Shown here piece by piece: positions 1 to 64,000 of a stretch of 64,000 nt of DNA; position 1 is the stretch's first letter, and the number at the start of each line of letters is the position of its first letter. Origin of the DNA: Pythium myriotylum (lineage: Eukaryota; Oomycota; Peronosporomycetes; Pythiales; Pythiaceae); NCBI GenBank assembly GCA_023091665.1, contig JALJCQ010000030.1, forward strand, positions 2,978,501-3,042,500, read 5' to 3'. Both the position numbers and the translations under genes were made by a program. The notes under the pieces are model-generated. The model had not been told where the DNA came from, made no database searches, and saw only the letters and a program-made list of their open reading frames with translations.

Positions 1-986
1 GCAAAATCACTCGCTCGTCGAGGCAGCGCCGCCGACGTCGCATTCTTCTCATACTGCCACTGCTGCTTGGTGCCCAAATCCATGAGGAAGTCTGCTGTGT
101 CTCGTTGCGGTTGGCACTCGAAGCCAAGTCCCTGGAAGTAGTCCAACGCGAGTTCACGTGGACCGTGATACATGACATGGCCTTCATTGAGCAGGATCAC
201 CGTGTCGAAGAGGTCGAAAACTTCTGGCGCCGGTTGCAGCAACGCCATGACCACGGTCTTGTGCTCGGCCTGGGCGATCGAGCGGAACGCCCTAACGATG
301 TCGAACGTCGCGGCACTGTCAAGTCCCGTGGAGATCTCGTCGTGGCAAGCGACGTATCGGCCTTGAATGTCCATCTCACCGATGGTTACGCGCTTGCGTT
401 CTCCACCAGATACACCACGCAGCATTTCGTCGCCGACAACAGTGTCCTGGCAGTGGGAGAGGCCGAGCTGTTGGAGGATCCGTGCCGCCGTAGCCTCATC
501 GTGGGCGTGTTTCTCGACTTCCTCGATAGTAAGGTGGGGGTGCGGCACGCGACCACATGCTTGAGAGAACGAGATCGTCTCCTTCACCGTGAGGGTCGGG
601 AAGTGGCGCTCGCGTTGCGGCACGTAGCTCGCAAGCTGCGGGAGACGGCCGTGGAATTGGTCTTGAGGAACACCGTTGTAGGCGACATCTCCGCGGAGAG
701 CCACAGTCTTGGAAGCGTTCAGCCGGCCACTGAGCAGCTTGAGCAGCAAGGACTTGCCCGAGCCCGGCTGGCCGAGCACGAGGGTCATCGTGCCTGGGCG
801 AAAGACACCTGATACATCGGCCAGTACGGTCTTGGTCTGCTTGGCGCGTTTGGCTGCGACGAGGCCTCGCAGGCCGCTCGAAAGCTCGTGTGCGATCGTC
901 GGCAGCGCACGCTTGGCTACGTCATCCTCTGGACCGTGGATCTCGACCTCCGCGGTCAACGAAACGTGCGTGAGGCGAACCTCCAT
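1..986 (-). CDS. PDR-type ABCG transporter, N-terminal part (runs off left edge)
   Basis: Plasma-membrane drug-efflux pump of the full-size ABCG/PDR family. Only about 328 N-terminal residues lie in the window, and the frame stays open to base 1. Visible parts of the first nucleotide-binding domain, in order: the lead-in MEVRLTHVSL, a degenerate Walker A GQPGSGKS, a Q-loop region with YVPQRERH, the signature VSGGERKRV, and Walker B with the D-loop DEISTGLDSAATFD. His instead of the more usual Met precedes the Walker B Asp. The start is the first in-frame ATG (984-986), which gives a shorter N-terminus than the roughly 60 extra residues usual in oomycete PDR proteins. An upstream exon or a frame break near 990-1150 is possible: codons stay open there, and an alternative frame carries an ATG at 1145-1147. 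The transmembrane domains are outside the window. Confidence 0.93.
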   Translation of the reverse strand, partial: MEVRLTHVSLTAEVEIHGPEDDVAKRALPTIAHELSSGLRGLVAAKRAKQTKTVLADVSGVFRPGTMTLVLGQPGSGKSLLLKLLSGRLNASKTVALRGDVAYNGVPQDQFHGRLPQLASYVPQRERHFPTLTVKETISFSQACGRVPHPHLTIEEVEKHAHDEATAARILQQLGLSHCQDTVVGDEMLRGVSGGERKRVTIGEMDIQGRYVACHDEISTGLDSAATFDIVRAFRSIAQAEHKTVVMALLQPAPEVFDLFDTVILLNEGHVMYHGPRELALDYFQGLGFECQPQRDTADFLMDLGTKQQWQYEKNATSAALPRRASDF

Positions 987-2687
987 GTCGTTCGACGCTT
1001 GCGGGTGTTGAGGCGTATTGCGAAGTGCGTCTCGCTGAAGAGGCCGTGTCGAGCTTCCAGTGCAGCCAGGGCGGGTGTGCTGTTGTGGCTGGCTTCGACG
1101 ACCTTCTGGCAGGAGATGATTTCCTGGCAGGAGGTCATCGAGGGCATGCGTCCGCGTCAATAGGTGTGACGAATCACGAAAGATTAGTTAGCAGTGGCGG
1201 AGATGCACTAAATTCGACAGGTGTACGTATGGATGATGAGAGGTTGTTTGGTCCCGACGTGGGATGTTTGGTCCACACTTGGAACCAAACAACCTTTCAT
1301 CGTACATACATACACCTGTCGGATTGAATGTCTCTCTTCAAAACGAACAAATCTTGGACGCGCGACGAAAATGTCTGGTGGAGGATTGCGCTGGGAGCAC
1401 GCGAGTGATTAACGGACTCCTGAGAAACCCAACGTGACATTACGATGGGACAATCATCCCAGAAAACAGAGGTTGACAGCCACAATGAGATTCGAGAAAA
1501 AGTCCTAACTCGATCGGTCAGGACTTCTCACGGGGACCCTCCTTTGAGCGAGTACCGCAAGCGATCACATTGATTGTTGGGTCTCCGAAAGAGCGGTTTG
1601 GGCTAATAGTAATAAGTCAAGAGTCCGATGGATGTACGCATCGTATCGCCACATCGTCCCGCCAGTGTGACGTAACATCTTTGGTTGGACTGCAGGTTCA
1701 GTTGGTCTTGGCATAACCAAACCCTACATATCTACGACATCCGCCGCTCCATCGCAACGTTGAAACCGGGCTTAACATGATGACGTCGTCATCTCAACGT
1801 TTTGCATACTTGTATTGACGGTGCTTGAGCATTTACGCACTAGCAAGATGTTCTCGCGAAGCCAATTACAAATAAGACTCGAACTTGGTTTGCTGTGAGC
1901 TAGATACATGGCATTGGTTGTGTTCGCACATGTGTCTACTAGAGATAACCCAGTCGACGACCGAAAGTTTTATGGAAAACCTTACATTTTCAACACGTAC
2001 GAGATCCAACAAAATATATTCCACACCTCAAAATACGTATTCTAGAATCCGGGCTTCGAGCAAACACGGAGAAGCGAGGTCGAACTGGATCCTGAGGGAG
2101 CTCTTCAGATTTTGTGTGTTATTGGAACTAAAGCTGGATTTGTTGAAGAGACTGACTAACTCGACCGAAGTAACCACTAACTCAGCACAAGAAGGGCATC
2201 GTGTTTCGCCGTGAGGACTTTCATTTGGTGAGTTCATCCTACGTGTGTTCATCGTACACTTCCTCCTGCACTACCTGGTCAGTGCTACAGTATGATATTA
2301 CAGTTTGTTCGCGCTCTAAGCCGGTGTCAACTCTCTATGAACCTGTTATAATCCATATTTCTTTCCCGCAGGGAGATGATATGGAGATGGGTGGATGTAC
2401 TGACGCACGGTCCAAGTGGATGAGACCAACGGACTCGTGCAGTCCGGAGCCAGCTCTTCGAAGAAGACGACTTTTGAAAAGGGGATATTTCACAGTCGAT
2501 ATGCGTGGGGAGCATGATCGCGCAGAAATGTGTGGAGTCAGTATGACCAAACCCGTGCGGATCCTGTCATATTTTGTATGGGGAAGATACCGGCTTCGAA
2601 TGAATCAGAAGCCCAAAGAACTCCTAAAGCATTAGATGTACTTTTCTTGCAAATACTCGGAAATTCTATTTGACCCGTTGCTTCGAT
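987..2687. other. Intergenic region without a supported gene
   Basis: About 1.7 kb lies between the ABC transporter start and the retrotransposon. It is AT-richer than its surroundings. The only long frames (about 1885-2635) have no recognisable domain and no protein-like composition. It holds the hairpin listed separately and presumably the transporter promoter. Confidence 0.6.
1215..1321. repeat. Long hairpin: 38-bp inverted repeat with 31-bp spacer
   Basis: The left arm (1215-1252, starting CGACAGGTGTA) is the reverse complement of the right arm (1284-1321, ending TACACCTGTCG) with only four mismatches in 38 positions. The spacer is 31 bp. The word GTTTGGTCC appears both at the end of the left arm and again in the spacer. 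The structure could be a MITE-like element or could fold as a long RNA hairpin. I found no clear target-site duplication and no reading frame. Confidence 0.85.
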
Positions 2688-2702
2688 AAATCAGGGGTCC
2701 GC

Positions 2703-4181
2703 TGGCGACTCCGCGTCGTGAACGCCCAAGTGCGCCTCATCAGGGACTTCTCAAGTACCGTCAGTGAAGACCTCGGGAGCGTTTCATCTGTCCGCGCAGC
2801 GGCAACGATGGCGAAGCGGGCCGGCCACGGCATCATTCGTTTTGATCCGCATCCAACGCTTACACCCTGCGTGCAGCTTTGGACACGTCACGACCAGAAC
2901 CAGACCGCTGCTCCCCCCGCCACGCCATCCCCAGCCCAAGTCGCTATACAGACGCGCACTCAAGCGGCAGCTTTGCGTGATGATACCGCCAGTATGGCAC
3001 TCGGTACACTTTCCTGGAAACGGATTGCCAGATTGCCTCACACGACCAGCCAACAGCGCCTCCTCGCCATGCGTATCAAGGGCCACAGACTCTCCGGCTG
3101 GGACCGATCAACGGGCCGGTATGGATGCCCACACTGTCCGACACTCGCGCGGGCAGGAGGGCACACATTCCACATCTTCTGGGCCTGCCCGAACGCCCAG
3201 CACGTATGGGAGGCCCTACGCTCCAGATGAGCGGCGCTTGGCACCTGGAGACACCGGACGCAGCGCGAAGATATAGAGTTCAAGTTCGCCGTGTTTTCGT
3301 TGATACTCGACTCGACTCCTCCAGCTGCAAGCCGGCTCGCCTCCCCCGGCGGGGATGCTAAGGACTTCGCCACAGATCTCCATGACACATTCGCACGCTT
3401 ATGGAGCCTCCAAGTCTTGACATGCTTCCAACTGATCTGGCGATGGCGCCATCAACATCCACCTGAGACCACTCGCTGGCTCCCAGCAGCAGCACGAGCA
3501 GCCACGGAGATCTCTCTGAACGCCTGCGTCTATCACGTCCAGCCGCCAGACGACGTAAGATCAGTCCTGACAGTTCTTCGAAGAGTTTGGGATGCGTCGA
3601 CGGCAATGGCAACCCAATCCCCCCAGGCCCCACCACCTGCGCACCCGCAGTATCTTCTCTTCTTCGATGGCGGGTCGAGAGGCAACCCGGGGCCGGGCGG
3701 CTCTGGCTCCGTTGTCGTTCGCGTGGACTCCACGGGGTTCGACCCTACGTTGGTCTGGAGCGCTGCCACGAGTCTCGACGCGGCTACCACCACCAACAGT
3801 ATTGCTGAGTACCAAGGACTCTTTACAGGGCTTCAGGCAGCGGAGCGCCACCGGTGGGTACCTCTCACCGTTATCGGCGACAGCCAACTTATTCTCCGTC
3901 AAGTCTCTCAATACCGGCCCCCCACCAAGGAGCACCTCCGAGTGCTCTACTCCTCTACCAGGCTCGCAGCTGATCGTCTCAACGTACGCGAGTGGCGTCA
4001 CCACCTCCGCGTACACAACAAGATGGCCGACTTTGCAGCCAATGTCGCGATGGATTCCAAGAGAAACCTCCAGACATTTCATCCGTCCGACCGCCCCGAA
4101 TGGCGAGGACTACAACCCCTCCTACAAGGTGACTATCTCCAGTGGAAGGCCTCCACCGAAAGAAAGGCCCCGGTGCCGTAG
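2703..4181 (+). pseudogene. Retrotransposon polyprotein fragment: RT zinc-binding plus RNase H, broken by a stop
   Basis: The first part (to 3230) holds a reverse-transcriptase zinc-binding (zf-RVT-like) segment with CPHC, then GGHTFH and a final Cys before WEALRSR. The second part (from about 3291) holds a type I RNase H domain with FFDGGSRGNPGPG (first Asp), AEYQGL (Glu), GDSQLI (Asp) and NKMADFAAN (last Asp region), so all four acidic active-site positions look present. The two parts are in the same frame and are separated by a single in-frame TGA at 3228-3230; the codons after it read on as plausible coding sequence. With the 5' truncation this makes a pseudogene. A 19-base C tract follows the terminal TAG. 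Confidence 0.85.
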
Positions 4182-4183
4182 TG

Positions 4184-4202
4184 CCCCCCCCCCCCCCCCC
4201 CC
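4184..4202 (+). repeat. Poly(C) tract, 19 bases
   Basis: An uninterrupted run of 19 C immediately 3' of the retrotransposon stop codon. Length is approximate because homopolymers are error-prone in sequencing. Confidence 0.8.
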
Positions 4203-4828
4203 TGCATATCAAAGCTATCGTTGTTCACACTGATGTAACACAATAGACTCCAACTTTCATCATCAAATCAGGGGTCCGGCTTAGAGCGCGAACAAACTGT
4301 ACTACTTCCTGTTAATCACAGCGGAGAGATCAAATATCTCTCAACGACCACCGACTGTACCGATTCCATGGCACAGTCCAGTACAGCTCGAGATCCGAAC
4401 CTACCAACCCACCGCCACACCACGCCACACCACACCACCTGCGTACCTAACGCCACACCACCTGCGTACCTAACGCCACCTGCTTCTCCAGCGAGAGTCG
4501 CCACCGAGCCCAGGAGCCCATGAGACCATGAGAATGGCCCACGCCATGAGCGTCGCCACGGCCGCCAGGCGCCGCCCGATGCGCGCGCCATGACGCGCAA
4601 CGCATGGCGAGACGCCCTGTCTCTTGCGCATCCCCACGCCAACGCCAACACCAACGCCAACGCCATGGTCGCCTCGCCTCCGTGCGGTTCTCTCGCGCTT
4701 GGTGCCGCGTGAGAGGCGGTCGCCCCCCATCAATCACTTGCGCCACGTCGCATCGTCCTCGCCCTCGCCCTCTTCGGCTCGCTCCGTCCTGGATTTGATC
4801 TCCATCAAGCTCAGGCAACCCAAAGCAC

Positions 4829-4873
4829 CATCGCATCGCATCGCATCGCATCGCATCGCATCGCATCGCATCG
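4829..4873 (+). repeat. (CATCG)9 microsatellite in the leader of the acidic-protein gene
   Basis: Nine tandem CATCG units. The inverted copy at 28560-28589 has six. A CAA/GAA-rich tract (about 4925-4992) follows directly before the start codon and also differs in length between the copies. Confidence 0.9.
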
Positions 4874-4993
4874 CTAGCGAGCGAGAGACGCACTGCCGAC
4901 AGCAAGCAGCGCCGCGAGAGCAACAGAACCACCACCAACAACAACAACAACAAGAACAACAACAACAACAAGAACAACAAGAACAACAAGAAC

Positions 4994-6408
4994 ATGAACA
5001 TGAACAGCAGCAGCATGAACATGTCGATGTCGACGCGCATGACGATCGAAGAACTGGCCACGAGGCCGCCGAGGCCGAGGCCGACGCGCGTGGCGCCACG
5101 ACCGCTGCGGCCGGTGCCGCCGGTGAGGCCCATGACGGCGCGCGAGTACCAGACGGCCGTGACGCGCATGGCGTTCCAGGCGGCGTGCGCGGTGAACCGA
5201 ACGCGCAAGGCGAGCGCGGCGTTCGCGCAGCCGCAAGTGGCCGAGATGCACGCGCTGCTGGCGCACCACATGGACGTTTTGTGTGTGGAGCTGCTGACCG
5301 CGGCCAAGTGGATCGCGCGCAACGAGGCGGAGCTCACGATGCGCTCGAACGAGATCGCGCACCTGCAGGCGGCGGCGGAGGCCGCTGCGTGGGACACGGA
5401 CGAGGAGGAGGAGTACTACTGCTACGAAGAGGAGGAGGAGAACGAAGGAGAAGAGGAGGCGTCGATTGACCTGAAGGAGGACAAGAGCCGCCTACCCATG
5501 CCGAGCGAGGCTGAGGAGACCGCCGAGTTGGGCTGCGAATCAGAGACAGCCGAACAAGAAGACGAACAAGACGGCGGAAAAGACGACGCCAAGATCGACG
5601 TGGACGTGGACGTCGACGAGGCAGTCCAAGATGGCCTCGATGGCCTCGACAAGGCGGCCGACGATGGAGAAGCGCTCTCGCAGGGCACGGAAGAAGAACA
5701 GGTGCAGGTGCACCGTCACGAGGCAGACTCGACGGAGCAGCTTGACTTTGCGAGCTGGGTCTCTGTCTGTGTATCTGTCTTGGAAGAGGAAGAGGAAGAG
5801 GAAACGACCGAGTTGGCGCCGCTGGTGTGCGCGCCGGAGTCGGAGAGCGAGACCGAGAATGACAGCGAAAGCAATAGCGAGAGCAATAGCGAGTGCGATT
5901 GCGAGTTGGAGGGCGCTGCGACGTCTTGCGGCGAGGCAGGAACGGCGCCTGTCTCAGCTGAAGTTGTGTTGGCTTCACGTGAAGACTTGGGCACGGCGAC
6001 CGAGACCGACACAGAGACCGATACAGAGCCAGAGGCAGAGACCGAGCCCACGGCATCTGCGTCGACACGCGGATCTCCAGCCGCGCGCGAGGAGCCGCGA
6101 GTGTCGCGCATTGTCGCGCCGAAGATCTTGCCTCTTCGAGGCGTGCGTCGTCCGTTGGGCACGTTGGCCCGCGCGAAGACCACGACCGCGACAGGCGCTC
6201 CGGCGATGACTACTCGATTTGGATGGAAGCATCCAGTCGTCATGGAAGCCGTCCGCGCTCCGGCAGTCGTTCACGTCGCGCGCTTCGATCCAGTCGCTGA
6301 AGCCGTGTGTGCCGTGAAGAAACAAGAAAGGCCGACTCCGGCTCTGGTTGTGGATGCTGCACGATTACTTGCACCTCCACACACGACAAAGAAGAAAGTA
6401 GTAGAGGC

Positions 6409-6440
<32 letters not shown>

Positions 6441-6526
6441 AGCTGACGAAGCTGACGACGAAGATCCGCAGCAAGAAGCCATCGACGAAGGCTGCTGCGG
6501 CCGCTCAGCCGGCGCGCTGGCGGTGA
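4994..6526 (+). CDS. Orphan acidic protein, copy A (510 aa)
   Basis: Function unknown. The N-terminus is Met/Asn/Ser-rich (MNMNSSSMNMSM), followed by a Pro/Arg stretch and then a helical, more conserved-looking block at about residues 45-125 containing MTAREYQTAVTRM and QVAEMHALLAHHM. Residues about 135-350 are dominated by Glu/Asp/Ser. The C-terminus is Ala/Thr/Lys-rich with a run of Thr and a basic end. No signal peptide or membrane segment is visible. The intact frame in the diverged inverted copy (26949-28433), with length changes in multiples of three, supports this strand and frame over the long antisense frame at 4447-5397. A cytosolic or nuclear location is a guess from composition. 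The start is the first of several ATGs directly after the CAA/GAA tract. Confidence 0.75.
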
Positions 6527-7119
6527 TCGTGAAGCGAAGCGCGCGCGCGCTGATCGACCTCGACCACCTCGACCATCGATCGACCATCGTTCCAGCACCA
6601 AGGAACCAAGGAAGGCGGCAGGCACTGAGTGCCTCGAGCTTCCCCTGACAGGGCCTGCCGCCAAGAGCAAGTTGATGCACGAACGAGGTCGATGAGGCGA
6701 GGTAAGGCAAGGCGAGGCGAGCGGCGGACGCGGCTAGCGGATGGCGTTGGTGTTGGCGTTGGCGTTGGCGGGCGATATGCTCAGAGTCAGGCTCCTTTGT
6801 GAGAAGACCGGAGGCGTGTCCCTGCCCCTGCCCCTGCCCCTGCCGCGCGGACGCAGACGCAGACGCATCGATGGAGAGCGGTATGGATGTGTGGATGGAA
6901 GCTTGAGTAGGTAGAAGAAGTAGTAGAAGTAGAAGTAGAAGTAGAAGTAGTTATGGCAGAAGTGGTCGAGAAAATGAATCGATTTGTTTTTCTAGGAATC
7001 TGGAGTTTTCCCAAGGTTGTGTTTGGTGTCAATGCAGTCTAATAGGTCCACGTTGATGCTAATTTTCTGCCGTTCATGGTGGCAAGAGCACTCCATGGTT
7101 CGCTATGCTGCGAATCAAA

Positions 7120-7158
7120 GAGAAGTTACTTCTCTACAAAGTGGAGAAGTTACTTCTC
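7120..7158. repeat. Two copies of the near-palindrome GAGAAGTTACTTCTC
   Basis: The 15-mer GAGAAGTTACTTCTC occurs at 7120-7134 and 7144-7158, and a shared TACAA follows each copy. Each unit is almost its own reverse complement. The pair lies about 410 bp upstream of the CAMK kinase start and just outside the end of segment A, so it could be a paired protein-binding site or a small direct duplication. Confidence 0.7.
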
Positions 7159-7565
7159 TACAATACCTCTCAGAGGTTCGATTCATTCCATGATATCCAT
7201 CCTGTCACGCATGAGAAGAACTGGCCTGCGATCTTATTCCGAGTGGGTGCCTAATTTTGATCGCTCCATCTGAAGACGTCGTCGCAGTAGGTGCTTCCAA
7301 TCAGAACTACGCAGCTGAGGATTCCCCCACCGCCTCGCCCGAATTAGCCGAGCTCAAAGCCTGCTCAACATGCTGCCCTCCGGCTCATTCGTGGACTGCC
7401 CCCTGTAAGATCGAGGAAGAGGTGAAACAGAAGAAGCTGGTGTCTGAGCTTCAAGTGCCTCGCCATCTGCCTGGAACCTCGCCGAGCTCCTGTGCTCTCC
7501 GTCGGCGCTGGTGGCGCTTCATTTTCGTACACGTCGCTGATTAAGACAGTCCACTAGACGCTGCC

Positions 7566-8622
7566 ATGTCCGAGCGCCTCCCACCAGAGCTCGTCGAGAA
7601 GTATAAGATCGGGCGCGTGATCGGCGAAGGCAACTTCTCGATCGTCAAGGAGTGCGTGCGCAAGTCAAGTGGCGAGCGCTTCGCGGTCAAGTGCATCAAC
7701 AAGACGGCGCTCAACCCCAAGGATCGCGCCAACCTCGTCCAGGAGATCAACATCCTCAAGGAGCTCGACCACCCCAACATCATCAAGCTCTACGACGTGT
7801 ACGAGGATGATCGAGACATGTGCTATCTGGTCATGGAGTTCGCGGCCGGCGGCGAGCTCTTCGATCGCATCATCGCCAAGGAGTACTACACCGAGGCCGA
7901 GGCCAAGAAGGTCGTCAAGGTCGTGGCTAAAGTGCTCGCTTACTGCCACAACCAGGGCGTGACCCACCGTGACCTCAAGCCGGAGAATTTGCTCTACGCG
8001 GACGAGAGCGAGAACGCCAAGATCAAGATCGCGGACTTTGGCTTCGCCAAGCTCGTCACAGCTGAGACCAACATGTCGACAATGTGCGGCACGCCGGGCT
8101 ACTACGCCCCGGAGATCGTGCGCAAGCAACCGGTACGTTCTTGTGACTTGGAATCACTTCCTCGCCGAGTGGAGAGCTAATGTGCGTCGTGTTGTGGAGC
8201 AGTACGACAACAAGTGCGATATTTGGAGTCTCGGTGTGATCACGTACATCTTGCTCTGCGGATTCCCTCCGTTCTACGACGAGAACCAAGTCGAGGAGAT
8301 GCGCAAGATCCTCAACGGCGAGTTTGAGTTCGTGCCGCCGTACTTTGACCACGTCTCGGGTCAGGCCAAGGACTTGATCAAGCGTATGCTGGTCGTGGAC
8401 GCCAAGAAGCGGCTCAGCGCCGAGCAGGTGCTCAAGCACCCGTGGTTCAGCGACATCCAAGACGAAGACGACGTCGTGCTGCTCAATTCGGTGGCCAAGA
8501 ACCTCAAGGAGCAGCAGCGCCTGGCCACACGCAAGAAGTTCCGTGCTGGCGTCGGCGCGATCATCGCCGTGAAGAAGACCCAGCGCCTGCTGAGCATGAA
8601 GCAGGCCCGTGCGCCCACGTAA
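7566..8622 (+). CDS. CAMK-family serine/threonine protein kinase
   Basis: Two exons, 7566-8132 and 8203-8622, with a 70-bp intron (GTACGT..CAG, with a CTAAT branch-like site) in phase 0, giving 328 aa. All catalytic motifs are present: glycine loop GEGNFS (about 20-25), VAIK-equivalent FAVK (Lys42), HRDLKPEN (Asp136), a DFG motif (DFGFAK) and GTPGYYAPE. After the intron the frame continues with DIWSLGVITYILLCGFPPF, typical of calcium/calmodulin-dependent kinases, and ends at a PWF box. The roughly 45-residue tail is basic (RKKFRAGVGAIIAVKK) and could be an autoinhibitory or calmodulin-binding helix, but this is unproven. The protein is short, with no extra domains. An AATAAA-like CAATAAA follows the stop. 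Confidence 0.93.
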
Positions 8623-8834
8623 TTGCAGGTTTCTCGAGCCATTAGACTATCTGTGTTCAATAAACCCCCCACAGTCTGAGGATTTTTTTTTCATCGTCGT
8701 CTCGAGCGCTAAGAATATGGCACGTGCGCACGATCTCTTGCCTCGAGTCTTACCGCACGAGGAGAGAGCTCGCGATCGAGCAGTTTGGCATTTTCGTCGA
8801 GCAGTGGAGTCTCACTCTCTCTCTCTGCGACGCC

Positions 8835-9476
8835 ATGGCATTCTTCGGCCTCACGAAGCTGGGCTCGCAGAGTCCGTTCGAGCTCGCGAAAGAGACGCCG
8901 CTGTACGTCTTCGAGGCGAGCGACTGGCAAGACGCGTTCATGCAGACGTTCCAGCCGGGCTTCACGGTCCACTCGGAGAGCGAAGAGCAAGTCGAGGCGG
9001 CGCGCCGCGCGCTCGAGACCGCGACGCTCACGTACGAGCAGCTCCCGACGATGCTGCGGCACTTGTACAAGTGTCCGAAGGGAGTGGAGAACGTGCCCGA
9101 GTCGGCTCGGCGCCTCGTGCTCGAGGGCTTTGCGAGTCTGCGCGAGCGCGCGTTCGCGCTGCGCGAGTTCCTGGGCGTGGCCGAGCGCGTGCGGCGCGTG
9201 GCCGAGCAGGACGAGGCGAGGCAGCGGGAGAGCGCGTACCTCAAGGACGGCGTGCGGTCGCGCGAGTTCGTCTCGGCGCTCGAGCTGCGCGGCGCGCTGG
9301 CCAAGCACGCGCGCGTGGCCAAGAGCCCGCCCGAGAAGGCGCTGGCGCCGCTCACGGACGCGCAGACGCTCGGGTGGCTCAAGCCCACGGCCGTGACGAC
9401 GCGGCGGCCGACCAAGAGCTGCGACGAGACCAAGTACGCCAGCGCCATGGTCAAGGCCGGCGTCTACTACTACTAA
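8835..9476 (+). CDS. Conserved-looking protein of unknown function (213 aa)
   Basis: I do not recognise the family. The protein starts MAFFGLTKLGSQSPF and ends with SAMVKAGVYYY. The middle (about residues 65-190) is predicted helical and rich in Ala, Arg and Glu, with a Leu-Arg-Glu pattern that could form a short coiled coil. There is no signal peptide or transmembrane segment. The ATG at 8835 is preferred: codons upstream remain open but lack an ATG, and a TCACTCTC initiator-like motif lies about 25 bases upstream. The gene lies 212 bp downstream of the kinase on the same strand. A ciliary or microtubule-associated role is conceivable from the small helical make-up, but nothing in the sequence proves it. 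Confidence 0.7.
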   Translation: MAFFGLTKLGSQSPFELAKETPLYVFEASDWQDAFMQTFQPGFTVHSESEEQVEAARRALETATLTYEQLPTMLRHLYKCPKGVENVPESARRLVLEGFASLRERAFALREFLGVAERVRRVAEQDEARQRESAYLKDGVRSREFVSALELRGALAKHARVAKSPPEKALAPLTDAQTLGWLKPTAVTTRRPTKSCDETKYASAMVKAGVYYY

Positions 9477-10334
9477 TACACTGATCGTGTCCACCGACTG
9501 GCGAGACGGCGACAGATGGAGAGGAGGGGGCTTCAAGCAGTCGAGGCCGTTGGACTCGCATGGTGGACACGGGGAGAGAGCGAGAGGGATCTTCGTACAG
9601 ACAGACAGAGGATAGGATAGGATGCGGATGCGGTAGTAATACTTGGCGCAGAACCGTTCTCCCGATCAGCGCTCTCTCGAGGGCGTGGCGCAGAAGTCAG
9701 CACAGCTTGATGGCCGTGATGACGTGGTTGGGGAACCGCTTGCCATACATTTTCCAAGTCACACGCAAACAGCATCATCGCCCTCTTCTGTCCGTTGGGG
9801 TGCCCTCTGATTGAGCAACACGCCAGACGGTTTCGCTGGGACCAGTTGTCCCATAGAGACTCAAAGGGGCGCGAGAGCGATTAGGGATCCAAGCAAAAAA
9901 CGACTCCGCGACCGATCCGCGGGATTACCTTCGTGCGACATGATTCAGGAGGTTGAAAACGATCCACCCCAACACAAACAGAACGTCTAGGACGATGACA
10001 ACCCTATTCATTGGCTAAAATGTGCAGTCAAACCGTCTCTGATTGGGCCACTCCCGAAAGAGTAGCCACGCGTGTCCTGAAAGTGATATCGGGACGAGAA
10101 GGGCCCAGTATTCGCGCTCGAATCAGGTCGCAACCTCGCAGTCGCTCTTCCGTTCATTGCCCGTCGTTCATTCTCGGAAAATCGATCCGCTCACGCCAAC
10201 GGAACCGTTTTCTTCTGGCGGCGTTATTTAAGGCTCTCTGTTCTCGTGACGCCTCTTGATCCCGTAACCCCTTCTTCTCCGGAGCTCCTCGCCGAGAAAG
10301 GCCACTCGCGCACTCGCCGCCGACGAAGCAGACC
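9477..10334. other. Intergenic region
   Basis: Promoter region of the following transporter plus the 3' flank of the preceding gene. The only frames are short and of random composition. A TTATTTAAGG sequence about 110 bp before the transporter start could be a promoter element. No RNA gene was seen. Confidence 0.5.
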
Positions 10335-11453
10335 ATGGCCGACGCCCACGCGCGCTCCAAGGCGCGCCCCTCCGCCGACAAGTACGAGACCGTCGGGCTC
10401 ATGGCCGACGAGCCGGCGGCCGCGGCGCCCGAGATCGAGGTCGTCGTGGCGCTGCCGCCGACCAAGAGTCTCGAAAAGAGCAAGGCGCTCGAGCCCGCCG
10501 AGACGCCCAAGACCTCGTACGTGGCGCCGTCCACGGTCGTCTTCTGGCTCGGCATGTGGTTCGTGCAAAACATCGGCGTGACCTTCTGGAACAAGAAGGC
10601 GCTCAACGCGATCCGCCTGCCCGTGACGCTCACGTTCGTGCACATGATCTGCAACACGCTCGGCGCGTTCCTCTACATCTACGTCTACCGCGGTGTCGAG
10701 CGCAAGCCGCTCAAGACCGGACAGCAGTCGCTCATGGTCTACTTCTCGCTCATCTTCGTGAGCAACATCATCACAGGCAACATGAGTCTCGGACTCGTGA
10801 GCATCACGTTCAACCAGGTCATGCGCGCGCTCGTGCCCGGCGTCGTGGTCATTCTCAGCATGCTCATCCTCCGCAAGTCGTACTCGACTAGCCGCAAGGC
10901 CTCGCTGCTTCCAGTCGCCTACGGTGTCTACCTCACGTGTACAGGCGACAACACGTGCACGTTCTTCGGCTTCATCATCACCGTCATTGCTGTCATCTTC
11001 GCGGGACTCAAGGCCGTGCTATCCAACAAGTTCCTCAGTGGAGACCTCAAGCTCCACCCGGTGGACCTCATTCTGCACCAGGCGCCGCTGTCGGCGATGT
11101 GGTGTCTCATGGCCATGTTCATGACGGGTGAGTGGCAGACTCTCATGCGCCACTGGGCCGACATCCCGTCGCTCAGTGTGTGGTACATTATCACTGGCAT
11201 CGTGAGCTTCCTCCTCAACGTCACGAGCTTCCAGGCTAACAAGGTCACGTCGCCTGTGACGCTGTGTGTGTGCGGCAACGTCAAGCAGATCATGGTTATC
11301 ACCATGTCCATCCTGATCAACCACGACGTTATCACGACGCAGAAGATGATCGGCATCTCGCTGGTGACTATGGGTGGCATTGCCTACGCTTACATCAGCA
11401 ATCGCGAGATGAACAAGACGAACGTGCCTGTGCGACCGCAGTCCGTCGCTTGA
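10335..11453 (+). CDS. Triose-phosphate/nucleotide-sugar transporter family protein (DMT superfamily)
   Basis: Single-exon, 372 aa. An approximately 65-residue hydrophilic N-terminus is followed by about ten hydrophobic segments. Landmarks are the first segment VVFWLGMWFVQNIGVTFWNKKAL, split here by the motif NKKALN typical of TPT-domain proteins, the mid-protein NMSLGLVSITFNQVMRALVP, and the C-terminal SPVTLCVCGNVKQ. Such proteins exchange phosphorylated sugars, nucleotide sugars or related metabolites across Golgi, ER or plastid-type membranes, and the substrate cannot be told from sequence. The C-terminus (EMNKTNVPVRPQSVA) is short and hydrophilic. The ATG at 10335 sits in good context (GACCATGG). 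The gene converges with the short frame at 11602-11805. Confidence 0.9.
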   Translation: MADAHARSKARPSADKYETVGLMADEPAAAAPEIEVVVALPPTKSLEKSKALEPAETPKTSYVAPSTVVFWLGMWFVQNIGVTFWNKKALNAIRLPVTLTFVHMICNTLGAFLYIYVYRGVERKPLKTGQQSLMVYFSLIFVSNIITGNMSLGLVSITFNQVMRALVPGVVVILSMLILRKSYSTSRKASLLPVAYGVYLTCTGDNTCTFFGFIITVIAVIFAGLKAVLSNKFLSGDLKLHPVDLILHQAPLSAMWCLMAMFMTGEWQTLMRHWADIPSLSVWYIITGIVSFLLNVTSFQANKVTSPVTLCVCGNVKQIMVITMSILINHDVITTQKMIGISLVTMGGIAYAYISNREMNKTNVPVRPQSVA

Positions 11454-11601
11454 AAGCCTATATTCTAACGTTAAGGTAGAAGAGCTGGTCGGAGGCGAGG
11501 CGTTGGGGCGCAGTACATTAGCAATAGGAGATAGTTGTCCCCTCCGCCTCGGACTCCGCGCGCAGCTAGTGTGTAGGAGCCTGCTAGTAATCGAGAACAA
11601 C

Positions 11602-11805
11602 TCATAAATCAACGTATTTCACCATCAGTCTTGCCGCGGAACTTGCCATCCACACAGCCTGCGATTTGAGCAGCCACTTTCCGGCACCCAACACCTGAGT
11701 TTCGGTGCATCCCATCTTGCCGAGACGCAGCAAATCACAGGTTCTCAGGTCAAAGAACTCATACAGGAATTGAGCAACGTTGCAAACCTTTCTTTCCTTG
11801 CACAT
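11602..11805 (-). CDS. Possible small F-box-like protein (67 aa)
   Basis: Weakly supported small gene in the 3' flank of the S28 peptidase, on the same strand. The translation begins MCKERKVCNVAQFLYEFF and carries a helical LRTCDLLRLGKM stretch that resembles the middle of an F-box, followed by WLLKSQAVWM. No downstream substrate-binding domain exists, so it may be a remnant of a larger F-box gene or a chance frame. Composition is protein-like. Only 121 bp separate it from the peptidase stop. Confidence 0.3.
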   Translation of the reverse strand: MCKERKVCNVAQFLYEFFDLRTCDLLRLGKMGCTETQVLGAGKWLLKSQAVWMASSAARLMVKYVDL

Positions 11806-11926
11806 GGAAATCAAAGAGCACTATGGGACGAGCCGCCGTTATCATCTTTTCCCTCTCACACCTGTCTGTGTGATGCTACTGTGTTTCCACTTTGTGCGCT
11901 GTGTGTTTTGAAGCAGAAACACACGC

Positions 11927-13552
11927 TCACGCACCCTCGAGGCGTACGTATCCAGCTCGTCGCACTGTATGCGTATCGTTGATAAGCCCAAACTTGACCA
12001 CCCCCAGCAGTACAACGCAGACAAACACGACAGGGACGAGCACGAACGGGGACGAATGATACTCGTCATTGGCTGCAACTCGGTCCTCCACAATACTTTC
12101 TTCGGCAGCAGCGTAGCTGAAATTCGACTCGGTTTCGTCGGTGGGCAGGCCAAGCCACTTGGTCAAGTACTTCAGGATTTCTGCTTGTTGCTTCTTGAGC
12201 GGCTCAGGGGAGTTTGGATTCGGTGCGTGGAGATCGCCGCAGTGGCCACAGAGATCACACTTGGCGAGGAACGCGACTTCATCGTCCGCGAGTGTGTGGA
12301 GCACCGATGCGCGCTGCCACGGGTCATCACCGCCGTTGGCGAAGAAGACGTTATGGGCCTTTGGTTCGGCTCCTCCGTACAGCTGAATGATCTCCTGGAC
12401 GCCCTTAGCCGGGTCCACAACGTCACCGAATATAGCATGGCACTGCTTCAAATGGTAGTCCAGATTCACGATAGACGATCGAAGGCTGCCCTTCGAGGGC
12501 GCAACCTGGAAATAAGCCACCTGCGAGCACTTCTGCCAGCGCCACGAACGCACGTCAGCCCAGCGGCTCTTGTCTTGCGCGAGACACGTCGTGTCGTAGA
12601 AACAGCCGCTTCCAAATGCCGCTCCATACATGTCAATCACGAACTTCGCAAATTCGTGCGGCAGCGAGAGCTTGTTATCCACGGCGTGGATCACGGCCGA
12701 GCACACGACGTCCTTGTGGCCATATTGAACAGCCATGGCGGCGGCGTCCGCGAGCATGTAAAAGAAGTCAGCATCACACAAGTCCTGGGCGCCCAGCAGG
12801 CTTTTGACGCTCGTGCCATTGCCCTTCTTGATCTCATCCTCGAAGGCCGCGGTCGTCAGACGCAGAGCGTCGGCGCACTTCTCACCGGCCGACTCGGCCA
12901 CTTGCTCGTCGAAGCCGTGGAACTCGTACACAGGAAGCACGACGCCCGAAGACGATAGTGCCGCGACCGTCGTGTTCGGGTAGGCCACACGGAACCAGGC
13001 CGCGAGCGCACCCGGGTAGGATCCGCCGACAGCCACCCACTTGGTCGGCGCGCTCAAGTGGTGTGCCTCGTACTGTTCCTTGAAGTACTTGAGGTCGGCG
13101 AGCGCCTGCTGCACCGTGAGAAAGCGGTAGTTCTCGGTCGAGAGGTCAGCGTTCGGGATGCTCTTGCCGTAGAAGCGGTGCTCGAGTGCGAGGATCTTGG
13201 CCCCCCACTTCTGTGCCAGCGTCTCGACGAACCCTGTCGGCGGCTTGTCCATCGAGCCTTCGCCGCCGATGTAGAGGATCACGGGCGAGCCGGGGCCTTT
13301 GTAGAACGTGTTGACCTCGTAGAAACGTTGCTGGTAAGTTGCGTCGTCGTCCGAGAAGTGGTCGACGCGCTGCGTGAACCAGAGCTCAGGCGACGCGACG
13401 GTGAAGAGACCGTGGGTCTCGGCCTGGATCATCGCCCAGAGACGGCCGTGGCGAGCATGCGGAGGCAGATCCGACGCCCACACGTCGCAGACACTTGCGC
13501 TCAGCGCCAGCAGCAGCAGCGCCGTCGCGAGAGGGCGAAGAAGGCGCGGCAT
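11927..13552 (-). CDS. S28-family serine carboxypeptidase (lysosomal Pro-X / DPP2 type)
   Basis: Single exon, 541 aa. A signal peptide is followed by the S28 alpha/beta-hydrolase fold: the family start WFTQRVDHF, then ILYIGGEGS, LEHRFYGKS, nucleophile box GGSYPG (Ser about 178), NGGDDPW (Asp) and CGHCGDLH (His), so the full catalytic triad is present. These enzymes remove C-terminal residues after proline or N-terminal dipeptides, in acidic vacuoles or outside the cell. Unusually there is a hydrophobic segment about 30-40 residues before the end (LVPVVFVCVVLLGVV) followed by a short basic tail, suggesting a type I membrane anchor. The start is the first ATG; codons further upstream are open but contain no ATG. 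It is divergent with the macro-domain gene, and a CCAAT sequence (about 13633) lies in the shared upstream region. Confidence 0.93.
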   Translation of the reverse strand: MPRLLRPLATALLLLALSASVCDVWASDLPPHARHGRLWAMIQAETHGLFTVASPELWFTQRVDHFSDDDATYQQRFYEVNTFYKGPGSPVILYIGGEGSMDKPPTGFVETLAQKWGAKILALEHRFYGKSIPNADLSTENYRFLTVQQALADLKYFKEQYEAHHLSAPTKWVAVGGSYPGALAAWFRVAYPNTTVAALSSSGVVLPVYEFHGFDEQVAESAGEKCADALRLTTAAFEDEIKKGNGTSVKSLLGAQDLCDADFFYMLADAAAMAVQYGHKDVVCSAVIHAVDNKLSLPHEFAKFVIDMYGAAFGSGCFYDTTCLAQDKSRWADVRSWRWQKCSQVAYFQVAPSKGSLRSSIVNLDYHLKQCHAIFGDVVDPAKGVQEIIQLYGGAEPKAHNVFFANGGDDPWQRASVLHTLADDEVAFLAKCDLCGHCGDLHAPNPNSPEPLKKQQAEILKYLTKWLGLPTDETESNFSYAAAEESIVEDRVAANDEYHSSPFVLVPVVFVCVVLLGVVKFGLINDTHTVRRAGYVRLEGA

Positions 13553-14173
13553 CGTTGGCTCACTCTTTTCTTCACGTCGTGGCTTGGGGGATCCTCTTAT
13601 CGCGAGTCGAGAATGATTTGGATTATTTATGACCAATCAGCGTAGAATCCAGTACGATCCAATGAAGAGCTCCAGCTCAAGTTGAAGTTGATGGACGGTT
13701 GAGGCCCGAATGATGCCCGTGGATACATAACTCGCTGGCGACTTCGTTATCTGTCAGATTTCTTCGCGAGGTCTTTCACCGCGTCCCACACTTCAACGTG
13801 CGCCCGTTAGAAAACCACACTCAAATGGCCCAACGGCAAAAGAGGATGGCGACCTCGATGGGCTGCACGCAGACGAATGAGCGAGTCACGAGGTCTCGTG
13901 CAAATACGCTGTCACCCTTGCCGACGCTATCACGCGAGTCACATCTGCCACGTTGCGGACCGGCAGCAAACTCCTTTATGTCGACTTTGGTCATGAACAA
14001 CGAGCTGTTTTTTTTATCAAGTCGTCCCTCTTCTCCAAGCATACGACCTGAAGACTCTTTGTGATGCACTGCACGTCAGCCGGGCTGGCCTCACAATTCT
14101 GACTGACTCGTCTCAGTGGCAGAACACAGCCGAGCGTGAAGGTCTCGTTGGCTCTGTCGCTGTCACGAGGACG
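13553..14173. promoter_or_regulatory. Shared divergent promoter region
   Basis: A 620-bp spacer between the starts of the S28 peptidase (minus) and the macro-domain gene (plus). It contains GACCAATCAGCG near 13630, a CCAAT-type motif, in an AT-rich patch. No convincing coding exon was found, though a 5' exon of the macro gene cannot be excluded. Confidence 0.45.
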
Positions 14174-14830
14174 ATGCGCTGCAGCCGTGGATGTAGGGAG
14201 CTCTGCGACTACCTTAGCAGACGGGCGCAACTTGAAAGCTTCGACACAAATGTCGTCGTAATGACCGGGGATCTGGAGAAAATTCAGCAAGTCGATGATG
14301 TGCCAGTCGATTGTTTGATCTTCCCAACCTCTAGTTCATTTCAGGACCCTGTTGTCGGATCGGCTGGATGTGTTCACCGCCGTATGGGGCTCGGTTTACG
14401 CAAGCACCTTGCATCAATATTACCCACAATAAGCCTACATCAACCGGGACCGGTACTGGCAACTCCAGACTTTGCAGGAAATATTCGACTGCTTGTTCAC
14501 TGTGTGGGACCTAGAGGGATGGATCCTGGGCGACAAGAGGAGCTGTATTCGACTTACATAAAAGCGTTGGGCAAATTCGAGGACGCCATCACACTCAAGT
14601 GTGCTGCAATTGCTTCCATCTCCACGGGCTTGCTTGAGTATCCAGTGGTGGAAGCAGCTGAAGTGGCGATGGCCGCCGTGTGCGACTTCTTACGGACTCG
14701 CTCGTGGCCATTGGAGAAGAAAATCGCGTTCATTTGTATCGACAGCGTCGTGCTCAATGCCTTCAGTGATGCACGCACAGCAGCGAGGCAAGCTTTTTTC
14801 TCGAGCGCAATGTTCCCCCGGGATGTGTAG
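14174..14830 (+). CDS. Macro-domain (ADP-ribose-binding) protein
   Basis: A 218-aa protein that is essentially one macro domain. Family marks are VVVMTGDLEKI (first strand and the conserved GD), a phosphate-loop equivalent GSAGCVHRRMG in the place of the usual glycine-rich GGGVDGAIHRAAG, LLVHCVGPRG, and the strong C-terminal block ASISTGLLEYPVVEAA. The Asn-rich VNAAN box of active ADP-ribose hydrolases is replaced by IFPTSSS, so it may bind without hydrolysing. It probably acts on ADP-ribose, O-acetyl-ADP-ribose or ADP-ribosylated protein in the cytosol or nucleus. There is no targeting signal. The start is the first ATG before the domain. Confidence 0.85.
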   Translation: MRCSRGCRELCDYLSRRAQLESFDTNVVVMTGDLEKIQQVDDVPVDCLIFPTSSSFQDPVVGSAGCVHRRMGLGLRKHLASILPTISLHQPGPVLATPDFAGNIRLLVHCVGPRGMDPGRQEELYSTYIKALGKFEDAITLKCAAIASISTGLLEYPVVEAAEVAMAAVCDFLRTRSWPLEKKIAFICIDSVVLNAFSDARTAARQAFFSSAMFPRDV

Positions 14831-14983
14831 TCACTCCCAGCATGAAAAGCTACAGCTTGTAGGTTGATAACGCCAGCTGCATTTACATTCACTCAAATAA
14901 TAAGACCCAACTCACCTTCGGTTTACGCTTGAATTTGATCTCTATTCAACGATTCAGTATATAACAAAACCATTCTACCGTCA

Positions 14984-16796
14984 CTACATGTGAAAAGATC
15001 CTCCGCTTGCCACTGTGGAACTGGCCGGTCGAGCGCTCAGTGGAGGCAGCTTAATCTTTTGATTTGTAGGCACACACACGAGAAGGTTCTCTGAATCACG
15101 AGTTGGAGTGGGAGCAGTTGAAAGTCGACGGAGACGCACAGGGCGACTCGTCCCTTGTGGTAGCATATCGCGCTTTTCTAGTGTGCCAGTCGAAGACCCT
15201 CTTGCAATTGGAGGCACTGGCTTGGTGGACGTGGCTTCGAAACCTTTCGTTGACGGGCTGTGGGTATCTCCCTCCTGGTTGCTAGGACTCTGTATCAGCT
15301 CTAGAGGCTTCAGCCTGGGAAAAAAGTACTGTGATGAGCACTCTTTAGTTCAGTTCACGATCCAAATCATGCCTACCGAGTGACGACTGAAGGCTTTCGT
15401 AAACTAGGCCGAGTAGCAGGCGGCATCACTTTCAAAGGCAGCTTTGGCGACACTTCGTGCTGGTAGCTACTAATTGAGCCGTGTGGTATTCCCATCTCTG
15501 CTCTCAGTGACTCGTGAAGAGTCATTACTTGCTCGTTGCATCGATCCTCGTTTGCTCCTCGAAGATGATGGCGATCTGGCAATCTGATATTAGAGACCCG
15601 TCCTCCTTGTTCAGGCTTCACTCTTTTCTCAGGTTCCGTGTGGCAATCATGGAGATCACAGAGCCCCAGACTCCATCCTGCGTCAACAAAAGGATGATTG
15701 AGCAGATCAGAGACAGACGCTCGCTTCTCTGGGTTGCGTTGGAGGCAAAAAGACAAAAATGATGCTGTCTAATGCCGGAAGCGTAAGCTCATTGTTTTAA
15801 AGATCTCAAGCAGCAGGAATCGTACCTCTTCGGTCGCATCCGCAGGAATAGATGGAGTTTTATCGCTCGAGACAATCTGATACATCGCTGTCAGCGGGTT
15901 GCTGTACTGCTGCCACGGCGAGTGGCCGGTCAGCATTTCAATGACAGCACAACCTAGACTCCAGATGTCAGCCTTGAACCATCCATCTTCACTCGTCTGT
16001 TGCTCTGCTCGGATCACCTCTGGTGCCATCCAATGAGGTGTCCCTTTCAGTCCGCCTACGAGTGAAATACTCCCCACCTCCTTGAAAGCTCCAAAGTCAC
16101 CTAGTTTGATATTTTCCCCTGAGCTTGTAAGGAAGATGTTGGCGCACTTGATATCACGGTGCGCGATGCGATTCTGATGCAAGAACCGAAGCGCTTCGCA
16201 TAGCTGCCGCGTGTACTTCTTGGCCAAAATCAGAGAGAGAGCCCCATCGCGACGAAGCTTGGAGCTTAGTGAACCACCGGCCACGAACTCCATGTAAATG
16301 CTGAGCTGTCTAGATTTCTTCTCTGTAGCCTTGTAGTATTCAACCAGATTGTGGTGGTGCAATCTCTTGATCGTCTTGACCTCACGCTTGATCGCTTCGA
16401 TCTCAGCTAGCGAAAGTTCATGCGTCATGATAACCTTAACGGCAACCTCGTTGCCTGTCGCGTTTTCTATGCAGCGATACACCGAGCCTTGCGCACTAAA
16501 CGAATTGGAGTTAGTGGCGAGTTACTAGAGACGAGCAATGGGCAGGCATACCCTTGCCCGATTTTTTCTCTTCGGGTATATTTCTTTGAACTTGGAACAG
16601 GAGACGACGATGACACGCTACTAGACTCAGAGAGCGTCGGCGAGACGGGTGATTGTGGCAACTTATCGTGGGAGGACTTGCAGTCATCGGCCACTCGGTC
16701 AATTGAAATCTTATGAAGTCGCCGAAGCTTACTTGACATTGGCTCATTGCCTTGGTGACTTGGAAGGCACCGTGAACGCTCGACTCTCTCTTTCAT
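14984..16796 (-). CDS. STE11-type MAP kinase kinase kinase (four exons)
   Basis: Exons (minus strand): 16796-16552, 16495-15826, 15768-15377, 15314-14984, with introns of 56, 57 and 62 bp, all GT..AG, giving 545 aa. A Ser-rich N-terminus (about 1-70) leads into the kinase domain: KIGQGAQGSVY (assembled across intron 1), AVKVI, HRDIKCANIF (MAPKKK-type), GDFGAFK, GTPHWMAPEV and CLQRNPEKRAS. The roughly 190-residue tail is basic, Ser/Pro-rich and ends GGSFHM. Exon 4 joins in frame through a split Arg codon: without this splice the frame stops at TAG 15373-15375. MAPKKKs activate MAP kinase kinases in stress or developmental cascades. Codons upstream of the first ATG stay open to about 16907, so a further 5' exon is possible. 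The 3' end converges with the macro gene. Confidence 0.88.
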
Positions 16797-17291
16797 CTTA
16801 ACCTCCTTGTTTTCAAGTGAGGACTCGAAGCAATCTTTAGGTAATGGAATGACATCCCAAAAATGTCGAGCAGGGTCCAGAATAGCTTTTTACTGCACAG
16901 AGTAGTAGCCATCACGAGTAGCGCAAACCTCACTTTGTAGGGGATTGTTCACTATCGTTGGTGTTGGGACACGTCCTCTCACGTCTTGGATGCTCACATG
17001 AGTTCATGAGTGCACAAACGGCAGCACTTCTCTTATCCGTCTGACGAGTAAATGCCCAGCCGGATTGCGTTCTTCCGGGGTGCAGGTATTGTCAGGGGGT
17101 CGAAGAGACCGCAGTTCACACGGCATACCTTTAAGAGTAGTATTCTGCCTTGCGTTACTTAATCCGCTCTTGTTCGCATTCACTATGTCGTTGACCACCC
17201 ATATCCCAACGTACGACTTGTGCTATTGCAAGTCTTACGCGTTATGTCAATCGTAAAAAGGTGCACACCATAGTGAGCTCGCAAAAACGAA
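16797..17291. other. Intergenic region
   Basis: Promoter side of the MAPKKK and 3' flank of the CK1-like kinase. The open codons to about 16907 (reading FWDVIPLP on the minus strand) may belong to a longer MAPKKK N-terminus. Nothing else is supported. Confidence 0.4.
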
Positions 17292-19637
17292 CTATCTCCC
17301 TCCTCGTGATCCGTACCGCCCACGATCATCTCGGGGGGACGAGCGATAGTGATCACTGTTTCGGTACTTTTCGTCATAATGGGATCCTGAGCTCGACCTG
17401 CGAAACTTCGAACGCGACGGCGATCTAGAAGAGGAGCGAGATCGGCCACGGGAGTAGCGCGATCTCTCGCGAGAGCGACGAGGAGAGCGGGAACGCGAAC
17501 GCGAACGGGACTGGGACCGAGATGAACGTGAACGTGAACGTGAACGCGACGGTGTGCGGGATCTAGATCTACGTCTTCGCTGGTTTCGACGATCTGGGGA
17601 ACGCGTTCGGGAGCGAGAGCGGGATCGCGTAATCCGATGACTGTTATTGTTCCCGTTGCCATTTCGATGAAATCCATTCGAAGAACTTCGCTCTGGTGGA
17701 GTTTGACGTGGAGATGGTTGCGACTGGATCGGCATCATCGGGCGCGGTGGTGGAGGCGGAGGACGAAACGGTGGCACTCCTCCGGGTGGGATTGGTCTTG
17801 GATGTGCCGGTGGTTGTGGTGGCCGGAAGTTGGGCGCTGTCATATGGGGAGGAAGACTCCGGGGAAAGGATCCAGGAGGAGGCGGTGGAGGAGGAGGCCC
17901 GCGTGGTTGAGGAGGCCCACGTTGTTGAGGGGGCCCACGTGGTTGAGGTGTTGCCACTACCACTGGCGTATTCGTTGAAGGAGTAGATTTCGTTGCGGTC
18001 AGAGAAGGAGTTGACTTCGGTGGAACCGGCGTCGGAGTGGACTTTATGGGTGGGATTGCGGTTTTAGGCGTCTGCTCGTTGTCGGAGAGTTCCATCGATG
18101 AGTCTTCAGACTTGTGGACAGGAATTTGAGCAACTGACTCAACTATTCTTGTGGGTGTTGCATTTCCACTGCCGATGTCGTTCGCTGGAGATCCAGTCGC
18201 TCCAACACTTGACTGGCGCCGTAGCTTCTGCTCGATTGAGAGTCGAATCTGCATATCACGTTCCCGGCGCTTGCGTAAAGCGTCACTTCGAATTTTCTGC
18301 TCTGATTCTTGCCGACGCTTGAAACTCTGAATTGGTGGTGGCGCAAACTTCTGCGCTTTTTCCTTCAACTTGGTCTCCAACTCAAACACAGCTTCTTGCA
18401 CTGCCATGTGTTCATCCTCGTTGAGCTCTTCGCAGTCAAAGAATGTGTTGTACTTCTTGGCCACCTGTGCGAGAAATGTAAAGCGATATCAGAATAACGA
18501 CGTACCATGCTAGAATCAAGCACATGCGAACTTACAGCCTGAAGAGTTTCCAACACGTTGCTATCGGCATCCTTTTGTAGTGCATCGGTGGCCCGCAAAG
18601 TCCACTGCAATGCTCGTTCACGGTCTGAGTTTAATGCATCCCACAACTCGATAGTGTCTTCGCCTTCAGACCCCGCAGCTGCGCGGCGTAGTCGATCTCG
18701 CAACAAATTGTAGTCAGGCGTATCCTCGTATCTCAATCCTTGGAGATATTTGATGATTGCAAGCAGGTGACTTCCTCCGGGGAGCCCCTCGACCAGCAAG
18801 CCCGGGTGCTTCTCTGTGTAATACTCTTTGAGGCTGAAGACCGTTTGGCGATTTTTTTGTTGCGCGTCCGTCGCCCACGGCAATTCTCCTCTCATGAAGT
18901 CGAGCACAAGATAAAACCACGACCACAGGTCGTCCTTCGGACCGAGTTCTTGCCGGCGGTGGGCGCTTAGTGATGCATACATGGATGTTCCCCGGAACTC
19001 GGCCACCGGACGAGCTGGGATCACGTTACCCTCCGCCAAGTGCTGTCTGGACAGCCCAAAGTCGATCAGCAAGTAGCGACGGCGCGCCACGACGCCAGGC
19101 TTTGGCGCACTGAGCGCAAAATTGGAGGCCTTGATGTCGCGGTGCACGTACCCGTGCTTGTGGAACGCCTCGATGGCATCCAGCATCTCAATACCGACGC
19201 CGACACATTTGGAGACGGGTACACCGTGGATGGAATCCGGCGAGACACGCAGCATCGACATGCTGTCGCCCAACAGTTCCATCACGAGCACGGTGCTCTC
19301 GGCGTGTTTGCCGTGGTAGTGGTATCTGCAGACGTAGGGGCATTTCTGGAGGCTCTTGAGGATTGTGCTTTCCCACTCGAGCACGGGCTTGAGTGCACTC
19401 GGAGCCTCGACTTTGATGGCGACTTTCTCATCGCCTTCGATACAGAAAGCCGAGTAGATCTGGCTAAAGGTTCCCTGCAGTTTTCAGGTCAGAGCGCGTG
19501 AGCCACACGGGCCATTGACACGAGAGACGTCTGCAGCCGTTGATTACCTCGCCGATTTTCTCGGCCACACGCCACTTCTTGGCGACGATCTCGCCGGCCT
19601 GCAGGCGGCGCAAGCGCATCAGTACTTCCCCTTTCAT
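17292..19637 (-). CDS. CK1/TTBK-like protein kinase with proline-rich and RS-domain tail
   Basis: Exons (minus strand): 19637-19548, 19474-18536, 18464-17292, with introns of 73 and 71 bp, both phase 0, giving 733 aa. The kinase domain covers about 15-300: GEGTFSQIYSA across intron 1, VAIKVE, HRDIKASNF, IDFGLSR, and GTSMYASLSAH with DDLWSWFY, which is diagnostic of the CK1/tau-tubulin kinase group. A short helical linker (EELNEDEHMAVQ, then RKRRERDMQIRL) precedes a Pro-rich stretch with PPPPPPPP runs, then an arginine-serine region (about 610-720) with many SRSRSR dipeptides, ending in an Arg/Gly-rich SRGGR. RS domains are typical of pre-mRNA splicing factors in nuclear speckles. The kinase-RS join depends on the intron at 18465-18535, which has canonical borders and keeps frame. 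The alternative is two separate genes, but exon 3 has no ATG of its own near its start. Confidence 0.85.
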
Positions 19638-20080
19638 AACCCCAAGCAATCGCGAGCGGAAAGCGCACCAGTAAGATGTTTTTGTTGATGGCGTCCATGG
19701 TGTCGAGCGGAATCTTCGCGCGTTCTTGTCGACGCGACTGCGAGCGATCCCGAGCGAGTCAGACGCCGAAACTTGGCCCCGCGCTACTTCCGCGTCTCGG
19801 CTTTCGAACTCACCCTTTCTTGCGCCGCCGAGCTCTCTAGATCGCCCACACGCGGCTCGCGACGACGGCGCCTCCCGGAGCCGATGGCTTTCCGATATCT
19901 TCGCGGCCCCAAAGCCTTCCGCGGTTTTCCCGCGTTTGCTGTGGGCAAGGAAATCCGGCTCGCACTGTATCCGACAGAATAATTAAAATAATGTTGTCTC
20001 CAGTACGAGCGTCACTCTTTCGAAACCTGCCGGTCGATAGTGGCACCACCGGAACCGGTGAACCGTGCGAACCGCCCGCC

Positions 20081-20090
20081 CCTCATTCCC
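20081..20090 (+). promoter_or_regulatory. Initiator-like motif of the NDUFA2 gene
   Basis: CCTCATTCCC matches the oomycete initiator pattern YTCANTYY and lies about 35-44 bases before the NDUFA2 start, where transcription would begin. Confidence 0.45.
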
Positions 20091-20124
20091 GACCGCCGTG
20101 CTAGCCGCAGGAACGCCTTCGACC

Positions 20125-20705
20125 ATGAGCTGGCGCGCGCAGATCTCCCGCGCCGTGCAGGAGCTGCGCTTCGTGGCCTGCGACACGTCCCAGCACAGCC
20201 AGGGCCTGCGGTGCGTTGGCGGCCGCGCGAGAGGGTCCAAACGCGCACTGACGCTCTCTGCAGCAAGTTCTTCCGCAACAACTATGCCGAGCTCAAGATG
20301 CTCAACCCGCGCACGCCGTTCGTCTACCGCGAGGCCGAGGAGATGAAGCCGTTCGTGTACGCTCGCTTCGGTAGGTTTCGTACCAGGTTTCGGGGGAAAA
20401 GAGCGGGTGCTCACGCGGTGGGGAAACTAGACTGGGGCAAGGAGAAGCAGGTCTTTGTGGAGAACAAGAGCGAGGAAGAGATCCTGGAGGTGCTCAAGGG
20501 CCTCGTCGAGCTCGGCCACTCGCTGCCCAAGTCGCCCGAGAGCGACGTGCTCGTCGCCGCTCCGATCATCGACGCGGCGCTCGGCGAGGCCGCCTACGCC
20601 CCGATCAACCTCACGTGGGACGGCAAGACGGCGCGCCGCAACCCGGACTTCGACGTGCCGCTCGAGGAGGCCATCAAGGACGACTCGCGCGAGGAGGTCG
20701 CATAA
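20125..20705 (+). CDS. NDUFA2: NADH:ubiquinone oxidoreductase subunit NDUFA2/B8, C-terminally extended
   Basis: Exons 20125-20210, 20264-20370, 20431-20705, with introns of 53 and 60 bp, giving 155 aa. The N-terminus MSWRAQISRAVQELRF, the HSQGLRKFFRNNY block and NPRTPFVYREAE match the B8 thioredoxin-like subunit of mitochondrial complex I (family length about 95-105). The middle ARFDWGKEKQVFVENKSEEEI fits the family, followed by VLKGLVELG. An extra roughly 50 residues at the C-terminus (from about PKSPESDV, with NLTWDGKTARRNPDFDVP) go beyond the animal and fungal proteins. The thioredoxin-like active cysteines are reduced to one N-terminal Cys. It is divergent with the CK1-RS kinase (487 bp between starts). 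Confidence 0.92.
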
Positions 20706-21103
20706 CTATTGCCCGCCTGGTCCGCACTGGTTCTTGACGCTTCATCCGCAGAGTTTGAGCGGGTGAGGTCAAAGGCTGGTAAAGTAATCCGAAAATATAC
20801 AAAAGTGTGACAGTGATGCTGGAGCCTCCAGCGACCACGCCCTCGTCAACTTCAAGGCACTTTGTGCGTTCAGACACAGCGCGAGAAGCCAGCCATGCTG
20901 CCTTTCATTAGCCCGAGGCAACTTCCATCGTCTCGAGAATTGCCCCATACCGGTACGCCTCTGTCCCTTTGTTTCCCCTTCATTATCAGTCGTACTTTGA
21001 AGGAGTCCCACAGTACTCGCGAATCAACTTGAGCTTGGGCAGGTCTGATTGTCCAAGCACCACCCGTGCTTGAAGATCTCGCCTCCTCCGCGACGCCCTC
21101 GCC
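20706..21103. other. Intergenic region
   Basis: A 400-bp spacer between the NDUFA2 stop and gene B, presumably 3' flank and promoter. No further feature was seen. Confidence 0.4.
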
Positions 21104-22215
21104 ATGCTCTTCGCGTCGCGAGCCGCGTCGCTCGTCGGCCGCAGCGCCGCGGGGCTCGGCTCGTCTATGCGCTCGAACGCCGTGTCGACGATCCAGCAGC
21201 GCGGGGCTCGCGCGACGCCGCCGCTTCGTCGCCACGTGCAGCAGCCGCCGTCGCAGCACGCGAGCGCGCTCTCCAACGCCGTCAAGAACATCTCGCGGTC
21301 GGTGTGGCAGCCTCGGCGGCGCAGTCGCGCACGGGTCGTCCGAGTGATCCGGATCAAGGATGGCAGCGCCAAGATGGAACCAAAACGTGAGTAGACAAGA
21401 GGACGATGTAGCAGCTTTTGGTGTCGTGAGTTTCTTAAGCGACCACCTCGTCATGCTGCAGCGTTGACTCCGGCGGAGGAAGCTGCAATCGCTGCCTCAG
21501 AGCGAACCCACGCGGCCAACAGCCGTCTCGGCTTGACAAAGAATGCTTTGGTAGGTGGTGCCATCGTCGACGAATGTGGACACTCTGTTCGTCATGATTT
21601 GGCATTGGCAGGGTCTACGGTTCAGCAACGAGAACTCATATCTGAATTGGGCAAGAAACGGAGTGCTGGCGTCTGCCGTTGGTGTAGCCATGTACGCCCA
21701 AGAGCACCACAGAGGCGCTCAACTGAGTGGCGCAGGACTGCTGTTGCTTGGCTTCGGCTACATTGGCGTGGGCACAGCGAAATACGTCTACTACATCCTC
21801 CGCTTTCGTAACGTGATGGAGCTGTCGTGGTGGAGCGTCATTGGAACGTCATCGCACGCATCGGCAGCTTTGATCATTTGGCTCACCGCTACCGCGTCCT
21901 TTCTGGTATGTATCGCAATGTTGCTGCGAAGTTCTGTTTACCCCTCTTCTAACTATTTCGGTACAGGAAAGTGTACCGCTAGAACTCGATGCTATGCTGC
22001 TCACAGAGCCAATCATCGACTATCTGCCGTTCCGTATTCGACAAGGACTCATCGAGACCTACAGTTTGTACCTGGACGATCTCGAGCATCACACAGATGA
22101 GCAGGAACGAGTTCTCCGTGCAATTCGTGGCGAACAGTACGAGCCACGAGGCGTTGTGCCGCCCCCGATGACAGTCGCGCCGGTCTTACCCCCGGTCGTT
22201 GATTCCACCAGCTAG
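21104..22215 (+). CDS. Mitochondrial DUF202-like membrane protein, copy B (four exons)
   Basis: Exons 21104-21386, 21462-21550, 21612-21905, 21967-22215, with introns of 75, 61 and 61 bp, giving 304 aa. The first roughly 95 residues are rich in Arg, Ser and Ala without acidic residues (MLFASRAASLVGRSAAG), typical of a mitochondrial presequence. Three hydrophobic segments follow: FSNENSYLNWARNGVLA, which resembles the DUF202/YidH start, then GAGLLLLGFGYIGVG and SHASAALIIWLTATASF. The C-terminal domain (PIIDYLPFRIRQGLIETY, DLEHHTDEQERVLRAIRGEQ) is hydrophilic with a Pro-rich end. Function unknown; the mitochondrial inner membrane is inferred. An inverted paralog with identical exon phases lies at 29750-30851. 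Confidence 0.82.
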
Positions 22216-22343
22216 TGCTTGTGAGCTGCTTATCTGACAATTGCAGCTCGGTTATGATAGTGCACTTTACTAAGAATTGACCGTAGGATCTCAAGTTCTA
22301 CGCAAAGAAATATGAACACCTACAACTGCGCATGAATTTCCGA

Positions 22344-23969
22344 CTAACAGCCTGGCCCACCGACGATACGTGAGCATGAAGTGCTCGGGATGAAAGTGAG
22401 AACGTTCAAGAATGTTGAGTAAAGCAGGAGGATGACTGAGAACACGACGATTGTAAGCGATGCCACCTTCGTGAACCCTCCATACATGCGCATGTGCTGC
22501 GCATCCAGCTTCTGCCGCGGCAAGAAGAAAAGCCCGAATACTGCGAGAGCATTGAGCCCATAGTTGAACATGAGCGTACCGAAGATCGCGTTCCGAGCGT
22601 ACGAGTCATCGAACTTGATCTTAGATGGGGAGTAGAAGTTTTGCGCCTGGAATATACCCTGCGCGTTGGTAGCCACGAAAATGGCAAGCAGTCGCTGAAG
22701 AGAAGATGCAATACCGACGATAGCCCCCTCCGAGCCTTCCTGAACGATCTCCGTGAGCGGGATAAGGTTCGAGACGACGCTGATACCATCTGCGATGGTA
22801 GCGACTGCCATGATTGATCGGTAAACATAGTGATCACGACTCACATCGTAAGAGACGATGGCTGTTGTGATCACAGACGGCACAATCTGCAAGAGTGGTG
22901 CAAGGAAGAAAAACCAACGCCATGGACGGTTTAGAAAGCCGTATCGCCACAGCAACACGCCGGCAAGCATCATGGCCTCCGTAACTGCGCGCGTCGCGAG
23001 AGAGTTGTCTTTGGTCGCGCCTGCCCACCCAAGCACCGTCATTGCTGGCGTCGTGAAGCGAATGCTGAGGAAGAGCACAAAGAACGAGATGAAGACGAGC
23101 GTGCGCCAAACCGCTTTTTGTTGCAGGATGCGCCAGCAAATCTGAGCACGGACAGTGAACGGGTCGGAAAGCGAGTAGTGCTCCTCTCTCCAGTACCGGA
23201 AAATGAGCGGTACAGGTAACGCCGTCACAACGGCCGAGATGTAGAGAGCCGTGGACAGCTTTACCCGCGGCACTCCGGGTGTCGTACCCAACACGTAGTA
23301 CGTGAAGCAGTACGTGAAGAACGAGGAAAAGCGTCGAACAATCAAGTAGCTGGCCTGGATCGCTCCACGGATTGCGAGTGGTTCTCGTTGCGATAACTCA
23401 ATCGTACGCGTGTGGACACAAACGTTGACGAACATGCTCCCAAAGCCTGAGATGACGATCATTGTGATGATCACCCCAAAAGCGACGTTGCGGTCTTTCT
23501 TGGACTTGTGCGATTCCATGTACGAGGCTGCAATGGCGATTCCGATTGTCGCTACGACATTCAGGGCGAGCCCGATGAGCACATATGCCTTTCGTCGGAG
23601 ACCGAAAATAGGGACGCAGTCCGAGAGCAATCCAATGAGGAAGGCAAGACAGAAGGGGAGATCTGTGAGTCGCTGTACCGAGAGTTGTTCCTGCGGCGTG
23701 AGCTGAGTTGCAAGCAGTGGCGACGTGAGGTAGAGCAAGACGAGAATCGAAAAGACAGACGAAACGGTGGCTCCGAAGAGACCAGCACACTCGAGCGAGT
23801 AGAAACTGACAGGCTCGCCGCGACGAAGACTGCCATACAGTTGTGAATCGTAGTGCAGTGGTACGAGACCACCGCTGGTGTTCTCGAGCGTGTCGATGCT
23901 ATCGGGCGACTTGAAGGAATCGAATCCTGGCTGCAACATGACTGCTGGGCTCAGTTTCTTCATCTCCAT
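22344..23969 (-). CDS. Folate-biopterin transporter (FBT/BT1)-family membrane protein
   Basis: Single exon, 541 aa, about twelve transmembrane segments. The family signature is the segment LTDLPFCLAFLIGLLSDCVPIFGLRRKAY, shown here by its parts LSDCVPIFG and GLRRKAYVLIG, equivalent to the SD-x-P-x-GYRRKPY motif of the FBT/BT1 branch of the major facilitator superfamily. Later blocks VRFTTPAMTVLG-like (seen as IRFTTPAMTVLGW) and SEGAIVGIASSLQRL also fit. Oomycetes have many such transporters; substrates may be pterins, folate or other small metabolites. The start ATG (23967-23969, MEMKKLSP) is the first in frame; codons upstream to 24218 are open without an ATG. It converges with gene B, 128 bp between stops. 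Confidence 0.85.
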   Translation of the reverse strand: MEMKKLSPAVMLQPGFDSFKSPDSIDTLENTSGGLVPLHYDSQLYGSLRRGEPVSFYSLECAGLFGATVSSVFSILVLLYLTSPLLATQLTPQEQLSVQRLTDLPFCLAFLIGLLSDCVPIFGLRRKAYVLIGLALNVVATIGIAIAASYMESHKSKKDRNVAFGVIITMIVISGFGSMFVNVCVHTRTIELSQREPLAIRGAIQASYLIVRRFSSFFTYCFTYYVLGTTPGVPRVKLSTALYISAVVTALPVPLIFRYWREEHYSLSDPFTVRAQICWRILQQKAVWRTLVFISFFVLFLSIRFTTPAMTVLGWAGATKDNSLATRAVTEAMMLAGVLLWRYGFLNRPWRWFFFLAPLLQIVPSVITTAIVSYDVSRDHYVYRSIMAVATIADGISVVSNLIPLTEIVQEGSEGAIVGIASSLQRLLAIFVATNAQGIFQAQNFYSPSKIKFDDSYARNAIFGTLMFNYGLNALAVFGLFFLPRQKLDAQHMRMYGGFTKVASLTIVVFSVILLLYSTFLNVLTFIPSTSCSRIVGGPGC

Positions 23970-25412
23970 GGGGCGTGAGGCACAAGAAGAAACTCTGAAA
24001 ATGTAGTTCGACCTTGAGTTCCCCCGCTTGAGCTCTCCTGACGAACTCTCACAGCGATGGCGAACACAAGTATTCTCGCTAGCCAAGACACCGGCTGCCC
24101 ACGCTCTCCGTATGTTCGCCAGGGTGGCTGCATTGCAAACCGACCTTTTTCCCGAGCAACCACGTGCGTGCCGTCTTTTTTCTTCTTCAACCAAACTACA
24201 GATATTCAATCGCCGCAACTTTATTAACTCAAGGCGATTGAGTACTGTTGTTTTCCAGGCAAAGCTGACATAAACTGTTTATGCCAGTCGTCAGGTCCAA
24301 TTGATCGGCGTTTTTCGATCTTCTCAGGTGGATTAGGGGACATTTTCTGAACGTACGTAGATGCGGGTCTTTACTGCGATGTGGTGGATTGTACGGAACT
24401 TTTGATAGTTCATCGCCACCAGTGCGGACTCAACATGACTCGAAAATGCTGGTGAAGGAGCGCGGCAGCCTCAGTTTGCACAAAGCATTTCGACAGCTTG
24501 CTGATGTGGGGGATTCTCTCCATCATGCACGTAATTCTTTTGGTCTTGCACCCTTCATCACCAGAGGATTCGCCGAGAGGAGCATGAACCCAAAGCCGCC
24601 CAGTTGCAGCAGGCGACGTGGCTTGCGTGGCGATGTGAGGATCTTTGTCGGGTTCAAGCAAATGGAACGTCGCCACTCGCGACGCAGCGACCGGCTCTTC
24701 TCCAGCGGGAAGGTCCTCTGTCGATCCGAGAATCCAACAATCGGCGTACAATATGCTTCGGTCATACCGGATCGATCGATGCGCGCTCGTCGTGCTTGTC
24801 GATGGATCGTTCGCGGAAATCGAATATCGTCTGCAGTGCCGCGTAGAGTCTCCGCATGGTGCACGCTGTGGAGGTGTCTGAGGGGCAAGTCAACTCGCAT
24901 TTTGATGTCTGATATGCCGCATCACTATGACACGGGACATATGGACACCGTCATCACATCTGAGATCGTCGCGCCGGGATGGACTATCCAATTTTGTGGA
25001 TCAATCGAGACACAGCGACTAATCCCTCACTCCCAAGCCACCGCTTATGCCGGTAGTCTTCTCGCGAGGCCGAGAGGTTTGCGAGGCGTGAGCGAGTCGG
25101 CTCTGCAGAGTCACTCATCAGCCGCCTGTCTCCAGAGCGTGATGCTCGTGTGATGGACTCGACGCACCGTTAGTATCCGATACGGCTTTGGTTTGCTCTC
25201 GCGGCATTCCTACGGGAAACAGCGTGCCAGAGAGAACGAGTCAGTCCCGAGGCGAGACGGAGCTTGTCGCAGCGATCGATTCTTTGAAGACCGCCTTCCA
25301 GTGTTGTCAAAGCTTCCCGTATTTTCCCTCACTCCCAAACTGCCCACGACGGCCAAGTACTCTCAGCCACAAGCACAAGCACCGGCGCCGGTCTTCTCCT
25401 CACCGAAACGCG
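23970..25412. other. Intergenic region with weak coding-like fragments
   Basis: A 1.4-kb spacer between divergent genes. On the plus strand 24389-25153 is a long open frame without recognisable features. On the minus strand about 24410-24870 reads as protein-like pieces in shifting frames (ILYADCWILGSTEDLPAG, and RLYAALQTIFDFRERS followed by a GTATGA splice-like site), which could be a decayed gene or an unrecognised multi-exon gene. I cannot assign either. A CCTCACTCCCAAACT initiator-like motif at 25327-25341 precedes the esterase. Confidence 0.4.
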
Positions 25413-26309
25413 ATGGCACGCACGTCGTCTCTTCTCAGCTGTCTGCTGCTCGCGGTGGTCAGCGTCTTCTTGGCCACGCCCGCGGCCGCCACGGCGCAAG
25501 GCGCGTTTGGCAACTCGCTCGGATGCTTCTGGCCGTCGGTACTACCCAGCGGCCTGCTCAACGTCACCATTAACGGCACGGAGCGCCAGTTCATCGTTCG
25601 ACTCTCCAAGAACTACCGCCCGCACCGCCCGAGCCGCGTGGTCATTGCGCTCCACTGGTTCGGTGGCACCATGAACGACGTCGTGGCCGAGTCGACCAAG
25701 TATGGTAACGGCAGCTTCTACGGCCTGCAACGCCAAGCCAGTGATTCGACCATCTTCGTCGCGCCGCAGGGTCTCAGCAATGCCTGGTTCAACACTAACG
25801 GCGCCGACATCGCGTTCATCGACGCGCTTGTTGCGACCATCGACCTCGCGTTCTGCGTCGACACGAGCCAGCGCTTCGTCGTGGGCTTCAGCTTCGGCGG
25901 CTCGCTCGCCAACGCACTCGCCAACTCGCGTGGCCGCTTGTACCGCGCCGTGGCGGTCCTCTCGGGAACGGACTTCGTCTCGTGGACGGGCGAGACGGTT
26001 CCAGTCTCCTTCTTCGTCTCGCACGGCGTCAGTGATCCGGCCAACCCGATCGCGAAGGGTCGCCTCATGCGCGACCGCTTCATCGAAGTCAACGGTTGTG
26101 TCAACGCTACAGCTCCAGAGCCGGCCGCCGGTTCCCTCACGCACATCAAGACCGAGTTCAAGCGCTGCTGGACGGGCCACCCCGTCACGTACATCGCCTT
26201 CGACGGTGTCCACCAATACTCGCCTCTGGACGCCGGTGCGACGACGTCGTGGCTGCCAAATGAGATCTGGAAATTCTTCTTGAACGCGCCAGCTCCGTGC
26301 GCGTGGTAG
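25413..26309 (+). CDS. Secreted CE1-like esterase (feruloyl/acetylxylan esterase or PHB-depolymerase type)
   Basis: Single exon, 298 aa, with a clear signal peptide (hydrophobic core LLSCLLLAVVSVFLATPAAA). The mature protein is an alpha/beta-hydrolase of the poly(3-hydroxybutyrate) depolymerase/feruloyl esterase group: ALHWFGGTMND (oxyanion region), VAPQGLSNAW, the nucleophile box GFSFGG (Ser about 160), SHGVSDPANP (candidate Asp) and FDGVHQYSP (candidate His). Several Cys and N-glycosylation sequons (NVT, NGT, NGS) fit extracellular action. It probably removes ester side groups from plant cell-wall polysaccharide, consistent with a plant-associated lifestyle. The A' duplication begins only 168 bp after its stop. 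Confidence 0.88.
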   Translation: MARTSSLLSCLLLAVVSVFLATPAAATAQGAFGNSLGCFWPSVLPSGLLNVTINGTERQFIVRLSKNYRPHRPSRVVIALHWFGGTMNDVVAESTKYGNGSFYGLQRQASDSTIFVAPQGLSNAWFNTNGADIAFIDALVATIDLAFCVDTSQRFVVGFSFGGSLANALANSRGRLYRAVAVLSGTDFVSWTGETVPVSFFVSHGVSDPANPIAKGRLMRDRFIEVNGCVNATAPEPAAGSLTHIKTEFKRCWTGHPVTYIAFDGVHQYSPLDAGATTSWLPNEIWKFFLNAPAPCAW

Positions 26310-26948
26310 ATCGGTAGGCGACTCGATCGCCATAAACAATAGAGCGGAGAAAGAACAGAACAAATGCAAAGCACGAGTGACTGACTATTCGCTGCCGACT
26401 AAGCCAACACTGCACTAATGAAGCTCCCAACATCCACGTCCGCGTCAATGCCGCGTCCACGGAAAACAACGAATAAACTGCATTGACACCAAACACAACC
26501 TTGGGAAAACTCCAGATTCCTAGAAAAACAAATTCGTTCATTTCTTGACCACTTTTGCTTCTACTACTTCTACTACTTCTTCTACCTACTCAAGCTTCCA
26601 TCCACACATCCATACCGCTCTCCATCTATGCGTCTGCGTCCGCGCGGCAGGGGCAGGGGCAGGGGCAGGGACACGCCTCCGGTCTTCTCACAAAGGAGCC
26701 TGACTCTTGAGCATATCGCCCGCCAACACCAATGCCAACGCCATAGATTTGCCGCGTCCGCCGCTCGCCTCGCCTCGCCTCATCGACCTCGTTCGTGCAT
26801 CAACTTGCTCTTGGCGGCAGGCCCTGTCAGGGGAAGCTCGAGGCACTCAGTGCCTGCCGCCTTCCTTGGTTCCTTGGTGCTGGAACGATGGTCGATCGAT
26901 GGTCGAGGTGGTCGAGGTCGATCAGCGCGCGCGCGCTTCGCTTCACGA

Positions 26949-27034
26949 TCACCGCCAGCGCGCCGGCTGAGCGGCCGCAGCAGCCTTCGTCGATGGCTTC
27001 TTGCTGCGGATCTTCGTCGTCAGCTTCGTCAGCT

Positions 27035-27066
<32 letters not shown>

Positions 27067-28433
27067 GCCTCTACTACTTTCTTCTTTGTCGTGTGTGGAG
27101 GTGCAAGCAATCGTGCAGAATCCACAACCAAAGTCGGAGTCGGCCTTTCTTGTTTCTTCACGGCACACACGGCTTCAGCGACTGGATCGAAGCGCGCGAC
27201 GTGAACGACTGCCGGAGCGCGGACGGCTTCCATGACGACTGGATGCTTCCATCCAAATCGAGTAGTCATCGCCGGAGCGCCTGTCGCGGTCTTGGTCTTC
27301 GCGCGGGCCAACGTGCCCAACGGACGACGCACGCCTCGAAGAGGCAAGATCTTCGGCGCGACAATGCGCGACACTCGCGGCTCCTCGCGTGCGGCTGGAG
27401 ATCCGCGTGTCGACGCAGATGCTGTGGTCTCTGTCTCTGTATCGGTCTCTGTGTCGGTCTCGGTCGCCGTGCCCACGGCTTCACGTGAAGCCAACACAAC
27501 TACAGCTGAGACAGGCGCCGTTCCTGCCTCGCCGCAAGACGCCGCAACGCCCTCCAACTCGCAATCGCACTCGCTATTGCTCTCGCTCTCGCTCTCCGAC
27601 TCCGGCGCGCACACCAGCGGCGCCAACTCGGTCGTTTCCTCTTCCTCTTCCGAGACAGAGACAGACACAGAGACGCAGCTCGCAAAGTCAAGCTGCTCCG
27701 TCGAGTCTGCCTCGTGACGGTGCACCTGCACCTGTTCTTCTTCCGTGCCCTGCGGCAACGCTTCTCCATCGTCGGCCGCCTTGTCGAGGCCATCGAGGCC
27801 ATCTTGGACTGCCTCGTCGACGTCCACGTCGATCTTGGCGTCGTCTTGTCCGCCGCCTTGTTCGTCTTCTTGTTCGGCTGCCTCTGATTCGCAGCCAAAC
27901 TCGGCGGTCTCCGCAGCCTCGCTCGGCATGAGCGGGCCGCTCATGTCCTCCTTCAAGTCAATCGACGCCTCCTCTTCTCCTTCGTTCTCCTCCTCCTCTT
28001 CGTAGCAGTAGTACTCCTCCTCCTCGTCCGTGTCCCACGCAGCGGCCTCCGCCGCCGCCTGCAGGTGCGCGATCTCGTTCGAGCGCATCGTGAGCTCCGC
28101 CTCGTTGCGCGCGATCCACTTGGCCGCGTTCAGCAGCTCCACACACAAAACGTCCATGTGGTGCGCCAGCAGCGCGTGCATCTCGGCCACTTGCGGCTGC
28201 GCGAACGCCGCGCTCGCCTTGCGCGTTCGGTTCACCGCGCACGCCGCCTGGAACGCCATGCGCGTCACGGCCGTCTGGTACTCGCGCGCCGTCATGGGCC
28301 TCACCGGCGGCACCGGCCGCAGCGGTCGTGGCGCCACGCGCGTCGGCCTCGGCCTCGGCGGCCTCGTGGCCAGTTCTTCGATCGTCATGCGCGTCGACAT
28401 CGACATGTTCATGCTGCTGCTGTTCATGTTCAT
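26949..28433 (-). CDS. Orphan acidic protein, copy A' (494 aa)
   Basis: Close paralog of the protein at 4994-6526, on the opposite strand. The N-terminal 130 residues are nearly identical (one Thr/Asn difference in the helical block). Differences concentrate in the acidic region, where short runs such as VDVDVD and SESNSE are lost or gained in whole codons, and some exchanges occur (for example KSRLPMPSEAEE against MSGPLMPSEAAE). The C-terminal Ala/Thr/Lys tail is conserved. The intact frame in both copies argues that both are, or were until recently, functional. Function is unknown. It ends 639 bp downstream of the esterase stop on the opposite strand. Confidence 0.75.
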
Positions 28434-28446
28434 GTTCTTGTTGTTC

Positions 28447-28502
<56 letters not shown>

Positions 28503-28559
28503 GGTTCTGTTGCTCTCGCGGCGCTGCTTGCTGTCGGCAGTGCGTCTCTCGCTCGCTAG

Positions 28560-28589
28560 CGATGCGATGCGATGCGATGCGATGCGATG
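28560..28589. repeat. (CGATG)6 microsatellite
   Basis: Inverted counterpart of the (CATCG)9 tract at 4829-4873, three units shorter. A CAA-type tract of different length lies beside it at about 28440-28505 (reading TTG/TGG here). Confidence 0.88.
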
Positions 28590-29065
28590 GTGCTTTGGGT
28601 TGCCTGAGCTTGATGGAGATCAAATCCAGGACGGAGCGAGCCGAAGAGGGCGAGGGCGAGGACGATGCGACGTGGCGCAAGTGATTGATGGGGGGCGACC
28701 GCCTCTCACGCGGCACCGATCGCGAGAGAACCGCACGGAGGCGAGGCGACCATGGCGTTGGCGTTGGTGTTGGCGTTGGCGTGGGGATGCGCAAGAGACA
28801 GGGCGTCTCGCCATGCGTTGCGCGTCATGGCGCGCGCATCGGGCGGCGCCTGGCGGCCGTGGCGACGCTCATGGCGTGGGCCATTCTCATGGTCTCATGG
28901 GCTCCTGGGCTCGGTGGCGACTCTCGCTGGAGAAGCAGGTGGCGTTAGGTACGCAGGTGGTGTGGTGTGGCGTTAGGTACGCAGGTGGTGTGGTGTGGCG
29001 TGGTGTGGCGGTGGGTTGGTAGGTTCGGATCTGGAGCTGTGCAGTACCATGGAATCGGTACACGT

Positions 29066-29098
29066 TGTGAAGGGCGTGTGAAGGGCGTGTGAAGGGCG
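29066..29098. repeat. Three tandem copies of TGTGAAGGGCG
   Basis: Perfect 11-bp unit repeated three times directly outside the right end of segment A'. The A copy lacks it. Confidence 0.85.
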
Positions 29099-29749
29099 TG
29101 GAGATATATCACCGTCATCCTTCCGACATCGATCGTTTCGATGCCTTGGGCTCACTCCGCAGACCGATGGAGAGGGAGACATGGACACACACACACACAC
29201 AGGGAGAAAAGATAAAGGGCTGCATGACACGACTGACAGGACAGACAAGCAGGACGAGGATAGTACACATTGAACGCCAAATACAGTACACACACGCCCG
29301 GATGAACGTACTGGACGAAAGAAAAGAAATGCCTCCTATCTTGATATCGTACGCTTCCCGATGAGTGGATCTTGAACATCTTGTGTATGCACTTCATGGG
29401 CGTCGTAGCATGCAAGCAAGATCAATATCTCTAAAGGATCGCTCTCGTGGTCCTGTGTTGGTGGTTCTGGATGCCCCCACCAATGGTATTCGTCCCAGCT
29501 CTCAGTGAACTAGAGGCAGGAGTCTGGCCTTGAGCAAGCTGCCTTGATCCAGTATGAAGCGCTATAGATCTGATCTGGCAGCTTGATCCAAGTCAGTAGC
29601 ACTCGGTGGGGATACTTTCTTTCCGCGAAGAGTATTTTGAACGACACAATTCATTTCACAGCCCCCCGCGCTACGGAGAAGCCTTATTTGATTTCGAGTT
29701 CCTACTTCAGGTGGTCAGCCACCTCAACCGCTAAACTATCAGATCCTTC
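29099..29749. other. Intergenic region with (AC)8 repeat
   Basis: Spacer between the A' end and the B' stop. It contains an AC dinucleotide run at 29185-29200 and no supported gene. Confidence 0.5.
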
Positions 29750-30851
29750 TCAGGAACTCTCCGACTCGACGACAGGTGGCAACACCGGAGGTCCAACCAC
29801 TGGCGGCGTGACAACCGCGCGGGGTTCGTACTGTTCCCCACGGATGGCACGCAGCACTCGCTCCTGCTCGTCGGTGTGGTGCTCGAGATCATCGAGGTAG
29901 AGGCTGTACGTTTCAATCAGTCCCTGACGAATCCGGAAGGGTAGGAAGTCGACAATTGGCTCCGTGAGCAACATCGCATCAAGTTCCAATGGCACACTTT
30001 CCTGCATTGACACGATAAGAAGAAGTAGTCAGACAGGGCGTTCTAGTCTACAAAGCATGAGTGCACGACGTACCAGGAATGAAGCTGTGGCCGTGAGCCA
30101 AATGATCAAGGCAGCCGACGCGTGCGAGGATGTTCCGATGACACTCCACCACGACAACTCCATCACTTGGCGGAATCGCAAGATGTAATAAATATACTTG
30201 GCCGTGCCCACGCCGATGTAGCCGAACCCCAGCAGCAGCAGACCAGCGCCACTCAGCTGAGCGCCTCGGTGGTGCTCCTGGGCATACATAGCTACGCCGA
30301 CGGAAGAGGCCAACACTCCGTTTCGCGCCCAGTTCAAGTACGAGTTTTCGTTGCTAAAGCGCAACACCTAGCAGTACACAGTTAGACGAGTCAGACGCTC
30401 ATGAACCTCTCGACAACACAGCCCCCTCGCCACTTCCACTCACCAACGCATTCTTGGTGAGGCCCAAGCGGCTGTTGGCAGCATGCGTGCGCTCTGACGC
30501 AGCGATGGCGGCTTCCTCGGCCGGGGTCAGCACTGCAGAGACGCGGCATCAGCATTCGCGGCATCAGCTCTCGTCGTTTCGCGTCGTACCTTTCGTCTCT
30601 TTCGGCTTTTCGCTCTTGACGCGGACGTAGCGCGTGACGCGCGCGCGACTCGCGTGCCGCGACGACGAAAACGCACCGCGCACGCTTTTCTTCGCCGTCG
30701 TCGTCGCGAACGCCGCGGCCGAGCTCGCAGACTGGCGCGTGGCGCGGTGCTGGATCTGCGCGACGGCGCTGCTTCGCAGTGACGCGCCGTGCGTCACGAG
30801 GCGCGCGGCGCTGCCGCCGACGAGCGAGGCCATGGGGCGCGTTGGGAGCAT
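29750..30851 (-). CDS. Mitochondrial DUF202-like membrane protein, copy B' (four exons)
   Basis: Exons (minus strand): 30851-30590, 30532-30444, 30367-30074, 30001-29750, with introns of 57, 76 and 72 bp, giving 298 aa. Exons 2 and 3 have exactly the lengths of those in gene B (89 and 294 bp), and the phases match. The membrane core FSNENSYLNWARNGVLAS through ASAALIIWLTATASF and the C-terminal FRIRQGLIETYSLYLDDL are almost the same as in B, while the presequence (MLPTRPMASLVGGSAARL) and the Pro-rich C-terminus have diverged. Introns are unlike those of B, so this duplication is clearly older than that of segment A. It is divergent with the TPP1-like gene, with 242 bp between start codons. Confidence 0.82.
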
Positions 30852-31093
30852 CGAGACCGCGCTCGTCCGTCGAGCACCTGGTTGTCACCGCCGACTTGAT
30901 GATTCGACTAGTCGTACTGTACCTTTGCCTCTCAAGTACGAATCATCCGTAACGATACCGCCAGTCTGGATATTCGTACTTAAGCGAGAAAATGTATCCG
31001 TGTCGGTGGATACCCTTTTCAAAAATACGGTATTGGTGTTGAGAAATACGGTGAACGATCGATCTCAAAGCGCGCGAAACGAGCCGAGCAATA
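30852..31093. promoter_or_regulatory. Compact bidirectional promoter region
   Basis: Only 242 bp separate the start codons of B' (minus) and the TPP1-like gene (plus). It is AT-richer than its surroundings, with several short inverted words (for example GATACCGCCAG and GGTGGATACC). No specific box was identified. Confidence 0.4.
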
Positions 31094-33160
31094 ATGCGAG
31101 CGCTGACCGAGTTCCTGCTGCGCGAGGCGCTGGCGCAGCTGCTGGACGACCCGACGCCGCGCAACGTGGCGCAGGCCATGGGCGGCGTCCACGCGCAGGA
31201 GGCCGCGCTGCTCGCGGAGAGCCAGACCGAAGAGGCGACCGAGGAGAGCGAGTCGCAGACGCCGTTCGTGAGCAGCACGACCCACCGCGTGATGATGGTG
31301 CGCGCGACCAACTCCAAGCAGCAGCTCCTCACGCTCGTGGACCGCGGCTTCTCGGTGGACGCCTTCGTGCCGCAGGCGCTCGTGGACGAACTGCGCGCCA
31401 CCAAGCGCTACAAGTCGATCTCGCGCTTGCGTGGTAGCGTTGTGCGCGTCGAGAAATACCACTTTGCCACGCCGGCGCAGTGCCTCGCGACCCAACAGGA
31501 GCGCAGGAACACAACAAGCGTGTCGACTCGGCTGGCAAACAGTCGACAGAGCAAGCTGTGGCTCTTCGTGGAGTCGCTCGCGGTTATTGACGACAGCGAG
31601 CTGGCGGTGAACCCGACGCCTTTCCTGGAAGAGCACGAAGGAATCGCGAAACAGTTGAACGCGATGTCCTCCTCCGCCTTGGAGAACCGCTTGGCGCGTC
31701 GACAAGGATTGGCGACTGAATCGATCGTTGCCGCACCGTCTCCAGCGAAGCGCTTCGGCAATAACAGCCCTCTTATTGATGAAGAGGTTAACATTCCTGA
31801 GGACCAAGAACGTGAGATAGACACAGACGGATGGAACTTCGAAGGTGAGCAAGCTGGGCCAACAGACTCGCAGCTAATCGCTGAGAACGGGCCTGTGTCG
31901 GGAACGGATTCGCAGCCTACGAGTAGTGGCATCACAATCGTCTCGAGTAGCGGCAACACTGTAGTGTCCAGCAGCGACACGACGCCACCTGCGCAGGGTC
32001 CACGGATCGTTGTACTGGAGTCTGAACCGCAAGTCTCGTCACAGTCCCAAGTAGAAGTTGACGCATCTGTTCCTGACAGTCAGGTTGTTCACTTCCAAGC
32101 GGAGAATCTTCAGAAAGCCTTCATCGAATGCAGTGACACCGACAGTGAAGAAGGAGCAGACGAAGACGATGAGCAATCAGCAGCGGCTCAAACCAGCCAG
32201 GACCAGCCAATGCCACCGAGCAGTACCGGAAAAAGTAGCGAGAACCTACCGGAACGTACCAGTTTGTCTGCAACTGACTCGGAGTCAACTCAAACGGTTG
32301 GTGAGCTGTCGCAGCAACTGCTTACCCAGGCGCAGTCTTTGAGTGCTAGTTTGCCGCTTGGTGAGGCCACCCAGGCTTCCGAAACCTCAGAGGCCCATGG
32401 AGAGTTCGTCGGCGTTGTCCAGGCTGACCATGATGAGCCGATCACCCAAGCTGGTGATGGAAGCCAAGGCGCCGACGTCCAAGTGGATACCGATTCTGCC
32501 CAGAATATTGAGTGGAACACGCAGGCTCAGGACCTAAGCCAGCAATCCGAAGAGCCATCTGATACGGAAACACTGGAGGTGGAATATGATGTAGACGGAG
32601 AACCAGGTGCGGATGGCACCAGTGCTGACGAAGGTCGGGAACGTGTCACAATGAGTCAGCAAGACGGCCAGCCCGACCACTGGATGGATACGCAGCCAAG
32701 AGACTCGACTCCAACAAAACGCCCGACTCCAAGTAAGCGCCCTCGGTCGCCCGCTGAGTCGTCACCGCTCTCTGAAGGAGGGCACGTCACTCAGCGCAGG
32801 AAGCGATGGCGATCCACGGCCGCCTCAGTTGAATCTCAGCATTTATCCCCTCAACCTCAGGAGTCAAGCACCAGTGCTGCTCCCGTACAGCCACTGCCCC
32901 AGGCTAAAAGATCGAACTCGTCGCTTGCCCGAGCCGCCGCCCCGGATCCTGCTGTGTTTGCGTCGTTCCTCGCGTCCAGTGACTCCAGGGCCTCTACTTC
33001 GATGTCGGCAGCTGCACGATCGTTGGGAATATCGTCGTTCAACAAACGAGCGACCGACCCGCAACTACAGAAGCTGCGGCCGTCCAAGCGATATGAGCAC
33101 TTGTTACCGCCGTTCGACCTGAACTCCATTTCGGACCTTATCGCGAACAAGAAGAATTAA
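31094..33160 (+). CDS. Candidate shelterin TPP1/ACD-like OB-fold protein with SQ/TQ-rich tail
   Basis: Single exon, 688 aa. An N-terminal helix (1-40) is followed by a block at about 64-168 whose strand pattern and landmarks resemble the telomeric OB-fold of TPP1/ACD: RVMMVRAT, then LLTLVDRGFSVDAFVPQAL (nucleic-acid-binding-type strand pair and helix), SRLRGSVVRVEKYHF and KLWLFVESLAVI. The remaining 500 residues are disordered, acidic and carry about 20 SQ/TQ dipeptides (for example SSQSQVE, STQTVGELSQQ, NTQAQDLSQQ), the cluster type phosphorylated by ATM/ATR kinases. A basic patch (KRPTPSKRPRSP) fits nuclear import. The C-terminus ends in an ordered-looking KRYEHLLPPFDLNSI motif that could be a docking peptide. 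The TPP1 assignment is an inference from pattern only. It converges with the membrane protein gene, 77 bp apart. Confidence 0.55.
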   Translation: MRALTEFLLREALAQLLDDPTPRNVAQAMGGVHAQEAALLAESQTEEATEESESQTPFVSSTTHRVMMVRATNSKQQLLTLVDRGFSVDAFVPQALVDELRATKRYKSISRLRGSVVRVEKYHFATPAQCLATQQERRNTTSVSTRLANSRQSKLWLFVESLAVIDDSELAVNPTPFLEEHEGIAKQLNAMSSSALENRLARRQGLATESIVAAPSPAKRFGNNSPLIDEEVNIPEDQEREIDTDGWNFEGEQAGPTDSQLIAENGPVSGTDSQPTSSGITIVSSSGNTVVSSSDTTPPAQGPRIVVLESEPQVSSQSQVEVDASVPDSQVVHFQAENLQKAFIECSDTDSEEGADEDDEQSAAAQTSQDQPMPPSSTGKSSENLPERTSLSATDSESTQTVGELSQQLLTQAQSLSASLPLGEATQASETSEAHGEFVGVVQADHDEPITQAGDGSQGADVQVDTDSAQNIEWNTQAQDLSQQSEEPSDTETLEVEYDVDGEPGADGTSADEGRERVTMSQQDGQPDHWMDTQPRDSTPTKRPTPSKRPRSPAESSPLSEGGHVTQRRKRWRSTAASVESQHLSPQPQESSTSAAPVQPLPQAKRSNSSLARAAAPDPAVFASFLASSDSRASTSMSAAARSLGISSFNKRATDPQLQKLRPSKRYEHLLPPFDLNSISDLIANKKN

Positions 33161-33237
33161 TTAGTTTGGACGAGTCAATGCAGTGCATTATTGTTGAGTT
33201 GTTCGTTATCCTCATAAATACCGGTACTGTGGTTGAG

Positions 33238-34080
33238 TCAGGCAGGGGATGTCTCTGTGTAGTCGTTTGGATTGTGGCGAAGGTCGTAGGCTTGGTGGTG
33301 GACGGCCATTTCGACAACTTCAACATCGCTGCCAGTGCGATACAGGAAGCTTCTTCGTCGGCCTGACGACGGCTTCTTCTTGCGTACCATCGCGACCAGC
33401 CCGCGCCAGCGCTGTCGGACGACACTGGCCACGGCAGTCCAGTCGACGAAACTGGCGGTTATCTGGATGCTTAGCACTACCAGTGCAGCTGAAGCTGGTC
33501 GGCACCACGTGCGGATCCATGCGACGACCGGGGAAAGCGCCCGCGAGTGGAAGAGCTCGCCGAGCAGTCCGAAACAGATCCAGAGCGGTGCTCGCTCGCG
33601 CCACCGGTAGGCGATCGGTGTAGTCGAGTAATAGAGCAGCAGCAGCACCTCTGCGCACTCGCGGTAGATCGCAAAGTACAGCGTCGTGCCGGTGGCTGCA
33701 GCTACGGGATGCCAATTGACGAGGTGACGAGAAGTCGAGTGAGCGAGGCCGTCGGCGCACACAAACGTTGCAGCCCACGCGAAGACGTGGATCCAGTAGC
33801 GCCACTGCGACGAGAGGCTGCTCGAGGGCCGATTCACGCTTGATCCGCTGCAGTTTAACCGCACGAGAGCGGCTTGAACGCATTGGCAGAGAGCTGCGAG
33901 CAGCAGCGAGCCGAGCTGGAGGTCGACGTCGAGAAGCGAGACCCAGAGGAAGACGAGCACGCCGACCGCGAGCGGCCGCGAGAGGCGCGGCTGGTCCAGG
34001 ATCTCGAGCGAGAGCACGAGCGTCGACGCGACGATCAGCGTCGGGAGAGCGAGCGTCGCGGCCGACGAGATCTCGTCCAT
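33238..34080 (-). CDS. Polytopic membrane protein of unknown function (280 aa)
   Basis: Not recognised. About six hydrophobic segments are visible, for example ALPTLIVASTLVLSLEIL, LAVGVLVFLWVSLL, VFAWAATFVCADGLAH and LYFAIYRECAEVLLLLYY. A cytosolic-type basic stretch (VRKKKPSSGRRRSF) and a hydrophilic C-terminal tail (about the last 50 residues) follow. There is no cleaved signal peptide. The start is the first ATG. It shares an upstream region with the PDZ scaffold gene and overlaps 3' flanks with the TPP1-like gene. Confidence 0.7.
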   Translation of the reverse strand: MDEISSAATLALPTLIVASTLVLSLEILDQPRLSRPLAVGVLVFLWVSLLDVDLQLGSLLLAALCQCVQAALVRLNCSGSSVNRPSSSLSSQWRYWIHVFAWAATFVCADGLAHSTSRHLVNWHPVAAATGTTLYFAIYRECAEVLLLLYYSTTPIAYRWRERAPLWICFGLLGELFHSRALSPVVAWIRTWCRPASAALVVLSIQITASFVDWTAVASVVRQRWRGLVAMVRKKKPSSGRRRSFLYRTGSDVEVVEMAVHHQAYDLRHNPNDYTETSPA

Positions 34081-34810
34081 TTTGAATTGGGTTTTGTTGG
34101 CGCCACCACGAGAGTGACGGGTACACGCGAGGGGGGGTACGTTACGTTGGACGGTTACGTTCGGTGTCGCTTGAGTGACGTGCTTTACGGTACGGTAAAG
34201 TACGGGACGATGCGATTACGTGGGGGAGACGGGTAATCGCCGCCGGCGTAACCACGGCCGGGGATAGCTTATCTCCGTACCTGGGTTCGCTCGGAGCGAA
34301 TCGTTTGACACGCGTGCGAGCGATCGCATGGTCTCGCTCGACACAGCTGACTCAGTCGCCAATGAGCTGCTCGGGGGGTCTCGCTGGATGACGACAAGAG
34401 GTCCCTCGGGAACGAGCCGGGCGCAAAAGGGAAGTTGGCGTGGTCCAACAGAGTAACCTCGTAACCCGAGTGCTTCAGTTGTTGGACCCGCCTCGGGGCG
34501 GATCGTCGAGTCCCCATCCCACAACGTCCAGACAACGAGCTATCCAGATGGGATTTCCCAGAAAAATCATTTCTCACAGGTCTCCCCTGCTCTGGCTACA
34601 CAGCGAATCGGTCGGGAGGTTCTCGAACTGGCGCACGGAAGGAGCCGGGAGATTTCTAAGTATTCGTTCTGACAGGTCTCGCCCTCTTCGTTGGGCAGCA
34701 ACTCCAGCAGAAAGCTTCCCGTGCTTCCGCCACGCCAGCTTGTCGGGAGAGATCGCGCGCCTCCGTGACAGCGTCGCCAACCGATCCGACGCCACATTCC
34801 GATCTCCGCC
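34081..34810. promoter_or_regulatory. Divergent promoter region
   Basis: A 730-bp spacer between the starts of the membrane protein (minus) and the PDZ scaffold (plus). The left part has several TTACG/GTACG words (TTACGTTGGACGGTTACG, about 34142-34160). No coding exon is supported. Confidence 0.4.
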
Positions 34811-37800
34811 ATGAGCGCGCCCACGCCGCACTACCTCGACCGCGGCGAGCGCAGCCACTCGCGGCTCAGCTCCGTGGCCGTCGAGACCGCCGACATCCAG
34901 CTCGACGAGCGCAAGATGTACGCCGTCGAGTGGTGCGACGGCGGCTTCGGCTTCACGCTCACGCCCGTCAACTCGGACCGCGGCACCGTCATGCTGCTCG
35001 CGAGACGCACGGCGCGCCGCGAGCAGCTCGAGGCCTCGGGGCTCCACGAGGTCGTGCCCGGCGACCTGCTCGTGGCTATTGGCGAGGAAAAAGTCTACCA
35101 CCTCGGCGCCGAGCACGCCGCGACGTTCCTGCGCTCCGTGCAGAAGCCCGTGCGCCTCACGCTCCAGTTGTCGCCGTACGGCAACCAGGCCAAGCAGCTC
35201 CCCGACCTCGCACCCAACGAGTACCACTACCTCTGGGAGGACGGTCCGCTCGGCATCGTGCTCACGATGGACCCGAAGAGCAAGCTGCCGATGGTCAAGC
35301 GCCTCTCGGACAAGGCCAACGAGATTGTGCGCCGCGAAGTCCAAATCAGTGACCAGCTCATGTACGCCAACGACGTTCCTACCAGCGAGTACTCGATGGA
35401 CGAGGTCATGTCCATCCTGCGCGAGATGCCCAAGCCCGTGCTTCTGCGCTTCCGTAAGCAACTTCAGGATGACCACCTTGTTGAGCTTCCTGAGCTCGCC
35501 GAAAACGAGTACGAGTTCCTGTGGGACTACGGACCGTTGGGGCTTGTCATTGGCATGTCACGCAGCGGTCTGCCATTTGTGCGATCGTTCACGGGGCTTG
35601 GCACCTCGCGGCAGCTGAACCTTGTCCAGGAAGACGACGAGATCGTCATGGTCAACGACAAGTCAGCGATTGAGGTCGGCTTCCGCGAGACAATGCAGTA
35701 CCTCATGAATGTGCCCAAGCCCGCAGTGCTGCGATTCCGCCGGAAGATGCGGAACGTGGACGAGCGCCTCAGCATGAGAGTCACGACCTCAGCGCGGCCA
35801 TCCACGCCAGGCTACCTGAAGCCTGGAGTCCCAGAATGCGAAGCCCCACTATCCCCAGTTCCGCCTCTCGGCGCTTCAACCCACAACTTTAGCGTGGGCG
35901 AGCCGCCACTAAGCCCCCAAGTTCGAGTGTCGCTTGATCGATCTCGCTTCCGGAGCGTCAGCAGTGCCAAAAGCAGCAGCACCGACGACCGAAGCAGCCA
36001 GAGCTCGCTTCCACAGGACCGTCGATCTGGTGCGACGGCTGTTGCTGCTCGACAGACCATTCCAAAAGGCGAGCGAATCAGCGAAAATGACGACCTGGTC
36101 TTTGAGGACGCACGAAGCAGTGCCGGAGGCGAAGACCGTGAGACTGCGATCCTGCCGCCCGATCCAAGGACAAACAAAGCTAGTGATGCGAGTCGGAGCA
36201 GTATCTTCACATTCGCGTTCGACGAAGGACCACCGCCTGCCTCAGACCCTCCACGTCCCCGACGCATTTCGGCCAAGACTGGCTCGATGCCACCAGATCC
36301 GATGGCAGAGCCGCTGGTGCAGCATGAAGATCTCAGTCGTTCCCAGTCGTTCCACCCGAGTACAATGACACCAGAGGCTCCTGTCTTCGTTCCGTTGCCA
36401 GAGCCTGTGAAGGAACGCAACAGCACTCATGCAAAACCCGCTCCCGAGCCAACTGCTCACACAAGCAAGCCTGCCCTTGATACGGCAGAGTTGATCGCAC
36501 AGCCAGCTGCCGCCACAGCTCCAGAACCACCTGCACGCGTGAGCAAGCCAGGTATTGATACGGCCGAACTCGTCGCCGAACCCGTTCCCGTCGCTACAGT
36601 CTCAAGACCACCACCTGCTCGAAACAGCAAGCCGGCGGTCGATACTGCGGAGCTCGTTGCGGAATCTGCTCCAGTTGCGACAGTGTCAAGGTCACAACCG
36701 ACTCGAAACAGTAAGCCTGCGGTTGATACTGCTGAGCTTGTCGCTGAACCAGCTACTGTCGCAACAGTATCAAGACCCCAGCCTGTACGCAACAACAAGC
36801 CAGCTGTTGACATTGCCGAGCTTGTTGCTGAGCCTGCCGTGAAAGCTCCTCAGCGAAAGTACGTGGATACGGCCGAGTTGGTCGCAGATCCCTCACCGCC
36901 GAAGAGCCCCGTGGATAACCAACGCGAAGCTCCTTCGCCTGTTCCCAAGCCTGCCCAGCCGGCCAAGACTCGCCCTTCGCCCGCGGCCAACCAGTATGAA
37001 GACACTGCCGACCTTGTTGCTGATCCGGCACCAAAGCCTGCTAAGAAAGCCTATGTCGATACTGCCGAATTGGTGGCTGAGCCTGCGAAGGCGGACAAGA
37101 CCGTCGCAAAGAGTAAGCAGGCGTATGTTGACACGGCTGAACTCGTGGCTGAACCAGCTCCAGCCAAGAAGGCTGCCCCACCGAAGAAGCAGTACGTGGA
37201 TACAGCGGATCTTGTTGCCGAACCTGTTCGCGCACCACCGGCGAAGAGAGAGTTTGTCGATACGGCGGACCTTGTTGCTGTTCCTGCGGCTGCAGCTTCT
37301 GCACCAAAGCAGAAGCAACCGATCATTGATACGGCTGAGCTTTTCGCGGAGCCTCCGGCTCCAAAGCCTGCCCAGGTCGCCTCGACTCCAACCCCGCCTC
37401 CAGCTTCTGTTCCTGTTCCTGCTCCTGCTCCCGCCTCGACACCGACTCCTGCTACCCCAGTGGAGAAGAAACCGGTGCCAGCACCAGCACCAGCACCGGC
37501 TCCTGCGAAGTCGGTAGCTTCAGACGGTGGCGAGTTCTTTACCGTCGACCCTGCTGCGTTCTACACGGTGCAGTGGACCGAAGGTCCCTTCGGCTCCACC
37601 GTGCGTGAAGCCGAGTCGACTACAGGTCCGGTCATGCTGATCACGAAGCGAACAGGCAAGCAGACGTGTGCCGGCCTGCGCCGTATCGCTGTGGGAGACA
37701 TCCTCGTGCGCATCGGCGACAAGGACGTTTGGTCGATGGGTTTCGAGAAGGCGACGCGGTACCTGCGTAAAGTGCCCAAGCCCGTGCCGCTGACGTTCCA

Positions 37801-37813
37801 GGCCATCGACTAA
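34811..37813 (+). CDS. Multi-PDZ scaffold with twelve DTAELVAEP-type repeats (1000 aa)
   Basis: Single exon. Three PDZ-like domains stand in a row at about 38-120, 136-220 and 231-312, and a fourth closes the protein at 916-1000. Each shows a W-x-(D/E)-G-(P/G)-(L/F)-G carboxylate-loop equivalent (WCDGGFGFTL, WEDGPLGIVL, WDYGPLGLVI, WTEGPFGSTV), a GD or DE turn before the last strands, and a KPV-x-L-x-F/L end. The 320-900 linker is Ser/Pro-rich and disordered, and between about 556 and 845 carries twelve copies of a nine-residue unit (consensus VDTAELVAE plus Pro) separated by Pro/Ala/Lys spacers. No transmembrane segment or signal. A cytoplasmic scaffold is inferred. The repeats may be internal ligands or docking sites. 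The ATG is in good context (CTCCGCCATGA). Confidence 0.82.
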   Translation: MSAPTPHYLDRGERSHSRLSSVAVETADIQLDERKMYAVEWCDGGFGFTLTPVNSDRGTVMLLARRTARREQLEASGLHEVVPGDLLVAIGEEKVYHLGAEHAATFLRSVQKPVRLTLQLSPYGNQAKQLPDLAPNEYHYLWEDGPLGIVLTMDPKSKLPMVKRLSDKANEIVRREVQISDQLMYANDVPTSEYSMDEVMSILREMPKPVLLRFRKQLQDDHLVELPELAENEYEFLWDYGPLGLVIGMSRSGLPFVRSFTGLGTSRQLNLVQEDDEIVMVNDKSAIEVGFRETMQYLMNVPKPAVLRFRRKMRNVDERLSMRVTTSARPSTPGYLKPGVPECEAPLSPVPPLGASTHNFSVGEPPLSPQVRVSLDRSRFRSVSSAKSSSTDDRSSQSSLPQDRRSGATAVAARQTIPKGERISENDDLVFEDARSSAGGEDRETAILPPDPRTNKASDASRSSIFTFAFDEGPPPASDPPRPRRISAKTGSMPPDPMAEPLVQHEDLSRSQSFHPSTMTPEAPVFVPLPEPVKERNSTHAKPAPEPTAHTSKPALDTAELIAQPAAATAPEPPARVSKPGIDTAELVAEPVPVATVSRPPPARNSKPAVDTAELVAESAPVATVSRSQPTRNSKPAVDTAELVAEPATVATVSRPQPVRNNKPAVDIAELVAEPAVKAPQRKYVDTAELVADPSPPKSPVDNQREAPSPVPKPAQPAKTRPSPAANQYEDTADLVADPAPKPAKKAYVDTAELVAEPAKADKTVAKSKQAYVDTAELVAEPAPAKKAAPPKKQYVDTADLVAEPVRAPPAKREFVDTADLVAVPAAAASAPKQKQPIIDTAELFAEPPAPKPAQVASTPTPPPASVPVPAPAPASTPTPATPVEKKPVPAPAPAPAPAKSVASDGGEFFTVDPAAFYTVQWTEGPFGSTVREAESTTGPVMLITKRTGKQTCAGLRRIAVGDILVRIGDKDVWSMGFEKATRYLRKVPKPVPLTFQAID

Positions 37814-38101
37814 GCACCTACCTGGCCACGTACGATCGCTGCCTTCTCCCTTTCATTTATTGCGCAGCCCGAGAAGAGAAATGAATAGAGCACCCACAAC
37901 GACACATCATCCCCATGCACAGCACAACCCGGTTCAAGATCTTGGAGATGGATACAATTTAGAGCCTACTAATTGGACGAAATCGTTGCGGATTCCATCC
38001 AATCAAACACTACTCAATATTTTTAGCCAATCAGAGCGTTTTGTTGGCGTTTGTTGGTGCAGCCAGCCACACATCTCGCGTCAAGAAGTTGTCGGAGCAC
38101 G

Positions 38102-38487
38102 ATGGCGAAGGTGAGCGGGAGGCACGTTGGCGCGCGGCGCGGAGCGAGCGACTGACGCGTCGGCGGTTGGTGCCGATGGGCTGCAGGGAAAGGCGAAGAA
38201 CGTCGTCATCAAGATGCTGAGCACGGCCGCCACGGGGTGCGTGTGGAGCCCATGAGCAGCTACGGGATGATGGAGCTGACGGTTTGTCGCGTTCGCAGCT
38301 TCTTCTACACGACGACCAAGAACCCGCGCAACGTGCAGCGCAAGCTCACGCTCCGCAAGGTGAGAGGCTGTCGTTTGGGATTGTGGTGGGAAATAGAGTG
38401 ACCGAGGGCTTGTTGCGTATCGTGTAGTATGACCCGATCGTGCGACAGCACGTGATCTTCACGGAGACCAAGATCAAGAAGGGATAG
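38102..38487 (+). CDS. Mitochondrial ribosomal protein bL33m (four exons, 59 aa)
   Basis: Exons 38102-38110, 38187-38236, 38299-38359, 38428-38487, with introns of 76, 62 and 68 bp. The spliced protein begins MAKGKAKNVVIKML, then has STAATGFFYTTTKNPRN, RKLTLRKYDP and IVRQHVIFTETKIKKG, the complete bacterial-type L33 pattern at its normal length of 50-60 residues. The first exon codes just three amino acids. It works in the large subunit of an organellar ribosome; since oomycetes lack plastids, this is the mitochondrion. All borders are GT..AG, with phases 0, 2 and 0. The zinc-binding cysteines of some bacterial L33 proteins are absent. Confidence 0.93.
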
Positions 38488-39076
38488 ATGGATGGATTAC
38501 AATACAGAGTTTCTCTCTGCTGCACAATTCATTGGGGGAATGCGTGTACGTGTAGAAGAGGACGAGACGAGAAAGGGAAGGAATCATTTGTCTCTCGTCT
38601 CATGGGCGTTTGGACGAGCGAGAAGGAAGGAGCCGGGTGCGGCAACTTGATCCCTTGAGATAACCTTCCACGACAACAATTGGCAGCACGACAGTCGCGT
38701 GATACTGCGCCGCCTGCTCTGCTTCTAGCGTGCACGTGCTGATGATAAACCCACGTGTCCGCGATGTATAAGCCCAGTGAGTGAAAGCAGAAACGTCGAC
38801 GCACTGGCAAAATGAGTGGAGGGGATTTGCACAAACGACAGGTTTGAATCGGCGAATAGTCTCTACACGATCCAACCAGCGAGCTGTTTATCACTTTCCT
38901 GGCCTTGGCGCAGGCAAAAGTCCGTCCTGCCTCGGCTGCCGTTGGGAATTCGAGCATCCGGCATTGAGACCAACGTGTGAGCGACCACTCGCGGACCGAC
39001 GTCTCATGTTGTTCATGTCTACTTGGTATTTGACGTCAGCTCTCCTATTAGACTATTAATAGTTGCCTCACTTGCA
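38488..39076. other. Intergenic region between convergent genes
   Basis: 3' flanks of bL33m and the CDK7-like gene. One antisense frame (38529-38957) has no protein-like features. Nothing else was seen. Confidence 0.5.
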
Positions 39077-40198
39077 CTACAGAATGCGGCGGCCCTTGAT
39101 GGCGACGTGGCCGTCCTCCTGTCCTTCTCCTTCCTCCTCATCATTCACAGCGGCCAGCACCTCCGACAGCGGCCGTTTCTTCGTCGTATCCACGGGCAGC
39201 GCGACTGGGAGCTCGCTGCCACTCGCCGGAGCCGGATCCTCGCTGAAGAACGCGTGGTCGAGCGCGTCAGTCGCTGAAATGCGCTTCGCTGGATCCACAT
39301 GCAGGAGCTTGGATAGCAGGTCCACGCCCGCCTCCGAGAGCTGGGGGAACTGGTCTTTGAGGGGCTTGGGGTTCGTGTCCTTGAACTTCAAATGGAATGG
39401 CAGATTGGCAGCGGCATGCCAGCCGTTCTCGGTCGGCGAGCCAAGCGCGGCGAAGATCAAGCTGAGCTGATCGATATCCGACGATCCATCAAAGAACGGC
39501 TTCCGTAGAAGCAGCTCGGCGAAGATGCAGCCGACTGACCACATGTCCACCTCGGGTCCGTACTTGTCCTCGCCGAAGAAGAGCTCGGGCGCTCGATACG
39601 CCCGCGTGACGACCTGGATCGACTTGGCGCGCTCGCTGTCATGCTCTGCGAGCTGCGTGGCCATGCCAAAGTCGGTGATCTTGGCGACGCAGTCCTGCTG
39701 CCTGATGAGCAGGTTGTTGGGCTTGAGGTCGCGGTGGAGGATGCGGCGCTCGTGGAGCTCCTTCACGCCGAGCAGCAGCATGCGCAAGTACGCCTTGACG
39801 TGCGCGATCTCGAGCTGCGGGATCTCCTCCGTGGCCTTGATCACGGTCTCGAGGTCCGTCTCCATGAACTCGAGCACGAGGTAGACCTTGCCATGGCGGC
39901 GGACCACGTCGAGTAGCTACATCGCGCTGTGGTCAGTCGCTGATCGTGGCGCGCAGCTGCCAGCTCGCCCTCCGCGCACCTGAACGACGTGAGTGGCGTC
40001 TGCACAGGCCTCGAGCAGCGCGGCCTCGGCCTCTCCCGCGGCCGAGCGCCCGAGCACTTTCTTGATGGCGACGCGTCGCTGCGTCGCCTCGTGGAAGCCG
40101 TCGTACACGGTCCCGTACGTGCCGCGGCCGATCTCGCGCCGCTTCTCGTACCCGAGCCCGATCGGTTTGCGACGGTTCCCAGATGCACTGCCGCTCAT
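39077..40198 (-). CDS. CDK7-like cyclin-dependent kinase (CDK-activating/TFIIH type)
   Basis: Exons (minus strand) 40198-39980 and 39916-39077, with a 63-bp phase-0 intron, giving 352 aa. Kinase motifs: GRGTYGTVYDG, VAIKKV, EFMETDLETVIK (a CDK7 hallmark), HRDLKPNNLL, DFGMAT, and VVTRAYRAPELFFG with VDMWSVGCIFAELLLRKPFF. The C-terminal FSEDPAPASGSELP resembles the CDK7 tail. It would phosphorylate other CDKs and the RNA polymerase II tail together with cyclin H and MAT1. Two features are unusual: the cyclin-binding helix is Ala/Glu-rich (GEAEAALLEACADAT) instead of the NRTALREI type, and the T-loop position normally Thr170 appears as Ser (AKSIQVVTR). A Lys/Arg-rich end (KGRRIL) fits nuclear localisation. 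Confidence 0.88.
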
Positions 40199-41000
40199 CC
40201 TCGTAGTGACGTCGTCACGGGCCGCTGTCGCTTACATGCGCGACGGCCGGCTCTGCTGTCGCCATCATCATTCCGAGCGCTCGCTATTCGACGGAAGGGC
40301 AATTGCGGCCAGGTTCGCTGGATCTTCGTGCTGCACGTTTTTAGCGAATCGATGGACAAGTACATTTCTTTCGACCAATGGAAACGTGTCCGACCAGCAC
40401 GATGGGACGAGGAGCCAGCTGCCTCGCGTCCTTGATTGGTGGAAACTAGATGTACAACCCTACCCCGGAATCGGAAAATGTCGCCAAACCCCTTTTCCAC
40501 GATCAAAGAAGACCTGGCGCGTTCCTTGGTGGCCGGCCCCGCGCTTTTGCGGCGTTGGGTCGCGTCCCCATTTCCCTCTTGGCGCCGAGCGCCGTTGGCG
40601 TGCGGCCCATGGGTCGCGAAAGCACTTGCTCTTTGTATGCTGCTCGCGCCGACCCGTCTGGGCCGTTTGCGTGGGCATCCGTTCCGTCCAGAAAGCCCAG
40701 TGTGAGCGAGACTTCTGGACGGGTCCGGGACTGACGGTGGGTGACGGGAGGGAGAGTGACAGTGGCCCGCGTGTGTTTGTCGCGCGCGCGCGCGTGGGCG
40801 TTCCTCGGGATGAGGTGAACGCCCTTTGATTGTTGTTGGCGAGGCGCCTTTGCGTTGGCGCGCCAACAGCCGGTCCAGAAAAGGAAGCCGCCGCCAACAA
40901 CCACGCCACCCGTCGTCCCTCCACGCGCGACCAGGCACTCATCCGGCACTCGCCGATTTCCCTCTCCTCTCGTCCCCTCTCGCCCTCTCTCTCTCTCGCC
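40199..41000. promoter_or_regulatory. Divergent promoter region
   Basis: An 800-bp spacer between the CDK7-like gene (minus) and the first RWST-family gene (plus). It contains a CG-alternating stretch (GTCGCGCGCGCGCGTGGG near 40780) and a CT-rich stretch (CCCTCTCTCTCTCTCGCC) directly before the plus-strand start. Open frames here are chance products of the high GC content. Confidence 0.4.
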
Positions 41001-41579
41001 ATGAAGCCCACGTCGCTCATGCTCGCGACCGCCACGGCCATGCGCGCGCTCGACGGCGGCGCGCCGCTGCTCAAGCCGCTCACGGAGAAGCCGCAGTCGC
41101 GGAAGCGCAGTCGCGGCGACGAGACGGAAAGCACGAGCAGCAGCACCAGCGGCTCGGACGACGACGAGAGCAGCAGCAAGAAGAAGTGCGTGCGCTGGTC
41201 CACCGTCACGGTCTACGAGTTCGGCGTGACCATCGGCGGCAGCGCCGTGCCGCGCCGCGGAGGCCCCTCCATCGGCCTCGCCAAGAAACCCAAGACCGTC
41301 TGGAGCTCGACGGTCGACGCCATCGAGTACGAAACGGCCTCGAGCGACGATAGCGACAGCTCGGTCTCGAGCGAGATGGACAAGGAGAACGACGCAGCGC
41401 GCGCCAACCGCCCGGCTCGTCGGCGCCGCGTGCGCTGGTTCAAGCCGCTGGAGCGCATCCAGCTCTTGACAGAAGCCGGGTGCAGCGAGAAGCGCATCTA
41501 CCGCACGATGATGGAGTCGTCCGAGATTGCCATGTCGCGGCGGTTATGCATCTCCGTGCAGCGCGACGTCATGGTGTGA
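41001..41579 (+). CDS. RWST-family small protein 1 (192 aa)
   Basis: First of four paralogs in this window; function unknown. A Ser/Asp/Glu-rich N-terminus (about 30-60) leads into the conserved core KCVRWSTVTVYEFGVTIGG, recognised by RWSTxTV, EFGV and GGS, then GGPSIGLAKKPKTVW. A second block has RRRRVRWFKPLERIQLLTEAG, then SEKRIYRTMMESSEIAMSRR, probably two helices. It is closest to RWST 2 (42020-42481), with which it shares the RVRWFKPLERI block. It has no signal peptide, membrane segment or known catalytic motif; Arg/Lys-rich stretches allow nuclear entry. The core resembles a motif I associate with uncharacterised stramenopile proteins, but I cannot verify this here. Confidence 0.75.
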   Translation: MKPTSLMLATATAMRALDGGAPLLKPLTEKPQSRKRSRGDETESTSSSTSGSDDDESSSKKKCVRWSTVTVYEFGVTIGGSAVPRRGGPSIGLAKKPKTVWSSTVDAIEYETASSDDSDSSVSSEMDKENDAARANRPARRRRVRWFKPLERIQLLTEAGCSEKRIYRTMMESSEIAMSRRLCISVQRDVMV

Positions 41580-42019
41580 GATCTCGCCTCGCTGAACGAG
41601 CCAACCCCGGGTACACTGTTGGTTGTAAGACTAGAGAACCGCGAGCTCACACTCGCAAAGCTAGAAAAGCATAATTTATTCTCACATGCATTGATCACTC
41701 GATACGATCTTCTCGTGGAAGCCCTCCATCGAACGACCGCCGAGTGAGCTCTTCGGCAGCGATCTATATTCCTCAACTGCCTGGCTCAAGCGCGGGAGAT
41801 GTATAACAGGACAGGACACAAGGCTGTTCAAGCCGTCGAGTGGCGTACGAGTCGCAAGAGTGCCTTCTCCTCCAGCGGCAAACACTGAGCGTCGTAGGGC
41901 TCCTCGAGAGTCCCGCGCTTCGAGCAAGTTGGTGTGCCATCACGCATACATTACAATAATTTAAGTCTAGTATCTTTGGTGTGTTCCTTCCTCGTGCTCG
42001 TGTGTGCGCGAGGGCTCCA
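41580..42019. other. Intergenic region between convergent genes
   Basis: 3' flanks of RWST 1 and RWST 2 facing each other. Nothing further recognised. Confidence 0.45.
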
Positions 42020-42481
42020 TCACTGGCGGGCTCGCTTCTTGGAACGGCTCGCTGGCACCCGGAGACTCAGGCGGCGGGACATGACGATGTCGGACGACTC
42101 CATGAGCATTCGGTAGATCTTCTTCTCGCTGAACCCGGCTTTCTCGAGCAGGCTGATGCGCTCCAGCGGCTTGAACCAGCGCACTCGTCCGCGCCGTCTC
42201 GCGTGGCCGCCCCTCGCGGCGCCGCACTCGCCGCACTCGCCCTCCTCCGACTCGGAGGACGACGATGAGGAGCCGTCGCCAGCCGCCGCGCGGCGAACGC
42301 TGCACCCGCAGAGCGCGCCATCGACGGCCTCGACGTCCGTCTTCCAGACGTGCGTGGGCTTCTTCGCGAGGCCAATGGCCGGGCCGCCGTGCTTGGGCAC
42401 GGCGCTGCCTCCGATGCCGACGCCGAACTCGTAGACCGTGATGGTCGACCAGCGCACCGACTTGCGCGTCTGCGTGGGCAT
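42020..42481 (-). CDS. RWST-family small protein 2 (153 aa)
   Basis: Shortest member. The core begins almost at the start: MPTQTRKSVRWSTITVYEF, then GVGIGGSAV and GGPAIGLAKKPTHVW. A Cys-containing linker (GALCGCSV, then GECGECGAA) with a Ser run separates it from the second block RVRWFKPLERISLLEKAGF, then SEKKIYRMLMESSDIVMSRR. The C-terminus SRSKKRARQ is basic. The two conserved blocks match RWST 1 most closely, indicating a tail-to-tail duplication. Function unknown. Confidence 0.75.
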   Translation of the reverse strand: MPTQTRKSVRWSTITVYEFGVGIGGSAVPKHGGPAIGLAKKPTHVWKTDVEAVDGALCGCSVRRAAAGDGSSSSSSESEEGECGECGAARGGHARRRGRVRWFKPLERISLLEKAGFSEKKIYRMLMESSDIVMSRRLSLRVPASRSKKRARQ

Positions 42482-44383
42482 GGCTCGGCCGTGGGGGGGC
42501 TGCGCGCGTGTTCAATACTGGGCCTCTGGGTTGCGACCCGGAGCTTCGAAATCCAGAAGGGCGCCGGGCGGGACCTTCCGCCGATGGGAAGCGTGCGCTC
42601 TGGAAATGAGGGGAGGCGAGAGGCCCATGCCCCTCTCCTCTCGCTCGCTCGCTCTCTCTCTCTCTCTCCACCGACGCGACCACCCGTCCGGCCAGACAGC
42701 CGCCCGACCCGCCCGCTCTTCGCAAAGAAGAAGCGAAGACACAGCCCTCGTCCCCTCCGTCACCGGCGTCACTCACGGCATTGACCAGTTTTCCACGGGT
42801 ATACAAACCTCAAGTGAGTTCGGATGATGGCATTCGTGGTGACACCAGCCTTGCACGAGACGTGGGGGCAAGCGAACTGAATGGGGTTTTCCCGGATTGG
42901 GGGCGTCCTCGGCTGTCCCCCACTGTCCACTGTGGGCGCGGGGCGCGCGTCCGCTGCGCAGATCACCCCTACCCCGCATGGGATCACTTGGATATTTGAC
43001 CAACCACGATAACTCGCCAGGCCATTCCGAGCGTTCCAGTGATGTGGGAGGCGGAAAGTTGACGACGAAGATGCACGGAACTGACGTCCCCAATGACCTC
43101 CGACCACATGGTGGGCTGTGAGGCAGAGGCGACAGGAGTCGGAAGCAAAACGACCAAGATGTCAACGCTGCGACAGCATGGGTGCGCCAAGTTGGGCGAG
43201 CCGGTTTTTGCGCTTGGCGGCGGACCGACGCACACCTCGCGGCGGCATGACCGATATGCTACGGAATGGATCTCTCTGCAGTGGACAACGAAAGGTCGTG
43301 GCCGAGGTACCTCCATTGGTCAAAACGCCGGCGGTTCCGACCCAGATCGCCACTTCGTGTCACATATTCTCCCGTGTCATTTCGCGGACTGACGGTGGTC
43401 GCCTTGATTGCGACCATGAACACAGGTGGCCGCATGGGGGGGCGGGCAGTCCCAGTCCAACGAGGGGTGAGAAAGGTGAGCAGGCTTCATTGTCCTCACC
43501 AACTGTCATGTGGCCACCTGCTGGACCCCTTATAAGGCGTCCGGGCTGTTAATTCAGCGTGCAACCCTGGGTACGTGTACAAAAAAAAGAATGGCTTCTA
43601 TTTTTGGTCGCGGCCGAAACGACCCATAAACCCGGGTTGAACCTCCCCCAAACCCACCCGTATCTTTGCTGGATTCGCTGAATCCGCGAATGACTGGAAG
43701 AAAGTATGCAGCTGGCTGGAGTTCAGACCGTGTTTCAACCACCACCATGTCTCTGGCTCACGAATACTGGCCTCTGATGGCCATCGGCGCCGTGTAGACT
43801 CATGGTCACCAGACAGGCGCAGAGGTCGGCGGGGGGTGAGCCACCTCGCTCGCGCAGTGGGCGGAGGTGACTCAGAAAGCGAGGAAGCAATCTGTGTAGG
43901 CGTTGTCGACTTGAGATCAGAGCCGACTCAGATGAAGATCCGGGGGGGTCATGCTGTCAAGCTGGCGCCAGCCCACTCTGTGTGTAACAAGCTGTCAGGA
44001 GGCGGTGATGGCGAGAAGGATAGTCGTCGCGATCGAAAATTGGAAAGGGATGGGCTTGAAGAACCGAGAGCGAGAGGATTGATATGCAGATCTGCTCAAT
44101 GTATTGGTGGAATAAATTAGCTCTAAAGATGTACTGTGGTCCTGCACCTGCCTAGTTTACACCTGGAGCTGGCGGTTTTCCCCGATCGGGAGCGAGTTCT
44201 CGCTGGTCCTCGGACTGCGAGTGAGCCTCGCGCTCGCGGCTCCGTGGGAGCCGAGGAGGGGATAGCGGCCGCCAACAAGCTTGGGTCTCTTCATTCCGAG
44301 CTCGCGCCGTTGGGCCGCGCTGGCCATCGACGAAGCTTGGAGCTTGCGACCGGCGGGATAAATAGTATCAGCCAATCTGGAGC
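42482..44383. other. Long intergenic region (1.9 kb)
   Basis: No frame has protein-like composition or a domain. It holds CT-rich patches near 42650-42670, upstream of RWST 2, and an A run at about 43580-43588. No tRNA, repeat array or transposon was recognised. Confidence 0.5.
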
Positions 44384-44899
44384 TCATACATAGTTGGCGG
44401 GGATCATGCGAGGGCGCACGAACGCCGAGCACGGGCGCTCGATCGTCGTGAGGGCCTCGGCCTTGCGCTTCTTGGCGCGCTTGGCCTCGACGTCCTCCAT
44501 GTGCGTGCGCTTGCGCGACGAGAGGATGATGTTGGTCTCGCGCGAGAAGCGCAAGATCATGCCGTCGCTCACGCCCGCGGCCTGCAGCATGCGCACGCGC
44601 TCTTCGGAAGTGAACCGATGGATCCCTTCGCTGCGCTCGGCCATCTCCCCGACCTTGGTGGTCCAGGTGAACTCGGGCTCATCGGCCAGCCCGATCGACG
44701 GCCCGCCCTTGCTGGGCACGGAGCTGCCGCCGAGGCCGACGCCGAACTCGTGCACCGTGATGGTGCTCCAGCGCAGGCGCTTCTTGGTCTTTTTCTCGTC
44801 GTCGACGGCCATCATCTTGGCGGCCGTTGGGGCGCTCGTGAGCGGCGCGCTGTCGCAGTGGGTCGCCGCGTCGTGGATCTCCATCTCTTTCGGTGCCAT
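44384..44899 (-). CDS. RWST-family small protein 3 (171 aa)
   Basis: An acidic/Ala-rich N-terminus precedes the core KRLRWSTITVHEFGVGLGG with GGPSIGLADEPEFTW. The second block differs from RWST 1 and 2: TKVGEMAERSEGIHRFT, then AAGVSDGMILRFSRETNIIL and a Lys/Arg-rich stretch (KRAKKRKAE), ending RPRMIPANYV. The last ten residues and the SEGIHRF block are shared with RWST 4 (50066-50812), so these two form a second subgroup. Function unknown; probably nuclear from the basic stretches. Confidence 0.75.
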   Translation of the reverse strand: MAPKEMEIHDAATHCDSAPLTSAPTAAKMMAVDDEKKTKKRLRWSTITVHEFGVGLGGSSVPSKGGPSIGLADEPEFTWTTKVGEMAERSEGIHRFTSEERVRMLQAAGVSDGMILRFSRETNIILSSRKRTHMEDVEAKRAKKRKAEALTTIERPCSAFVRPRMIPANYV

Positions 44900-46629
44900 G
44901 GTGCTGCAGAGGAAGGCTCCAGCTTTGCGTTTGGTCTCGGGGCTTGGCGGTCCGTTTGGTTGTGTGGGTGAGTTGAGTTGTCGCTGGACTCTTCCACTCG
45001 GCCTCCCTCAGAGTTGATGTTGGCGTGGTGGTGTTTGTGTTTTTTTTTGGGTCTCGCGACGGTGAGTGATACACGGCCGTCCGCTAGCTGCTCGTCCAGA
45101 CCGTCCGCTCCACTATTTAACATATGTGATTGGATAATAGTCACTGGATGGCTTCGTTTCCAGCGAGACTGACTGGCCGACTCGTCTCCAACCTTTTTCA
45201 AGTGACCTTTTGCGCGAAGTGCTGTTTGGAGCCATGTCCTGGATCCAGCAGGTGAGTACGGGGTAGGGGTACGCCCAATATTGGTCGTCGTCCGCTCTCC
45301 AAGAAGGGTTCGTGGAGTTCTCTTTTCTGTGGGTCACGTCGGCCGTTCGGCCACGCACTCTGGATTTTCCGAGTCAACCAATCTACAAATCTGAGTGATG
45401 GTCAATCGACGAGCACTCACGAGCTGAAACTCAAACTCCAAAAGCCAGCCCATCGTCCTGAATTTTTTTTTCCTCCTCCCATTCCAGGAGGAATTCTCGG
45501 GAAGAGCTCCTCGCGAGTGCACCTTCAGCCACCATCTCATGCGATACACGCCAGCGCCACGAGATGGAATCATCATTCCTTAATTTTCGCATTGCGCTTC
45601 AAGCTCGACCGGGGGTGGGTTCCTTCAAGCTGAGTTTCTCATTTCTCCAACGCCCTTGGTGACGACGGTACACTGTGCCGCTCGATCTGACTTCCACTTC
45701 GGTTTCATCCGCGTTCTTCGCGCCACTCTGCCGCCGGCTTCTTCCGCAACGTCTCATGGCGGCGCGTGTCTGGCTGGCTATGTATTGCGAGGGCCAGCGC
45801 TTAGTTTCTTAATCTGAGTCCCATGGGAAGATGGGGGAATGGAATGAACGCGGATAGTTGGTTTGACTGGATTCTACTTTACCTGGACCGGGAGCCTGGC
45901 TTGTTGGTCCAGGATGAGAGATTCTGCACCCACCGCGAGAAGTCAGGAAAACTCACACATATTCATCCTCTGGACTGGACGGAAGAGCTGAGGAACTAGT
46001 CAGTCGCACAAATCCCTCGGTCCGGATGCTTAGCGTCTGCTCGATCGCGTCTTATTCATTGATTCTGTTCATTGGCTTCCGCACGTGCACCTGATGTTGT
46101 CTGTGTTATCTACCGGACTACTTCTGGCCAGCTATTCGCGTCGCAGCTAAATTTGTGCGCGCTGGACTGCGACGCAGCGGCTGCGTCATTGTTCCAATAA
46201 GCTTCCACTCTGTGATGGGACCCTTCCCGAATGTCGGGTCCTTTCTTACTCCGAGTCGCACTGAGACGAGAGTGAGCGCCGTGAAGTGATACTCTAGAGA
46301 CGTACTCACTGTCGCAACGTGGACGAGAGCGCTCTGGGCCAGCTCGAGCGCGATGAGCACAAGCACCCACAAACCACCCGCCACCCACACGTCCACAACA
46401 GACTCCCCACTGTCCAGACGTAATGACTATATACACTTTTTTCTCTCCCATCGACGTTCTCTGCATTTTGATTCATTTCGTGACTTGTCCGACGAAGCAG
46501 CTGAGGTTGAAGTTGAAGTCCACCACCATCATGACTCAAGCATACCTGCAGTTCCGATACGGCTTTAGTTCTCTCGCCGAATTCATCTTCACTGTGTCTA
46601 CGATTGCACCTTCTATCCTTCTCTGTGCT
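44900..46629. other. Long intergenic region (1.7 kb)
   Basis: Promoter region of RWST 3 and 3' flank of the sodium:solute symporter. T-rich (TTTTTTTTGG near 45040) and TTTTTTTTCC (about 45460) patches. No supported gene or repeat. Confidence 0.5.
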
Positions 46630-48728
46630 TCAATTGCTGAGCAAGTCGGTGTGGAGGTCGCTGCGCAGTCCAACGGGACGATCCGCCAGCTTCGTGTACC
46701 ACTTGAAATAGATGAGCGGAGACACAGCGGCGAGAATAATTGAGAGAACGAGCACTTGCACCCATGCCTTTGCGACAACACTGACACTGAGGACGTACAA
46801 AGCCAGTTGGACGATTGCGATGAGTCCTGTGCAGGCTAAGTCGAGATGATTCTCGTGGTCGATGTCTTCAATTTCGCCGGTTGTGAAACACATCTGCTTG
46901 GTACTTGACCACGCTCCTGGCGGACGAGCAAAACGGTAGAATCGGCGAGACACTTGAGAAGGAACTGCTTTCGTTGAGAGGCACACAATGACAGAAACCG
47001 CGAGGGATATCGAAGAAGTGATCCAGAAAGATGTGAGCTCTGGCATCAGCGGCGCAAACCTAGACGGGGACACGTTTAGCAAAAAAGACCAAAGAAATCC
47101 GAGCGACAGTACACCTACGTGAAAATTCCGATCGCAGCGAAGAAGCCGCAGATGACACCACTCAAGTACCCATGTGCGTTGAAGCGTGACCAATACCACG
47201 AAAAGAAATACGGCCAAATGAAAGCCCCTGCCATGGCGATCGTGATGAATCCCCACACACGATTGATGGTGTTCACATACACCGAGAGTGCCAACCCTGC
47301 GAGCATGATAAAGAGCGTGGAGAAACGCGCGTGCCACAGTAGCTGCTTCTCACTTGCGTTCTGGTTTATGAGTGCTTGGTAGATATCAACAGTCCAATAA
47401 GCAGACGCGCTGTTGATAGTCGTGTCGAACGTTGTAAGAGCGGCGGCGAGAAGCGACGCCAAAACAAATCCTTTGACTCCCTCTGGCAGCACCTTGTTGA
47501 TCACAATGGGTACAACTCGCTCCGGGTCGATCACGAATCCAGCATGGTTGGCAGTGTAGTTGATAGCCATGACTGCGATACCACCACTAAATGCCCAGCG
47601 AAGAGCAAGTAACAGCATTGCTAAAAACGTCTGGAGTCGCACCTCTTTCTCCGACTTGGTAGCTAACACTGTCTGAAGCCCAGACCCACCAGGACCCGAC
47701 GCAGAACGCATGCACTGGATGATCAAGTACATGGCCACGATGAACTCAAACGAGTTGTACATCGAGTAGGATGATTCAGCCGGCAAGTTCAAGTGTCTGT
47801 GTGGAAGACCGCTGAGCCAATCCGTACGTGTGGTGTTCCACTCAATCATAGAAGGCTGGCCGTGGATTTGCTTGACGGGCAGGAAGACGGAGAAGGCGTC
47901 AGGAAGGTGAAGTCGAAGGGCCATGGCGGAGACGATCGCAAACGAGCTGAAGATGAAAAAGCTCTGGTACACGTCGGTGTAGACCACGGTTGTGAAGCCA
48001 GCAACGATGGTGTACAATATCGCAACGCCCATGAGCACAGCCGCAGCCCAGAACTCTGATGGTAACCCCCACCACGCCGGCAATTGCACAAACTCCGCGA
48101 CAAATTTGCCGCCACCGACAGCGAAGTAGGTCACAGCTAGAATACCGCTCACCATGGACGTGCACGCAATAGCTGTGCGCAGCAAGACGGCTTCGCGGCG
48201 GTCGCCGAAGCGGAACTTGATCCTGTGTAGTCCATATGAGGTCATGCCCATCTGGCTTCAAAGAAGCTGAGAAACTCACCATTCCCCGCGAGTCTTTACT
48301 GGACATCTCCGTGAAAGTTTGCCCGTGTACGCGAGTTGAAACGCGAGCATGAGACACAACCCTCCGCGAATCTCGATGTACATGCCCTTGATGCCGAGAG
48401 CGTAGATGAACGCCGTGTTTATCATGGTGCCCGAGATGTCGATATACGAGCTCACGTCCGCGATCGCAAGCGCCCACCACGGGATGCGGCGCCCGCCGAG
48501 GTAGTAATCCTCGAGCACTTGGTCATTCTCTTTGCGGCCATTGGGGAGGTTCTTTGCGTTGTTGAGCCTCTGCTGCCTCAGCCTCTCGCGCTCGCGCTGC
48601 TCCCGGAGCGTGAAGAAGAAGCCGACGATGAGCACCGACGCGAGATAGCCGCCGCAGAGCGCGAGGTCGAGCGAGCCGAGCGACACGGGGCCTCGCTCGG
48701 CCTGCACGAGTCGCGGTCCGCCGTCCAT
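46630..48728 (-). CDS. Sodium:solute symporter family (SSS/SLC5) transporter
   Basis: Exons (minus strand): 48728-48280, 48222-47119, 47059-46630, with introns of 57 and 59 bp, both phase 2, giving 660 aa with about 13-14 membrane segments. Family marks: YYLGGRRIPWWALAIADVSSYIDISGTM (start YYLGGR, core of the Na+ site), GKLSRRCPVKTRGEW joined over intron 1 to IKFRFG, a canonical SSS loop (xxRRxxxxTxxEWxxxRFG), TYFAVGGGKFV, AGFTTVVYTDVYQ, and the second Na+-site helix ALTTFDTTINSASAYWTVDIYQ seen as LTTFDTTINSA. Transport of a small organic solute with sodium is inferred. The substrate (sugar, amino acid, urea or other) cannot be told. A 40-residue cytosolic loop (RERERLRQQRL) after the first segment is unusually charged. 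Confidence 0.9.
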
Positions 48729-50065
48729 GGTTCTCTCGATTGAAGATCGGAAGATTTCGTCAAAAAAGGCTCTCGAGTGACCCCTCGCTTGAGTGACGCA
48801 ATGGCGGGAAGTGTCCCTTTTTTGGGTGGATCAGTCCCGTGCGATGATGCGTTTTGGAGGGTCCACCCCGCCCCCATCTCTTGCCCAAGCATCCACATTC
48901 AACTTTTCGAATTCTCCGAAAACTTGGGAACACGCTACGTGGGGACTCGTCGCTCGTGGGCTCAGTCGAGTGCAACAAGCGTGTCTGTATGGAGGGAAGG
49001 AAACGCTCGTGGGGGGCGTCGCAAAGACACGGAAATGGAGCTCTTCAAGAGCTCGTGGGCGTGGTCGCGTCGCTGCGTTTCCTTGCTCGCGATTGAATCG
49101 ACTGTCGCAAGTTGACTGGGGGGGGGGGGGGGGGGGGGCTGAAGTGAAGCCATGTGTCACATACCGCTGCGTTGGAATAGTGTGGCCCACGCCACTTTCG
49201 AGCAGTTTCAGGGCGTTTCCGCGTCGACTTGTTGAGGCAAACACCCGGGCGCGCTGGGCGAAATGTTCACCTCATCATCCCGAGACTTTTGACGGGGCTC
49301 GTGGAACTGACTAGGAACTGGCCACCCACTGTGAAATGGAGAGATCCCACGACAGTGCCAGATGGACGGCGCCGTGGTGGACGCAGCCGAAGAGACAGAT
49401 CCTCGTGGCGAGCACGTTCGCAGGGCGGTGACACACAGGCGGAAGCTGGACACTCGGCTCGCCCATACTGTACCCTTGTTCTCGCTCGAGAAGGATATGC
49501 AGTCCAACTCCGCCTAAGAATAGTGGACGGCCGCATGGCTTTGGTGGATTCGTGGAATGGAGCGAGCGCAGGAGTCAGCGCCACGAGGCTCGGTCGGAGG
49601 ATAGGCAGCGCCAAACACGGCAAGGGGACCCACGCTGCTGGTCACGTGAATGAGCATCCACCGCCTCCTCCCCCAGGCAGGCGCTCGCGCTGTCGGCAAA
49701 ACAGACGAGCGACCGCACGCGGCGCAAACGATCGCGAGTCTTGCAAAGTGTGATAATGACGAAGAGAGAATGTATCTTTTGTCGCTGGTATGTGAAGTCA
49801 AGTGCAAAGAGTCATTATGAAAGTTAATACCTAGACTACGTCTTATATACCATATCCATGAAGGGGGTCTCCGATCGACAGTTCCCTCGTATCTACCCTC
49901 CTACTCGACCGTGAGCAACTGCAATCTTGCCGCGGCCATCGCCGTGTCCCTGTGAATAAATTAGTAGTGCAAAAGACGGATGACTCGGCAGCTGGATGAT
50001 CGGCGCACAAGATGTCGTCGGTCGTTCCCAACTGGTGTCCCGTCCGTCGCGACCGCGTTCGTTCC
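48729..50065. other. Intergenic region with a 21-base poly(G) tract
   Basis: Symporter promoter and the 3' flank of RWST 4. It contains an uninterrupted run of G at 49118-49138. Chance open frames only. Confidence 0.5.
49118..49138 (+). repeat. Poly(G) tract, 21 bases
   Basis: Homopolymer run, able to form a G-quadruplex. Exact length may be unreliable. Confidence 0.8.
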
Positions 50066-50812
50066 TTAGACATAGTTGGCGGGGATCATGCGCGGCCTTC
50101 GCAGCGGCACAAACTGCGGATGGCTCATGTAGATCGAGTGTTGCGACTCTGCTTTTCGCTTGCGCGAGTACATATCGAGGTCGTCGTCGCTGGAGTCGTC
50201 GTCGCTGGAGTCGTCGCTGTCATCTTCGTCCTCCAAGAGAATGTCATCTCCGCCATCGTCTTCGTCCGAGGACTCTTCAACCCCTTCAGCGATTGCTTTT
50301 CGGCGAGACTTGAGGATGATGCTTGTCTCACGGGCATATCGGGAGATCATCCCGTCGGAGACGCCCGCGGCCTTGAGCAAGCGCGTTCGCTGGTCCGGCG
50401 TGAAACGGTGGATGCCTTCGCTACACTCGGCCATCTCGCCCACCTTGGTCGTCCACGTGAACTCGGGCTTGTCGGCGAGCCCGATCGAAGGGCCCCCACG
50501 GTCCGAGATCGCGCTGCCGCCCAAACCGACGCCGAACTCGTGGACCGTGATAGTCGACCAGCGCACGCGCTTGCGACAAGGCGTGTTCGCTGGTGGATCC
50601 ACCGCTCGCTTGCGAGGCGAGCGAGTAGGCTCCGTGCACTCTGCGCTGGCCGCAGCCTTTGCAGCCGGCGTGTCATCCTGCGTGGATGCGGCTGGCGACG
50701 GCGACCGCGACTCAGTTGACGTCGCGCGGTCGGCCGCTGAGGCGGGCGTGGGCTGCGTGTGGTGCTCGGCGATGCCGTTGGCGCTGCTGGGCGCCGCGTC
50801 GAGGTGCAACAT
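50066..50812 (-). CDS. RWST-family small protein 4 (248 aa)
   Basis: Largest member. A Ser/Pro/Ala-rich N-terminus of about 90 residues (MLHLDAAPSSANGIAEHH) leads to the core KRVRWSTITVHEFGVGLGG and GGPSIGLADKPEFTW, identical at most positions to RWST 3. It is followed by TKVGEMAECSEGIHRFT, AAGVSDGMISRYARETSIIL, an expanded acidic insert (about 60 residues of Asp/Ser/Glu) and the shared end RPRMIPANYV. The ATG at 50810-50812 is the first in frame; 63 open codons upstream have no ATG. Function unknown. The acidic insert explains most of the length difference from RWST 3. Confidence 0.75.
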   Translation of the reverse strand: MLHLDAAPSSANGIAEHHTQPTPASAADRATSTESRSPSPAASTQDDTPAAKAAASAECTEPTRSPRKRAVDPPANTPCRKRVRWSTITVHEFGVGLGGSAISDRGGPSIGLADKPEFTWTTKVGEMAECSEGIHRFTPDQRTRLLKAAGVSDGMISRYARETSIILKSRRKAIAEGVEESSDEDDGGDDILLEDEDDSDDSSDDDSSDDDLDMYSRKRKAESQHSIYMSHPQFVPLRRPRMIPANYV

Positions 50813-52018
50813 CGCGGCTTCTTTTTTCGAGAACTGCTTACGCTTGAGGAGTGGGCGATGCCGAATGCCCCTCGCGGCCAATGTGCCTGCGACCAAACTC
50901 AAGGAAGGAGAGGAGCCTTTCGACGTTGATCCACACCTCCTCCACGGTGGAGCGTCCGCCGTCCGCCCAATCTGAGTGGACACATCCGCCCGATCAAACA
51001 CGGTTTGACAAGAGGCTCAACAGTGTTTTTGTGCCGCGGATCGGAGCTTTGACTAGGGTTAGGGCGAGCGGACGAGTGGCCGCTCTATTAACCTAACCTG
51101 AGGTTTTTGGTGGCTGAGTTGCTCAGAGACACACGGAGAGCCTTGTAACAACCCCGTGAACAGTACCAACATGGCTTCATCCACGCAGCCAGTCCACAGG
51201 GAAGAGGTGCCGTGACAACGCGACAGAAAGCGGCCAGACGATCCCACCACAGTCACGCGGTCGGGAACGTTGAAGGTCGTGGAACGCCCACAGCTGCGTG
51301 CTCCCGACTCAGACCACCACGACCGCACGGCCGCGAGATCCCTCGCGCGCTCGCGGGTCGGCGTCTCGCGCGAGGCCGAGGGCGTGGCGATTCGGCGGCG
51401 AGGGCTCCACCACCACTGATATGTCGCGGTGGACTGGGAGAAAACCTCTGCAAATCGATGTGCTACCTCCATGATCGAATCCTCCAGTTCGTCGCCAAAA
51501 GTCGACCAATTGCGACAGCGAAACGTCACGTTGTAACAGATCTGTGCACGAAAAAAGAACACCATACTGCGAGTTCTAGGATATGATTGGCGGAAATCTG
51601 CTCGGTGGTGTGTTCGAGCGAGTTCAACTTGGCGTCATCGACCGAAAAAAATCGAGACAATCCGATTTCACAGGTCTGTCCACGCCCATCCGCAACGCAA
51701 ACTGCTGGTCATCGGTGTCGATATATGCACTTTCACAGGTCACAAGGGTCTCCCTAATCTAGGACAGACAGGCTCGTGGTTTCACCTCACGCGCGGGAAA
51801 CAAACCGAGGCCGAGACCTCGGCTCCCGCCCACCGAAGCTCCGACGTGCGCGCCGCCTGTGCCGTCGCGACGCCTTCCCCCTGCGCGATCCCTCGGTTCA
51901 TTCGATCCGCTGATCCAAGAGCTCCTCTTTGGTGGTCTTCGGGCTTCCCCAGGTGGCCTACTCGTCGAGATAGCGAGCTGTTTCCCCGGTATTCGCTCGC
52001 GAGTCCGATTCAGCCACT
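50813..52018. promoter_or_regulatory. Divergent promoter region with telobox-like motif
   Basis: Spacer between RWST 4 (minus) and the MFS transporter (plus). TAGGGTTAGGG at 51054-51064 is two telomere-type units (telobox-like), about 240 bp upstream of RWST 4. The rest is unremarkable. Confidence 0.4.
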
Positions 52019-54016
52019 ATGTCGCAACGCTATATCTTCCTCCGCATGGCGTCGTACAAGGACCTCCTGGACGAAAGCTACGGCCCCTACTCGTCCATGG
52101 CCGATGCGCCGCGCCTGCGCCGCCGGTCGTCGGCGTCGTTGCCGTCCAGCCGCTCCTCGCGCGCGCCGAGCCTTCGCCACTACAGGAACACTCCGTCGGG
52201 GAGAGCTGCCTCCTGCAGCGTGACCGGGTACGACTCACCGCAGATGTACCGGGGAACGCCTGGTAGTGCTGGCTCCTCGGGCGTTCCGATTCGTGACGCG
52301 CCGATGTACTCGCCCATCAAGTTCAAGTACTCAACCGAGTATCTCGACGAGTTGGAGAATACGATCCCGTCGGTGATCGACGACGAGTTGCAGCAGGTCG
52401 ACGAAGACGAGGACTTGCGCCAACTGGACCCGTCGCGCTTCCAGTTGTCGAAGGAAGTCCTGTTTCTCGTAGCGTGTTTGGTTGTGCTCGCCACATCCGG
52501 TGGTCTGATCCTCGGATTCGGACCAGTCTATTCGACGCTCCTGCGAGAGAACCAGTGGTCCGAACTGTGTGACCAGCCAGCAACTGCCCCATCCATTGGG
52601 CCAATTAAAGCCTGCGCCAAGCAGGAAGTCCGGCTTCAGTACGTGTTCTCTACGAGTTTCTTGTGCCTCAGTGCTGCCAACGCTTTCTTTGGGGTGTTTC
52701 TCGACGTTGCTGGCCCTCGCCTGACCGCGCTGGTTGGACTAACTATGTCGACACTAGGAAGCTTTGCTCTCGCATTCGGAGATTCCCACAATGGAACGGG
52801 TGCATTCATCATAATCGGGTATTCGCTTCTCGGGGCAGGTGGTATGGGATCATACCTCGCTGCTTTCCAAATTTTGCAGCTGTTCGAAGTTCAAGGATTT
52901 GTCTGCAGCGCGCTGTCAAGTCTGTTCAACTGCTCTGGATACATATTCATGCTTCTTCAGGTGGATGGAATCTCACGGTCATCGTTTTTTCGCTACTACA
53001 GGTATGTTTCCACTGGGCAACTGCTGAGTATCAATTGTCTAACTGATCCCCAACGATATTGTTCAGTATTATTGTGGTGGTCAGTATGATCCTATGCTTT
53101 TTGCTCTTTCCGACGAACAACATTGTCCGCCCACACGACCGGTTAGCTGTTCCGACGTACCATATAGAAGCACCACGCTGGGTTGTACGTGGAAAGTTTC
53201 GAGTCTTGATGACGCCGTGACCTCTAACAGTTCTCATTTTAGAATCCCCTTGGTCTCATGGATGGTATGAAAGGAGAACTGAAGCGCCGGGACTTGTGGT
53301 ACTTCGCGGTCTACTTTGGGTGGATATCTCTCATCTTCGGATTCGCAGGAGGGGCCATCCCAAGTATTCTGGCTTCTCTCGGGAGTGATAACCCGACGGC
53401 TGTGGAGATGTACACGAACATTCTCTATCCGGTTCTCGTGAACGGCACATTCATCTACTCACCTCTAGTGGGATATGTTATCGACCACTATGGTTTCAAA
53501 GTGATCTTCGTGGCATGCCTGGTCATGGTGCAGGGATTCATTGCGCTGTTACTAGTCCCGTCCCTCCACGTTCAAGTATTAACCTTCTTCGTTTACGCGT
53601 TGGCCCAAGCATGCCTCTATGCTCTGCAATTTGCATACATCAGTGAGTCCCACCCTTTCCATATTTCTTTCACTGAGACTAATATTTTCGTGTTGTTTTT
53701 AGTGATGTGCTTCCCACCTGAACTGTATGGAACACTTCAAGCCTTCTTGGCGATCATTTCGTTCGTGTTTGGTTTGCTGAACTATTTACTCAATCCGTGG
53801 ACACAAATGTATCTCAACGGAGATTACACGATCGTCCTATTAGTCCTCGGTACTCCAACGGCTATTCTCTACTTCTTCATTTATGTGGTGAAGGGATGCG
53901 AAGATCAGACCGTCACGTATGATAAAGATGGCAAGCCTCTGATTGCATCTATCCCACTCGAAGAACTAAAGAAGCGACATGCCAGCGATGCCGACGAACG
54001 CACCAGGCTTATATGA
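52019..54016 (+). CDS. Major facilitator superfamily transporter (SLC43/LAT3-like)
   Basis: Exons 52019-53001, 53067-53184, 53243-53642, 53703-54016, with introns of 65, 58 and 60 bp, giving 604 aa. The last intron is a multiple of three with no stop and could be read through by mistake; GTGAGT and TTTTAG mark it. A 145-residue hydrophilic, Ser/Arg-rich N-terminus is followed by about 12 membrane helices in two halves: VLFLVACLVVLATSGGLILGFGPVY (first helix, parts shown), FFGVFLDVAGPRLTAL (MFS loop 2-3 motif A variant), then after the central loop WYFAVYFGWISLIFGFA and FPPELYGTLQAFL, similar to SLC43 amino-acid facilitators. Substrate not determined. The start may instead be ATG 52046 (MASYKDLL). 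Confidence 0.82.
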
Positions 54017-54263
54017 TTGGTGCGAGGAATCTCGATGCCGAGAAGAACTGACTACGTCGAGTCAACATTACAGGCTTAGTCTCGTGCGCTGGGACCATCT
54101 CAAGTTGAAGGAAATTCAAGTCACGATCACAATTCATTGCTAATAATCCAGCGGACCCAAGATTCGCCATCGGTTGATATTGTATCTGACCCGGTATCTC
54201 ATCAAATGTCGAAGAGTCGCGACAATTTTGGAACGTTTCTCGAGGGCATTTACCAGACACTTG

Positions 54264-57200
54264 ATGATGGCAACGCATGGAGGAACAGCAAGCGTGCAGC
54301 TTCACGCAATTGCAGGTCTCGCACCAAGCCACACAGCTCCATTTGTGCGCTTAGTTCATGAAGACGTGGTCGCGCGGCGCCACCGAGAAGTCAAGTCAAC
54401 CGACCGTGCGATCCTTTCGATTGAGTTGCCAGAAAATCGCAAGCAACCTCCTCATCTGATAAAGTCGAGGGGAGGGCGAGGTCGAAGTGAATATGTTGCA
54501 GATTGGAATGGTTCGAGTGGCGATTTGTCTCCCTGCACGGCATTCCTCCCGACAGAGGTGGACTGGATCGAAGTGCAAGTATGGAACCGCTTTGTTGATT
54601 TGGCCGTTTTTCTTGGCGCCACACAAGTATCTCTGCGCTCGATGCGACGCGACACGGAGCTGACTCGCGAGAACCAGCAACATGAAAGGCAAAGTCGCAC
54701 GATATGGTTTCCACTTGATCCGCCCAAGGGACTGACACAGTCAAAAAGTACTCCCAGCAGCCTTACTGTTCAACTTTCCATTTCATGGCACCCTATTCAA
54801 ACTCGGTTGCGGAAAACTCCTATCAAGATCGATGAAAAGCGTGGTACACCCGATGGCGTGGATAAAAACTCGACGTCGACAATTGTTGACCCAACGTTTC
54901 GGTTCAGCAAGCCTTCGAATCGTATTGAGTGGTCATCAATCGTTGCAGCTAACATTCGTCGGATTTTCTTCCAAGGTGACGTTGACGAGCTTCAAATGTT
55001 CTACAATGATGTCCTGTGCGGTGACATGGAAGGAGAAATCGAAAATGATGACGACATCGTCGTCGACGGAGACTACCTCCAGGCTTTCCGGCTGTGCCAG
55101 CTATCAGCCCAGTACCTTGATCACTGTGTTGGCTTGCTCGATAATCGAAGAGAGGAGTATACTGAGCTTCATCACACGCTGACTCTGTCACGTCGGGCTA
55201 GACGCAAAGACTACAAGGCCGCCGTCGACAAAAAGAGAAGATTGGCAAAGGAAGCAGCTGATTTGGACACGTTGCTGACTACGTATCGGAAGCTGCTTGA
55301 ACATCAAGGGGGAGCTTCTCCGAGCGCACCACACCAACTACAAAACCTTATGGTAGCACCGACATATCTGTCTCCTCGCGCGAGCGACAGCTGTGACCCC
55401 AAGACTTCACCAACAGCATGTGTTGTCTCCAAAAAACCTATCTTCTTGATGACATGGGAGGAACGCGAACAAGCCAGAAAAGAAGAAAAGGCAGCAGATA
55501 AGGCAAGACGCATCAAGGAAGAAAAGTTGCGTCTCCAACGGCTCCATCAAGAGCGATTGGACCGTGAGACTGTTGATCGCGGCATGTCGAAGTTAGCTCG
55601 AAGGCGCAAAGAGCGAAGTGCAGTCGTTTTACAGCGTTTTGTGCGGTCATTTCTCGTTCGACGGCGTGCAGATCGCTTAGTCAGAGTGCATCATGCTGCG
55701 TGCAGTATTCAGAAGCATGTTCGGCGTATGCTGTGCGTGAAGAATTGGCCTTTCATGAAAGGTGTACTCCGAGAAGTTAGAGAAGGTCGGACGATGTTTT
55801 TACATGATCTCGAGAGTGACAGACTGCGTCGTCGTGAACTTGGCGAAACGGGTTCTGCCGCGTATCGGACCAATGCACGACCTCCTAGTGACGACAAAGA
55901 TATCAATAATTCGCCCACATTTGTGAAGAGACCGGTTCAGGCGCTTCATCTGGTGGCTGTGTGGAAGAAGCTGAAACAGGTTTTCTCACTTGCGTGTCAC
56001 AAAGGGACTAGTGCTGTTGCCATATTCAGAAAAATTGACACGCGAAGCGATAGCGTCATCGATCGCGCCGAATTTCGGGCCGGCATTCGTCACTTTGGTG
56101 TCAAGATTGATCGTCAAATGACGCGTGGTATCATTGCACTATGTCGTGGAAAATGTAGCGCTCAGGCTAAGCCGCTGACGTTGAGTTTCAACCAGTTCTG
56201 TGAGGGATTTGAGCTACCGATTCCCAAAGATCCACCAACACCCGTTCAAGATACGTCGACAAGTTTAATGCCATCGCAATACTCAGCAAGTTCCTCTCGC
56301 AGTTTAAGTGTCCACTCGTCTCGAAGCTCGGGGGGAGGTGGAGATCATGCTGACTGCCTCACTGGTCAAACAATTGAAGATGTCGCCGAAGCTGTTTCAA
56401 AACTACGTACCCGTGTTCTTCAATCGGCGCACGATCATTTGGCAGCCCGAAACACGGATGTGACTGACTACTTCGCATTTCGGGAGGCATTGCGTTACGT
56501 TTTTCAAGAATTTGATGTTGATGGAAACGGTGAGCTCGACCTCCATGAACTCGTTGAGTGTATGAGCGCCGTCGGGTTCCAGGTGACTCCAGAAAATCTT
56601 ACTATCGTCCGAGAGTGTTTCGTATCCGACGCATCCAGTGGGAGCGTGAGTATCTCCGAGTTCATTTCGTTCGCTCTGGGAGGGATGAAATCCGCCTCAA
56701 CAGTACCGAAGCCCATTGATGAAGAATTAGGTATTCTAGGCCACAAGCTTCGCGATGCAATCTTGGAGAAAATCAGGATAGCACGCAAAAAGGTAGACTC
56801 AATTGAGGAAGCAGTCCGACTAGTGTTCAAACGGGCCTATCGCACCAAATCGCAGAAGTCTTGTGGTCGACACGAGTTTGCTCGTGTTCTTGCGACTCTA
56901 CGACTTGGGTTCTCTCCTGCGCAGCTGAGTCTCCTCGTGTTGCGACTGGATCAAGACAACGACTGCACGATATCCATCGATGAGCTGCTGAGATGGCTCC
57001 GACTGTGTGGAAGTGAGGCATGCCCAATTCGTGTGCCTAACCATCCAGAAGCCTCCATGCACATGCGGTCAACGGGGTATTTGTCGTCTGGATCGTTCAG
57101 TGACAAGTATATCCGGAACATCTTGTTGGAGATGGCTGGTGTTTCCAGGGAAACGACGCGAGGTGAGAGATCTGAACGCGTGGAGGCTCTGTTTCGAAAA

Positions 57201-58265
57201 ATCGATGAGAACGGAAGCAAAAAAATCAACGTGGACGAGATCACCAACTTCCTCTTTCGGATTGATCTGGCAAGTCTTCATGCAGTACGTGACAAAGAAG
57301 AAGGCGACGATCTCCGCGTAGATGGACGTGATCTTGCTCAGCAGATTTTGAGGCTAATCGATTTGAACGGGAATGGTGTCGTGACGCTAGAGGAATTGAT
57401 GGGGTTTGTTGTGGATGAGCCAGGCACCGTCGGCGAGCGATACGCGATCATCGAGGGTGTTCGACACACAATGCAAGACGCTTTTGCAGACAAGATTACT
57501 CTCCTTTCATGGTTCCACTCCATTGCAGGATCAATCAAGGTTGACATAGGGTCCTCGACACCGGACGAAACAAAGGTGAGGGCTCGAGAGTTCAAGAACG
57601 CGGTACGAAGCAGATTTCCGTTCATTGGTTCCAAAGATCTTGATGAGGCCGTGAAATTGCTGGATGCGGATAAGAGTGGGTGGATCACTGAGAAAGAGTT
57701 GCTGGAGTGGCATTTTCCAACCCGCGACATTGAAGAAGTCACATCCATAATCTCTCGGGCATGGACGGTCGAGCGGCGTAAGTCCAAGTTGGAGGATGAT
57801 GCCTTCGTCGATGTCTTGTACAAACGTTTTGATCACGACGGAAACGGATTGATCGCAAGAAAAGAAGTTCGCGATGGATTCCGCACTTTCCGCGTAGACT
57901 TAAGCGAGGATGAAACGGCTCTGCTCATTAAGGAATTTGATCAAGATGGGGACGGCTTTTGGAACAGGATGGAATTTGCAGAGTGTGTCCGAAGGCTATT
58001 ACCTTCAATCTCAACTCATCAAGCCGCATTGGTTGACAAGGAGAGTGAGGATGGTTCAGCTTATTCGTCCGATAAAGATCCGGGCGATAAGGACTACGAC
58101 TCCCTCGACCTTGAGGATTTCGACAATGAGGATGGCAGCTCACTTGGTGATCTCTACCCTCTCACCGAGTCCCCCATCCATTTCGATGAAGTCGCAGTCG
58201 CTCGATCGAGGAAAAAGAAGATGGCGGTCGTCGAGTATAGCGAAGACTTTGACGAAGATGGCTAG
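54264..58265 (+). CDS. Giant C2 / IQ / multi-EF-hand calcium-binding protein (1333 aa)
   Basis: Single exon. The N-terminal roughly 190 residues look like a C2 domain (VQLHAIAGLAPSHTAPFVRL, then WIEVQVWNRFVDLAVFLG). A Lys/Arg/Glu-rich helical segment (EEREQARKEEKAADKAR) leads to two IQ-type calmodulin-binding motifs at about 453-493 (VVLQRFVRSFLVRRR and CSIQKHVRRML). The C-terminal 750 residues carry at least eight EF-hand loops, among them DTRSDSVIDRAEF (about 592), DVDGNGELDLHEL (751), DQDNDCTISIDEL (897), DENGSKKINVDEI (981), DLNGNGVVTLEEL (1033), DADKSGWITEKEL (1134), DHDGNGLIARKEV (1191) and DQDGDGFWNRMEF (1227). The tail is acidic. A calcium sensor tethered to membrane or axoneme is inferred. 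The start is the first ATG; open codons precede it. The same frame continues after the TAG stop for another gene. Confidence 0.85.
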   Translation: MMATHGGTASVQLHAIAGLAPSHTAPFVRLVHEDVVARRHREVKSTDRAILSIELPENRKQPPHLIKSRGGRGRSEYVADWNGSSGDLSPCTAFLPTEVDWIEVQVWNRFVDLAVFLGATQVSLRSMRRDTELTRENQQHERQSRTIWFPLDPPKGLTQSKSTPSSLTVQLSISWHPIQTRLRKTPIKIDEKRGTPDGVDKNSTSTIVDPTFRFSKPSNRIEWSSIVAANIRRIFFQGDVDELQMFYNDVLCGDMEGEIENDDDIVVDGDYLQAFRLCQLSAQYLDHCVGLLDNRREEYTELHHTLTLSRRARRKDYKAAVDKKRRLAKEAADLDTLLTTYRKLLEHQGGASPSAPHQLQNLMVAPTYLSPRASDSCDPKTSPTACVVSKKPIFLMTWEEREQARKEEKAADKARRIKEEKLRLQRLHQERLDRETVDRGMSKLARRRKERSAVVLQRFVRSFLVRRRADRLVRVHHAACSIQKHVRRMLCVKNWPFMKGVLREVREGRTMFLHDLESDRLRRRELGETGSAAYRTNARPPSDDKDINNSPTFVKRPVQALHLVAVWKKLKQVFSLACHKGTSAVAIFRKIDTRSDSVIDRAEFRAGIRHFGVKIDRQMTRGIIALCRGKCSAQAKPLTLSFNQFCEGFELPIPKDPPTPVQDTSTSLMPSQYSASSSRSLSVHSSRSSGGGGDHADCLTGQTIEDVAEAVSKLRTRVLQSAHDHLAARNTDVTDYFAFREALRYVFQEFDVDGNGELDLHELVECMSAVGFQVTPENLTIVRECFVSDASSGSVSISEFISFALGGMKSASTVPKPIDEELGILGHKLRDAILEKIRIARKKVDSIEEAVRLVFKRAYRTKSQKSCGRHEFARVLATLRLGFSPAQLSLLVLRLDQDNDCTISIDELLRWLRLCGSEACPIRVPNHPEASMHMRSTGYLSSGSFSDKYIRNILLEMAGVSRETTRGERSERVEALFRKIDENGSKKINVDEITNFLFRIDLASLHAVRDKEEGDDLRVDGRDLAQQILRLIDLNGNGVVTLEELMGFVVDEPGTVGERYAIIEGVRHTMQDAFADKITLLSWFHSIAGSIKVDIGSSTPDETKVRAREFKNAVRSRFPFIGSKDLDEAVKLLDADKSGWITEKELLEWHFPTRDIEEVTSIISRAWTVERRKSKLEDDAFVDVLYKRFDHDGNGLIARKEVRDGFRTFRVDLSEDETALLIKEFDQDGDGFWNRMEFAECVRRLLPSISTHQAALVDKESEDGSAYSSDKDPGDKDYDSLDLEDFDNEDGSSLGDLYPLTESPIHFDEVAVARSRKKKMAVVEYSEDFDEDG

Positions 58266-58385
58266 CTGGCCCAGATCCAATACATTCGATATTCTGAGCA
58301 GATCGATCTAACTGCGAAAGGTCGCGATTTGGGACTCTCAATTACGAATGCAGCGAGCGGCGTGCAAACCACTGGTAGATCGATT

Positions 58386-61300
58386 ATGACGTCGCGAGCA
58401 CCACTCAAAAGACAGAATCGACCGAACAATGTGCATTTCCGAGGGCTTGAATCACCAGGCGACGGTCCTTCCCCCGGAATTCAGTTCATGCGCGGATCAT
58501 TTAGCACTCACTTGCTGTCGCTTGAATCACCTCCCCCGACGCGTGGACGCGGCCCTACTTGTGAGTCGAGCAGTACCGCGAGTATAGGTCTCGAGTCACC
58601 GGCACACAAAAGATCACCCCCCGTGCCAAGCACTTTACCGAGGCCTCCAATATGTGGCGACATGAGGAGAAGGACACAGTCTCCAATTCCAACTCTTCCT
58701 CCTCCTCCTCCTCCTCCTCCATCAGTTCCTGGTCTCAAGGAACCAAAACTTCCTGTATCGCCATCGGGAGGAGGAAAAAGGGACGACCCTCAAGGTTCCC
58801 AGGTCTCTCAGTGTGTCAATGTTTCGGTAAATCCTGTCGATGCACTCGTGAAGAAACTGCGTCACCAAGCTACTGAGCTTACGAAGGTGTATGAGCAGAT
58901 CGAAAAAAAGGACAGAGAGCTACACGACCTTCAAGAACAAGTAAATCAGCTCACTGTTCGACTTGAGGAGCACAAGAGCAAACTTCGACCGGCAAAACTA
59001 CGAGAGAAAGGTCTTAAATGCTGGTCGAAATCTGGTGTGGGTTCTGGTTTGGCAGAGGAGACAACGATGCCCAGATGCACGAGTGGGGCTTCCGATAGTT
59101 GCCCACCTACACATGAGGACAGGTCAGAAGCTAGAGCCATCCAAATCCAGACAGTGGAAGAAGCACTACGTGAACTCCGGCGGTTTCATCTCGAGTTTCA
59201 AGAACATAAGTCGACAGAACAGGGTTCTCTAGGCATCGCTGACGTTGAGCGAGAGCAACGGCTCTATATCCGCGTGCTAGAGGAAGCTGTTCATCTGAAG
59301 GCATCCGAGCTGAGTATTACGGGGCACGAAGAGCTTCTTGTGGTCTTGGCGGAGCTGCGCCATACAATCTACCAGCAAGAGCAGGAGATCGGGGAGCTCC
59401 AAAAACTAGTGAACACTCAAAAATGTGAAGTGCTGTCATCAAATACAGCACGACTTCAGATTGAAGAGGAATTACAGCGAGAGAAGACGCTGCGGGAGCG
59501 AGAATTGGTCACTGCCAGGGAGAGAGAATCGTCTCTCCAACATCAACTAGAGGAGGCGCAGCGCCTTGTGCACACAGAACATATGCGATTCCGTCAAGAG
59601 CGAGTATTACAAGATGAACAAGCCAAGCGACTGGCAGCGTTGGAGCAGGATTTAGCAGTTCACAAGCAAGAGATCCGAAGCTGGGAAACCACTCGTAGTG
59701 ACGCGTGGACGAAGACAGAAGCTAGTCTATCTCGAGAAGTCGAAGCGACCAAGGCGTCGTTGGAGCAGGAACGGTCGCTCGTGATTCATCTAAGAGATGA
59801 ACTTGGCAAGTCGGAGCGTCAAGTCCAAGAGCTTCAGGTTTTGCAAGAGGGGCTTTTGGAGTCTGTAGACAAGTTCGTGAGCAAGGAAGCTCAACTTGAA
59901 GGCCGAATTAAAGAGCTGCAGCAAGACGAAGAGGCTGCCCAGCGATACCAAAACGAAAACAGACTGTTGCAGACGACCATAGACGAGTTACGTGACGAGA
60001 TCTTAACCCTGGAGAAGGCGAACTCAGCGCTTCAGTGTCGACTTCGGGATTTTGATACCATCTCAAGTCTTAACTCGGATGTTAGGAGTGCTTTGCTAAC
60101 AGAGGACGGAACCACAATCACTTCCGATGTTACTTCTGAGCAGCTTTCCATTGATCGATGGGTTTTGGCGCTGCAACCGAAGCTGGCGTCTGTTGAGATT
60201 TCGCTTCCTTGGCTTCATGAGTTGGTGACCGAGATGGGTCTCTGGTCTTCACGACTAAGGGACGATTGGAATCAGTTGGGACAACTACGAAAAAATGCCA
60301 AGGTCCTTGACGAGAAAGCAGAAGCAAGCAGATTGGAAATTGAAACGTTGCATGTTGCGCTGATGGATACCCAGTCCAAGCTCATCAAGGTACTCTTCAC
60401 TATCTCTGCGTTATCTGTTTGTCACAAACTAATTTTTGCTACAAAAAGACCGAGTTGAATGCTGAAAAGGCTCAACTTCGATTGTCGACAGCGGAAGAAG
60501 AGCTTGCAGAAGCCCGCGCTCAAGTCCAACTGGGAGCGACGCTTGCGGAGCAGATTTTCGGGCAGGAGAACCTGTTGAAGTTCCAGCAAGAACGTCTCAA
60601 GAGCGCGTTGGAGCAAAACGAGGAGATGGTGGAGGTCGAGACACGATTGACAAATTTGTTGGATGAAAAAGAGTTGCAAATTGTGCAGCTCCAGCACCGA
60701 CTACACCAATGTTTGCAGCAAGAGGCTGTCCTTCGAGAAGTCGAACGTGAGCTTGAGAATGCCGCAGCTCTGTCTGAGGACCAGAATGTGTGGAACCAGC
60801 AGCTCACCGTTGAGCTCGAGCATTTGGAACTTGAAAAGGGTGAGCAAGATCGACTGGTAGAGATACTAGAGAATCGCGAAGGGATCCTTTCCACAAGTTT
60901 CACTCAACTATTCACGCAGTACATGCAATTTGTTGCTGCCAGCAAACAGCGACTAAAGGACGAGTGCGCGATCGGTAGATTAAACCAGAAGCTTCCACGA
61001 TCCACCTACGACGAGGCGCTTGGAAGTGGCGATGTTTTGCAGATGCTTCGAGTCTTCCCCTCGCTCGTAGAGGATTATCTTGCTGGTGTGATGCTCAGTG
61101 TTCATGGACAGCTCGCAGAGCAAGGTCGGAAAGAACCGAGCCGAAAACAGGTACTGCCCGACTACAGTGTATGAGAGGTCCCTTTCGACAGCGAACTGAT
61201 CATGTATGTATGCGATACAGAAAACGAGACCGACGTCCGAGGTATTGAAGTTGGTCGATGCGGACGACAAGAACAACCAGATCGGCGACCTTGGGGTTAA

Positions 61301-61421
61301 TCGTTCGAGAGGACCGAATCAGTGGCAAGGAGAGGATGAGGAGGTGCTGGGCACGCAACTGCGCGAGATCGCTGCTGCCTTCAACCGGTTCAAACTGCGG
61401 GAACCAAGTGTCACACAGTGA
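58386..61421 (+). CDS. Long coiled-coil protein (three exons, 968 aa)
   Basis: Exons 58386-60389, 60449-61150, 61221-61421, with introns of 59 and 70 bp, both phase 0. A Ser/Pro-rich N-terminus (about 1-140, with a run of Pro: PPPPPPPPS) is followed by nearly continuous heptad-patterned coiled coil from about residue 150 to 830 (for example LTKVYEQIEKKDRELHDL, EQEIGELQKLVNTQK, LEQERSLVIHLRDELGK). The C-terminus (RPTSEVLKLVDADD, then REIAAAFNRFKLREPS) is short and less charged. No motor, kinase or known centrosomal domain was recognised. Only 120 bp separate its ATG from the stop of the EF-hand protein in the same frame, and the intervening codons are open. Confidence 0.8.
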
Positions 61422-62272
61422 CCAGTCTGCGCGATCTTTCCTCGGTACTGTACCCGCTTGCTTGGTGAGTGTGAGCCCCATGGAAGAGACACCGTGGACA
61501 GCAACCCAGCACACCCATGACCACTGATCGACCCCCGACCTTTTTTTTTATTTGCGAGTGTGCCTGCACTTTCGTGTCACAAGGGCATCGATCGGCGCCT
61601 TATTCGATTTGGTACATCTGAGCTGAAGCCTTCAACTAAATCAGAGGGCATCGCGATGCAACGATCCATCGTTCGAGCAAGACCAAGCGAGGGACGACGT
61701 AACATGTCCCAGATCCTTTGGCGCAAGACAAAGCCCCCTCGAGTGTCTGTGTCGGTCGCTTCATCTTCCACGTCGAAGGTTGCGATGCCCGCGACGCTCC
61801 ACACTGCCATGGCTGCTGCGAGTCTCGTTATCCCCAGCGACTGAGCGAGTCACGGGCCACTCGTCGTGGCTGGGTGAACCCATCGGGAGATCTCCATGTG
61901 GTTTCCTCCCGAATATTTTTCGAATCAAACAAGGCAACTCGCGAGTGTATCAGCTATTGATTGGCTGAAATCGCGTAGATACATCTCCGATTAACCAATC
62001 AGCGCGAAGGAGCGAATTTTTCGAGCCTTTTGGGGCTCCTGTCCTGTCCGGGCGGCTTCTCAGCTGAGTCCTACGTACGTGCACCTTGGCTCCCTGCGAC
62101 GGTGCGCCCGGTATGTTCACCGTGCGACTGTGTTGGACACTCGCTCGCTCGGAAGCGACTTAAGGACCGAGAGAGAGAAAAGGTCGTTCTCACCATCTCG
62201 CTCATTCCTTCTTTTCCCTTGCGCCTCCCAACGCATTCCTTCCTCACTTGCTCTCTCTTCCTTCGCATCACA
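61422..62272. other. Intergenic region with a possible small antisense frame
   Basis: An 850-bp spacer. A 77-aa minus-strand frame (61577-61810, MAVWSVAGIATFDVEDEA) reads somewhat protein-like but has no family match that I know. CCAAT-type sequences (AACCAATCAGCG near 61995) precede the TMEM198-like gene. Confidence 0.4.
62200..62215 (+). promoter_or_regulatory. Oomycete-type initiator
   Basis: GCTCATTCCTTCTTTT closely follows the oomycete initiator/flanking pattern GCTCATTYY..; it lies about 58 bases before the TMEM198-like start codon and is a likely transcription start. Confidence 0.6.
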
Positions 62273-63154
62273 ATGGCGACAACCTCTCGCAGCCTCACGC
62301 TCCTGCTCGCACTCGCGTTGCTGCTGCACTCGGCGGCCGCGCTGGCCAGCGACTCGGCGCTCTCGGTGCTCAACTCGACCGACGACATCAAGATCGGCGG
62401 CAGTGTGCTCGCGATCGCCGCCATCGTGGTCGGCGTCTTCATGTGCATCACCGGCTACCGTCTCTTCCGCATCGCCATCTTCGTCTGCGGCTTCATCCTC
62501 GGCGGTATCGGCGTCGCCAGCCTCATCGAGTGGGCCTTTAAGAACGAGAGCTGGCTCAACACGGCCTCGTGGATCGGCTTCTTCGCTGGCGGCCTGCTCG
62601 TGGGCATGATCGCCATGTCGCTCTACAGCCTCAGCATCTTCGTGGCCGGCGCCTCGGGCGGTGTGCTGCTCGCGTTCGCCATCCACACGACGGTCGCCTA
62701 CAAGATCTCGCAGAGCGACCCGAACGTCGTGCTCGTCATCCTCGCGGTCGCGCTCGGCCTCATCTGCGGTGTGCTTGCCATCAAGCTCGAGAAGCCCGTG
62801 CTCATCATCGCCACCAGCTTCGTCGGTGCCATCGCGGTCGCCTGGGGCGTTGGCTACTTCGCCGGCGAGTTCCCGAACGGCGCCGACCTCAAGCACTACG
62901 CGTCCAACATCAACGGCGACACGATCATCTCGATCCCGAGCGCCTGGTGGGGCTACCTCGCCGGGATTCTCGTGCTCTTCGTGTTCGGCATGTACGTGCA
63001 GTTCCACAAGACGGGCCGTGGCCAGAAGTACCACCAGCACAAGGGCATCGCTCGCTCGCAGCAGGCCGTGCCGCCGCAGTACGTCGAGGCCCAGACGCCG
63101 CCCGGCAACGTCAACGGCAACCCCCGCTACGGCAACCCTATCTCCCACGTGTAA
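62273..63154 (+). CDS. TMEM198/DUF4203-like multi-pass membrane protein (293 aa)
   Basis: Single exon. A signal peptide (LTLLLALALLLHSAAALA) is followed by a short extracellular stretch and seven or so hydrophobic segments: SVLAIAAIVVGVFMCITGY, then IAIFVCGFILGGIGV, GFFAGGLLVGMIAMSLY, VVLVILAVALGLICGVLAI, VLIIATSFVGAIAVAWGVG and YLAGILVLFVFGMYVQF. The pattern G-Y-R-L-F after the first segment and the Gly-rich helices fit the TMEM198 family. The cytosolic tail (50 residues) is rich in His, Gln and Pro. The function of the family in protists is unknown; in vertebrates TMEM198 promotes LRP6 phosphorylation. A paralog begins 677 bp downstream. Confidence 0.82.
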   Translation: MATTSRSLTLLLALALLLHSAAALASDSALSVLNSTDDIKIGGSVLAIAAIVVGVFMCITGYRLFRIAIFVCGFILGGIGVASLIEWAFKNESWLNTASWIGFFAGGLLVGMIAMSLYSLSIFVAGASGGVLLAFAIHTTVAYKISQSDPNVVLVILAVALGLICGVLAIKLEKPVLIIATSFVGAIAVAWGVGYFAGEFPNGADLKHYASNINGDTIISIPSAWWGYLAGILVLFVFGMYVQFHKTGRGQKYHQHKGIARSQQAVPPQYVEAQTPPGNVNGNPRYGNPISHV

Positions 63155-63831
63155 GACAGATAGATTTGACTGCTTTTTGGCCTCCAAGAAGCGTGGCACT
63201 GTACCAAAGGCTCGACGACCACATGACAAATACAATCCACAGGATCTCTACAAAAAAAAATCCATCGTCGCCTGTTGTGCATACCGGCTTCTCTGCTTGC
63301 AGAGCGCTCCAAATGTCCCACCCCACGACTCTCCTTGGAATGACCCGCCTTGACGGATCGATCCAGTGCGGCTACCATTGCATAGAACTCGACGGTCTCA
63401 CTCAGGACAAACTACTACTATTAAATACTGCTACTACTACTACTACTGCTGCTACGACTTCTCAGTGAAGATCGCGATCGCGAATGGAGCGAGGCGCTCG
63501 GTCGCCGGAGGATGGCACTCAACTGTCGTAGGTGAGTCGGGGATCCGGAGCATTGGCACCCACGCCAACTGCCGTCCGTCTTTTCCCTTCCTTGCGTACA
63601 CTCCAATCCAAGTCGCCAGCTGGACCGACCACCATCCCACCTTGCGAGGAGATCACAAGACCATCACTCTGTCTCCTCATTGTGTGCATTCATTGGTCAA
63701 AATGAGGGCCCACCCAGCCGATTATCCAATCGGATCTCTCGGATCTGTGTTTCCTCGGTCTCAGCTGGGGTTCTATTCGTAGCTCCTCGCTCCAAGTCAG
63801 TTGACTGCGCCGCACTCTCCGTTCTTCCGCC
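63155..63831. other. Intergenic region with CTA/CTG-rich microsatellite
   Basis: Spacer between the two tandem paralogs. A CTA/CTG triplet tract lies at about 63410-63456, followed by promoter sequence of the next gene. No other gene supported. Confidence 0.5.
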
Positions 63832-64000
63832 ATGGCGCCGCGTGCCTCCCCTCTCTCGAGCCTCTCGCTGCTGCTCGTGGTCGCGCTGCTCGCGCGCTCG
63901 GCCAGCGCCGCGGCCAGCGAGTCGGCGCTCGCGATCCTCAAGTCCACCGACGACGTCAAGGTCGGGCCCTCGATCCTCGCCATCGGCGCCGTCGTCGCCG
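63832..64000 (+). CDS. TMEM198-like paralog, N-terminal fragment (cut by right edge)
   Basis: 56 codons are visible. A signal peptide (SLSLLLVVALLARSASA) is followed by ASESALAILKSTDDVKVGPS, aligning with ASDSALSVLNSTDDIKIGGS of the upstream gene, and the start of the first membrane segment (ILAIGAVVA). This is a tandem duplicate of 62273-63154; the rest is outside the window. Confidence 0.85.
   Translation, partial: MAPRASPLSSLSLLLVVALLARSASAAASESALAILKSTDDVKVGPSILAIGAVVA

Follow-up and report, generated by a model that had tools for sequence, protein, structure and literature searches.

The window analysed here, a 64,000-nt stretch of a Pythium myriotylum contig (assembly of 58.7 Mb in 55 contigs), carries an intronless gene that starts at C30:3009594 and whose features are collected in Table 1. 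The reading frame, its length and the quoted sequence strings agree with the original prediction, and 15 homologues (E 9e-51 to 3e-7, cut-off E 0.001) show it to be a real gene. No second copy was found in the genome with the N-terminal domain as query (E up to 1). Two other parts of the window deserve mention: a 1000-aa open reading frame at 34811-37813 (+) contains PDZ domains separated by many VDTAELVAEP-like repeats, and two frames of equal length (541 aa; 11927-13552 and 22344-23969, both on the minus strand) lie about 10 kb apart and possibly represent a duplicated gene.

Table 1. Features of the gene and its product, numbered from the first letter of the window.
Feature	Position	Strand	Residues	Basis
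Whole gene, TPP1/Tpz1-type protein (probable)	31094..33160	+	688 aa + stop	Single-exon ORF; 15 homologues
N-terminal helix	31097..31144	+	2-17	Predicted helix, pLDDT about 50; family consensus TEFLLRELL
OB-fold domain (predicted)	31277..31609	+	62-172	AlphaFold2 strands; Foldseek, VIA-align
Two helices past the last OB strand	31637..31702	+	182-203	Predicted structure; conserved
Tpz1-type Pot1-interacting motif	31751..31834	+	220-247 (core 220-239)	Eight-residue pattern; PDB 7cui_B letters; matrix test
Conserved stretch PTDSQLIAENGPV	31859..31897	+	256-268	Conservation, 16 rows
Disordered tail (18 of 21 SQ/TQ)	31868..32839	+	259-582	Dipeptide positions; shuffles; low pLDDT
Conserved tail island, family DSQ..FQQENI.ETFV	32069..32137	+	326-348	Conservation profile
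Basic clusters, NLS-like by eye	32714..32809	+	541-572	Read from alignment
C-terminal motif (KRYEHLLPPF...) and helix	33074..33157	+	661-688	12/16 rows; predicted helix 676-686

Twelve of the homologues belong to 11 species of Phytophthora, Nothophytophthora, Peronospora, Hyaloperonospora and Bremia (P0007 and P0012 are both from Phytophthora cactorum), and the remaining three lie on further contigs. Since scoring was confined to the 7987 candidates with the most common words, the absence of other oomycetes from this list means little. A database search with a family profile listed 13 proteins, none beyond those already in the set. Eleven of the 15 homologues start within a few residues of the window protein; P0002 starts later, and P0013-P0015 are without the N-terminus. 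The family is already half-labelled, the automatic UniRef name "Telomere replication protein EST3" being attached to P0005 and, as a shortened label, to P0010; the other visible UniRef names are hypothetical, uncharacterized or unnamed. In the 16-row alignment conservation clusters in the N-terminal helix, the OB domain with its two following helices, residues ~220-268, residues 326-348 and the C-terminal motif, while the remaining sequence varies and its predicted structure has low confidence.

The original prediction had read a telomeric OB-fold into the N-terminal part, and structure prediction bears this out. In the AlphaFold2 model of the N-terminal domain, which covers 213 aa and was made from 14 aligned rows, the OB strands span residues 65-73, 78-83, 86-91, 116-125 and 156-165, and a helix (94-104) separates the third strand from the fourth; block-mean pLDDT is 74-90 over the strands and the overall mean is 63.7. 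Its nearest solved relatives, by Foldseek and VIA-align, are the structures of the TPP1/Est3/TEBP-beta group. TEBP-beta of Oxytricha and p50 of Tetrahymena (which we take to be chain G of 7lma and of 7uy5) are both among the best 22 Foldseek matches. The ciliates, like the oomycetes, belong to the SAR group. The best OB match is Est3 of Hansenula (6q44, E 1.9e-4), and in the predicted domain strands 4 and 5 are separated by a longer loop, a feature also described for Est3 (PMC7338525). The N-terminal helix occupies the place of the NOB region of TPP1 and Est3, and may have a corresponding role.

Sequence evidence for the OB domain is weak, and profiles alone miss significance. The TPP1 family (PF10341, gathering cut-off 26.5 bits) was listed for one of the 16 full-length rows (E 0.076). 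Thirteen N-terminal domains were aligned, P0012 being omitted because its domain is the same as that of P0007 and P0014 and P0015 because the OB part is missing; five of these matched PF10341 at consistent model positions (E 0.011-0.1, best 16.0 bits). In the relatives the family thus appears weakly and always below the cut-off, and the window protein itself was not listed in the Pfam scan, either at full length or as N-terminal domain. The detailed scan took in nine of the 13 domains, and its reversed-sequence control returned an equally strong spurious family (mtd_2nd, 5/9 sequences, best E 0.0052), so that the PF10341 matches would count for nothing had TPP1 not already been proposed. A six-frame first look at the genome with PF10341 gave no candidate and is uninformative.

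Comparison with known proteins of the group gave no significant score either. Against a mammalian TPP1 profile (46 rows after thinning; the named proteins among the 120 listed of 201 matches are mammals) the score did not reach significance: out of 150 column shuffles, 37 scored as high. When the accuracy threshold of hhalign was lowered the two domains aligned end to end in the expected order, which we do not count as evidence. Human TPP1 was not significant on the oomycete HMM (65/1000 shuffles at least as high; 721/1000 gave a score), and TEBP-beta, structurally among the closest matches, differs in scoring at shuffle level (522/1000 at least as high; 786/1000 gave a score). Neither the window protein nor the whole-protein or N-domain profile retrieved an OB protein when searched by sequence against the PDB, and an NCBIfam search gave nothing useful. 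Two other Pfam matches were rejected: a HET domain in 6/13 N-terminal domains (best E 0.024, under cut-off), as chance, and SF3b1 in the disordered tail of the window protein, alone among the 16 members (E 0.001, 19.9 bits against a cut-off of 25.1), as composition.

The residues from ~220 to 268 form the best-conserved part of the protein outside the OB domain and did not figure in the original prediction. They contain a stretch resembling the Pot1-interacting motif of Tpz1, the TPP1 orthologue of S. pombe, which was first noticed by eye. Like the window protein, Tpz1 has an N-terminal OB domain followed by this motif; the two were compared by the motif peptide only, which in Tpz1 (PDB 7cui_B) reads HWKNMTSLSIEECIIPKGQQ, in the window protein RFGNNSPLIDEEVNIPEDQE and in P0013 HFDDDHPLEDDDCIIPEDQE. 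The eight Tpz1 residues mutated at the Pot1 interface (PMC9333443) served as a fixed pattern, of which five are matched at window residues 221-238; the window protein was shuffled 2000 times without once reaching this score. The same site is the best one in 15 of the 16 rows, 14 of them with five of eight (0-8 of 2000 shuffles as good); P0001 scores four (52/2000 shuffles as good), and P0012, without this segment, has its best site, also four of eight, elsewhere. A matrix was derived from the 15 oomycete rows with this segment; against it the Tpz1 peptide obtains 15.5 bits, a score reached by 0/100,000 shuffles, 3/2,000,000 random 20-mers and 0/49,800 20-mers of the TPP1 proteins listed. Because the motif was seen by eye first and two known interfaces were compared, we put the corrected chance of such a resemblance at roughly 1 in 1000 or lower.

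The residues that matter in Tpz1 are nearly invariant in the oomycete rows. Substitution by Arg of Tpz1 L193, C198, I200 or P201 is reported to abolish Pot1 binding in the two-hybrid assay (PMC9333443); these correspond to L227, V232, I234 and P235 of the window protein, which therefore differs from Tpz1 in having Val in place of C198, whereas 14 of the 15 oomycete rows have Cys at that position. Tpz1 E197, which pairs with Arg546 of Pot1 according to the same source (PMC9333443), has an acidic counterpart in 15/15 rows. The motif begins ~17 residues past the last OB helix, and a 22-residue linker is given for the OB domain and POT1-binding motif of human TPP1 (PMC5394241). The human protein differs in that its POT1-binding stretch falls off the oomycete matrix, the best score (6.9 bits) lying inside its OB domain; this agrees with the description of the human POT1-TPP1 interface as the most divergent of three (PMC9333443). 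The oomycete motif peptide alone retrieved nothing from the PDB (E up to 10). Further downstream, D258, S259, L261, I262, N265 and G266 are identical in 16/16 rows, and the stretch to which they belong possibly continues the POT1-binding segment.

A short motif spotted by eye could arise by chance, with the OB likeness confined to the fold and the gene encoding a nuclear protein that is specific to oomycetes and has some other function, and up to 8 of 2000 shuffles do equal the eight-residue pattern in rows scoring five. We nevertheless consider this highly improbable, in view of the matrix statistics, the near-invariance in oomycetes of the residues important in Tpz1, and the location of the motif just past an OB domain of the TPP1/Est3/TEBP-beta group. 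The motif raises a resemblance of fold to a specific, testable claim, and neither a non-OB fold nor placement in another family emerged. The identity given in the original prediction is in this way supported, and we conclude that the gene very probably encodes an oomycete TPP1/Tpz1-type telomere protein. In humans and yeasts TPP1 pairs with POT1 at the chromosome ends and brings telomerase there. In the working proposed here, residues 220-247 would fit as a clip in the groove of the OB3 domain of a POT1 seated on the TTTAGGG overhang.

Past the OB domain and its motif the protein is disordered as first described, nearly all of residues 270-661 having pLDDT below 50. The SQ/TQ dipeptides, put at roughly 20, were counted as 21; shuffles average 11.6, and 4/2000 of them reached the observed number. 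Enrichment extends to four further rows, namely P0013 and P0014 (28 each, 0/2000 shuffles), P0015 (17, 11/2000) and P0004 (16, 13/2000), so that in five of the 16 rows the count is attained by no more than 13 of 2000 shuffles. For the remaining 11 rows the figure is 55 or more. The suggestion that the tail is a substrate of ATM/ATR is therefore only partly upheld, the enrichment being seen in the window protein and these four relatives, and a role of phosphorylation in the tail is plausible for the enriched lineage rather than as a family trait. The C-terminal motif, in the form [KQ]R[YF]E..[FL]PP, recurs in 12/16 rows. Together, the SQ/TQ tail and the KRYE..PP motif might tie in other telomere factors or be regulated by them.

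The genome also contains a telomerase reverse transcriptase. TERT is encoded on contig C12 with RBD (E 7.4e-11), RT and TEN domains; the joined exons match TEN_TERT at E 3.4e-8, and human TERT is their best PDB match (E 2.6e-9). The RT exon (C12, L006 about 5320-5390) includes a Cys-rich stretch, DCKHCAGEGTKLYC; predicted zinc-finger motifs have been reported for oomycete TERTs (PMC7619062). Contig C3 (2,525,440 bp) ends in TTTAGGG arrays on both sides, the repeat already known for oomycetes (PMC7046594). Short TTTAGGG blocks also occur kilobases inward of the terminal arrays (C3:460-10535 and C3:2521870-2525232), as a subtelomeric patchwork.

The window protein would dock on this TERT, perhaps through a TEL patch unlike the human one. 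Human TPP1 has E169 and E215 as TEL-patch residues; E215, which pairs with TERT K78 (PMC4359370), aligns to Ser168 in a low-confidence column, by a register read from the end residues of the VIA-align match, and is not conserved as an acid. In the Pythium TERT, R132 of the human protein is retained as Arg, and a Ser stands opposite K78, where the match comes to its edge. A contact altered on both sides would account for the loss of the two charges, as read from one species and that low-confidence column. An Arg-bearing TEL patch is functional in S. pombe Tpz1 (PMC4936895), and because the patch of Hansenula Est3 also differs in charge (PMC7338525), the missing acid does not decide membership of the group.

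No candidate for POT1 was found in the genome with PF02765, PF16686 or a human POT1 sequence, nor one for STN1 with PF10451; the control searches were likewise silent, so that these results are no evidence of absence. A missing POT1 would suit a telomerase subunit like Est3, an OB protein of the telomerase particle with which POT1 is not involved and in which the 220-247 motif serves otherwise; Hansenula Est3 is the top Foldseek match, and two relatives bear its name. Est3, however, is described as a small protein with a single OB domain (PMC7619062), whereas the window protein has 688 aa, ~400 of them disordered, and a Pot1-type motif of the Tpz1 kind, and we judge this alternative improbable. 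Marginally less probable again is another OB protein for single-stranded DNA or checkpoint functions (RPA70N-like or SSB-like), with a disordered tail and no tie to telomeres. Rep-A_N, the RPA70 N-terminal family (PF04057), was listed for none of the 13 N-terminal domains (E up to 10, HMMER filters dropping most matches above 0.1), and its matches in the genome lie elsewhere, clear on C11 and weak at C9:2128571-2128765 (E 7.8e-4, below cut-off), so that RPA70 is here a different protein from that of the window; such a protein would also leave the Tpz1-type motif unexplained. The C9 match may come from a paralogue of RPA70 or from some other gene with Rep-A_N.

A TPP1/Tpz1-type protein remains the preferred reading, and most likely the oomycete protein joins the known TPP1 family and represents no new kind of system. 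By title and start of abstract, none of the open-access papers listed by our searches describes an oomycete or stramenopile TPP1. On the evidence of trypanosomes, one review dates TPP1/POT1 and CST after the homologues of TRF, RAP1 and TIN2 (PMC10704157). If the assignment is true, a stramenopile TPP1 with a Pot1 clip of the fission-yeast type would argue for an old POT1-TPP1 pair. We regard it as possible, if on balance somewhat doubtful, that oomycetes have a POT1-TPP1-TERT axis with a fission-yeast-type L-x4-C-x-I-P-x2-Q clip, so that the peptide interface would predate the split between fungi plus animals and stramenopiles; that the charges facing TERT changed together with TERT; and that in one lineage the tail became an SQ/TQ switch for ATM/ATR-type kinases. 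For this family the name TPP1 would be more informative than the automatic EST3 label, and the assignment offers a concrete way into the study of how oomycetes maintain their telomeres and turns the search for an oomycete POT1 into a testable one.
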